Assembly: GCA_016198275.1 (NCBI GenBank)
Contig: JACQIX010000001.1
Location: 1 to 44,449 of the forward strand
Direction of reading: 5' to 3'
Source of the DNA: Candidatus Daviesbacteria bacterium
GTDB lineage: Bacteria > Patescibacteriota > Microgenomatia > Daviesbacterales > UBA10151
DNA length: 44,449 nt
Every line of letters starts with the position of its first letter. Positions within the stretch are counted from its first letter, which is position 1. The notes below the pieces were generated by a model. That model made no database searches. It saw nothing but the letters and a program-made list of their open reading frames with translations, and was not told the DNA's origin. Positions 1-44,449 of the stretch are shown piece by piece. The translations under genes were made by a program, and so were the position numbers.

Positions 1-18
1 GAGTGCGCTTAATTAAAG

Positions 19-927
19 TTTAATATCCGACACATCAGGTAAAATATGGATGTGTTAAATCTGACTAAGATAACAATAGCTTGGGAAATGTATGAGTCTG
101 GTATTCCTAAGGCTCATATAGCCTCTAAGCTACGATTAACCAGGGAAACAGTTCATATCTGGATTAAGGCTATACAGGAATGTGGTCTGTTGGAATTCCT
201 GGATAAATATACTAATGCCAAGAAAGGTAGCAGAGAGAAGAGGAAGATTGATGGACTCTTAAAGGCACGGATCTACAAATTAAGAGAAGATTATAGGGAT
301 TGTTGTGGCCAGAAAATCAGGGAGTTTCTCCTTGATGAGTATGGAATAACACTTTCCACGACCACTATTTACAAAGTATTAGGAGAAAAGTTTAAGTTAA
401 GGAGTAAATGGAAGAAAAACCAAATAAGAGGACCAATCCCTGAGGCAGATAGCACTAGAGAGGTAATACAGATGGATACAGTGGATTTTGGGGCTGTGTT
501 TGCCTTTACAGCAGTAGATATCTTTAGCAAGGAGATATCAGTTAGGCTATATCCATCCTTAACTGCTAAAGATGGCTTAGATTTCCTAAACTTCTCCTTC
601 AATAATAGATTTAACCATACACAACTTCTTCAAACTGATGGAGGACCAGAATTTAAAGCTGAGTTTAGATCAAGTGTGTTCAACTATGCTGATAGATTCA
701 GAGTATCAAGACCCTACAAGAAGAATGAGTAATCCTACATAGAAAGTTTTAATAGGAGTTTAAGAAAAGAGTGCTTGGGTTGGAGTAAATACCTACCTAA
801 AGATATACCTGACCTTGAAAAAGAGCTGCAAGATTATTTACAATATTATCATACTAAAAGACCTCATATGAGTTTAAACATGAAGACACCTAATCAGTTT
901 TTAAAAGAACTAGTGTCGGATATTTAA
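19..927 (+). mobile_element. IS481/IS3-like insertion sequence with 15-bp terminal inverted repeats
   Basis: TTTAATATCCGACAC (19-33) and GTGTCGGATATTTAA (913-927) are inverted repeats (14/15 match) enclosing a transposase reading frame. Confidence 0.75.
46..927 (+). pseudogene. IS481/IS3-family DDE (rve) transposase interrupted by an in-frame TAA
   Basis: N-terminal HTH, then rve core (IQMDTVDF, TDGGPEF). Stop at 730-732, after which the same frame continues SYIESFNRSLRKECLGW...HTKRPHMSLNMKTPNQFLKELVSDI to TAA at 925-927. Confidence 0.8.
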
Positions 928-953
928 GTGTATATATCGGAGTTTGAGCAAAG

Positions 954-1976
954 CTAATTTAGTTTTAAAATAGTCTCTGCCAGGTTTTGAGGATCGTGGC
1001 GGAAAAGATGTTCCCTGACATGGTAGACTCCTAAGTTGGATTTAATGATTTTAACATTAGGCGCTAAACTTTTACAGGCGTCTATGTCAACCCTAACCAC
1101 ATTTTGCCCCTCTTTTTTATAAATTTTTAAAACTTCGGCATCCAAACCATTAGAGTTGGCTATCAGGTAATTAATGCGGTCTTTATTTTCTAAATAAGCT
1201 AAAAATGCCCTCAAATAATCGGAGGCCTTAAATGAATCAGTTTCCCCTCTCTTTGTCATCAGATTTAAAACAATGACAATTTTTGCTTTTGAAGAAATAA
1301 TAGCTTCCTTGATGCCATTAACCAATAAATGCGGCAGCACTGACGTATATAAGTCTCCGGCAGAAAAGACAATCTTATCTGCCTCAGAAGTTGCTTGAAT
1401 AACTTCCGGATTAGGGTCAGCGTTAGCATCAAAATAAATCCGCATGATTTTATTTTTGGGGTTGTAATTTTTACGTTCTGCCCGAAGGTCAATATTATCT
1501 TCCCCTTCAACTTCTTCCCCGCTTTCCAATTTGGCCATTAAACTTAATTCCGAGAGACTTACAGGCAAAACTCTGGCTCTTATTCTGAAAAGCAGCCTTT
1601 CTGCTTCCGTACCTCTGTCCGGGCCTTTATAAATATGTTCTAACCTTGCAGCAATTAAATTTCCCAAGCTGTGTCCTTTTAAAGGGCCGACAATATTTTC
1701 TAGCCTATCATCAAATAATTTTTGGGCAACTTGTCTTTGTTTGCTGTCTTCTATTAAAGCTAAAAGGCACTGTCTGATATCGCCGGGAGGCAAAATTCCC
1801 ACTTCTGTTCTTAACCTGCCAGATGAACCACCTGAATCCCAAGTCCCCACAACAGCAGTAATAAATTCAGGCTGGTTTAGCTCAACTAAGCCTCTTAAAA
1901 CGGAAAAATGTCCTGTTCCTCCTCCAAAAGTGACTATCTTTTGCTGGTAGGGATATTTTTCGATATTATCTGCCAT
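954..1976 (-). CDS. yvcK: YvcK/CofD-like gluconeogenesis factor
   Basis: VTFGGGTGHFSVLRGL, GTWDSGGSSGRLRTEVGILPPGDIRQCL, GHSLGNLIAARL are typical of the family. Confidence 0.9.
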   Translation of the reverse strand: MADNIEKYPYQQKIVTFGGGTGHFSVLRGLVELNQPEFITAVVGTWDSGGSSGRLRTEVGILPPGDIRQCLLALIEDSKQRQVAQKLFDDRLENIVGPLKGHSLGNLIAARLEHIYKGPDRGTEAERLLFRIRARVLPVSLSELSLMAKLESGEEVEGEDNIDLRAERKNYNPKNKIMRIYFDANADPNPEVIQATSEADKIVFSAGDLYTSVLPHLLVNGIKEAIISSKAKIVIVLNLMTKRGETDSFKASDYLRAFLAYLENKDRINYLIANSNGLDAEVLKIYKKEGQNVVRVDIDACKSLAPNVKIIKSNLGVYHVREHLFRHDPQNLAETILKLN

Positions 1977-2018
1977 ATGAAGAATTATACACTAATTGGT
2001 ATAATGAGATGGATTTAA

Positions 2019-2102
2019 GCCCGGGTGCTGGAATTGGCAGACAGGCACGTTTCAGAAGCGTGTGCTAGAAATAGCGTGGGAGTTCAACTCTCCCCCTGGG
2101 CA
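2019..2102 (+). tRNA. tRNA-Leu(CAG)
   Basis: Acceptor GCCCGGG/CCTGGGC, anticodon arm CACGT-TTCAGAA-GCGTG, long variable arm, T arm GGGAG-TTCAACT-CTCCC. Confidence 0.93.
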
Positions 2103-3061
2103 CTAGCAGGTAAGGGATCAATATTTGGCCATTCATCTAAGAAAACTTGCAATACTTTGTTTCTCAAAGATCTTATTAGAGGATCACTATTATATCCTCT
2201 ATTTGCCATTAAACCTTTTTTGATTCTCAAAAATTCTATAACCATTTCGGCTTGTGATTTTTTAAAATATAGATATGGCTTAACATCGGTTAATAACTTT
2301 AATAGATCTTCTCCGTTAACTTCCCACTTATATGAGGGGACCTCCGCCTTTGTTTTACTTGCACCACTTTTTTTAGTTGGCTTAACGCCACCGTATTTTT
2401 CAAACAAAGCCTCAAGAAGGTTATATCTTACAGAAACTATATTACCTTTGGCTAGGAATTCCGGGCGGGATCCTCTATTGGTACGATAGAGTCCTAAGGA
2501 CATATCAGCATCCAAAGTTGCAGCTAGTCTTTCTTGAGTAGGTAGAGATGTTTCAGGAGCTACTTGCTGTTTAGCTTGGTAAAGTCTTTCCTGGAATTCC
2601 CGTTCAACAACCATTCTTTCATAAGGATCAGCGTAAAGAGAAGGAACTTTAACAAAACCATAAATGTGTCTTCTTACTTCTCGTTTTTGGAGTAAAAATT
2701 CCTCAAATATTTCTGCTTGGGCTTGCTTAAAAGCTAAAAAAGGTCTAACCCAACGAAGGAATATAAGACATTCAACCGAGTTGCCGGTGACTAAATACCA
2801 CTCTTGGTGCCGACCGGTTGCAGTAAGAGTATTGAAATCATTAAGGTTCCAAGAGCGACCATTAATAATTCCTCCTTGTATAACTTCTAACTTTCTTCTA
2901 TCATCGCCGTATATAGCCAGGCAGGGTTGAAAATCAATATTATCAGGTGTTCTATCACTAGGTCTTGAGTGGCTGTTAATAGAAAAATTTAACGCCTCAT
3001 CCATAAACGCTCCCCAATATTGTATATTGGCTTGAGGTTGATGTTCGACTCTTGAATTCAT
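2084..3061 (-). CDS. Degenerate two-repeat LAGLIDADG homing-endonuclease-like protein
   Basis: Motif-like segments WGAFMDEALNFSI and LAATLDADMSLGLYR, each followed by a motif typical of the family (VRPFLAFKQAQAEIFEEF and VKPYLYFKKSQAEMVIEF). Stop codon lies inside tRNA-Leu(CAG). Confidence 0.6.
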   Translation of the reverse strand: MNSRVEHQPQANIQYWGAFMDEALNFSINSHSRPSDRTPDNIDFQPCLAIYGDDRRKLEVIQGGIINGRSWNLNDFNTLTATGRHQEWYLVTGNSVECLIFLRWVRPFLAFKQAQAEIFEEFLLQKREVRRHIYGFVKVPSLYADPYERMVVEREFQERLYQAKQQVAPETSLPTQERLAATLDADMSLGLYRTNRGSRPEFLAKGNIVSVRYNLLEALFEKYGGVKPTKKSGASKTKAEVPSYKWEVNGEDLLKLLTDVKPYLYFKKSQAEMVIEFLRIKKGLMANRGYNSDPLIRSLRNKVLQVFLDEWPNIDPLPASAQGES

Positions 3062-3175
3062 GGGAGGATTATACTTGAAAATTAATCAGTAATCAAACTA
3101 TAGGATTGGACTAAATAGTTCCTACTGCTCAAATAGTTTAAAATCAAGGCAGCTTTGGGTATAATTAGTAAGCAA

Positions 3176-3258
3176 GCCGGGGTGGTGAAACGGTATACAC
3201 GCTACCTTGAGGTGGTAGTGCCCGTAAGGGCGTGGAGGTTCAACTCCTCTTCCCGGCA
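3176..3258 (+). tRNA. tRNA-Leu(GAG)
   Basis: Acceptor GCCGGGG/TCCCGGC, anticodon arm CTACC-TTGAGGT-GGTAG, variable arm GTGCCCGTAAGGGCGT, T loop TTCAACT. Confidence 0.93.
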
Positions 3259-3296
3259 CCGAGTCAGACTCGGCAGTCAAGCAGACTTGGCTCCGC

Positions 3297-3511
3297 GGGC
3301 ACTTAGCTCAGTGGGTTTGAATGTCTAAACGACATTCAAACGGGTTGCTTCCTTAAAGAATTTACCATAAAATAACGTAGCAACCCAGGAAGAGCGCTTC
3401 GTTTGGACTCGTAGCTCAGTTGGTTAGAGCGTCTCATTTACACTGAGAAGGTCCCCTGTTCGAGTCAGGGCGGGTCCACAGATGTCGGGGGTTCAAATCC
3501 CTCAGTGCCCA
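3297..3511 (+). pseudogene. Interrupted tRNA (Val-like) with a D-loop insertion and a complete tRNA-Val nested in its anticodon region
   Basis: GGGCACT (3297-3303) pairs perfectly with AGTGCCC (3504-3510). D stem GCTC (3306-3309)/GAGC (3392-3395), anticodon 5' strand CTTCG (3397-3401), T arm GGGGG-TTCAAAT-CCCTC (3487-3503). No 3' anticodon-stem strand (CGAAG) was found. Confidence 0.75.
3405..3478 (+). tRNA. tRNA-Val(TAC)
   Basis: Acceptor GGACTCG/CGGGTCC, D arm GCTC..GAGC, anticodon arm TCTCA-TTTACAC-TGAGA, T arm CCCTG-TTCGAGT-CAGGG. Confidence 0.93.
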
Positions 3512-4214
3512 CAACTTGTCTGCGCAGTCCATTAATAGGTCTAAGATATTTCCGAAAGTTTTCTTCCCCTAGCCACACATCTAATATTTCTTGACTTACT
3601 CCTCCAAAAAGTGCTTGAGGTACGCTTACTGCTATGTTCCTCCTAGTATATCTTGCTACATTATGGGCTGCTCCAATGAAAAGTATGCCTACCTTTTCAG
3701 GGGTCAATGTTTTTGCAATATTGACTGCTATATGTTTATCCCTGACAGCTGTTAGTAAATCTTGAAGTCTGTCTATTATCTGCCAGGGAAAATATCTAGT
3801 GATAGGGTATGAACTAAATAAAGCATTGGCAAACATAAAAGGCAGGACTCCTTCTGGTCCTACCACCTTAGCCCCTCGGTCCTGAAGATTTTTTAATAGA
3901 GCAAAACTATACGAGTTTGGTGCCAATTTATTGACCGTTAATCTTGTTCCCTCTTCGTCTAAAAACCTTGGTAGAGAGTCGTGATAAACAGTCATGTCGC
4001 GGGGATCATAAGGAAAGTTTTGCATAAACTCGTGGATTCGTCTCCAAATCCTAGGAACTATGATTCTTCCCTCTGCCTTTTCCGTCCTGCTTAAGAAATA
4101 ACCTACGTGTCCTAACTCATCGTTGATATGCACAATTGGGATAAGGAATAATTTTCGTTCAGCCACAGTGGCGATTCTAGGGTTAAAAATGTTTAAAGTC
4201 AATTGTTTCCTCAT
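3465..4214 (-). CDS. Hypothetical protein; C-terminus reads antisense through tRNA sequence
   Basis: Long ORF, divergent from glmS. Tail VVGTEGFEPPTSVDPP is the antisense translation of the 3' part of the interrupted tRNA and the end of tRNA-Val. Confidence 0.6.
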   Translation of the reverse strand: MRKQLTLNIFNPRIATVAERKLFLIPIVHINDELGHVGYFLSRTEKAEGRIIVPRIWRRIHEFMQNFPYDPRDMTVYHDSLPRFLDEEGTRLTVNKLAPNSYSFALLKNLQDRGAKVVGPEGVLPFMFANALFSSYPITRYFPWQIIDRLQDLLTAVRDKHIAVNIAKTLTPEKVGILFIGAAHNVARYTRRNIAVSVPQALFGGVSQEILDVWLGEENFRKYLRPINGLRRQVVGTEGFEPPTSVDPP

Positions 4215-4233
4215 GTTATACTAGTTACTGTTT

Positions 4234-5997
4234 ATGTGTGGAATCTTTGGCTACGTAGGGAGCAAAAATGCTCCTGAAATTATTTTAGAAGGATTAAAAA
4301 GGCTGGAATACCGGGGATATGATTCCTGGGGAATTGCGGTGGTGGCTGATGAAATTAAAGTCAACAAAAAGGTAGGAGCTATTGGTGATTTGGGTGCAGC
4401 ATCATTACCAGGTTCCACCATCGGAATTGGCCATACCAGATGGGCAACCCATGGAGGTGTATCTGAAACAAACGCTCATCCTCACTTATCTTCTGATAAA
4501 TTCTTTGCTCTGGCTCAAAATGGCATTGTAGAAAATTATCTTGAGCTAAAAGAAATTTTAAAAAAGAAAAAATATAAATTTGAAAGTTCAACTGATACAG
4601 AGGTAATTATCCGTTTAATTGAAAATAAATTATTAGATCTCTCGCATTTAAAAGAAGCTGTTAGGGCTGCTTTTTTAGAGCTTGAAGGTAGAAATACCAT
4701 TATTATTTTAACTGCTGACAACCAGTTAATAGCTGCCAGGAATGGTTCCCCGCTGGTGGTTGGTATAAGTGGCAAAGAAATATTTTTTTCCTCAGATACT
4801 TTATCCTTTGCTCCTTTTGTTAAAAAGGCTTTGGTAGTAGATAATGGTCAGTTAATAGTTGCCAGTAATGGGCAGATTACCCTTTTTGATATTAAAAGCG
4901 GTCAAAAATTGCCGGTTGTATTGGATAATATTGATTTTGAAAGCAGCAAAGTTGATAAAGAAGGTTATGAACACTTTATGCTGAAAGAAATCGTTGAAAG
5001 CCCTTATGTAATCAACCAAGTTTTAAATCAGGATCCAAAAGTTTATGAGGATTTTATAAGGAACATAAAAAAAGCTAAAAATGTTTATACTATCGGTTCC
5101 GGTACAGCAGGGATAGCTGCTTCACAGATCGCTTTTTATTTAAGAGAATTTGGCAAAATAGCAGTTGTTCCTTTGATTGGAGCTGATACTAACGATTATT
5201 TTGATTTATTAACCAGAGATGATCTTATGATTGCTCCTTCCCAGTCAGGTGAAACAGCCGATGTTTTGGAAGTTTTGGAAATTGCAAAAAAGAAGGGAGT
5301 TAAGATTGCCTCATACGTTAACATGCCGGGATCTACCATGACCAGGATGTCTGATTTTAAGTTTATGGCCAAAGCCGGTCCGGAGATTTGTGTCATGTCC
5401 ACCAAAGTTTTTACTTCACAAATAGCTTGGGGGTACATGATAAGCAAGATAATTAGCGGACAAGAAAAAGAAGGAGCAGCCAGTTTAAAAAAATTAGCAG
5501 GTGAGATGGAAATATACTTGGATATAAAGAATAATCATGAACAAATTAAAAAACTGGCCAAAAAATTAGCAAAAACTAAAGATATTTTTCTTTTAGGTAA
5601 ATACCAGAACTTTAATATTATCCGCGAAGGAATGGTGAAAATTATTGAAGGATCATATCTTCATGCCCACGCTATTCCTGCAGGAGACCTCAAACATTAT
5701 GCGATCACATTAATGGAAAAAGGCGTACCGGTGATTGTGGTTGTTTCAGAGGATGTGGCCAAAGATGATGTATTAAATGCCGTCAATCAGGTGAAAGCCA
5801 GAGGTGCCCAGGTTTTGGCAATAGGATCTAAAAAACATGAACAATTTGATTATTTTTTAGAAGTTGCGGACACCGGAGAGACCTCTGCCATTATGAATAT
5901 CATCCCTTTGCAGCTTTTGGCTTATTATATGGCTTTTGAATTAGGTAATAATGTTGACAAACCTAGAAACATTGCCAAAAGCGTGACTGTAAAATAA
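4234..5997 (+). CDS. glmS: Glutamine--fructose-6-phosphate aminotransferase (isomerizing)
   Basis: MCGIFGYVG N-terminus (Cys2 nucleophile), GHTRWATHG, SIS domains, C-terminal DKPRNIAKSVTVK. Confidence 0.97.
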   Translation: MCGIFGYVGSKNAPEIILEGLKRLEYRGYDSWGIAVVADEIKVNKKVGAIGDLGAASLPGSTIGIGHTRWATHGGVSETNAHPHLSSDKFFALAQNGIVENYLELKEILKKKKYKFESSTDTEVIIRLIENKLLDLSHLKEAVRAAFLELEGRNTIIILTADNQLIAARNGSPLVVGISGKEIFFSSDTLSFAPFVKKALVVDNGQLIVASNGQITLFDIKSGQKLPVVLDNIDFESSKVDKEGYEHFMLKEIVESPYVINQVLNQDPKVYEDFIRNIKKAKNVYTIGSGTAGIAASQIAFYLREFGKIAVVPLIGADTNDYFDLLTRDDLMIAPSQSGETADVLEVLEIAKKKGVKIASYVNMPGSTMTRMSDFKFMAKAGPEICVMSTKVFTSQIAWGYMISKIISGQEKEGAASLKKLAGEMEIYLDIKNNHEQIKKLAKKLAKTKDIFLLGKYQNFNIIREGMVKIIEGSYLHAHAIPAGDLKHYAITLMEKGVPVIVVVSEDVAKDDVLNAVNQVKARGAQVLAIGSKKHEQFDYFLEVADTGETSAIMNIIPLQLLAYYMAFELGNNVDKPRNIAKSVTVK

Positions 5998-6012
5998 GTT
6001 ATAATTAGAAAT

Positions 6013-6216
6013 ATGCAGGAAGTTGGCAAAATTTTTTCATTACTGGGAATAATTTTTTTAATTCTGGGGATGCTTTTTAATTTCATGCCCAATTTGCCAA
6101 AAATTCCCGGGGACATTTATATAGACAAACCAGGGATTAGAATTTACATACCCTGGGTTTCTTCTTTAATACTTTCCATTATTCTCACCCTGATGTTCAA
6201 TTTTTTTAGAAAGTGA
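6013..6216 (+). CDS. DUF2905-like small membrane protein
   Basis: 67 aa with two hydrophobic segments around NLPKIPGDIYI. Confidence 0.7.
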   Translation: MQEVGKIFSLLGIIFLILGMLFNFMPNLPKIPGDIYIDKPGIRIYIPWVSSLILSIILTLMFNFFRK

Positions 6217-6233
6217 TAAAATATACCATGGTT

Positions 6234-6306
6234 GCCGGAATTGCCAATGTGGTCAAGGCGACCGCCTGAAGAGCGGATTATCTCAGTCCGATTCTGGGTT
6301 CCGGCA
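6234..6306 (+). tRNA. tRNA-Phe(GAA)
   Basis: Acceptor GCCGGAA/TTCCGGC, anticodon stem CCGC/GCGG with loop CTGAAGA, T stem CTCAG/CTGGG with non-canonical T loop TCCGATT. Confidence 0.8.
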
Positions 6307-6316
6307 CCTTTTTATG

Positions 6317-6354
6317 CGGGGTGTAGTTCAGAAGTGGAATGGCCACTTGGGATT
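6317..6354 (+). pseudogene. Isolated 5' half of a tRNA, probably Pro(GGG)
   Basis: CGGGGTGTAGTTCAGAAGTGGAATGGCCACTTGGGATT: acceptor 5' strand, D arm GTTC/GAAT, anticodon 5' strand and loop TTGGGAT. No matching 3' half (ACCCCG) nearby. Confidence 0.6.
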
Positions 6355-6426
6355 GCGCGAGTAGTTCAGTGGTAGAATGTCTCGTTGCCAACGAGAAGGT
6401 CGCCGGTTCGAGTCCGGTCTCGCGCT
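6355..6426 (+). tRNA. tRNA-Gly(GCC)
   Basis: Acceptor GCGCGAG/CTCGCGC, anticodon arm CTCGT-TGCCA-ACGAG, T arm GCCGG-TTCGAGT-CCGGT. Confidence 0.92.
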
Positions 6427-6467
6427 CACTTAGTAGTAATTCAACGGTAGTAAGAATTTATTTGTTT

Positions 6468-7658
6468 ATGTTTAACTTTCCGGGTTTGAGAAATTATCTA
6501 AAAATCTTTTCCCCAATTACAATAATCTTACTGATAACTACATTTGTTTTTGGTATTTTTTATTATTCTAATAACCAATATCTAACCAGCAAAATTAATA
6601 CTCTTAAAGCTGAAAATTCTTTAACCAGTAAAAAATTAGCCTCAGTCAGCGGAGAATTGACTGCATTAAAAAGTGAAGATCAACTGGTTCGAAACAATAA
6701 ACTGCAAGAAGAAATAAAAAATATTCAAACTACATATGGTTTGGCAGTTTCAACCTATGAAAAGCTATTGGATGTAAAAACAGTCAGTAAAGATACTACA
6801 GAAATTGATGAAATCTATGCCAGATCATTAAAACTTCTGTCAGAGCGTAACTTTGCCTCATCAGCTGCCCTTCTTTCACAAATTAGTAAACAAATCCAGG
6901 GGGAAAAAGAGAAAGTTTCCGCATCTTTTAATATTGCGGCAAACGTTCCAGTCAATAATGCCGTCCCCCTTTCCGGGTTTAGACGGCAGCAGGTCCAGGT
7001 TGATGGAAGTAATTTTCTGGTGGATATTGTGTCAGCTGATTTAGGGTCAACACGAGTAATTGTGGATACTGCTTCAGATTCGGATTGCTCAAGTAATTGT
7101 CCGGTATTGTCTCTGGGGGATTATGTTTCCAGAAACGGAGCGTTTGCAGGCATTAATGGTTCATACTTTTGTCCGTCCACTTACCCAAGTTGTGCAGGAA
7201 AAGAAAACACCTTTGATTTATTAGTCATGAATAAAAACAAGCATTATTTTAATTCGGACAACAATGTCTACAGTAATAATCCGGCAGTTATTTTTGGCAG
7301 TGGTTGGATTCGGTTTGTGGGCAAGGCACAAGAATGGGGTCGGGATACGGCAGTTGATGGAGTTTTGTCTAATTTTCCTCTACTTGTTTCTGGTAGCAGT
7401 GTAGTTTATTCAGATAACCCTGATCCCAAGTTTAATAGCAAAGGCCCCAGAGGTTTTGTTGCAAATAAAGGAAGCACAGTCTATATTGGCTTTGTTTATA
7501 ATGCCACTATGGGTGAATCAGCCAGGGCTTTGAAAGTTTTGGGTGTGGAAAATGCTATGAATTTAGATGAAGGCGGTTCCACAGCTTTGTGGAGTGGAGG
7601 GTATAAAGCAGGACCAGGGAGAAATATTCCAAACGCGATTTTGTTTGTAAGGAAGTAA
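6468..7658 (+). CDS. Phosphodiester glycosidase (NAGPA-like) domain protein, membrane anchored
   Basis: N-terminal TM and coiled coil; GAFAGINGSYFCP and AMNLDEGGSTALW motifs. Start moved to ATG 6468 because the ORF 5' part is tRNA sequence. Confidence 0.8.
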   Translation: MFNFPGLRNYLKIFSPITIILLITTFVFGIFYYSNNQYLTSKINTLKAENSLTSKKLASVSGELTALKSEDQLVRNNKLQEEIKNIQTTYGLAVSTYEKLLDVKTVSKDTTEIDEIYARSLKLLSERNFASSAALLSQISKQIQGEKEKVSASFNIAANVPVNNAVPLSGFRRQQVQVDGSNFLVDIVSADLGSTRVIVDTASDSDCSSNCPVLSLGDYVSRNGAFAGINGSYFCPSTYPSCAGKENTFDLLVMNKNKHYFNSDNNVYSNNPAVIFGSGWIRFVGKAQEWGRDTAVDGVLSNFPLLVSGSSVVYSDNPDPKFNSKGPRGFVANKGSTVYIGFVYNATMGESARALKVLGVENAMNLDEGGSTALWSGGYKAGPGRNIPNAILFVRK

Positions 7659-7673
7659 AGGTTATTAAGTTAA

Positions 7674-9455
7674 TTAATTACTAAGATTCATTTTTCTAAT
7701 GCGGATGTTTTTAGGAGTTACTTCTACAAGTTCTGATTCATCAATATATTCAATTGCATTTTCCAGGCTCATAATTTTTGGAGTATCAAAATGTTTAGAC
7801 GTTCCCTCGCCTGAAGAGCGGTGATTGGTTTGCTGCTTTTCTTTACAGACATTTATACTTATATCATCTCCCCGTGAATTGCTTCCGATGACTTGTCCTT
7901 TATAAACACTCATTCCCGGTCCTACAAACAAAGTTCCCCTATTTTGTGCGCCCACTAAAGCATATAATTTTGTAATCCCTCTTTGATGGGCTACTAATGA
8001 TCCCTGAGCCCTCTCAAATTTCCCATCCAAATCTTCTCTGTATTCATGGTAGGAGCTGCTTATAATACCTAAACCTTTAGTATCTGTAATAAATTGACTT
8101 CTGTAGCCAAAGAATTCTTTGGTAGCAATTAGGAAAAACAGATAAACAATATTATTTTCGGTATTCATATCAAGAAGCTCTGCGTGCCGAAGGCCCATAT
8201 TTTGCATAACTGTTCCTGATAATTCCTCCGGAACCTCAATTGCCACCTTTTCGAATGGAGTTAAGGTTTTTCCGTTTTGCAGCTTTTCTATAACCTGAGG
8301 TTTGCCTACTTGAAATTCATAACCTTCTCTTCGAAGCCTCTCAATTAAAATAGCCAGATGTAATTCTCCCCTGCCGGTGACAATTAGGTCACCTGAGGCG
8401 TCATCTTCTACTTTTAAAGCAACATCAGTTTCAGCTGCTTTGTATAATCTTTCTTTAATCTGCCTGGCAGTTTTAAACTCACCCTCTTGTCCTGCAAAAG
8501 GAGAAGTATTTACACCAAAATTTATCCTGACAGTTGAGTTTTCAATATCTAAAACCGGCAAAGGTTTAGGGTTGGTTGGATCGGCAATAGTTTCTCCTAT
8601 TGTAACATCCGGGATTCCGGATAAAGCGATAATATCGCCTGCAGTAGCTTCTAAAATTTCCACTCTATCTAATCCTTCAAAACCCATTAAAGAGGTCAAC
8701 TTGAATTTTTTTATTATGCCCTCCCTATTTATATGTGCAACTTCTTGCCCTGCTTTTAGGTAACCACAATAAATTCGCCCAGTTGCAATTCTTCCTTTAA
8801 AATTATCATAAATTGTCGAAGTAATTAAAACCTGTAAAGGTTTTTCTATATCAATGTCCGGAGCCGGAATATATTCTAAGATAGCCCTAAAAAGGGGGGA
8901 AATATCATCCATTTTGGAAAGATCAGGTTCTAAGCCTGCTTTTCCGTGTTTTCCAGAGGAATAAATAGTAGGAAAGTAGGCGGTTTCTTCATCTGCCCCA
9001 AGTTCTAAAAATAAATCAAAAGTCTTATTAATAACATAATCGATCCTTGTATCAGGCTTGTCTACTTTACTGATCACTACAATAATTTTATGCTTCATTT
9101 CTAAGGCCTTTTTTAAAACAAATCTGGTTTGTGGCATTGGCCCTTCCTTTGCGTCAATTAGAAGTAAAACACCATCAGCCATTTTCAAAACTCTTTCAAC
9201 TTCACCGCCAAAATCAGCATGTCCGGGGGTGTCTATAATATTAATTTTTGTTCCATTCCAATTGACAGAGGCATTTTTGGAAAAAATTGTGATTCCCCGT
9301 TCTTTTTCCAGGTCATTAGAGTCCATTATAAGTTCGGAATCTTGAGTGAACCGGCTACCAAGCCTGGTATTAGATTGACGAAGCAAGGCATCTACCAAAG
9401 TGGTTTTACCGTGATCAACGTGAGCAATAATAGCAACATTTCTTATGTTATTCAT
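7674..9455 (-). CDS. typA: Translational GTPase TypA/BipA
   Basis: [49 protein letters not shown]; TypA-type C-terminal domain. Confidence 0.96.
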
Positions 9456-9550
9456 GTCTTAACAAGTAACGCATCATATCATTTTGAGCTTAAAATAACA
9501 ACCTTTTAGTACTTTTTCCAAGTTATTAGTTGGTATTGTCTTGCTGCCTA

Positions 9551-9583
9551 TGCAAAAAATCCGGTCTCTTAAAGAGACCGGAT
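9551..9583 (-). terminator. Intrinsic terminator downstream of the DUF378 gene
   Basis: ATCCGGTCTCTT-A-AAGAGACCGGAT (9559-9583), perfect stem, followed on the minus strand by a T run. Confidence 0.8.
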
Positions 9584-9605
9584 AAAAATTCCGAACCTTA
9601 AGTTG

Positions 9606-9800
9606 CTATTTAGAGCCTTTTGTTGCCATAACGTAAGCCATGTATGCTCCTGCTGTACCCACCACCATATAAACAACTTTGGTTAACATTGAACCTGCCC
9701 CAAAAACCATTTCTACAACATTTAGATTAACCAATCCTACCAATCCCCAATTAAGCGCTCCTACAACCAATACCCAACCCACCAGCTGTTTTATTGACAT
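9606..9800 (-). CDS. DUF378 family small membrane protein
   Basis: 64 aa; LVGWVLVVGALNWGLVGL and the following hydrophobic segment are typical. Confidence 0.85.
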   Translation of the reverse strand: MSIKQLVGWVLVVGALNWGLVGLVNLNVVEMVFGAGSMLTKVVYMVVGTAGAYMAYVMATKGSK

Positions 9801-9922
9801 ATTGTTATCACCTCCTTAAATTGTCCTAACTTTATTGTTGGCACATAACTGGTCCAGAGTCAAGATAGCCGAAATGGAGATATTTAGGGTATAATGGGTA
9901 AGAGTACACTCATGATTGGGGG

Positions 9923-10180
9923 GTGATATTTTTGGATAATCCAATAGGTAAAGTAGTTCATTATTACGATAAACTGGGAGTGGCAATAATTGATCTTGTG
10001 TCCGGTGGATTAAAGGTGGGCAGTGAAGTCAAGTTTAAAAGAGGAAATGAAGAATTCAGTCAAAAGATAGAGTTTTTGCAAATTGATCACCTATCTGTTG
10101 GTGAAGTTAAAAAGGGAGATTCTTTTGGAGTAAAAGTTAATCAACCCACTAAAGTAGGAACCGAAGTCTATCTGATTTAA
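9923..10180 (+). CDS. Stand-alone EF-Tu domain-2-like (translation-factor-like) protein
   Basis: 85 aa: IGKVVHYYDKLGVAIIDLVSGGLKVGSEVKFK...VGEVKKGDSFGVKVNQPTKVGTEVYLI. Confidence 0.7.
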   Translation: MIFLDNPIGKVVHYYDKLGVAIIDLVSGGLKVGSEVKFKRGNEEFSQKIEFLQIDHLSVGEVKKGDSFGVKVNQPTKVGTEVYLI

Positions 10181-10218
10181 GATTTACGGCATAAAGAATC
10201 TAAGAATTTAGTTAATAT

Positions 10219-10292
10219 TGCGGGATCGTCTAATGGTAGGACGACAGACTTTGGATCTGTCTATCATGGTTCGAATCCATGTCCCGCAGCCA
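10219..10292 (+). tRNA. tRNA-Gln(TTG), with encoded CCA
   Basis: Acceptor TGCGGGA/TCCCGCA, anticodon arm ACAGA-CTTTGGA-TCTGT, discriminator G followed by CCA. Confidence 0.93.
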
Positions 10293-11303
10293 ACTAAGAT
10301 CGGTGGGTACTAAATTGTTCTTTTGGAGCATAAAGAGGCGCTTTTCGTCTAGTCCGAGTGGATTAATCTGTTTTCTATACTCCGGAGTAAAAGCAAAGTA
10401 CTCTTTTTTCAGTTTCAGAGCCAAAATCTTATCTTTTAACAGGAAGTTCGAGCCAAGTTTAGAGAAAATATAGCGTTTCATTGGATCTTCTCCAAATTCA
10501 AAGTGTAGTCGAGCATAATAAGCGAAGTTAAATGTTTCATCCATTAGCTCGACCCATTCGTCTGCCTGCCTATTTGTTTCAGTGAGTAGCTCCTCTAATC
10601 TTCTAATCTCTTTTTCAATCCGCCTCTTTTCCCCATCAAACAATTCATCATCAATCTGTTTTCTAATCCTAAGCCTGGTTAGATTTCTCATTTCTTCTCT
10701 TGTATCTTCAATTTGCTGATGAATGTTTTTATAAGAGAGTTGTTCTACTTTTGCTTCGTGTTCATTAACATAATCCAGGTACTTTAAAGCCCAATCTTTA
10801 AATTCTTCTGGAATGGTAATTTTTGATAAATATTGATCAATTTGTTCTTCAATATCTTTATCTCTGATATATGGTTGGCTGCACTTAATTTTAGGATTCT
10901 TTTTAGTGCAGCGGTAGTAGGTATATACGGCTGTATTTTTAGTCTTGGGATAATATTTAGTCTTTGTTTCAGCTGTAATCATTGATCCGCATTCACCACA
11001 GCGAATTATGGTGGTTAAGGGAAATGAGTGTACTTGCTGTCTGGGTTTTCCTTCTTGACCAAGTACAATTTGTAATTTATCAAATTCTTCTACAGTTAGC
11101 ATTTTCGGGTGTTTGCCTTGATATTCCTTCCCATCGTATTGGATGATCCCTCAATAAAAAGAATTAGTTAAAAGATGATAAATTGAGGAACGAGATAATG
11201 GTTGACCGCCTCTTTTTTTAAACATGAGGCTTTTATATCCCCATTCGTTATTAAGTTTATTCAATGCCTCTAAAACTGTTAGACGACTGAAAACCGCAGC
11301 GAG

Positions 11304-11811
11304 CCCCGCACTCTCAGTGCGGGGGTGAATGCGGTAGGCACAAAACTGGTAGGGTAAAATGTAGTGGTATGGATCTTCTAAAATCCAGCCATTCAGTCAC
11401 AGAAATTGTATATCATTTCACCTTCATACCTAAATACCGAAGAAGAAGGTTGGTAGGTAATTTAAAACAGACTCTGTTGGGGATGATTAAGTTTTGTGCC
11501 CAAGTGAATGAATGGAAGATATTGGAACTTAACATCCAGCCAGATCATGTGCATCTGCTCATCCAAACCAAAGGTAATGACTGCCCATCAGAGATCATGC
11601 AACTAATCAAGGGAGGAACATCAAAAAAACTCAGGGAAATGTATCCAGGGTTGGTGGAGAATACCTTTGCCAAATCATTCTGGGCAGATGAGTATTACTG
11701 TGGAACTGTGGGAAAAAGAGACCTGGAACAGGTTTCAAAGTATGTCAGGGACCAGGACAAACATTATGTGAAGGAACCAGGGTGAAGAACCCGCGGGCTC
11801 TCAGCCCGCGG
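11304..11811 (+). mobile_element. IS200/IS605-type element with terminal hairpins
   Basis: Hairpins CCCCGCACT-CTC-AGTGCGGGG (11304-11324) and CCGCGGGCT-CTC-AGCCCGCGG (11791-11811) flank a Y1 transposase ORF. Confidence 0.85.
11369..11785 (+). CDS. tnpA: IS200/IS605-family Y1 transposase TnpA
   Basis: IVYHFTFIPKYRRR, QPDHVHLLIQ (HUH motif), FWADEYYCGTVG. Confidence 0.93.
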   Translation: MDLLKSSHSVTEIVYHFTFIPKYRRRRLVGNLKQTLLGMIKFCAQVNEWKILELNIQPDHVHLLIQTKGNDCPSEIMQLIKGGTSKKLREMYPGLVENTFAKSFWADEYYCGTVGKRDLEQVSKYVRDQDKHYVKEPG

Positions 11812-12084
11812 AGTGATCCGTTGCAGCTACTTCTCTAAAAGCTCTTTGAAGTATTGGGAAGCGTTTAGGATCAGCAATAATGGTTTTATCTTCTTTGTTA
11901 TTTAAATATCCAGCCGGAGCCATGTTTGGTCTCCATCCATCCTCTAGCTTCATTCTGTTGCCTCGTTTGACATTCACGGATAGCTGATCTACATAGTATT
12001 TAGATTGCCCAAACTGGATATTTAACATCCACTTACCTTGAGGAGTATTTTCAAAAGTGTAGGTAGGAAATACTAAATCTTTTT

Positions 12085-12272
12085 CAACTCCCTGCTTAAA
12101 GTTGTATCTGACCTGCCTAACAGCCTGCCGATTTCTCTTAAAGATTTTCCTTGTTCATTTAAACAAAAAAGTTGTTCTCTTTCTTCCAAGCTTAAGTGCT
12201 TGTATTTAGTCAAACTAATACACCTCCTTCAGGTACTAGATTTTACCTGAAGTGCTGCACTTCGTTTTAGAA
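12085..12272 (-). mobile_element. Truncated IS30-like remnant (transposase 5' end plus one terminal repeat)
   Basis: Minus-strand frame TKYKHLSLEEREQLFCLNEQGKSLREIGRLLGRSDTTLSREL resembles the intact IS30 N-terminus; terminal TGCTGCACTTCGTTTTAGAA is shared with the intact copy. Confidence 0.8.
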
Positions 12273-12410
12273 CTTATCAGTCTGACCATATTTTATGTTC
12301 CAAAAGAACAATTTGGTGCCTACGCAAATAGTGGGGTATAATTTGGTTGGAAAGTAGTCCGAATGTGATCCCAGATGGCCAACATAGAAAGATTAAATTG
12401 TTATAACAGT

Positions 12411-13154
12411 CTAATCAAGAGTGTATTTGGTAAAAGGGATTAGACTGGCTCTTTTTCGGCTAAATACCGTTCCAATAGTCCCAAGCAATTCAATTCTTGC
12501 GTATTCTATTACAGCTGCTTTAGGCGTATGTACCGGAATTATTTGCAATATACTACTCTCAGGAATACTATCTTGGTATTTGCCCAAAATATGCATGACA
12601 CGCATTAAATGTGCTGGGTGAGAAATCATGGCAATTCTTCTTGGGGGACTTCCATCAGGACGGAGTGGAAATTGTAACCCTTCTGTTTGATCCTCTGTAT
12701 GAATAATCGGTTTCCTTTCACCTAGTCTGTTAGTAAATTCCTCATACATTACCAGCTTGCTATCAGGTATTTTAAAAAGGCCTGCCTGTTTAAGTACTCC
12801 AAAAGTGTGTCGGATATGGGCATTTTGCCAGTTTGTGGATGTATACATTAAAAATGGCCCGAAGTTTTCATATTCTTGAGAAGTTAGATTCCTCGATGCT
12901 TTTTTAACTCCGGTTTGGTCCTCCATTCTTTTAGCAGCGATCGTACCAATTAATGCATAAGCAAATCTGATTTTGGCCCGGTCCATTTTCCTAGACCAAG
13001 GATATTTATGATACTGGAAATCTTCCAAATCAGTTTTACCCGGCTCAAGCAGATTGTAACTGTAAGGCCCAGGACCGGAATAAACATAGACTACATCTGT
13101 ATCTGAATTGATTGGAGGTCTGTTATAGGTTGCTGACTCGAATGTCTGAATCAT
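12411..13154 (-). CDS. Hypothetical protein, possibly DUF218/YdcF-like
   Basis: AMISHPAHLMRVMHILGKY resembles the DUF218 'H..R' region; otherwise unrecognised. Lies between two IS30 ends. Confidence 0.4.
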   Translation of the reverse strand: MIQTFESATYNRPPINSDTDVVYVYSGPGPYSYNLLEPGKTDLEDFQYHKYPWSRKMDRAKIRFAYALIGTIAAKRMEDQTGVKKASRNLTSQEYENFGPFLMYTSTNWQNAHIRHTFGVLKQAGLFKIPDSKLVMYEEFTNRLGERKPIIHTEDQTEGLQFPLRPDGSPPRRIAMISHPAHLMRVMHILGKYQDSIPESSILQIIPVHTPKAAVIEYARIELLGTIGTVFSRKRASLIPFTKYTLD

Positions 13155-13161
13155 TCCTTAA

Positions 13162-14250
13162 TTCTAGGTGGAAGTGCAGCAGTTAATCAGGTAAGTACCT
13201 CCATCATTCTCTCATATGGTGTCAAAAATCCCAAACATTTCCTGGGTGTTGAATTTAATCTGTACTCCAACTCTTTAATCTGATTCTTTGTTAGATTATC
13301 CAGACTGACCCCTTTGGGAATATACCTTCTAATCCTACCATTGGTATTTTCAACAGTCCCTTTCTCCCAGGATGCATACGAGTGACAGAAGAACACAGCT
13401 ATTCCTAACTTGTGGGCAATCTCCTGATGGTTGGTATTTTCTGCTCCATTGTCAGTTGTCAAAGTACCTCTGGCAATATCCGGAAACTCTGTTAATCTTT
13501 TGATTAAACTCTTGGCTTTTGAATCAGCAGATCTACTGGTAAGGGAAAGTAATGTTAACCTGGTTAACCTCTCCACAGTCACAGACAGGGCAGTTTTGTC
13601 TGTTTGTTTGCCAATGACATTATCTGTTTCCCAATGACCAACCTCAGTCCTTAAACTAACTATCTCTGGCCTTTGCTCGATTGAGACAGCATTAGGTATT
13701 TTTGAGGCTCTCTGGACTCTTCTGCCTCCCTTTTTCATCCGAGTCTTCCTGGCATGAGGCAACAACTTCCACAACTTGTATTTTCTACCCTGTTTGGAGT
13801 AGATATACTGGTAAACTGCCTCTGTGCAGATACTTTTACCAGGATGGAGTTTTGGTAACCTACCCGAGATTTGTTCCGGAGTCCAATGAAAAGGCTTCCT
13901 TAAATGTTCCCGAACATATAACCAAATTAAGGTTTCTTTTAGAGGGGCTTTTGTCCTTTGTTTAATTCCTCTTTTTAAAGCTTTTGCATGAGCCTTGCAG
14001 GGAACATACCTAAAAATCAGATACTCATTTGACCTTTTACCTAGTCCTGTTTTGTTTCTTTTTAACTCTCTGCCAATGGTGACATCTGATCTGCCTAAAA
14101 TCCTACCAATCTCCCTTTTAGATATTCCTTGAGATTTTAAAGCATATAGCTTTTCTCTTTCTTCCAAGCTTAAGTGCTTGTATTTACCCAAACTAATACA
14201 CCTCCTTCAGGTACAATATTTTACCTGAAGTGCTGCACTTCGTTTTAGAA
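13162..14250 (-). mobile_element. IS30-like insertion sequence
   Basis: Inverted ends TTCTAggtgGAAGTGCAGCA (13162-13181) and TGCTGCACTTCgtttTAGAA (14231-14250); CTTAA occurs directly outside both ends (13157-13161, 14251-14255). Confidence 0.8.
13187..14191 (-). CDS. IS30-family transposase
   Basis: MGKYKHLSLEEREKLYALKSQGISKREIGRILGRSDVTIGREL; DDE core HWETDNVIG, TTDNGAENTNH, WEKGTVENTNGRIRRYIPKG. Confidence 0.95.
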   Translation of the reverse strand: MGKYKHLSLEEREKLYALKSQGISKREIGRILGRSDVTIGRELKRNKTGLGKRSNEYLIFRYVPCKAHAKALKRGIKQRTKAPLKETLIWLYVREHLRKPFHWTPEQISGRLPKLHPGKSICTEAVYQYIYSKQGRKYKLWKLLPHARKTRMKKGGRRVQRASKIPNAVSIEQRPEIVSLRTEVGHWETDNVIGKQTDKTALSVTVERLTRLTLLSLTSRSADSKAKSLIKRLTEFPDIARGTLTTDNGAENTNHQEIAHKLGIAVFFCHSYASWEKGTVENTNGRIRRYIPKGVSLDNLTKNQIKELEYRLNSTPRKCLGFLTPYERMMEVLT

Positions 14251-14267
14251 CTTAAGTATGGTTCAAT

Positions 14268-14612
14268 ATGAATACACCAGAAGAACCGAAATTCGATCCG
14301 CGTTTCCCGCCAGGGCTTGGTAGTTGGAGAAAACCAGTCGACGCGTCCGACCAAGGTTTAGCCATTACCGAGCAGCAGCCGTTTGGTGGTGGGCTCAATA
14401 AGCCTGAGCCTCAGCCGCCTCGAGACATCGGGGCTTGCGAACAACACAATCCTGCTGGCGACACAGATGTATCCGAATCTGAGACCGCAAAGGAGACGGC
14501 ACGCAAACTGTGCGAAACGGAACCTGTTGAGAACACTCTGTCTCACACGTCCCGCAGTCCCGTCAAACCCGACTTTCCAGCTCCACCTCAATTCGCAAAC
14601 GTTCTTTACTGA
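14268..14612 (+). CDS. Hypothetical Pro-rich ORF in GC-richer island
   Basis: 114-aa ORF; composition differs from the surroundings; no recognised family. Confidence 0.3.
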   Translation: MNTPEEPKFDPRFPPGLGSWRKPVDASDQGLAITEQQPFGGGLNKPEPQPPRDIGACEQHNPAGDTDVSESETAKETARKLCETEPVENTLSHTSRSPVKPDFPAPPQFANVLY

Positions 14613-14735
14613 GACTTAGTCTTCCACAGGCGATGGCAGATGAAAGAAGCGGATACCCCAATTGCCGTATGCGCAATAGCCTGGGTATTGATAGGAAACC
14701 AAGTTAGTCCCTACATAAATGAAGACGCCAAGGAA

Positions 14736-15758
14736 TTAGTCGCAGGAGGTTATGCCCGGCCAGCCAAGGATTGAACCGAGTTTCAATAAGCAGCCGGCTT
14801 CACATATTTCTAATGTAGCAGACGATGAATAAGATGCCCCTAAAAACGAGCCCCGAACGATGCGCCGCATCTCGTCGTCATTAATTTCACCCAGCGGAGT
14901 TAAATCTATTTGCGCGGCATTAGGCACAGCGATTATCTTCCGTCCTTTGAAGGGGCATACACACTGCCTGCCTACTAACGGCCCGCTCCTCAGCACTTCC
15001 AGATGGGCCAGGTGCCGCCACCACTTTGGAAATGATCCCTCTTTGTTAGACAGGAAATAGCTAGGCAGGTCTTTCATTACCTTAACATAATGGTCCTCCG
15101 CATATTTGATCAAACCATAGTCAACGAAAACCACAGGCTCGCCTGACTGATCTCGCAAGAACCGAAAAAGGGAACGAATCGGCAGTTGAAAACGGCCTTC
15201 ACGATCGGCCGCTTCATTCTTAGTGTATATGTAATCAGCTTGCCAACGCATATAGGAGTAAAGGTTCTCAGGTTTGGAAAACATGCTCGCCCCTAGCGAC
15301 GCCAGCGACCAATGCAGAATACGGTTCCAATTTAATGGCTCTTCTAACACACTGGGTAGGTCTCCTAGCATCATGTTTTCAATGGAAGCAATCACCTGTC
15401 GCGCCTTTGCCATATTTCGCTTGATTTCGTCTTCCAAGCTTTGCTCAGGGATATGGAATCTCAGGTGGGCGAGACAACCATACCGCGCTATCTTCTCAAA
15501 TGGATGCACGGCCTCTTCTACGAAGGAGCCATCATCGGAGAGACAACTGACATCAGTGAGGCAGCTCAGTACTAAAGCCTGCCTCTCTATTGCGTCAGGA
15601 ATGTTCGCAAGACTGCGAAGTGGCTCTTGTAAGCCCGAAGGGATTTCATCCCTGAGAATACTGTCGGCGTCTAAGGGCAGATTTCGTGGCTCAATTCCTA
15701 TATCTCTCGAAGACTCCATCTCGGCTAGGTGGCAATTTGTGTAATAACAGGAATCCAT
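14736..15758 (-). CDS. Hypothetical protein in compositionally foreign island
   Basis: 340-aa uninterrupted ORF with higher-GC codon choice than its neighbours; no recognised domain. Confidence 0.55.
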   Translation of the reverse strand: MDSCYYTNCHLAEMESSRDIGIEPRNLPLDADSILRDEIPSGLQEPLRSLANIPDAIERQALVLSCLTDVSCLSDDGSFVEEAVHPFEKIARYGCLAHLRFHIPEQSLEDEIKRNMAKARQVIASIENMMLGDLPSVLEEPLNWNRILHWSLASLGASMFSKPENLYSYMRWQADYIYTKNEAADREGRFQLPIRSLFRFLRDQSGEPVVFVDYGLIKYAEDHYVKVMKDLPSYFLSNKEGSFPKWWRHLAHLEVLRSGPLVGRQCVCPFKGRKIIAVPNAAQIDLTPLGEINDDEMRRIVRGSFLGASYSSSATLEICEAGCLLKLGSILGWPGITSCD

Positions 15759-15774
15759 GTTTGCTCCAAGGAAG

Positions 15775-16482
15775 TTAAAAATTTACCTTAATTCTGGCAG
15801 ATTGGATGTAAAGATTAGTCCCTTGAGAGCTTTTGACTTGTAATTTATAGGTTTTAGCCCCTGCTGGTATGGTAAAAGGTGCGGATGTTTTTAAACTAAA
15901 TGCAATTGAGGTGGTATCTAATTGCGATGAAGTGGCGGATGAATCTGTCACATTATAAAGCCTGATTGAAGCTGTGCCTGCAGCTTCTACCATCCTGAAT
16001 GTTGCCTCCAAAACCATACCTTTATACCCGGGATAATTGGCTGTATCCAGCGAAATTTCATATTCGTTCGTTGAATACCAGTCTTTATCTCCCCAAGGTC
16101 CGCCTCCCCCGCCCAAGGGGATATAAACCGAGGCTTGTGATGCGGAAACAGGGGTGGCTTTTTCCAAAGCAGAAACTCTGGCTTTAAGATCAATCAAGGC
16201 AGCTTCTATTTCTGTCAACCTATAAACATCTGAGGTTTGTAAGTTGGAACTTTTTAGGCTGTTTACTTGTGGTACTAATTTGTTGATGGTCTCTTCCAAG
16301 CTTTTAACCCGCTCATCAACACTGGCATTTGGTAAAGTATCAGGCACTTCCACTAATTCTTCCTGATCCGAACTTACTTGCTTAGTGGAACTCAAGTTTT
16401 GTTTATTTTGCAGATAGCGCCAGTACCCTAAGGCAGAAATAATTAAAATAGGTATTAAAATAAAAGGCAGCAGTCTGATCAC
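15775..16482 (-). CDS. Membrane-anchored surface protein: signal anchor, coiled coil, beta-sandwich-like C-terminus
   Basis: N-terminal hydrophobic segment, heptad-like VKSLEETINKLVPQVNSL, C-terminal IPAGAKTYKLQVKSSQGTNLYIQSARIKVNF. Confidence 0.55.
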   Translation of the reverse strand: MIRLLPFILIPILIISALGYWRYLQNKQNLSSTKQVSSDQEELVEVPDTLPNASVDERVKSLEETINKLVPQVNSLKSSNLQTSDVYRLTEIEAALIDLKARVSALEKATPVSASQASVYIPLGGGGGPWGDKDWYSTNEYEISLDTANYPGYKGMVLEATFRMVEAAGTASIRLYNVTDSSATSSQLDTTSIAFSLKTSAPFTIPAGAKTYKLQVKSSQGTNLYIQSARIKVNF

Positions 16483-16573
16483 AACTTAGATCATACAACT
16501 TTTTGGCAATTTTTGTAATTGTGATAATATACTCCATAATTCCCCGTAATTAATTTGATTTTAGGCTTATAAT

Positions 16574-17284
16574 ATGTTATACTTCTATCCTATAATGCGC
16601 AGCATTAAGAATATAATGTATAATATTCCTAGGCCTATACAATTTTTGGCTGTAATTCCTTTGACTTTTGGTTCCTTGCTTGGACCACTGGATAACCAAA
16701 ATCTGTCTAACTCAGAAAATTTACTTGCCTATCAGGAAATGTCTTTGGATAATAGATATGCTGATAAATTTGTTAATGAGGTATTTAAAAAAAATATCTT
16801 ACTTAATCTTGCCTACTTGAATGGTCAAGTCACTGGAGCCAAAGATATTAACTGGGATCAAATTTCCAAACCTTTTAAATATGAATTTAAGCTTGCTCCT
16901 AATTCCACTTTTGCTTTCCATGATTCGGTGGCAGACAAATATAAAGATAGTTTGGTTAAAACCACTAATGCTCATTTTAATGCCGCCGAAGGGTTTAGAA
17001 CTGACGGCTACCTTTTTGGAGATGGGGTTTGTCATTTAGCTTCACTACTTTATTGGGTAGCAAAGGGGGCTAATTTGGAAACTAAAGCACCTACTAACCA
17101 TGATTTTGCCAATATCCCTGATATTCCCAGAGAATATGGTGTTTCTATTTATAGCAATCCTTATTCTAAAACCTCAAATGCCCAGCAAAATTTGTATATT
17201 ACCAATAATAAAAATAAACCAGTTGCCTTTAAATTTGAATACCAGGATAATAAAATTAAAGTATCTATAGTAGAATTAGAGTAG
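16574..17284 (+). CDS. VanW-like protein
   Basis: GDGVCHLASLLYWVAKGANLE... and the following HDFANIPDIPREYGVSIY resemble the VanW core; N-terminal hydrophobic segment. Confidence 0.65.
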   Translation: MLYFYPIMRSIKNIMYNIPRPIQFLAVIPLTFGSLLGPLDNQNLSNSENLLAYQEMSLDNRYADKFVNEVFKKNILLNLAYLNGQVTGAKDINWDQISKPFKYEFKLAPNSTFAFHDSVADKYKDSLVKTTNAHFNAAEGFRTDGYLFGDGVCHLASLLYWVAKGANLETKAPTNHDFANIPDIPREYGVSIYSNPYSKTSNAQQNLYITNNKNKPVAFKFEYQDNKIKVSIVELE

Positions 17285-17302
17285 CTCATGTAATATGGAA
17301 GA

Positions 17303-18631
17303 ATGGCTCCTCCTAAAGAAAAACACGATCATAAGACTTTAAAGTTTCCACCGAGCTTTTTATGGGGGGCTGCCACTTCTGCTTATCAGGTGGAAGGGAA
17401 CAATGTTAACGCTGACTGGTGGGATTGGGAACAAAAAAACCAACCCCCATCACTTCGCTCTGGAATAGCCTGTGACCAATATAATAAATACGAACAGGAT
17501 TTTGCTTTGATCAAGCAGTTAAACCACAATGCCCATAGACTATCCATTGAATGGTCCAGGATTGAGCCAAGGGAGGGAGAATTTAATAATTCTGAAATCG
17601 AGCATTACCTTAAGGTGCTCAAATCACTCAAGGAGCTTAAGATAAAAGTCATGCTGACTCTTTGGCATTTTACCTTGCCAAAATGGGTTTCCAACATAGG
17701 CGGCTGGGAAAATAGAAAAACTATTAATTTTTTTGAAAGATTTGTCAAAAGAGTGACCCGAGAGATTGCCCCATATGTAGACTTTTGGATCACCATCAAC
17801 GAGCCAGGAGTGTATATTTACCAAACCTACATCCGCAAAGAATGGCCGGGCAGCAAAGGTAGTTCTTTAGGACAAATAAAAACTGCCCTTAATTTAGCTT
17901 CCGCCCATAAAAAAGTCTACCGCTATTTACACCAAACTTATCCTGATAAACCAATCGGCATGGCTCAAAATGTCCAATCTTTTCAAACTTACCATAAACA
18001 CTCATTAGTTGAACAAATCAGTGTTGTTTTTGCCGATTTTGTGGCCAACCACCTGTTTTATTTTTTAACCCGCGGAACCCATGATTTTTTGGGCATTAAT
18101 TATTATTTCCATGTCCGTTTTCAAAACAGCCAAAGAATTTTACCTGAAATTGAGGATGCTTCCCAAGGTTATCGCGATATCTCGGATTTGGGCTGGGAAA
18201 TTTACCCGGAAGGATTGTTTGATGTATTAACAGACCTCTCAGATGGCATCCCAATTTACATCACCGAATGCGGAATCGCCTCCACCAATGACGACAGAAG
18301 AAATAGGTTTTTAATTACTTATTTACATGAGGTTTATAGAGCAATTAAATCAGGCGTTGATGTAAGGGGTTTTTTTTATTGGTCACTGGTTGACAATTTT
18401 GAATGGAGCAAAGGGTTCCAACCAAGATTTGGGCTTGTGGAAGTAGACTACGCCACTCTGGAAAGGCGCATCAGGCCATCAGCCTTAGTTTATACAGACA
18501 TTATTGCCCATAACGGCATTCCCCACTCGCTGCTGCGGTTTATCGGCCATACAGTCCAGGCTGCAGAGGTTTTAGAAAAAAGGCTGAAAGAAGAGTTGAG
18601 GAAAAAACGCCATCGCCCAAACCACAAATGA
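17303..18631 (+). CDS. Glycoside hydrolase family 1 (beta-glucosidase-like)
   Basis: FPPSFLWGAATSAYQVEG, WITINEPGVY (acid/base), YITECGIAS (nucleophile). Confidence 0.93.
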   Translation: MAPPKEKHDHKTLKFPPSFLWGAATSAYQVEGNNVNADWWDWEQKNQPPSLRSGIACDQYNKYEQDFALIKQLNHNAHRLSIEWSRIEPREGEFNNSEIEHYLKVLKSLKELKIKVMLTLWHFTLPKWVSNIGGWENRKTINFFERFVKRVTREIAPYVDFWITINEPGVYIYQTYIRKEWPGSKGSSLGQIKTALNLASAHKKVYRYLHQTYPDKPIGMAQNVQSFQTYHKHSLVEQISVVFADFVANHLFYFLTRGTHDFLGINYYFHVRFQNSQRILPEIEDASQGYRDISDLGWEIYPEGLFDVLTDLSDGIPIYITECGIASTNDDRRNRFLITYLHEVYRAIKSGVDVRGFFYWSLVDNFEWSKGFQPRFGLVEVDYATLERRIRPSALVYTDIIAHNGIPHSLLRFIGHTVQAAEVLEKRLKEELRKKRHRPNHK

Positions 18632-19527
18632 CTCACCTACCTTTTACTCTGCTTGCTTATTTTTTTAATGCCCTCTCGCTCCTGACTAACAAATTTTTAC
18701 TGCAGAAAACTATTCCCGATCCTTTAATTTTTATTTTTTACATCAGTGCATTATCTTTACTGACACTCCTAGCCTTGCCTTTTACTAATATTCCTGACCT
18801 TAAAACCTTTATCATCTCCTCAATCTCCACCTTGCTTTGGACCGGCGGGGCTTATTTAATGTTTAAGGCTCTAAAAATAGGTCTGGTATCAAGAGTCATC
18901 CCCATCATTGGCGGTTTGATCCCTTTATTTTTGTTGCTGGCTACTTTTCAAACCAATGACGTCTTAACCTATCAAATCTGGGCTATTTTAATTTTAGTTT
19001 CGGGAATGGCCTTTTTAACCTTGACTGATTTAAAAGGCCATTTTAATTTTACGGAACTGGTATACGAAATCAGCTCTGCCTGTTTTTTTGCTCTTTCCTA
19101 TTTATATTTAAAGCAAGCCTATCTGAGTTTAGATTTTTTTTCCGTTTTAGCCTGGTCAAGGATCATCCTTATTCCTTTTGTAGCAATGATACTTATCATA
19201 CCTAACTTGAGAAGAAAAATTATCCCAAGAGCAAAAATTAATTTTTTTTCCTTCTCAGGCTTAATATTTTTAGGAGGGCAAATCAGCGGTACTGTCTCGG
19301 AACTGTTGTTGCTGTTTTCCATTTCTTTGGCAAATCCAGCTTTGGTAAACTCACTAGCAGGCACCCAATATGTGTTTTTATTTATCTTTGCCGCAGTATT
19401 ATCCAAAAAATATCCGCAAATTTTTGCAGAAAAATACTCTGTTATGATCATAATTACCAAATTTTTAGGGACCTTGCTGGTTGGTTTGGGACTCTATTTG
19501 TTGGCTTTTTCCCCTCTTGTCGGCTGA
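18628..19527 (+). CDS. EamA/DMT-family transporter-like membrane protein
   Basis: 299 aa with about 10 hydrophobic segments; overlaps the GH1 stop by 4 nt. Confidence 0.7.
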   Translation: MTHLPFTLLAYFFNALSLLTNKFLLQKTIPDPLIFIFYISALSLLTLLALPFTNIPDLKTFIISSISTLLWTGGAYLMFKALKIGLVSRVIPIIGGLIPLFLLLATFQTNDVLTYQIWAILILVSGMAFLTLTDLKGHFNFTELVYEISSACFFALSYLYLKQAYLSLDFFSVLAWSRIILIPFVAMILIIPNLRRKIIPRAKINFFSFSGLIFLGGQISGTVSELLLLFSISLANPALVNSLAGTQYVFLFIFAAVLSKKYPQIFAEKYSVMIIITKFLGTLLVGLGLYLLAFSPLVG

Positions 19528-19581
19528 TTGGCAATATCATAAAATGCCTTCAGAACTTATCATCCATCTCAGGCACCAAAC

Positions 19582-21900
19582 ATGCCTAAAGGGAAAAGAA
19601 AACTTACCAGTTTAAAGACTGCACCTCAAAACGCTGTCCTTCTTTTGGTCCAAATTATCCTGATTAAAATTGGCCAGGGACCGTTAATAGTAATAAAGTT
19701 AGTAGTTCAAAGTTTGCGTACGATCGTAATAGTCTTATCCAAAGCGAGGCTGCCATCTTGGCATTTTCCCCACTACCAGCTACCAACTCTTAATTTTTTA
19801 TCCTTTCAACTGAACAAAAAACGCGGCCGTCCCAGAAAATATTCTTTAATCCTTTTCTATCTAAATAAATTGAGGCTATTTTTTAGGAAAAGAGTGACTA
19901 AAAAAACCAAAATCTCCTTTGCAGTTTTAACTTTCCTTTTACTTGGCTTTCTTTATACCTGGTTTATTCTGAGTGCCGCCTATCAGCTACCCTCTCCCGA
20001 CAAGCTGATTTATCCCAATCAACCTTTAACCACCACTATCTATGATAGAGGGGGCGTTGTTTTATTCAGATTATACGAAGGTAAAAACCGCAGTCTAGTC
20101 AAATTAGAAGATCTCCCCTCCCATTTAATTCAAGCCACGGTGGCTTCTGAGGATAAAAATTTTTATAAACACCGCGGGGTAGACTTTGAAGCAATTATCA
20201 GGGCTTTTTTTCATAATTTGCAAAATCGAGAGCAACAAGGAGCTTCCACAATCACTCAACAGCTAATCAAAAATACCCTGCTCACCCCTGAAAAAACATA
20301 TACGAGAAAAGTTAAAGAGATAATCCTCTCTCTTTGGGCAGAATCAATTTATTCTAAAAATCAAATTCTGCAGATGTATTTTAATGAAGCTCCATATGGA
20401 GGTCCGACCTGGGGAATTGCAGCTGCCAGTCAAACTTATTTTGGCAAAGAGCTAAAAGATTTAACTTTGGCTGAAAGCTCATTTTTAGCCGGCCTGCCGG
20501 CATCCCCCAGCCAGTTTAGCCCTTATGGCACAAATCCCCAGTTAGGTTTGACCAGACAAAAACAGGTGCTGGAGCAGATGGTTGAGCAAAAATATATCAC
20601 TAACTCTCAAATGCAACAAGCTTTGAGCGAAAAATTAAAATTCCGGCCTGCCCAAAATAATATCAAAGCCCCTCATTTTGTGTTCTATATTAAAGACTTA
20701 CTAAGCCAAATTTATGGCCCCAGGGTAGTCTCCCAGGGCGGGTTAAATATCCAAACAACCCTGGATTTCCAACTGCAAAAACAGGTGGAGAAAATTGTAG
20801 CTGAAGAGGTTGATGCTCTTTCACCGCTGAACGTTAAAAACGGTGCGGCCATGATAACTGATGCTAAAACCGGTCAGATTTTGGCCATGGTGGGGTCAAA
20901 AGATTATGACAATCCTCAATTCGGAAATTTTAACGCCAATTTGGCATTAAGGCAACCAGGCTCATCCATCAAAGTAATCACCTATGCAACTGCTTTCAAA
21001 CAAGGCTACAATCCGGGTAATACTATTTTGGACACTCCTGTTGTTTTTAGGGACAACTGGGGCAATACTTACGCGCCGGTCAATTATGATGGGGCTTTTC
21101 ATGGCCCGGTTTCTATAAGAATAGCTTTGGGCTCCAGCTTAAACATCCCGGCAGTGAAAATGCTTTCTCTGATTGGTTTGGATAACATGATCCAAACAGC
21201 CAAAGACTTAGGGATTACCACCTTTGACGATCCGGGAAAATTTGGGCTTTCCCTTACTTTAGGCGGCGGTGAAGTCAAAATGATTGAGATGATGGGGGCT
21301 TATGGGACCTTTTCTCAAAACGGCAACCTGTTAAAACCTACCGGTATCTTAAAAGTCACTGACTCCTCAGGAAATACCTTGCAAGAATACCAGCAAGAAG
21401 GCAAACAGGTTTTGGATACCCAGGTATCTTTTCTAATCAACCATATTCTGTCTGATAACCAAGCCCGAACTCTTGCTTTCGGCCCCGATTCCCTATTAAA
21501 TCTGGCAGGTGTAGCTGTTAAAACCGGCACTTCTGATAATAAAAGGGATAATTGGACTTTTGGTTATACAAATGATTTTGTGGTGGGAGTTTGGGTAGGT
21601 AATAATGATAATTCTCCAATGGACCCGCGTCTTGCCTCCGGCATCACCGGCGCTGCTCCAATTTGGCATAAAATTACCCAAATAATGTTAACCTCTCAAC
21701 CTGCCAGAGGCTTTATTCAGCCTGCCGGCGTAATAATAGCCAATATTGATGGCCGCCGGGACCTGACCATTGCCAAAAAACTGCCCAAAGGCATAGTCAG
21801 GATCAAAAATGAAGAAAATAAAACAATTTTCTTCGATGATTTCTCTTCCTATGCCACCAGCTCTGCCCAGGCTGCAAAAAGAGAAGGAGCTACTAATTAA
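19582..21900 (+). CDS. Penicillin-binding protein 1A family (glycosyltransferase plus transpeptidase)
   Basis: VASEDKNFYKHRGVDFEAIIRA, GASTITQQLIKNTLL, transpeptidase SXXK (GSSIKVITYA), KTGTSDNKRDNW. Confidence 0.95.
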   Translation: MPKGKRKLTSLKTAPQNAVLLLVQIILIKIGQGPLIVIKLVVQSLRTIVIVLSKARLPSWHFPHYQLPTLNFLSFQLNKKRGRPRKYSLILFYLNKLRLFFRKRVTKKTKISFAVLTFLLLGFLYTWFILSAAYQLPSPDKLIYPNQPLTTTIYDRGGVVLFRLYEGKNRSLVKLEDLPSHLIQATVASEDKNFYKHRGVDFEAIIRAFFHNLQNREQQGASTITQQLIKNTLLTPEKTYTRKVKEIILSLWAESIYSKNQILQMYFNEAPYGGPTWGIAAASQTYFGKELKDLTLAESSFLAGLPASPSQFSPYGTNPQLGLTRQKQVLEQMVEQKYITNSQMQQALSEKLKFRPAQNNIKAPHFVFYIKDLLSQIYGPRVVSQGGLNIQTTLDFQLQKQVEKIVAEEVDALSPLNVKNGAAMITDAKTGQILAMVGSKDYDNPQFGNFNANLALRQPGSSIKVITYATAFKQGYNPGNTILDTPVVFRDNWGNTYAPVNYDGAFHGPVSIRIALGSSLNIPAVKMLSLIGLDNMIQTAKDLGITTFDDPGKFGLSLTLGGGEVKMIEMMGAYGTFSQNGNLLKPTGILKVTDSSGNTLQEYQQEGKQVLDTQVSFLINHILSDNQARTLAFGPDSLLNLAGVAVKTGTSDNKRDNWTFGYTNDFVVGVWVGNNDNSPMDPRLASGITGAAPIWHKITQIMLTSQPARGFIQPAGVIIANIDGRRDLTIAKKLPKGIVRIKNEENKTIFFDDFSSYATSSAQAAKREGATN

Positions 21901-22282
21901 GCACTACCCAGCCCCGGAGGTCTTTTTTGGGGATTTTAATGGGGGATGTGATAAATCGGGAAGAATCACCAATAAAAATTAAGGTTGCATATTTGGCATT
22001 TTCTTTCCCTTTCCAGAAGTCTCCCTCCTGAGCCAACTGCTTTTCATATTTCTCCCTTAAGTTACTTAGGTCACTTAAGCCGGGATTGTCAAAAAAGATC
22101 ACTTTTTTTACTCTAAATTGGCCGATTATTTCTTCTCCTGAAGGTTTTATAAAAACCAAATCTCCACTTGAAATTTGACCATAAGGGGGATCTTTTCTTT
22201 TAGAAAACCTGATTTCAATAGTCTTTGCCCCGGATAAAATTAACTCTGCTCCCCTGCCTTTAAAAATAGCCAAATGTTTCAT
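21893..22282 (-). CDS. ASCH domain protein
   Basis: MKHLAIFKGRGAELILSGAKTIEIRFSKRKDPPYGQISSGDLVFIKPSGEEIIGQF. Confidence 0.75.
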   Translation of the reverse strand: MKHLAIFKGRGAELILSGAKTIEIRFSKRKDPPYGQISSGDLVFIKPSGEEIIGQFRVKKVIFFDNPGLSDLSNLREKYEKQLAQEGDFWKGKENAKYATLIFIGDSSRFITSPIKIPKKDLRGWVVLN

Positions 22283-22322
22283 CTGACATCAATTATATAC
22301 CTTTAGCCACAACTTGGTAAGA

Positions 22323-23189
22323 TTATTTTCGATTTGATCTTGCTCTCTCAATATAGTCTTGTAAGATAGGTTGTTCATCTCGAGCTAAAGCAACAAATAA
22401 TCTCAAACCATAACTTATTCTTTCTCGTTCAGAATATACTTTTGAATTTAGTTCAAATTGTTCAGTTAGTAGTAATAAAAATCCTCTTAAATTGGAATCA
22501 CGGCGCATTTCCCTCATTTGTTCTATACTGATATTTGCAGCATCCAACAACTCCTCAAGGTTTACTACTATCTTTGCCACTGGAATTCTTCCTCTATAAG
22601 GGATCATAGGATAATAATTATAAAAAGAACCAAATAAAGATAAATTTAATTTTTTAGAGGACAATTCTGCTGTCGCTTCCTTAATTCCTTGAAATAAATC
22701 TCGCAAAAATCCGCTTGTACTGTACCCCATTACATTAAAACCCGCTACTTGTTTACCTTTTAATCTGTTATTGGGATCAACAACATTAAATATTAAATCA
22801 TCTTGTTTAAGGGGTTCAAAAAGATGCTCCCATTCATGAAATAACATTTCTCTTAAAGAAGATAAAGAATTTATTCTCAAAAGTCCAGCATTTTTACTGA
22901 TAACATTGCTTTGAAGATAAGCAGCGCTCAAATTTAGAAAAATACTTCCCGTATCAGAGGTAAAAGCTAGGTTGTACGGCACTTCCTCGTTGGATATGTC
23001 GTAGCCAAACGCTTCCTTATGTGCTTGTTGATATCTTTTTGGATCTTCAACCCAAGTAATTACTCCAATCAGTTGATCTCTGGAAAGGCTTGAATTTGTT
23101 GCTTTCTCAAAAATACCTGCTAATAACAAAGTATACTTATCTCGTGTATCTTTATCGGACAAATCTTTGCCTTTAAATCCGTCTTCCAT
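22323..23189 (-). CDS. Hypothetical protein with HExxH motif (putative metallopeptidase)
   Basis: LREMLFHEWEHLFEPL contains HEWEH; the same frame extends upstream past the annotated Met. Confidence 0.5.
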   Translation of the reverse strand: MEDGFKGKDLSDKDTRDKYTLLLAGIFEKATNSSLSRDQLIGVITWVEDPKRYQQAHKEAFGYDISNEEVPYNLAFTSDTGSIFLNLSAAYLQSNVISKNAGLLRINSLSSLREMLFHEWEHLFEPLKQDDLIFNVVDPNNRLKGKQVAGFNVMGYSTSGFLRDLFQGIKEATAELSSKKLNLSLFGSFYNYYPMIPYRGRIPVAKIVVNLEELLDAANISIEQMREMRRDSNLRGFLLLLTEQFELNSKVYSERERISYGLRLFVALARDEQPILQDYIERARSNRK

Positions 23190-23572
23190 TTTCTTAGCTT
23201 GTTTAACTAAATAGCCTAAATCCTCAGATTCTGAAGTTTCATCTGAATGATAAAATAATTCCCATGGCCTAAAAAAATAAGATACTTCTCCAATAGCCAG
23301 ACTGGTACCGCTAGCAATAATAAGCTGACGTCTGGTTAAATGAAATCCTCCATCTGGTGGCTTAGTTGATTCTGAAGGAACATTTTACCCTCTGTTGGAC
23401 AATCTTCCTCCTCTTCTCCTTCGGGAAAATTCCAAAGTTAAAAAATCACGCCTGGATTGTTCAAATTCTACAGCCATAAAGCACTAAAGTTTAACATAAT
23501 TTGTTTATTTTCGCTTAAAAGATAAATTATTGCTTGTATTTTTAATCTAAGTTTGGTACTATTGACAAGACA

Positions 23573-23587
23573 CCTCCATACTGGAGG
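23573..23587 (+). promoter_or_regulatory. Hairpin overlapping the secE Shine-Dalgarno, followed by a U run
   Basis: CCTCCA-TAC-TGGAGG then ATTTTTTAA immediately before the ATG at 23597; GGAGG is the likely SD. Confidence 0.6.
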
Positions 23588-23596
23588 ATTTTTTAA

Positions 23597-23791
23597 ATGC
23601 CCAACATTACTATTTTCTTTAAAGAAGTTTATGAGGAGTTAAAAAAAGTAACCTGGCCAACACGCGAGCAAACTATCAAATTTACCATCCTGGTAGTGAT
23701 CGTCACCTTGGCAGTAGGTTTACTTTTAGGAGGACTTGATTATATCTTAACAGCAGTTACCGCATTTTTATTAGAAAAATATGGAAAATAA
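23597..23791 (+). CDS. secE: Preprotein translocase subunit SecE
   Basis: FFKEVYEELKKVTWPTREQTIKFT plus one TM; followed by nusG. Confidence 0.95.
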   Translation: MPNITIFFKEVYEELKKVTWPTREQTIKFTILVVIVTLAVGLLLGGLDYILTAVTAFLLEKYGK

Positions 23792-24368
23792 ACAATCATC
23801 AGACAATAAAAATCAAACTACAGATCAGCCTGCAAATGAAAAGGGGGATGCCCGTTGGTATGTTGTTCACACCTATTCCGGTCATGAGAATAAAGTAGCT
23901 CACACGCTAAAACAAAGAATTGAATCCGAACATTTGGAAAAAAAAATTCTGGAAGTTTTAGTCCCTACTCAAGATAAGATTGAAATCAAGGCAGGGAAAA
24001 AAGCCACTGTTAAAGAAAAGGTTTTCCCGGGCTACATTTTAGTCAAATTAATCTTAGATGATGAATCCTGGTTGGCTGTCAGGACAACCCAGGGGGTGAC
24101 TTCCTTCGTGGGTATGGGTAATAAACCTACCCCTATCTCCGATGCTGAAGTAGCCACAATTATCAAGTTCACCAAGGAAGAAGCTCCCTCATATAAACAG
24201 GTCTTTGCTACCGATGATACTGTCAAAATTGTTGACGGGCCTTTTGCTGATTTTATCGGCAAAGTTGATCATGTTGATGAAGAAAAAGGTAAAGTTAAAG
24301 TTTTGGTGTCTATATTTGGCAGAGAAACACCGGTGGAATTGGACTTTTTACAAATACAAAAAATTTAA
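23781..24368 (+). CDS. nusG: Transcription termination/antitermination protein NusG
   Basis: RWYVVHTYSGHENKVAHTLKQRIE, VFPGYILVKL, KOW-type C-terminus. Confidence 0.96.
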   Translation: MENKQSSDNKNQTTDQPANEKGDARWYVVHTYSGHENKVAHTLKQRIESEHLEKKILEVLVPTQDKIEIKAGKKATVKEKVFPGYILVKLILDDESWLAVRTTQGVTSFVGMGNKPTPISDAEVATIIKFTKEEAPSYKQVFATDDTVKIVDGPFADFIGKVDHVDEEKGKVKVLVSIFGRETPVELDFLQIQKI

Positions 24369-24384
24369 ATCGGAAAGTTAATTT

Positions 24385-24807
24385 ATGGCTAAAAAAATTA
24401 AAACATATATTAAGTTAAATATTCCGGCTGGGACCGCTACTGCTGCTCCGCCGGTTGGCCCGGCTTTAGGCCAGCATGGCTTGCCTATAATGGAGTTTGT
24501 TAAGGCTTTTAATGAAAAAACAAAAGAAAAACAAGGTAATATTTTACCGGTAGTAATAACTGTTTACGAAGACAGGACTTTTTCCTTTATTACCAAAGAA
24601 CCGCCTGTTGCAGAAATGATTAAAAAAGCCTTATCTTTGGAAAAAGGATCCGGCACTGCTTTAAAAGAACCAGTGGGAACTTTAACCAAAGCCCAAATAG
24701 AGCAGATTTCCAAATCCAAAATGCCTGATTTAAACACCAAAAATATTGAAGCAGCCATGAAAATTGTAGAAGGCACTGCCAAAAGCATGGGGGTTAAAAC
24801 TAGTTGA
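24385..24807 (+). CDS. rplK: 50S ribosomal protein L11
   Basis: [38 protein letters not shown]. Confidence 0.97.
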
Positions 24808-24808
24808 T

Positions 24809-25693
24809 ATGGGTAAGACAAAGACCAAAATTATTGATGATTCGAAGCCTCAAGTTGAAGATAAGAAACCATCTAAGATTAAAGGGGCGAAGTCAAGTAC
24901 AGCCAAAGCAATCAGTGAAGTTGAGCTCAAATCAGAAGTTAATGAATCGAACGAAAAATTGGGCGCGAAACAAACTCATAGCGAGAGCGCTGGAGACGCG
25001 AGCGGTGCTTTGCACACTGACGAGCCCCCTTCTCAAAAAAAACCTAAAAAATCAAGCAAAACCAAACCACGTTCTAAAAAATACCAGCAAGTTTCAAAAG
25101 ATCTGGACAAAAGCAAATCTTATCCTCTTTCAGAAGCAATTGATTTAGTCAAAACCTTAAATTACGCCAAATTTAACTCCACTTTGGAAGCACATATTAA
25201 TACTACTACCCGGGGAGTGCGCGGTTTAGTCTCCCTGCCTTTTGCCAGCGGTAAAAAATTAACAATTTTGGCTTTTGGACAAGAAAAAGAGTTGGAAGGA
25301 GCTATTTTGGGTAATGATGAAACTATTGAGCAAATCAGCAAAGGCAAGATTAATTTTGATCTAATTGTTACCACCCCTCAGTGGATGCCCAAACTTGCCT
25401 GTGTTGCCAAAGTGTTAGGCCCTAAGGGTCTGATGCCAAATCCTAAAAATGGCACTATCACCGATGATTTAAAAAAAGCAGTTGAATCTTTTCAAGGGGG
25501 CAAAACTGAATTCAAAACCGAACCTAAAGCTGAGATTATCCATCTTGGCCTGGGCAAATTAGACCAACCTAGCGAACAATTATCAGCCAATGTTAAAACT
25601 CTGCTGCAGACTATTGGCAAAACCAGAGTTAAAAAAGTTTCCCTTGCCCCCACCATGGGTCCCTCAGTAAGAGTAGATTTAAGTAGCCTCTAA
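24809..25693 (+). CDS. rplA: 50S ribosomal protein L1 with an N-terminal extension of about 90 aa
   Basis: L1 core from KKYQQVSKDLDKSKSYPLSEAIDLVK; VLGPKGLMPNPKNGTIT. Confidence 0.95.
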   Translation: MGKTKTKIIDDSKPQVEDKKPSKIKGAKSSTAKAISEVELKSEVNESNEKLGAKQTHSESAGDASGALHTDEPPSQKKPKKSSKTKPRSKKYQQVSKDLDKSKSYPLSEAIDLVKTLNYAKFNSTLEAHINTTTRGVRGLVSLPFASGKKLTILAFGQEKELEGAILGNDETIEQISKGKINFDLIVTTPQWMPKLACVAKVLGPKGLMPNPKNGTITDDLKKAVESFQGGKTEFKTEPKAEIIHLGLGKLDQPSEQLSANVKTLLQTIGKTRVKKVSLAPTMGPSVRVDLSSL

Positions 25694-26686
25694 ATTCCTC
25701 TTCCTAAAAGCTTTTTTTAAAATTAACCCTAAATCCATTTTTAGACTAAACAAAGATATCAAACCAATAATTAAGATAAACATCGCTGTTATAATATGGA
25801 ATAGAACAATCATAGATGAGGCTAAATTAGGATTAATTTCAAATACCCCTGAGAGTATTAAAAGCCCTGAAGCTTCAGCTGATCCTACATAGCCCGGTGC
25901 CGCCGGAATAAGATAAGTTAAGGCAGATAAAAGTTGACCTAAATACATTTTTAGGAAAGTTTGCGGACTTTCCAATGAAATAAAGGTTAAATACCAAATA
26001 GCAGCATCTAAACCGTAAGCTATAAGGGTGATCATAATCATCAAAATCAGATCTCTTGGATGCCTGTTCAATATAGAAAAAGATTGTAAAATGAAATTAC
26101 TAAATCTATCAAAATATAATTTAATGTGTTTTTCTATTAATAGAGGCCTCAAAAAATTAATAATTTTCTTAGTAAAATCCATTTGAAAAATGGCCAGGTA
26201 GGTTAAACTTAAGGTGATAGCTAGTATAATGGTTATAATAATTATAAATTTTATACCAAGAGCTGTTGGGACTATCAATAAAAGCACACTTGCCAACATT
26301 AGTACTACCAAAAAATCTACAAACCTATCAATAAAAATCCAAGTAACTGATTTTCCCAAATTCAGATTGTAACGGCTACTTAGATAAATACCTTTCGCAA
26401 TCTCCCCAGCCCTTACGGGAATGAAAAAATTTAACATTTGGGCTACCCCATTCAAATAGATTAAATCCCGGAGGGGAATACTTTTAACTTCCGATAAAAA
26501 AACTTTCAACCTGACAGCTCGAATTATATGTGATAAAAGCATAAAAAAAAATGCGGGTGCAAGACTTAGAATATTTACCTTAGAAATGGTGGTCAAAATT
26601 TGGCCCAGATCAACAAAACGCGACCAGACAAATATCAAGACCAAACCAAATAAAGTATTGATGCTAATCTTTATCATTGTTGTCAA
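25679..26686 (-). CDS. Lysylphosphatidylglycerol synthase TM region/UPF0104-like membrane protein
   Basis: Polytopic; NFFIPVRAGEIAKGIYLSSRYNLNLGKSVTWIFIDRFVD and PAAPGYVGSAEASGL. Confidence 0.8.
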   Translation of the reverse strand: MTTMIKISINTLFGLVLIFVWSRFVDLGQILTTISKVNILSLAPAFFFMLLSHIIRAVRLKVFLSEVKSIPLRDLIYLNGVAQMLNFFIPVRAGEIAKGIYLSSRYNLNLGKSVTWIFIDRFVDFLVVLMLASVLLLIVPTALGIKFIIIITIILAITLSLTYLAIFQMDFTKKIINFLRPLLIEKHIKLYFDRFSNFILQSFSILNRHPRDLILMIMITLIAYGLDAAIWYLTFISLESPQTFLKMYLGQLLSALTYLIPAAPGYVGSAEASGLLILSGVFEINPNLASSMIVLFHIITAMFILIIGLISLFSLKMDLGLILKKAFRKRNLEAT

Positions 26687-26721
26687 AACCCCAAACTAAA
26701 TATACACTATATTATATAGAT

Positions 26722-27591
26722 ATGTTTTCCACCCTCAAAATGCGTTTAATATTGGGGATTTATGTTTTGCTAATTTTATCCATTCCCGCAGGTGCATACC
26801 TAGTTTCCCAAAACCAAACCAGCAAAAGCAGCGCCTCCCAGCCAAAAACAGAATCTACAACAGTCAAAACTACCCCCAAACCAACACTCGAACCTTCAAA
26901 GGAGTTATTAAAAGCTTCCCAAAAAAATTTAATCTCTAATTCGTCCGAAACTTCCCCCACCCCTCAAGCTTCTGCTACCACTGCCACCTCCTTTGGCCCC
27001 ACCTTAAACCTTAAGATCAGCATTGAAGGCAGGACAAATGATCAATCAACCAGACTGTTTGTGGGAATTATGGAAGGGATGGTAGTTAGTAACCCTAAAT
27101 TTTTATTGACATTTAGCGTTAACCTTCCCTCTTCAGGAGAATATAGCAACTTATCTTTAGCCGGGTTAACATCCGGCACAAAATACACAGCCATACTTAA
27201 AAGCTCTGCTCAAATTGCCACCTCCTCTGCTTTTATCATGTCTCCTGCAGCAACTAATTTAAACAATAATTCGCCTATTAACTTGCTATCCGGTGATTTA
27301 AATGATGATAATACGATAAATTCCTCAGACTATTCTATCGCCCAAAAAGCTTTAGGATCAACTGCAACTTCTGCAAATTGGAATGCTAATGCTGATCTTA
27401 ATAAAGACGGCACAGTTAATATTTTTGATTTGAGCATTATTACCAAAAATATCGGCAAAATCGGCGATTCAGGCTCCTGGGCTTCATCTTTACCTAAAGT
27501 TGCCTCATCCTCTGCATCACTATCAGGATCTTTGCCGGTAGGCTCTCCCCCCCAAGAAGATGGGTATTGGATCTGGATCCCAAAATATTGA
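26722..27591 (+). CDS. Secreted protein with dockerin type I-like repeats
   Basis: Signal peptide; GDLNDDNTINSSDYSIAQKALG and ADLNKDGTVNIFDLSIITKNIG (EF-hand-like pair). Confidence 0.75.
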   Translation: MFSTLKMRLILGIYVLLILSIPAGAYLVSQNQTSKSSASQPKTESTTVKTTPKPTLEPSKELLKASQKNLISNSSETSPTPQASATTATSFGPTLNLKISIEGRTNDQSTRLFVGIMEGMVVSNPKFLLTFSVNLPSSGEYSNLSLAGLTSGTKYTAILKSSAQIATSSAFIMSPAATNLNNNSPINLLSGDLNDDNTINSSDYSIAQKALGSTATSANWNANADLNKDGTVNIFDLSIITKNIGKIGDSGSWASSLPKVASSSASLSGSLPVGSPPQEDGYWIWIPKY

Positions 27592-27645
27592 CCCTTGACA
27601 AAGACATAAAATCTGTTTTACCCTTAAACTGCAGACGGGTCAGAA

Positions 27646-30600
27646 ATGGCTGACCTCAAAAAATTTTCAGTACTGGTTTTAAGTTTACTTCTTACTGCCT
27701 TTTGGGCATTGTTTCCTAACTCTGTTTTTGCTCTAAACAACAAATATTATGATTTTGGGCCCTATTATGGCAGAGAGCAAGTTTTAGGATTTTCCTTCTC
27801 CAATCTGGAAAAACTGCCTGTACCTCAAATCCCCAGTGAAATTACGCCACCCCCGGCAACAGGTATTTTACCTGGCAGCATCTTTTATCCTTTTGAAAAA
27901 ACCTTCGAAAATATTACTCTTACCTTCACTTTTAACCCTGTTAAAAAGGAAGAGTTAAGGTTGAATATTGCCTCGGAAAGGCTTTCTGAAGCTAAAACCT
28001 TAATGGAGAAAGGTCAAACTACTGCAGCATCACAAGCTTTGGATGATTACAGCCAAACCTTAACTACCCTTAGTCAAAATTTAACCTCTCTGGCCCAAAA
28101 AGCTGATGCAGCCTCACAAGAATTAATAAAAAAAGTTGAGCAGACTGCTGCTTCCCAGACAGTGGTGGCTACCAGTTTAAGCTTGAGTTCGTCTCCTGTC
28201 CAAGCAGAAGCCTGGACCCAGGCTGCCCAAACAAACAAATCTCTCACAGATGAAATTGCCCAGATCAGCGGTAAACCGGCTGTGCCGGAGGAAATCTCTA
28301 CCACCATTCAAAAACTGAAAGAAGATGGTTTAATCTCGGAGGAGGAAAGCAATAAAATATATGGTTTTAACCAAAGAAGCCAGGTTAGAGATGAAATTGA
28401 CAAACTGACTTCCTCCGGCCAATTTCCGCTCTCTGAAGCAGCTAAGATGGATGAAGCAGTTCAACTTAACTTCCCCGACAGTTACAAGCAATACTTAACT
28501 AATTTACAGGTAGTAGAATTAAAATCCTATCAAAGCCTGCCTCAACCGGACACTAAAGCATTGGAGGAGTTGAAAAAATGGCAGGACAATCCAAGTATTC
28601 CCCCATCAAATGATATCAAACCATATCTATGGTACAACCGGGCTCAAGATTTGGCTAAAGGAGTTGATCTATCCAATTTTTCCCAAACCCAGCAAACAGA
28701 ATTGATCAAGTTTTATCCCCAGGCTGTATCAGATAATTCTACCTATGTCCCGCCTCCCAGCCCATCCCCAACTGACGATACTCTTGCATCTCCTACCCCC
28801 TCAATCACACCTTCGTCACCCATCCCCACTCCATCAGCTGCCCCTGCAACAGAACCTTATTTGGTTAATACCGGCGGGGCTCTGCCTGGCAATCCTACTT
28901 ATTTTATTAGTCAGCTAGGAGAAGGGCTTACTTACGCACTTACTTTTGACCCTGCTGAAAAAGCCAAGCTTAGGATGCAGCAGGCTGAACGACGCCTGGC
29001 TGAAGCTTCCAGCTTATCTGCTGATCCTAAAAAAGCTGCTCTTTATGAGTCTGCCCTGAAAAACTACCAATCTACCATGGCTGATACCTCAAAATATATT
29101 AAAGAATTAAAAGATCCCAAAATTGCCGAAAAAGCGGCTGAAAGATTAGAGGCTCAGGCTGCCAGGCATGAAGTGGTGTTGGAAAAAGGTCTGCTGCCTG
29201 CTCCTAATAACAACCCCAAACTGATTACCGAGGTTATTAAAGCGACCGAAGATGCCATGGATGTCAGTGCTGATGCTTTGGACCGTCCGGCTCTGCCGCC
29301 TGCCTTAAGTCAACGCTTAGGTGACCTTAAAGCCCAGGGTCTGATTTTAGATGAGGAAGCCCAAGATTTAATTGGGTCTAATTCCAGGGAAGAAGTCAGA
29401 AGCAAAATTAGAAAACTGACAGAGTTAAATACTTTTCCCCTGGCAGATGCAAAAAAGCTGGACGAAGCTCAAACTTTCACCTCACCTTCCGACTTTAACC
29501 AGCTGACAGAGGTAAGAAAAATTACTGAACTGCAAGCCTTGCGTTCAGTTCAATCTGATCTGGCCCAAACTCCCTCTTTAAAACAAACTGTCACTGCTTT
29601 AGACCAGCAAAAAACCGCCTTGGAGAATTCTTTTGACCCAACAGCAATAAAGCCGGAAGATTTGGGAGGCAGGGATGATCTGGCTAAAACTTATCAAAAA
29701 TTAGCCTCAACTGCCCGTCCAATTAATCTCGGTCAATTTGGAACTGATGTTACTGGTGAAACACAACCTTCTCCTTCACCATCAGCTTCACCTTCACCTA
29801 CGCCTAAGAGACAAGATGCGGTTTTAACTACCTGTCCCGAAGGAGCTACATTTAAACAATTTGAGGGCTGTGTCTGGGCAGATAGCGGCCGCAGTTTAAA
29901 TGATTACGAACAATATAAGTGTCAAGGCCCCAGGCAATATTATTCTTTTGCTGCCAAAAAATGTGTTCCTTATGAAAGCGGCCAGGGTTTTAGGGATGAT
30001 GCCCAGCCAATTTGTCCGGTAGGATATAGTTGGAGCTGGCAGACTCAAAGTTGTCAAACCTCAGCAGGAGGAATCATACCCTTACCTACTCCTCAACCCC
30101 AACCAGAGCCTATAGATGAAAAAGATATTGAGGAAAGATCCAAATCATGTCCTGTGGGTTCTTCTTACAAACCACCTCAAGGTTGTGTTTGGGAAAAAGA
30201 CGGCAAACCTGTTTATGATCCTGAACGATATCGTTGCGGCAGAGATCAATATTATTCTTTTGAACAGCAAAAATGTGTTCCTTCTCCCAAGGCAGGAGAC
30301 CTTGACCGTAAAGATTATCGACCTGTTTGTAAGGATGAAAATACATACTGGAGTTGGGATTATGGCAAATGCATCCAACCCACACCAATAATTCTGCCTC
30401 AAGATGAGACAGGTAGTCTTAATCCAATCATCATAGATGATATCAAACCGACCTTTGTCGCTCCTGGTAATCCTTTTTATTTTCTAAAACAAGCAGCTGA
30501 GAGAGCACAGCTAGCTTTAACTTTTACTGCCCCAGCCAGAGAACGAGTTAGCTTAGCTCAAGCCAAGGAAAGACTGGCTGAAGCTGCTGATGCTTTAAGG

Positions 30601-33051
30601 AAAGACGACAAGCAAAATTTTAAAAAAGCACTTTCTAAATATACTGAAATGATGCAAGATATCGTGGCTGATGTTTCCAAAGATGCTCTGACAGAGGGGG
30701 CCAAAAAAGAGATCGGGGACAGTTTGTCCAAAGGTTCAGTTGAACAAAATCTCCTTTTGCAAAAACTGTCGGCCTGGGCTCCCCCTGAGCAAGACACAGA
30801 CATCAACGCCGCTACTTCTGCCACCATTTTAGGAGTGGATAAAGCAGCAGATTTTGCCGGAGAACCGGCTCTGCCAGCTGAGGTTAAAGCTAAAATTGAG
30901 ACTTTACCTGAAAATATGATTTCCGAGGAAGACAAAAAGAAACTACTTGAGGCAAAATCCAGAGTTGAGGTCAGACTAACCATAGGAGGTCTGCTAACAA
31001 ACGGAGGCTTAGATTCTACCGACACTGCTTTCCTAAATGATGATTTTACCTCAGTTGACCGTGAAGCTAAGATTAAAATTGAAGAACTGAAAAAACTGGA
31101 GCAAATAGCGGAAGCTGCTGACAAAAAGGATAAAATTGAGCAAAATATTGAAAAAAATGAGAAAATTGTGGAGGGTTTGGCAGAGTTTGAGAAAACTTTT
31201 AAGGCAGGGGAAGATATTCCTGCTAATGTCAGGCCTTGGGTAAGATTAACCAGGATCGATGAAGTCACCCAGACTATCAGGCCTGATATTGTTAATTTGA
31301 ATGATTTCCAAAACCGCAAAGATCTGGTTTTGGCAGTAGCCACTTTGCAGCAAGAATTCAGACCAACCAGAGACTCTTTCCAACAGATAGAACAGTTTAG
31401 AAAAAGATTTCCTAATGCGCCTTTACCACCAGAGCTTGCCAGAATTGAAGCACTGTCGTACAGTCTTGGCATCAGGGAACAGGCAGGTCCCTGTTTCTTG
31501 CCAAACCCGCCCTTCCCAGCCAATACACCTTGTCCTGCTCCGGGCGCCGCCATACCAATAGTTTCAAATTACTCAACCAGCGCAAACTACTATGGAACAG
31601 GATACAACCCTAGCCAAACTACCCCTACCCCATCTTATGATAAAGATGGTAATTCTTTAGTTTATGGCCAGGGCCCCAAAGCGGAAAATGCGGGGGTTTG
31701 TCCTTCCGGATACCATTGGATGTATGACAGCGGAGGTTGGTGTATGTCCAACAGCGGCAGTTATAACTCTTCTTCTTACACCCCAACAGGCACCGGACCC
31801 GGCTATACTCCTTATAGTCCTTATTACACTGCTCCCGGAGCTCCACCTGCTTCTTATGGCTATCCTGGCGGTTATCCTCCTCCTTCATCTTCATACATTG
31901 CCCCCAGTTATTGGGGTCCTGCTCCCAGCTATTACACTACCACTCCACCTTCGGGAACCGTGCCTGGTTCAGGGCCTAAGCCAACTGCTCCCGGCCAGTG
32001 TCCGCAAGGCTTTCACTGGATGTCTGATTCCGGCGGTTGGTGTATGGCTGATGGCCCAACATATGTGCCCAGCGGCTCTCAATATTATCCAGGCGGGACT
32101 ACTACCTCAGGCACACCGCCTCCAGGAGGATATAATTGCGGCAGCCAGCCTTTTGACCCTGCTACTGGCAAATGTAAAGACGGCGCCTGCCCCGGGGGGT
32201 TTAACTGGGACGGCTCAAAATGTGTAGCAAACAACAGTAGCTATTACTCCCCTAATTTAAACCAATCCAGTTGCGGCCCAGGGTATTATTGGGATGGTAA
32301 GGGTTGTATACCAACTTACTCTGGCGGAGGTTATTCAGGTAGCAGTTCTTACTCTGGGAGTAGCTATTGTCAACCTCCTTCGAACGGTTGCCCCTCCAGC
32401 TCCTACTGGGATTACGGTAGTTGTAACTGCCGCCCGTCCGGCACGTATTATGGCGGTAGCGGACCCTCATCCAGTAACTCCTGCCAAGGTATCAGCTGCG
32501 GTGGAGGATCATATTTGGACTACTCAACTTGCAGTTGTAAGTATTCTTCATATGGCGGAACTTCCACCGGAACTTCAAATGGATCTTACTGTTCCCCCCC
32601 TGCTGGAGGATGTGGCTCAGGCTGGTTTGATAGCGCATCCTGTTCATGCAAGCAATCCTCATCACAAGGCTGCTATAATGTTTCAGCTTCAAGCTGCCCC
32701 AGCGGATGGTACTTTGATTCGGGAGCCTGTACCTGCCGTCAGTCAACAACATCCTCCGGTAGCACCACTACCACAGGAGGCACTACTACCTCTGGAGGGA
32801 CTACTTCTTCCGGATCATGTCCTTCCGGATACCACTGGATGTCTGACAACGGCGGCTGGTGTATGCAGGATGGGAGCGGTGGCAGCTCTACCCCTACCAC
32901 TACATCCACACCTACTTCTTCAACTGCTCCTACTACTACTACACCTACTACTACTGAACCGGCTCCTGCTCCACCTCCGGCATCCTCTGAACCGGCTCCT
33001 GCTCCACCTCCGGCATCCTCTGAACCGGCTCCTGCTCCCTCTGGTGGTTGA
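27646..33051 (+). CDS. Giant (1801 aa) secreted protein: three DUF5667-like domains plus Cys-rich C-terminal repeats
   Basis: Three related blocks (FYPFEKTFENITLTFTF.., YFISQLGEGLTYALTF.., FYFLKQAAERAQLALTF..); repeated CP.G(Y/F)HWM.D.GGWCM motifs; Pro-rich C-terminus. Confidence 0.8.
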   Translation: MADLKKFSVLVLSLLLTAFWALFPNSVFALNNKYYDFGPYYGREQVLGFSFSNLEKLPVPQIPSEITPPPATGILPGSIFYPFEKTFENITLTFTFNPVKKEELRLNIASERLSEAKTLMEKGQTTAASQALDDYSQTLTTLSQNLTSLAQKADAASQELIKKVEQTAASQTVVATSLSLSSSPVQAEAWTQAAQTNKSLTDEIAQISGKPAVPEEISTTIQKLKEDGLISEEESNKIYGFNQRSQVRDEIDKLTSSGQFPLSEAAKMDEAVQLNFPDSYKQYLTNLQVVELKSYQSLPQPDTKALEELKKWQDNPSIPPSNDIKPYLWYNRAQDLAKGVDLSNFSQTQQTELIKFYPQAVSDNSTYVPPPSPSPTDDTLASPTPSITPSSPIPTPSAAPATEPYLVNTGGALPGNPTYFISQLGEGLTYALTFDPAEKAKLRMQQAERRLAEASSLSADPKKAALYESALKNYQSTMADTSKYIKELKDPKIAEKAAERLEAQAARHEVVLEKGLLPAPNNNPKLITEVIKATEDAMDVSADALDRPALPPALSQRLGDLKAQGLILDEEAQDLIGSNSREEVRSKIRKLTELNTFPLADAKKLDEAQTFTSPSDFNQLTEVRKITELQALRSVQSDLAQTPSLKQTVTALDQQKTALENSFDPTAIKPEDLGGRDDLAKTYQKLASTARPINLGQFGTDVTGETQPSPSPSASPSPTPKRQDAVLTTCPEGATFKQFEGCVWADSGRSLNDYEQYKCQGPRQYYSFAAKKCVPYESGQGFRDDAQPICPVGYSWSWQTQSCQTSAGGIIPLPTPQPQPEPIDEKDIEERSKSCPVGSSYKPPQGCVWEKDGKPVYDPERYRCGRDQYYSFEQQKCVPSPKAGDLDRKDYRPVCKDENTYWSWDYGKCIQPTPIILPQDETGSLNPIIIDDIKPTFVAPGNPFYFLKQAAERAQLALTFTAPARERVSLAQAKERLAEAADALRKDDKQNFKKALSKYTEMMQDIVADVSKDALTEGAKKEIGDSLSKGSVEQNLLLQKLSAWAPPEQDTDINAATSATILGVDKAADFAGEPALPAEVKAKIETLPENMISEEDKKKLLEAKSRVEVRLTIGGLLTNGGLDSTDTAFLNDDFTSVDREAKIKIEELKKLEQIAEAADKKDKIEQNIEKNEKIVEGLAEFEKTFKAGEDIPANVRPWVRLTRIDEVTQTIRPDIVNLNDFQNRKDLVLAVATLQQEFRPTRDSFQQIEQFRKRFPNAPLPPELARIEALSYSLGIREQAGPCFLPNPPFPANTPCPAPGAAIPIVSNYSTSANYYGTGYNPSQTTPTPSYDKDGNSLVYGQGPKAENAGVCPSGYHWMYDSGGWCMSNSGSYNSSSYTPTGTGPGYTPYSPYYTAPGAPPASYGYPGGYPPPSSSYIAPSYWGPAPSYYTTTPPSGTVPGSGPKPTAPGQCPQGFHWMSDSGGWCMADGPTYVPSGSQYYPGGTTTSGTPPPGGYNCGSQPFDPATGKCKDGACPGGFNWDGSKCVANNSSYYSPNLNQSSCGPGYYWDGKGCIPTYSGGGYSGSSSYSGSSYCQPPSNGCPSSSYWDYGSCNCRPSGTYYGGSGPSSSNSCQGISCGGGSYLDYSTCSCKYSSYGGTSTGTSNGSYCSPPAGGCGSGWFDSASCSCKQSSSQGCYNVSASSCPSGWYFDSGACTCRQSTTSSGSTTTTGGTTTSGGTTSSGSCPSGYHWMSDNGGWCMQDGSGGSSTPTTTSTPTSSTAPTTTTPTTTEPAPAPPPASSEPAPAPPPASSEPAPAPSGG
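32956..33048 (+). repeat. 33-bp tandem repeat at the C-terminus of the giant protein
   Basis: GAACCGGCTCCTGCTCCACCTCCGGCATCCTCT begins at 32956 and 32989, with a partial third copy at 33022. Confidence 0.9.
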
Positions 33052-33084
33052 CAAAGCATTAACCATTAAAGTAAAATAGATAAG

Positions 33085-33190
33085 CTTAAGACAGTAGGTT
33101 CTGAACAGAGAGCATAAATCCTACCGAGGCAGATAGAAAGTCCTCAGCTGAGGACTGACAATTATTATTTCCTCGCTTAAGCGGGGATTT
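33085..33190 (+). promoter_or_regulatory. Ribosomal protein L10 leader-like region with terminator-like hairpin
   Basis: GTAGG...CCTACCGAGG, palindrome GTCCTCAGCTGAGGAC (33140-33155), and CCTCGCTTAAGCGGGG (33171-33186) followed by ATTTTT directly before rplJ. Confidence 0.55.
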
Positions 33191-33193
33191 TTA

Positions 33194-33721
33194 ATGCCTA
33201 AAACAAAACAACAAAAAATCGAGACAGTTTTACAGCTGCAGCAAAAGTTAGACAAATCCAAGGCTGTGATTTTTGCAGACTATAGAGGTTTAACCATGAA
33301 GCAATTATCTGATCTGCGCAGCAAACTTTATGAACAAAATGCCGAATTTACCATCACCAAAAATTCCCTGCTAGAGCGGGCCCTTCCATCTTCCATCTTC
33401 CATCTTCCATCTTCTAATTTGGAAGGTCCTACTGCCACCCTTTTTGCTTACAACGATGAAATTTCCCCCATTAAAATTTTAGTAAAAGCCTTTAAAGATG
33501 CTACTTTAGGTAAAGTTAAATTTGGATTTTTAGGGACAAACTCCTTAATGGAGGCCCAAATCATCCAACTATCTTCTCTTCCATCTAAAGATGATCTTAA
33601 GGCCAAAACAGTGGGGGTATTGGCAGCTCCCTTGCAGAATATGGTGTCAGTGTTGCAAGCTAATTTAAGAAACTTGGTATATGCGTTGAGTGAAATTCAA
33701 AAACAGAAGGGAGGTGTTTAA
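33194..33721 (+). CDS. rplJ: 50S ribosomal protein L10
   Basis: SKAVIFADYRGLTMKQLSDLRSKLYEQNAEFTITKNSLL; followed by rplL. Confidence 0.95.
   Translation: MPKTKQQKIETVLQLQQKLDKSKAVIFADYRGLTMKQLSDLRSKLYEQNAEFTITKNSLLERALPSSIFHLPSSNLEGPTATLFAYNDEISPIKILVKAFKDATLGKVKFGFLGTNSLMEAQIIQLSSLPSKDDLKAKTVGVLAAPLQNMVSVLQANLRNLVYALSEIQKQKGGV
33383..33417 (+). repeat. Heptanucleotide tandem repeat (CTTCCAT)4 plus CTTCTAA inside rplJ
   Basis: Direct reading; encodes LPSSIFHLPSSN in frame. Confidence 0.95.
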
Positions 33722-33724
33722 TTT

Positions 33725-34213
33725 ATGGCAGATCAACCACAAGCTGAAGAGGCTAAGAATCAAGAACTACCTCAAACTGAACCAGCCAAACAAGAAAAAG
33801 CTGAGGAACCTAAAAAAGAGTCTAAAGCATTATCAGTAAATCTTGAAAAAATAATTGATACCATTGAGAAACTCTCTGTTTTAGAACTGGCTGATTTAGT
33901 TCATGCTTTGGAAGACAGGTTTGGTGTTTCAGCTTCTGCTCCGGTAGCAGTAGCTGCAGGATCAGCAAGTGCAGCTGCAGGAGAGCCGCAGGAGGAAAAA
34001 ACTACCTTTAATGTAGTTCTAACTGCAGGGGGAGCCAATAAAATTGCCGTTATTAAGGCTGTTCGGGAATTGGTGCAAACTTTAGGCTTGAAAGAAGCAA
34101 AAGACTTAGTGGAAGGAACTCCAAAACCGGTTTTAGAATCAGTTAATAAAGCTACCGCGGAGGAGGCTAAGAATAAACTTACAGCAGCCGGAGCCACTGT
34201 AGAACTACAGTAA
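33725..34213 (+). CDS. rplL: 50S ribosomal protein L7/L12 with acidic N-terminal extension
   Basis: [66 protein letters not shown]. Confidence 0.97.
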
Positions 34214-34397
34214 TAGCAACGCGGACTAAACGATATCCTAGGCTAGTAACGGCTCTGATATGACAATTCATACTGACGGGAGAATCACCAATTTTTCTGC
34301 AAATGCGACATATATGAGTTTTAAAAGGATTATTCCTGTCGCTTAGGGATTCAAAAACTGACTTAAGTTTATTATCCCAATAAAACCTGATTGGTTA

Positions 34398-34427
34398 TTG
34401 ACACTCTCTGTTTTGTTATGATATACA
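34398..34427 (+). promoter_or_regulatory. Candidate sigma70-type promoter for the HTH gene
   Basis: TTGACA at 34398-34403 and TATACA at 34422-34427, 18-nt spacer. Confidence 0.5.
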
Positions 34428-34439
34428 AAGAAATAGAAT

Positions 34440-34471
34440 GTCAGAGAAGATCATTAATGATCTTCTCTGAC
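34440..34471. promoter_or_regulatory. 32-bp perfect palindrome (operator or 5'UTR hairpin)
   Basis: GTCAGAGAAGATCATTAATGATCTTCTCTGAC, 10 nt upstream of the HTH start codon. Confidence 0.7.
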
Positions 34472-34480
34472 CATATAAAT

Positions 34481-34714
34481 ATGGCAGATAAGTTATCACT
34501 TGAAAATTTACCTGATCTACTGACAGTTAGAGAAGTAGCCCAAGTTCTAAGAGTTTCCCCTCTCACTATTAAAAGATGGGGAAAAAGAGGAAAACTTCCT
34601 GCAATTAGAATAAATTCCAGAGGAGACAGAAGATATAAAAAAGAAGCTGTACTTTGGTTATTAGGCATTACACAGAAAGTTTTATCTTCTGATAGCTCTA
34701 CATCAAATTATTAA
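34481..34714 (+). CDS. MerR/excisionase-type helix-turn-helix protein
   Basis: DLLTVREVAQVLRVSPLTIKRWGKRGKLPAIRINSRGDRRYKKEAVLWLL; start set at ATG 34481, after the promoter and palindrome. Confidence 0.85.
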   Translation: MADKLSLENLPDLLTVREVAQVLRVSPLTIKRWGKRGKLPAIRINSRGDRRYKKEAVLWLLGITQKVLSSDSSTSNY

Positions 34715-34796
34715 TTTTCAATTAGATTTTAATCTTAGCACTTTTGCGTAATTATTGCTAATATATCCTGAATATGTTGTCAGAAAAGCCTAATGA

Positions 34797-35303
34797 CTAT
34801 TCTGTCATTATTTGGGGATGAACACGGTAGTTTGGATTTTTTGCAAAAGAAATTTCTCCCTTTTTTTCAACAATGTAATAAGCAAAACCTTTTTTAGCAA
34901 CTAATGATTTTACATCTTTATATTTTGCGTCAAGAAAACTATTTCTTAAAACTACCAGGAAATTATTGCCGGTATTGACAAGACACATTCCCCAACTGGC
35001 GGGAACTAAAACCTGCCTGCCCGCATTTAAACTGACTACCTTAAACTCTTTAGCCTCATCCAACTGATCATTCCTTTGCATAATCAAAATCCCTGATCCA
35101 TATAAACACTGAAAAGTCTGCATACCGGGGAAATTACTAAAATAACCCATGGTTTTGTTAAATTCTATGCCGTTTCTTCCTGGGGAAACTACAAATATTA
35201 GCTGAGTATTACTTTTGATTAAAGAATAAGGCTCTTTTATCTCCCCCTTAACTCCTTTCATCAAAAAAGGCTTTAAATCTGCAGTCTTTCTAACTATTAT
35301 CAT
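34797..35303 (-). CDS. Cupin-like protein (sugar-phosphate isomerase-like?)
   Basis: CLYGSGILIMQRND...VVSLNAGRQVLVPASWGMCLVNTGNN resembles a cupin core. Confidence 0.5.
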   Translation of the reverse strand: MIIVRKTADLKPFLMKGVKGEIKEPYSLIKSNTQLIFVVSPGRNGIEFNKTMGYFSNFPGMQTFQCLYGSGILIMQRNDQLDEAKEFKVVSLNAGRQVLVPASWGMCLVNTGNNFLVVLRNSFLDAKYKDVKSLVAKKGFAYYIVEKKGEISFAKNPNYRVHPQIMTE

Positions 35304-36012
35304 TATTCCAGATTAACATAAACAAATATTTAATCAAAGCCAGTTGTCTTTTTACTCTCCAAGGCTGAATAATTAATCTAAATAACCACTCAAAACCTAA
35401 ATTCCTAATCCATTTAGGTGCCCTGGACACACTACCTGAAAGATAATCAAAAGCCCCTCCAACTCCCATCACTATATGCACCGGCAGATTATTTAAATTA
35501 TTGGCAATCCATTTTTCCTGTTTTATATGCCCAAAAGCCACAAAAAGGATATCGAGAGCAGGAATGTTACGGATGATGCTGCGGGCTGACAGGACCCCAG
35601 GTAACTCAGCTTGAACTTCTCCACCACTTTCTGCAAACCCTACTTTCAGTTTTGGATATTTCTTCATCAAGCACTCAGCTGATTTCTTTGCTACTTCCCC
35701 CCTTCCCCCTAAAAAGCCTACTGTAAAGCCTTTTTCAGAAGATAACTTAATTAACTCTTCCATAAAATCAGTGCCGGAAAAAGTATTTTTAACTTTCCCG
35801 GAAATTTTCAACCCTATGCCATCTGGAATACTTAAATCTGCTTTATTTAGAATACTCTTAAATACTGAGTCTTTTTGGGCTGCCACTAAAAATTCCGGAT
35901 TTGGGGTGACTACATAATGTTTTCCAGGATTCCAAATCCATTTTTCTACAATTGATAAAGCTTCATCAATTTTCAGATCATCAATTTTTACTCCTAAAAC
36001 TTCTTTTCTCAT
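35290..36012 (-). CDS. WecG/TagA/CpsF family glycosyltransferase
   Basis: HYVVTPNPEFLVAAQ, DLSIPDGIGLK, GVGGAFDYLSGSVSRAPKWIRNLGFEWLFRL. Confidence 0.92.
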   Translation of the reverse strand: MRKEVLGVKIDDLKIDEALSIVEKWIWNPGKHYVVTPNPEFLVAAQKDSVFKSILNKADLSIPDGIGLKISGKVKNTFSGTDFMEELIKLSSEKGFTVGFLGGRGEVAKKSAECLMKKYPKLKVGFAESGGEVQAELPGVLSARSIIRNIPALDILFVAFGHIKQEKWIANNLNNLPVHIVMGVGGAFDYLSGSVSRAPKWIRNLGFEWLFRLIIQPWRVKRQLALIKYLFMLIWNNDNS

Positions 36013-37178
36013 ACACTATCCAGCACTTTTAACGTTTCCTTTGCACATTTCTCCCAGGAAAATCTCATGACATTCTCAAACCCTCTTTTTATTAACTGTA
36101 ATCTGTAATTTGTAATCTGTAATCTCTCCATTGCTTCTACTATATCACCTACATTATAAGGATCAACCAACAAAGCTTCCTTACCAGCTACCTCAGGCAT
36201 AGAGGAAATGTTGGAGGTTATCACCGGACAACCACAAGCCTGGGCTTCCAAAATCGGCAGGCCAAACCCTTCAAAAAGAGATGGAAAAGTTAGGGCAATT
36301 GCCCCGGAATAAAGTGCCGGCAAATCCTTATCAGGCACATATCCTAAAAATTTAACTCTATCTTTTATACCTAATTTTTTTGGCAACTGATAAATCTCAT
36401 CACTTATCCACCCTTTAGAACCGGCAATAACTAATTTAATCGATTTATGATTTATGATTAATGATTTTAAATCTTTAATCTTTAATCTTTCATCGTTAAT
36501 CACCTCTTTAAGATTTATAAACCTGCTAAATGCAATAATTAAACGCCCAAGATTCTTCCTTGGCTGTACTGTACCCACAAATAAAAAATATCTCTTTGGT
36601 TTTAATCTATATTGTTTCAAACTATTAACTAATAGGTAATTTTTATTCTCCTTAGCATGGTTAACCTGCTTAAATCTTTTATTATCAAAACCTTCATAAA
36701 CCACTGTTATTTTCTCAGGATCAATTCCAATTTTTTTCACCAAATCAGCCTTGGTGGCTTTTGAGACAGCAATGATTTTAGTAGCCCCTTTCAGCTGAAA
36801 CTTTTGCATTAAAGATAAATAAAGCCTTTGTTTAAATTGATGCATTTTTGGCAAATATTCAGATCCCAAATCATGCACAGTCACTACTGTTTTTAAACCC
36901 GGCCTTCGTATCAGAGGCAAAGTATGAGCCGGTACAAACAATATATCCAAATCATCTTTGAAAGTCTGTAAAGCCAACCCGCCTTGTGTCCAAAACCTGG
37001 GCAAGGCAATTTTTTTAATCAAAAAATTAGTTGGTAGTTGGTAGCGGGCCTTCGTGTAAATAATATAAGAATTTTTTTTATCGATCCTGGATAAAGTTTT
37101 TAATAAATGATACGTATAATTTTCTGTACCGGTCCTTTCGGGAATAAATGCTCTGGATCCATCAAAACCAATAACCAT
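36009..37178 (-). CDS. Glycosyltransferase family 4
   Basis: FVGTVQPRKNLGRLI, SLFEGFGLPILEAQACGCPVITSNISSMPEVAG. Confidence 0.93.
   Translation of the reverse strand: MVIGFDGSRAFIPERTGTENYTYHLLKTLSRIDKKNSYIIYTKARYQLPTNFLIKKIALPRFWTQGGLALQTFKDDLDILFVPAHTLPLIRRPGLKTVVTVHDLGSEYLPKMHQFKQRLYLSLMQKFQLKGATKIIAVSKATKADLVKKIGIDPEKITVVYEGFDNKRFKQVNHAKENKNYLLVNSLKQYRLKPKRYFLFVGTVQPRKNLGRLIIAFSRFINLKEVINDERLKIKDLKSLIINHKSIKLVIAGSKGWISDEIYQLPKKLGIKDRVKFLGYVPDKDLPALYSGAIALTFPSLFEGFGLPILEAQACGCPVITSNISSMPEVAGKEALLVDPYNVGDIVEAMERLQITNYRLQLIKRGFENVMRFSWEKCAKETLKVLDSV
36096..36123. repeat. Heptamer tandem array (CTGTAAT)2 TTGTAAT CTGTAAT inside the GT4 gene
   Basis: Direct reading; encodes RLQITNYRLQ on the minus strand. 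Confidence 0.95.
36442..36490. repeat. Heptamer array (GATTTAT)2 GATTAAT GATTTTA (AATCTTT)3 inside the GT4 gene
   Basis: Direct reading; the two halves are partly complementary. Confidence 0.9.
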
Positions 37179-37185
37179 AAACTAA

Positions 37186-38202
37186 TTATCTTTTACTTAC
37201 CGACCGTTTGTATAGATCCAGGTTTTCCAAAGCCAATCCTGTTCCCAAAGCCACACAAAGCAGTGGATTCTCAGCCAAAGCAGCAGGCACGCCTAAGGAT
37301 TCTGTTAACAGTTTATCCAAATTCCTTAAAAGCGAGGATCCTCCGCTCATCACAATCCCTTTATTAATAATATCCGATGCCAACTCCGGCGGAATTTGTT
37401 CTAAAACCCCCTTAACAGCTGCCACAATTTTTTTAGTTATTTCAGAAATTACTTCTGTCACCTCATCCGAGGAGATTTCGATTGTTTTGGGTAAACCAGT
37501 AAAAACATCCCTGCCGCGGATCTCCATTTTTTGCAATTCCGAAACCTTCAGGGGAGTGGCCGACCCAATCTGAATTTTTACTTCTTCAGCCATTCTTTCC
37601 CCAATGATTAGATTGTGCTTTTTACGGACAAAATTTTGGATGGCTTCATCAATTTTATTGCCACCAACTCTGACAGATGAATGAACTACTACTCCTCCCA
37701 AACAAATTACAGCTGCCTCGGTAGTTCCACCTCCAATATCCACAATCATATTGCCGGAAGGATTGGCTATGGGGATTTTGGCTCCAATGGCCGCAGCCAA
37801 AGGTTCATCAATTAAAAAAGCTGTCTTTGCTCCGGCAGAAAGAGTAGCATCCAAGATGGCCCTTCTTTCTACTGATGTCACCCCGGCAGGTGCACAAATC
37901 ATTACCTCAGGCTTAAAAATTCTTGATGGTCCGCAGACCTTATCCAAAAAGTAACGGATCATTGCCTCGGTAATAATATAGTCTGCAATCACCCCATCTC
38001 TCATCGGGCGGGAAGCTAAAATATTACCAGGGGTTCTACCTAACATTTCTTTGGCCTCGTTACCAACAGCTAAAACCCGGTTATCATCAGTTGTCACAGC
38101 TACTACAGTAGGCTCATTTAGTACAATCCCATGACCAGCCAAATAAACTAAAGAATTGGCTGTACCAAGATCAATACCTACTCGTTTTGAGAAATTAAAC
38201 AT
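37186..38202 (-). CDS. mreB: Rod-shape-determining protein MreB
   Basis: KRVGIDLGTANSLVYLAGHGIVLNEPTVVA, NMIVDIGGGTTEAAVI, IVMSGGSSLLRNLDKLL. Confidence 0.96.
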   Translation of the reverse strand: MFNFSKRVGIDLGTANSLVYLAGHGIVLNEPTVVAVTTDDNRVLAVGNEAKEMLGRTPGNILASRPMRDGVIADYIITEAMIRYFLDKVCGPSRIFKPEVMICAPAGVTSVERRAILDATLSAGAKTAFLIDEPLAAAIGAKIPIANPSGNMIVDIGGGTTEAAVICLGGVVVHSSVRVGGNKIDEAIQNFVRKKHNLIIGERMAEEVKIQIGSATPLKVSELQKMEIRGRDVFTGLPKTIEISSDEVTEVISEITKKIVAAVKGVLEQIPPELASDIINKGIVMSGGSSLLRNLDKLLTESLGVPAALAENPLLCVALGTGLALENLDLYKRSVSKR

Positions 38203-38281
38203 CTCTAGATTCTATCAACCAGTTAACCTAGTCACAAGATATACTAAATAAGTTAAACTGTATCAAGTAGTATGCAGAATA

Positions 38282-39415
38282 CTATTTAAGGTTTATCCCA
38301 TACAGATTTGGCTCAGAGGCAGTAGGGGTTGGGAATGAGCTAATGATTACTAACCTGGATGAATCCGGCCAAGGGAAAACAAAATCATCAATGAAATTTC
38401 CGGCATAAATTACTGCTTTATTAAGCCCGTCAAAATCAACAATAGAGATAGTTTTCTCTTCTACCAAGATAATATGTTTTGAATCGGGCAGCCAAGCATG
38501 AAAACGGGCAGCAGGCAAACTATAATCCTTTCTATCTTCAGAATCATAAACTTTAAAACTTAATTTGCTCTCATCTTTTTGATCCTTTTTCAGATTTTCC
38601 ACCTTCTCTACTGACTCTACTGACATAAACTTAGTTTCATCGGGCGACCATCTAAGCAGGGCAGAATCTGAAGCAATTTTTCTCAATTTATTATTTTTGA
38701 TTGTTTCTATTCTGGAAACTTCCTTGGCTTTGGTATCATCTTCCCAAGACTTAAGCGTTGCCTCTAAAATGGCTGTGATATCTTTGGGCTCTGAATTTAG
38801 AGAATCGGAATTTAACAAATAATTATTACTGTCAACAGTTGCTAAAACCTGCTTTGAGTCAGGAGACCACCTTAAGGTGGATTTTGAGAAATCTGCTAAA
38901 GTGTTTGTTGCTATTTGATGAGGTTCTGAGAAACGGGCAAAAGAAAGCGGCTGATTACGGGCCATAGTCCAAACCCAAACTCCTCCCTTTTTGCCTTGTG
39001 GTACAACATAGGCCAATTTTGAACCATCAGGACTAAGTATGGGAGCAACTACTCCGCTAAAAGTTAAGGGGTAAACTGTAGGAATAGCCGGGAAAAGGGT
39101 AATTTTTAACTCAGTTACTAACCCTTCGGAAACCTTAACATCCTTTTCCCAAGGAATAAATCCCTCTTTTACTACTTTAATAGAATAATTTTTAGGCGCA
39201 AGCGAGGAAATAGTGGCATTGGTGGAGGTAGTTAAGTGTCCGTCCACAAAAACAGAAGCCGCATCCGGTTCTGAGGCCGCATTAATAATACCTGTTCCTA
39301 CAATCCTTTTTTCTTTGGCAGAAAAACTATAACCTTTTGCTAAAAAAATGGCAATGCCGGCAGCAGCAGCTATAATTAAAAGTGTCGCTATGGTAACAAT
39401 AAAACGTTTGCTCAT
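38282..39415 (-). CDS. PEGA domain plus TolB-like beta-propeller membrane-anchored protein
   Basis: N-terminal TM; ASVFVDGHLTTSTNATISSLAPKNYSIKVVKEGFIPWEKDV (PEGA); LSPDGSKLAYV, LRWSPDSKQVL, RWSPDETKFM. Confidence 0.85.
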   Translation of the reverse strand: MSKRFIVTIATLLIIAAAAGIAIFLAKGYSFSAKEKRIVGTGIINAASEPDAASVFVDGHLTTSTNATISSLAPKNYSIKVVKEGFIPWEKDVKVSEGLVTELKITLFPAIPTVYPLTFSGVVAPILSPDGSKLAYVVPQGKKGGVWVWTMARNQPLSFARFSEPHQIATNTLADFSKSTLRWSPDSKQVLATVDSNNYLLNSDSLNSEPKDITAILEATLKSWEDDTKAKEVSRIETIKNNKLRKIASDSALLRWSPDETKFMSVESVEKVENLKKDQKDESKLSFKVYDSEDRKDYSLPAARFHAWLPDSKHIILVEEKTISIVDFDGLNKAVIYAGNFIDDFVFPWPDSSRLVIISSFPTPTASEPNLYGINLK

Positions 39416-39454
39416 CTTAAGGTATATTAAGTTACTTTAGTAACTTAAGTCAAA

Positions 39455-40153
39455 TCAGCTAGAAACCATCTTCGCTCTGACGATTAATCTATTAAGTAAA
39501 GTTCCCGGCGGATCACAAGTCTGCAAAGTTAAAACAGGCAATTCATAACGGTCAGTTAAGTAAGAAACATCATCAGGTCTAACTATCACTTTATCAAACA
39601 CAATATAATCATACCTCTTGTCTTTGTAAAAAATTATCACCCGGTCCCCTTTTTCCAACTCTCTTAACAAATAAAATACAGCATTGAACCTGATAATATT
39701 CCAAGGAGCATCTGTTGAATGAGAGAAAAGGTATAAGTTGCCTGGCTGTCCGGGAGGAGTTGAGCCTAAGGCCTCTGCCACACCTCCTTGTAGGGCTTGA
39801 ACATACTCTTTTTCGTTAGCCGGGTTAACATTGGCTATTATTTTGGCATTAGCATTAATCTTTTCAATCACTATGCCGTATTCTGTAGAAACAGATACAA
39901 TACTATTATCCTCAGCGCTGATTAGGCTAAAGTCATTTGGGCCGACAGGATTTGTTTGGGAATCAGAAGGTTTAGATTCTTTTTGCCGGGTCGAAGCCAC
40001 AAATCTTTTAATCCCTAAAATCCTATCTGCTCTATATTTAAGTTCTGCCCCAATCAGTGGTCCAAACAAAAACACCAGACTAAAAAGGCCGATAAAAAAT
40101 ATCAGGTACCCCAAAAATCTGACAGTTAATATTAGTTTATATCTTCTGGACAT
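39455..40153 (-). CDS. Sortase family protein
   Basis: N-terminal TM, GNLYLFSHSTD (catalytic His), VLTLQTCDPPGTLLNRLIVRAKM (catalytic Cys and Arg). Confidence 0.88.
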   Translation of the reverse strand: MSRRYKLILTVRFLGYLIFFIGLFSLVFLFGPLIGAELKYRADRILGIKRFVASTRQKESKPSDSQTNPVGPNDFSLISAEDNSIVSVSTEYGIVIEKINANAKIIANVNPANEKEYVQALQGGVAEALGSTPPGQPGNLYLFSHSTDAPWNIIRFNAVFYLLRELEKGDRVIIFYKDKRYDYIVFDKVIVRPDDVSYLTDRYELPVLTLQTCDPPGTLLNRLIVRAKMVSS

Positions 40154-40159
40154 ATGTAG

Positions 40160-40233
40160 TATCCCTGCCCAGATTCGAACTGGGGACCCCCTCGTTAGGA
40201 CCGAGGTGCTCTATCCAACTGAGCTACAGGGAC
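40160..40233 (-). tRNA. tRNA-Arg(CCT)
   Basis: Minus strand GTCCCTGTAGCTCAGTTGGATAGAGCACCTCGGTCCTAACGAGGGGGTCCCCAGTTCGAATCTGGGCAGGGATA; loop GTCCTAA. Confidence 0.92.
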
Positions 40234-40276
40234 AAACTGTATAATTTTATCATTTTAAGGGATATAATGTTAGCTG

Positions 40277-40348
40277 CGGAGAGTAGGTCATCGGTAGACC
40301 GCTCGCTTCGGGGGCGAGAAGTAGAGGGTTCAATTCCCTCCTCTCCGA
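40277..40348 (+). tRNA. tRNA-Pro(CGG)
   Basis: Acceptor CGGAGAG/CTCTCCG, anticodon arm CTCGC-TTCGGGG-GCGAG, T arm GAGGG-TTCAATT-CCCTC. Confidence 0.92.
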
Positions 40349-40390
40349 CATACACTTGATAATTTGTACAATATGTACTAATATCTAATT

Positions 40391-40669
40391 ATGATATTAA
40401 CTGTTTCTGTAAGCGAATTGAGAAATAATTTATCTTCATATCTAACTAAAGTTACTGAGGGAAACCAACTTCTAATAAAGAATGGTAAAAAGAAAATTAC
40501 AATTGCCCAAATTAGCAAGATCCACTCTTTTGATAAAAATTCATTTAAGCAAACATTATTAAAATCAGCTGGTGTCTTTACTGTGGATAATCATCCTGAG
40601 TGGGCAACCAAGAAAAAAGTCATTGCTTGGCTCAGAAAAACCCGCCTTAATAACCAAAGATTCTTTTAA
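40391..40669 (+). CDS. Phd/YefM-type antitoxin
   Basis: MILTVSVSELRNNLSSYLTKVTEGNQLLIKNGKKKITIAQI; immediately upstream of a PIN-domain gene. Confidence 0.8.
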   Translation: MILTVSVSELRNNLSSYLTKVTEGNQLLIKNGKKKITIAQISKIHSFDKNSFKQTLLKSAGVFTVDNHPEWATKKKVIAWLRKTRLNNQRFF

Positions 40670-40670
40670 A

Positions 40671-41045
40671 ATGTACCTCATTGATACTGATATATTAATT
40701 TGGATTTTAAGAAATAATCAAAAAATTATTAAGAAAATCTCTGATCTAGCTGATAAAGATGACCTTTGTATCTCTGTGATGTCCATTGCTGAAATATATC
40801 AAAATGTTTTTCCTTCTGAACTACCAGATACCCAAGACCTGATAAATACGCATATAATCTTTGAAGTTGACCATAAAATAGCTAAAATGGGCGGTCTTTA
40901 TTGGCAACAGTACTCAAAACAATTAAAGAATCTAACTCTGGCAGATTGCCTTATAGCAGCAACCGCCAACACAAATAAGGCTATCTTAGTTTCATTAAAC
41001 AGAAAACACTTCCCCATGAAGGATATTAAATTATTGGATTTTTAA
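40671..41045 (+). CDS. VapC-like PIN-domain toxin
   Basis: MYLIDTDILIWILRNN, ISVMSIAEIYQ, LTLADCLIAATA, LVSLNRKHF. Start is 1 nt after the antitoxin stop. Confidence 0.85.
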   Translation: MYLIDTDILIWILRNNQKIIKKISDLADKDDLCISVMSIAEIYQNVFPSELPDTQDLINTHIIFEVDHKIAKMGGLYWQQYSKQLKNLTLADCLIAATANTNKAILVSLNRKHFPMKDIKLLDF

Positions 41046-41546
41046 TCCAAACCATAGTTTGATTTCTTTTTCAGCTTCTTCTGGGGAACCTGAAGCATGG
41101 ATTAAGTTATAAACAGGTCTTCCCTCCTGATTGGCTTGCAAGATAGAATCTGTGCCTAAATCTCCCCTGATAGTCCCTTTTTCCGCAGTTGTAGGATCGG
41201 TAAACCCGGTTATTTTGCGGGCCACCAAAACTGCATCTTCTCCTTCCAAAAGAAGAACCACAATTGGACCTGAGGTAATAAACTTTCTCAGCCAACTGAC
41301 CACCTTTCTCCCTTGATCTTCAGCTGATTTTACCTGTTGCCCCGCAGCAATGGTTTTTTCCCCAATTGAGCGTAAATATTGAGGGTCCATTGGATAGTGT
41401 TTTTCAACCAAATCATTCGGGGCCGTCATGTCTTTTCTTTTTACTACCTTAAGTCCCACAGCCTCATATCTTTTGATGATCTCCGAAGTAAAACCCCCAG
41501 CCACCCCATCAGGCTTAATTATTATTAAAGTTCTTTCCACCATCAA
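41031..41546 (-). CDS. ndk: Nucleoside-diphosphate kinase
   Basis: ERTLIIIKPDGVAGG, NLIHASGSPEEAEKEIKLWF (His active-site region). Confidence 0.94.
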   Translation of the reverse strand: MMVERTLIIIKPDGVAGGFTSEIIKRYEAVGLKVVKRKDMTAPNDLVEKHYPMDPQYLRSIGEKTIAAGQQVKSAEDQGRKVVSWLRKFITSGPIVVLLLEGEDAVLVARKITGFTDPTTAEKGTIRGDLGTDSILQANQEGRPVYNLIHASGSPEEAEKEIKLWFGLKIQ

Positions 41547-41555
41547 ATTATTATA

Positions 41556-42584
41556 CTATTTAATCCCCACATCGTCTACCTTAGTTGACCCATCCTCATA
41601 AACTGTAACAACCGAATATCTGGGGGTTTGAGGATTTCTCTCAGTTACAGTTGCTCCAACTGTCACCATTGGTAATTTAGTCTGCGGTTCCTCATATTCG
41701 GAAAAATAATGAATATCTCCGGCAAATACTTTTTTAACCCCGGCACCTTTTAACTGGTAAATTAAACTTTGGGCTTGCATTCTTAAATCCTTGTCCACTT
41801 TACCCATGTAATGATCTGATGAAGGGTGAAAGAGCGGCTCAGAAATAAAGACAAAAATCCCTTTTTCCACTTTAGCTTTTTCGAGCTCTGCAGCAATCCA
41901 ATCTTTTTGCTCCCGTGGGATACCAATATAATTATCGCTGTTATCCAGCAGTAAAAATTTAAAATTATTAAAAATAAAACTTTGAAAAAGGGGGCCAAAA
42001 ATTTGTTGAAAATTAGCTGCAGGTTCTTTACCCTTATCCCTGGCATCCCAAAGGTCATGGTCTCCTGCTACTAAAAAATATCTCAAACCAGCTCTATCTA
42101 AAACACTTTTTGCTGATTTCAATTCATCTAGCGTCCCTACATCAGTATAATCCCCCAGTCCAATAATGAAACTTAAGTCCGGGTAAGTTTGTTTTGCCTG
42201 AGTAAGAACCTTTTGTAAATTGTCATTGTCGTTATGAGAATCTGCAAACAGCAAAAATTTAAAACTGGCGGATTTTGCAGCAGTATTTGGTCCTGCATCA
42301 ACACTTTGACCGAGAATTTTTTGATTTTGGATCTTTGGCAGCAGATTTTGAGAAAATTTAACTGCAGTCAAAGCTGATAAAAATTGGTCTGTAGTCTTGG
42401 CACGGACAACTTCTCTAAATATCGCTTGCGGGTCTAATTTTAAAGGATCCAAACCGGAAAAGTGTTTGTAAGCTGAATAAATCCCGGCTAAAAGTACAAC
42501 AAACATTACCAAACTAAGGCTTAGTCTAAATATAACAAACACTATATTAGTATGTCTTCTACCCTGGTATTTTTTCCTAAACAT
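41556..42584 (-). CDS. Metallophosphoesterase with N-terminal TM anchor
   Basis: LLFADSHNDNDNL, GLGDYTDVG, LVAGDHDLWD, VKKVFAGDIHYFSEY. Confidence 0.88.
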   Translation of the reverse strand: MFRKKYQGRRHTNIVFVIFRLSLSLVMFVVLLAGIYSAYKHFSGLDPLKLDPQAIFREVVRAKTTDQFLSALTAVKFSQNLLPKIQNQKILGQSVDAGPNTAAKSASFKFLLFADSHNDNDNLQKVLTQAKQTYPDLSFIIGLGDYTDVGTLDELKSAKSVLDRAGLRYFLVAGDHDLWDARDKGKEPAANFQQIFGPLFQSFIFNNFKFLLLDNSDNYIGIPREQKDWIAAELEKAKVEKGIFVFISEPLFHPSSDHYMGKVDKDLRMQAQSLIYQLKGAGVKKVFAGDIHYFSEYEEPQTKLPMVTVGATVTERNPQTPRYSVVTVYEDGSTKVDDVGIK

Positions 42585-42595
42585 ATTTTAATTTA

Positions 42596-44305
42596 TTACA
42601 TCTTTTCTAGTTCTTCTATGCCCAAAAGATTTAATCCTTTTTTTAAAACTTTCCCTACTTCAGCAGAAATTTTCAACCTGAAAGCTTCTTTTTCCGAACC
42701 TATGATCCGAAATTGCTGATAAAAAAGATTATAAAGTCTTGCCAGTTCAATTAAATAAACCGCCAGTAAATTGGGATGTAAAGTTTTGGCAACTTCTTCC
42801 AAAGTGTCCTGAAAGTATAAAAGTTGCCTGAGTAATTCTCTTTCATTTTTATCGAGACTTAAATCAACATTAAAGTTTTCCGTATTTTTTTGGCTCTTTT
42901 TTAGAACAGACTGAATCCTGGCATAAGTATATTGAAGATAAGGCCCGCTATCGCCTTGTAAAGAAACTGATTGCTCAAGATCAAAAACAATGTTTGGCCT
43001 GGGTGAGAATTTCAGATAGGCAAATTTAATTGCACCTAAAGCCACTTTTCTAACGATTTCTTGGTCAATTGTTATTCTGCTTACCTTCATTACTTCTCTC
43101 ACTTTCTCTGAAACTATATGAATAAGGTCGTCTACACTCACAATGTTGCCCTCTCTGGAAGACATTTTACCCTCTTTCAGATCAACCAACCCATATGATA
43201 AGTGATATTTTTTATTATTAAGATATGGAAAGATCATGTCTATAGCTTTAAAACATACCTGGAAATATCCTTCTTGTTCAGAAGCAACAACATGAATTGA
43301 TTGATCATAATTAAATGAATCATACTCCAGCTGGGCCAAACCTATTTCCTTTCCTTCATATGTAGCATTACCGGCGGAAGTAATAAACACTCTGGTTTGC
43401 AAGCCATATTTATCTCCTTTAAATATCACTGCCCCCTGGTTTTTCTCAAAAACCTTGCCCGCTTCGCGAGACGAGCCCAAATATTCCTCTACAATTTTTT
43501 TGCCCTGTTCATATACCTCGCTTTCAAAAAAACATCTGTCATATTTTATGCCTAAAAGATCGTAAATAGGCTCGAAATATTCTAAACTCCAATTTCTGGT
43601 TAACGTATAAATTTCCTTTAATCGGGGGTCTTTTTTGTATAGGGCAACGTTAATTTGATCTATTTTTTTCTTAATTCCCTGATTTTCTTCGTAAGCAATA
43701 TTTCCTTTAACATAAGCCTGGCCTAAAACTGTGGCTCTTTGAGCATGAGTCAGCTGATTGGCCGGCAAACCGCTTTCTTTAATACCCCAAATAGCTTTAG
43801 CAATATGCAAACCTATATCCCCTTGATAATTTGCCCTGAAAACCGTATTTCCCAAAGCTTCAAAAGCTCTGCTTAGACTTTCCCCTAAGATAAAAGTTCT
43901 TAAATGACCGATGTGTATTTCTTTTAAAGGATTAACATGTCCATACTCCACCAAAATTTTACGAGTATGCTCTTCCTTTTGTAAAAGATCTAAATCAAAG
44001 GCATTCTTTAAAAGCTCTTTATCTTTAATGAAAAAATTTATAAAACCTTCTCCTGCTATTTTGATTTCATCAAAATTGTCCTGAGCGAAGCCAAAGTATT
44101 TCATCTTTTCAACTATTTTATTAGCAATCTCTATAGACGACTGCTTATTATTATCTAGTTTTAGTTTAGCAAGCTGCAAAGCCAAATTCGTGGTATAGTC
44201 TCCAAAGAAGGAGTTTTTTGGAATAGATAAAACTATATCAGTACTTTCATAACCTAAATCACTGACAACTTTTTTAAGATCTTCTAAAATCTGTTGCTTT
44301 AGCAT
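42596..44305 (-). CDS. argS: Arginyl-tRNA synthetase
   Basis: VEYGHVNPLKEIHIGHLRTFILGESLSR (HIGH motif), KMSSREGN, C-terminal DALR anticodon-binding region. Confidence 0.96.
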   Translation of the reverse strand: MLKQQILEDLKKVVSDLGYESTDIVLSIPKNSFFGDYTTNLALQLAKLKLDNNKQSSIEIANKIVEKMKYFGFAQDNFDEIKIAGEGFINFFIKDKELLKNAFDLDLLQKEEHTRKILVEYGHVNPLKEIHIGHLRTFILGESLSRAFEALGNTVFRANYQGDIGLHIAKAIWGIKESGLPANQLTHAQRATVLGQAYVKGNIAYEENQGIKKKIDQINVALYKKDPRLKEIYTLTRNWSLEYFEPIYDLLGIKYDRCFFESEVYEQGKKIVEEYLGSSREAGKVFEKNQGAVIFKGDKYGLQTRVFITSAGNATYEGKEIGLAQLEYDSFNYDQSIHVVASEQEGYFQVCFKAIDMIFPYLNNKKYHLSYGLVDLKEGKMSSREGNIVSVDDLIHIVSEKVREVMKVSRITIDQEIVRKVALGAIKFAYLKFSPRPNIVFDLEQSVSLQGDSGPYLQYTYARIQSVLKKSQKNTENFNVDLSLDKNERELLRQLLYFQDTLEEVAKTLHPNLLAVYLIELARLYNLFYQQFRIIGSEKEAFRLKISAEVGKVLKKGLNLLGIEELEKM

Positions 44306-44375
44306 AAGATAATGATAACATAATTTAAAGATTAAAATGTTTTATTTTTTTTACATTTTAGATTGTCATTTTTCT

Positions 44376-44396
44376 TTTTGATTTTTGATATTTGAT
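44376..44396. repeat. Intergenic heptamer array (TTTTGAT)2 ATTTGAT
   Basis: Direct reading. Confidence 0.8.
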
Positions 44397-44449
44397 TTAA
44401 TCAAAACTAATAATACTCCAGTCAACAATATATAATATCCCACCCACAC

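Follow-up and report, generated by a model that had tools for sequence, protein, structure and literature searches.

The window, meaning the whole 44,449-nt stretch analysed, is contig 6 of an assembly of 788 kb in 41 contigs with a listed completeness estimate of 84%, and the named records with pattern matches are Candidatus Daviesbacteria and other Patescibacteria MAGs. For the assembly as a whole, 37 tRNA genes were listed by the tRNA search, those for Val having the anticodons CAC, GAC and TAC. Near its start the window has the gene order Leu(GAG)-Val(TAC) common to relatives, and the complete tRNA-Val(TAC) found there lies between the pieces of a second, outer tRNA. The features of the locus are as follows.

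2084..3061, minus strand: LAGLIDADG-like ORF of 325 aa (LAATLDADMSLGLY) between tRNA-Leu(CAG) and tRNA-Leu(GAG), with no Pfam match
3176..3258, plus strand: tRNA-Leu(GAG) from the tRNA calls, the syntenic upstream neighbour, 38 nt 5' of the outer tRNA
3297..3314, plus strand: outer tRNA-Val(TAC), type B, positions 1-18 (acceptor 5' strand, TA, D stem 5' strand, AGTGG), 18/18 identical to the intact tRNA of G010/G014
3315..3341, plus strand: hairpin P1 of the D-loop double-hairpin element (GTTTGAATGTC-TAAAC-GACATTCAAAC), with covariation over 61 copies
3342..3386, plus strand: hairpin P2 of the D-loop element (GGGTTGCT...AGCAACCC), showing covariation over 61 copies and, on the 3' side, a conserved TANAAT
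3387..3390, plus strand: right end of the D-loop element, AGGA, kept in most copies
3391..3404, plus strand: outer tRNA-Val, D stem 3' strand and anticodon 5' strand (AGAGCGCTTCGTTT), 14/14 identical to the intact tRNA
3405..3478, plus strand: inner complete type-A tRNA-Val(TAC), the sole Val(TAC) gene found in the assembly
3480..3511, plus strand: outer tRNA-Val 3' part (anticodon stem end, variable loop, T arm, acceptor 3' strand, A73), 32/32 identical to G010/G014

The inner gene is a complete canonical tRNA-Val(TAC) (ARAGORN; Rfam tRNA, 68.8 bits), and the acceptor strands around it are perfectly complementary (GGGCACT at 3297-3303 and AGTGCCC at 3504-3510), in agreement with the original prediction of a complete tRNA-Val(TAC) within a second, interrupted tRNA. 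Position 3479 is a C of ambiguous assignment. The three outer pieces match positions 1-18, 20-33 and 41-72 of the 72-nt intact tRNA-Val(TAC) of G010 and G014, two other genera, without a mismatch, so that all 64 surviving bases (18+14+32) are identical and the match is far beyond chance. In both genomes the intact gene lies directly 3' of tRNA-Leu(GAG), like the outer pieces in the window, and on the strength of the matches and this shared place the outer tRNA is identified as the former resident tRNA-Val(TAC), type B. It is interrupted twice, by a 76-nt double hairpin in the D loop (3315-3390, two adjacent hairpins in place of one missing T) and by the complete type-A tRNA in the anticodon arm, where ACATCGA (positions 34-40, including the last two anticodon bases) is missing. 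Of the D and T arms that had been predicted to match, the T arm is intact and the D arm, holding the insert, is not an ordinary one. Positions 3297-3404 fold with z = -4.0, and a test of the outer 3' half (acceptor complement and T arm) gives 15 for the window, with a maximum of 14 among 326 controls.

The ancestral outer tRNA had been predicted to read CTTCG-loop-CGAAG-ATGTC and to have lost the 3' strand of the anticodon stem on entry of tRNA-Val; relatives read CTTCGTTTACATCGAAGATGTC, and this stretch was indeed lost on entry of another tRNA. Comparison of the locus in related genomes, which had been proposed as a check, recovered the same syntenic gene intact in G010/G014 and the nest again in G058. 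The double-hairpin element, the fact that the outer tRNA is of the same isoacceptor, and the nuclease nests of relatives and of the tRNA-Asn locus of the own genome had been missed.

The outer tRNA is almost certainly a dead type-B tRNA-Val and the inner one the working tRNA. The inner gene, type A, has the acceptor GGACTCG and is divergent from type B, yet it is the same isoacceptor as the outer tRNA, and type A occupies the Leu(GAG)-Val place in many other family members. Its loss is expected to be harmful, although a further Val(TAC) copy may hide in the 84%-complete assembly. It had also been proposed that, once RNase P and tRNase Z had freed the inner tRNA, the outer halves might be joined in trans or serve as stable tRNA halves. 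The outer acceptor stem of 7 bp is perfect and the T arm intact, as this would require, but the seven missing bases leave the halves without a complete anticodon arm, the D loop is blocked by the 76-nt insert, the sole intact Val(TAC) found sits between the halves, and in relatives the outer 3' half is missing (the close relatives G046 and G004), decayed (G006 and G011) or, in G006, present only as scraps, all of which makes functional halves or a split tRNA highly improbable. A relic, also among the original suggestions, is the best reading of the outer tRNA, whose 5' half is now in the leader and whose 3' half is in the trailer of the inner tRNA. For annotation, cloverleaf halves flanking a tRNA need not be a split tRNA. 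The C-terminal end of a minus-strand open frame of unknown family (3465-4214) crosses the outer 3' half in antisense and reaches the inner tRNA (GTEGFEPPTSVDPP), and this antisense tail is probably spurious.

The nesting of a complete tRNA in a broken outer tRNA of the same isoacceptor is seen repeatedly, for Val, Ile, Ala and Gly. The test of the outer 3' half gives 15 in a tRNA-Ala nest (L055) and 14 in a tRNA-Ile nest (L036), against the same 326 controls, and the broken outer tRNA-Ile of G047 has an intact counterpart in G048 (L081). At the Val(TAC) locus of the family, the intact B state is present; a B fragment stands before an intact B in G057; A is nested in B in the window and in G058, where the join is exactly ...CCA|GAAGATG; the B 5' half stands before A in G046 and G004; scraps of B surround A in G006; and the reverse case, an A 5' half before an intact B, is found in G059. 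An assembly error at the nest is unlikely because the same architecture occurs in independent genomes, and the window nest is real, recurrent and explained in outline. A search of the openly accessible literature, with subscription journals outside its scope, found no description of such tRNA-in-tRNA nests.

Beyond complete nests, 36 of the 180 tRNAs sampled are preceded, at most 400 nt upstream, by a repeat of their 5' end (at least 77% over 18 nt), against 3.65 with probes of other isotypes; the sample is enriched for such loci and the fraction is not a genome-wide rate. Dead copies lie downstream of the tRNA in G042 and G045. An exclusively upstream placement of the copies was considered as proof of function and is weakened by ascertainment and by these downstream copies.

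Several nests in relatives contain an ORF for a GIY-YIG nuclease. At the Leu(GAG)-Val locus of G011 the order is B 5' part, A-Val, GIY-YIG ORF and B 3' part; in G056 it is Gly 5' part, GIY-YIG, Gly and Gly 3' part; in G048 it is Val 5' part, GIY-YIG, Val ending in CCA and Val 3' part; and in another family of the class (L247) the Gly arrangement of G056 is found again, its end cut by the contig. In the own genome, the tRNA-Asn locus has a 5' fragment, a GIY-YIG ORF (E = 7.8e-15) and an intact tRNA. GIY-YIG ORFs with active-site residues lie inside a split tRNA in L224, L167, L017 and L247. The proteins are about 80 aa long, without a separate DNA-binding domain, and match Pfam PF01541 at 1e-14 to 1e-19 with invariant active-site Arg and Glu. 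The nuclease-bearing inserts are flanked by near-identical direct repeats of the outer tRNA of 22-34 nt and break it in the T stem or T loop, and in these nests a short hairpin replaces the anticodon arm. GIY-YIG genes lie at most 200 nt from a tRNA in 7 of 30 cases in the family (P = 7e-5) and in 18 of 29 in the class (P = 2e-19), where 3.6% is expected from tRNA density, both samples having been picked by nuclease score alone. In another family of the class, L254 (reverse complement, 1350-1810) has two A-type tRNA-Val fragments in succession, followed by a GIY-YIG ORF and then by an intact B-type tRNA-Val, an order that looks like serial takeover in more than one round. No GIY-YIG ORF or remnant was found in the window's own nest, around 3405, and this nest is at most a nuclease-less derivative.

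The nests are probably the result of an in-situ takeover of tRNA genes by cassettes of the nuclease type. A cassette of a small free-standing GIY-YIG nuclease and a complete tRNA would lodge in a resident tRNA, split it and supply the replacement. In the window the outer tRNA is the former resident tRNA-Val(TAC), broken and a tRNA no longer, and the divergent inner tRNA-Val(TAC) has taken over its job from inside. The window nest would have arisen from such a cassette event or from the repair of an anticodon-arm break made by a nuclease, its nuclease ORF would have been lost later, and the short double-hairpin DNA element would be an independent arrival in the dead 5' half, at its D loop. The identity of the outer and inner tRNAs, the synteny, the recurrence, the nests that hold a nuclease and the dispersed, covarying element are observed; we infer that the nuclease cuts the tRNA gene and that the inner tRNA resists it, as well as the order of events and the nuclease loss in the window. 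Against a takeover are the lack of a nuclease ORF or remnant, of direct repeats and of a short anticodon-arm hairpin in the window nest, its break in the anticodon arm and not in the T stem or loop, the small GIY-YIG proteins with no separate DNA-binding domain, whose target is thus only putative, and the observations that the visible T arm of the L247 outer tRNA equals that of the inner one and that the replacement is not always visibly recoded.

The alternative that the inner tRNA entered by illegitimate recombination or as a reverse-transcribed mature tRNA, with no nuclease and with decay of the dead halves, would fit an inner gene that begins exactly at the mature 5' end (window, G046 and G021) and the G058 join, which looks as from a mature tRNA with its CCA end. 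CCA is encoded by some genes here, however, so that an exact join is no proof of an RNA step, and neutral entry is made unlikely by the repeated occurrence of nests, in many genera and for more than one isoacceptor, and by nuclease ORFs that lie within these same nests far more often than chance would give. Takeover by a cassette or nuclease break is preferred as the simplest account covering all locus states. A bolder form, which we offer tentatively and at somewhat less than even confidence, is that the GIY-YIG cassettes may be natural home-and-rescue elements that break an essential tRNA gene and carry a cleavage-resistant isoacceptor, so that tRNA alleles would be replaced again and again, A by B and B by A, across the Patescibacteria class, with the window as a fixed, nuclease-less footprint.

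Introns can invade essential RNA genes because they are spliced out, and group I introns sit in bacterial tRNA anticodon loops; here the invasion problem is apparently solved without splicing, by a spare copy of the target. Archaeal and algal split and permuted tRNA genes restore a full tRNA from separated halves, and the nests likewise have tRNA halves apart in the genome, but these halves lack anticodon-arm bases and have a full tRNA between them. Bacterial group I introns of tRNA anticodon loops home by a nuclease in some cases (PMC3984707); the insertion in a tRNA is shared, whereas the nest has no intron or splicing and a spare complete tRNA restores function. A search for a catalytic group I intron core in the insert gave weak sub-threshold matches, and no Rfam family except tRNA reached its gathering score at this locus. 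SegB of phages T4 and T6 is a free-standing GIY-YIG homing endonuclease in tRNA gene arrays (PMC2988022, PMC13096335) that cuts inside tRNA genes at the motif RAWTSGAAC (PMC13096335), the complement of which, GTTCSAWTY, would fit the tRNA T loop. SegB and the nest nucleases share the GIY-YIG fold, a location at tRNA genes and no encoding by an intron, but SegB is located between tRNA genes, and those two papers do not describe it inside a split tRNA with a complete replacement tRNA, and the nest proteins are of about 80 aa and their hosts are Patescibacteria chromosomes. The rRNA insertions of CPR bacteria carry LAGLIDADG homing endonucleases, mostly in group I introns removed by splicing (PMC11270868). 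They are likewise a case of homing endonucleases invading essential RNA genes in the same bacterial radiation, but the target is rRNA, and the main text of PMC11270868 does not mention tRNA. In engineered home-and-rescue drives, which are synthetic and CRISPR based, a nuclease is directed at an essential gene, of which the cassette brings a substitute copy (PMC7968924); the logic is the same, but the nests are natural and their cutting step is inferred. If true, the takeover account would explain tRNA genes inside tRNA genes, suggest what the small GIY-YIG proteins abundant in Patescibacteria plausibly do, and provide a mechanism for replacing essential tRNA alleles, a natural counterpart of the engineered drives.

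The D-loop insert is likely a mobile double-hairpin repeat, and the element is a new repeat family, seen in this bacterial family only. A pattern built from three examples matches in 8 of 45 family genomes, and the covariance model R1 finds the element in 27 of the 45, with 1-8 copies each; it was not found outside the family among 374 genomes of the class, so that its roughly 60 copies are confined to this bacterial family in the genomes searched. In 61 aligned copies the three helices are kept, pairing holds in 96.3% of paired cells, covariation scores 0.623 (0.162 shuffled, at most 0.077 with slid partners) and double changes occur in 22 of 23 pairs. The copies were aligned by fitting to the model, and the figures therefore lean towards structure; an initial MAFFT alignment of 8 copies gave the same picture. 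Most copies occupy the D loops of tRNA 5' fragments; others sit in different hairpin loops, follow terminator-like hairpins or directly precede start codons. In L093, L097 and L100 the core comes after a terminator-like hairpin and ahead of the start codon, that of rplC in two genomes and otherwise that of rpoD. Junctions (GG^TAGAGC in L054 and L087) and a footprint (GCTCAG|GAAGAGC in L063) would fit insertion and loss among the relatives compared.

Another reading considered is that the 5' half, together with its three-way-junction core, works as a leader RNA, an attenuator or processing element, for tRNA and for mRNAs such as rplC and rpoD. The strong covariation of the helices, the position of the tested tRNA cases upstream of an intact tRNA, the mRNA copies before rplC and rpoD and the good conservation of the B 5' half among G000, G046 and G004 would agree with this. 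G-U pairs, however, make up 1.2% in P1 and P2 against 11.9% in the closing stem from the host tRNA or hairpin (Fisher P = 7e-12), which argues for palindromes kept at the DNA level; near-identical cores lie at different loci of one genome (98.9% between the Thr and His loci of G010; likewise 97.8% between the Val and Phe loci of UBA6257); the element is absent at the same tRNA in many relatives; and 5' fragments without the core exist (G011, G043). A leader function is on this evidence quite improbable, and a mobile DNA repeat is the preferred reading of the insert.

Rickettsia palindromic elements and mitochondrial double-hairpin elements are short paired hairpins, dispersed and inserted in or near RNA genes, as is the D-loop element. 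Hairpin elements of this kind are described in sponge mtDNA (PMC2800124); the element here is bacterial, lies in the D loop and other hairpin loops, and is unrelated in sequence as far as known. Rfam at permissive E-values gave nothing credible for the insert. A minus-strand hammerhead match (17.8 bits, cut-off 34) overlaps the inner D arm and was taken as chance. An integron attC site, suggested by the GTT/AAC ends, was rejected because these have the reverse orientation and the second hairpin does not retain GTT. Nor was target-site duplication accepted as the only origin of the 5' fragments, since the outer tRNAs match tRNA on both sides of the core (L059, L060 and L031). The TANAAT at a fixed place in P2 of most cores resembles local -10 boxes and would be part of a putative core promoter, but no -35 box is conserved. 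In Patescibacteria UBA6257, L041 (460-1057) has three tandem units of the first 18 nt of tRNA-Phe, core and tail, followed by one intact tRNA-Phe, and a further core copy lies before tRNA-Val. A second element lies upstream of tRNA-Val(TAC) in L029, L140, L155 and L151, where tRNA positions 1-8 are followed by TAGATAGTT-hairpin-AACTATCGCAAG... and the full tRNA, an arrangement like an 8-bp site duplication.

The LAGLIDADG-like ORF (2084-3061) lies 115 bp upstream of tRNA-Leu(GAG). It matches a clearer LAGLIDADG-like ORF in G055 (BLASTP 1e-6), itself without a Pfam match, and this weak relative is the only one in the 45 family genomes; a search of viral contigs gave no relative. It is a candidate homing-endonuclease relative. 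Near the contig start, a transposase-like ORF (46-732, plus strand) has rve integrase-core and HTH domains, and a ribosomal protein L10 leader (Rfam RF00557, 53.5 bits) is located at 33067-33202.
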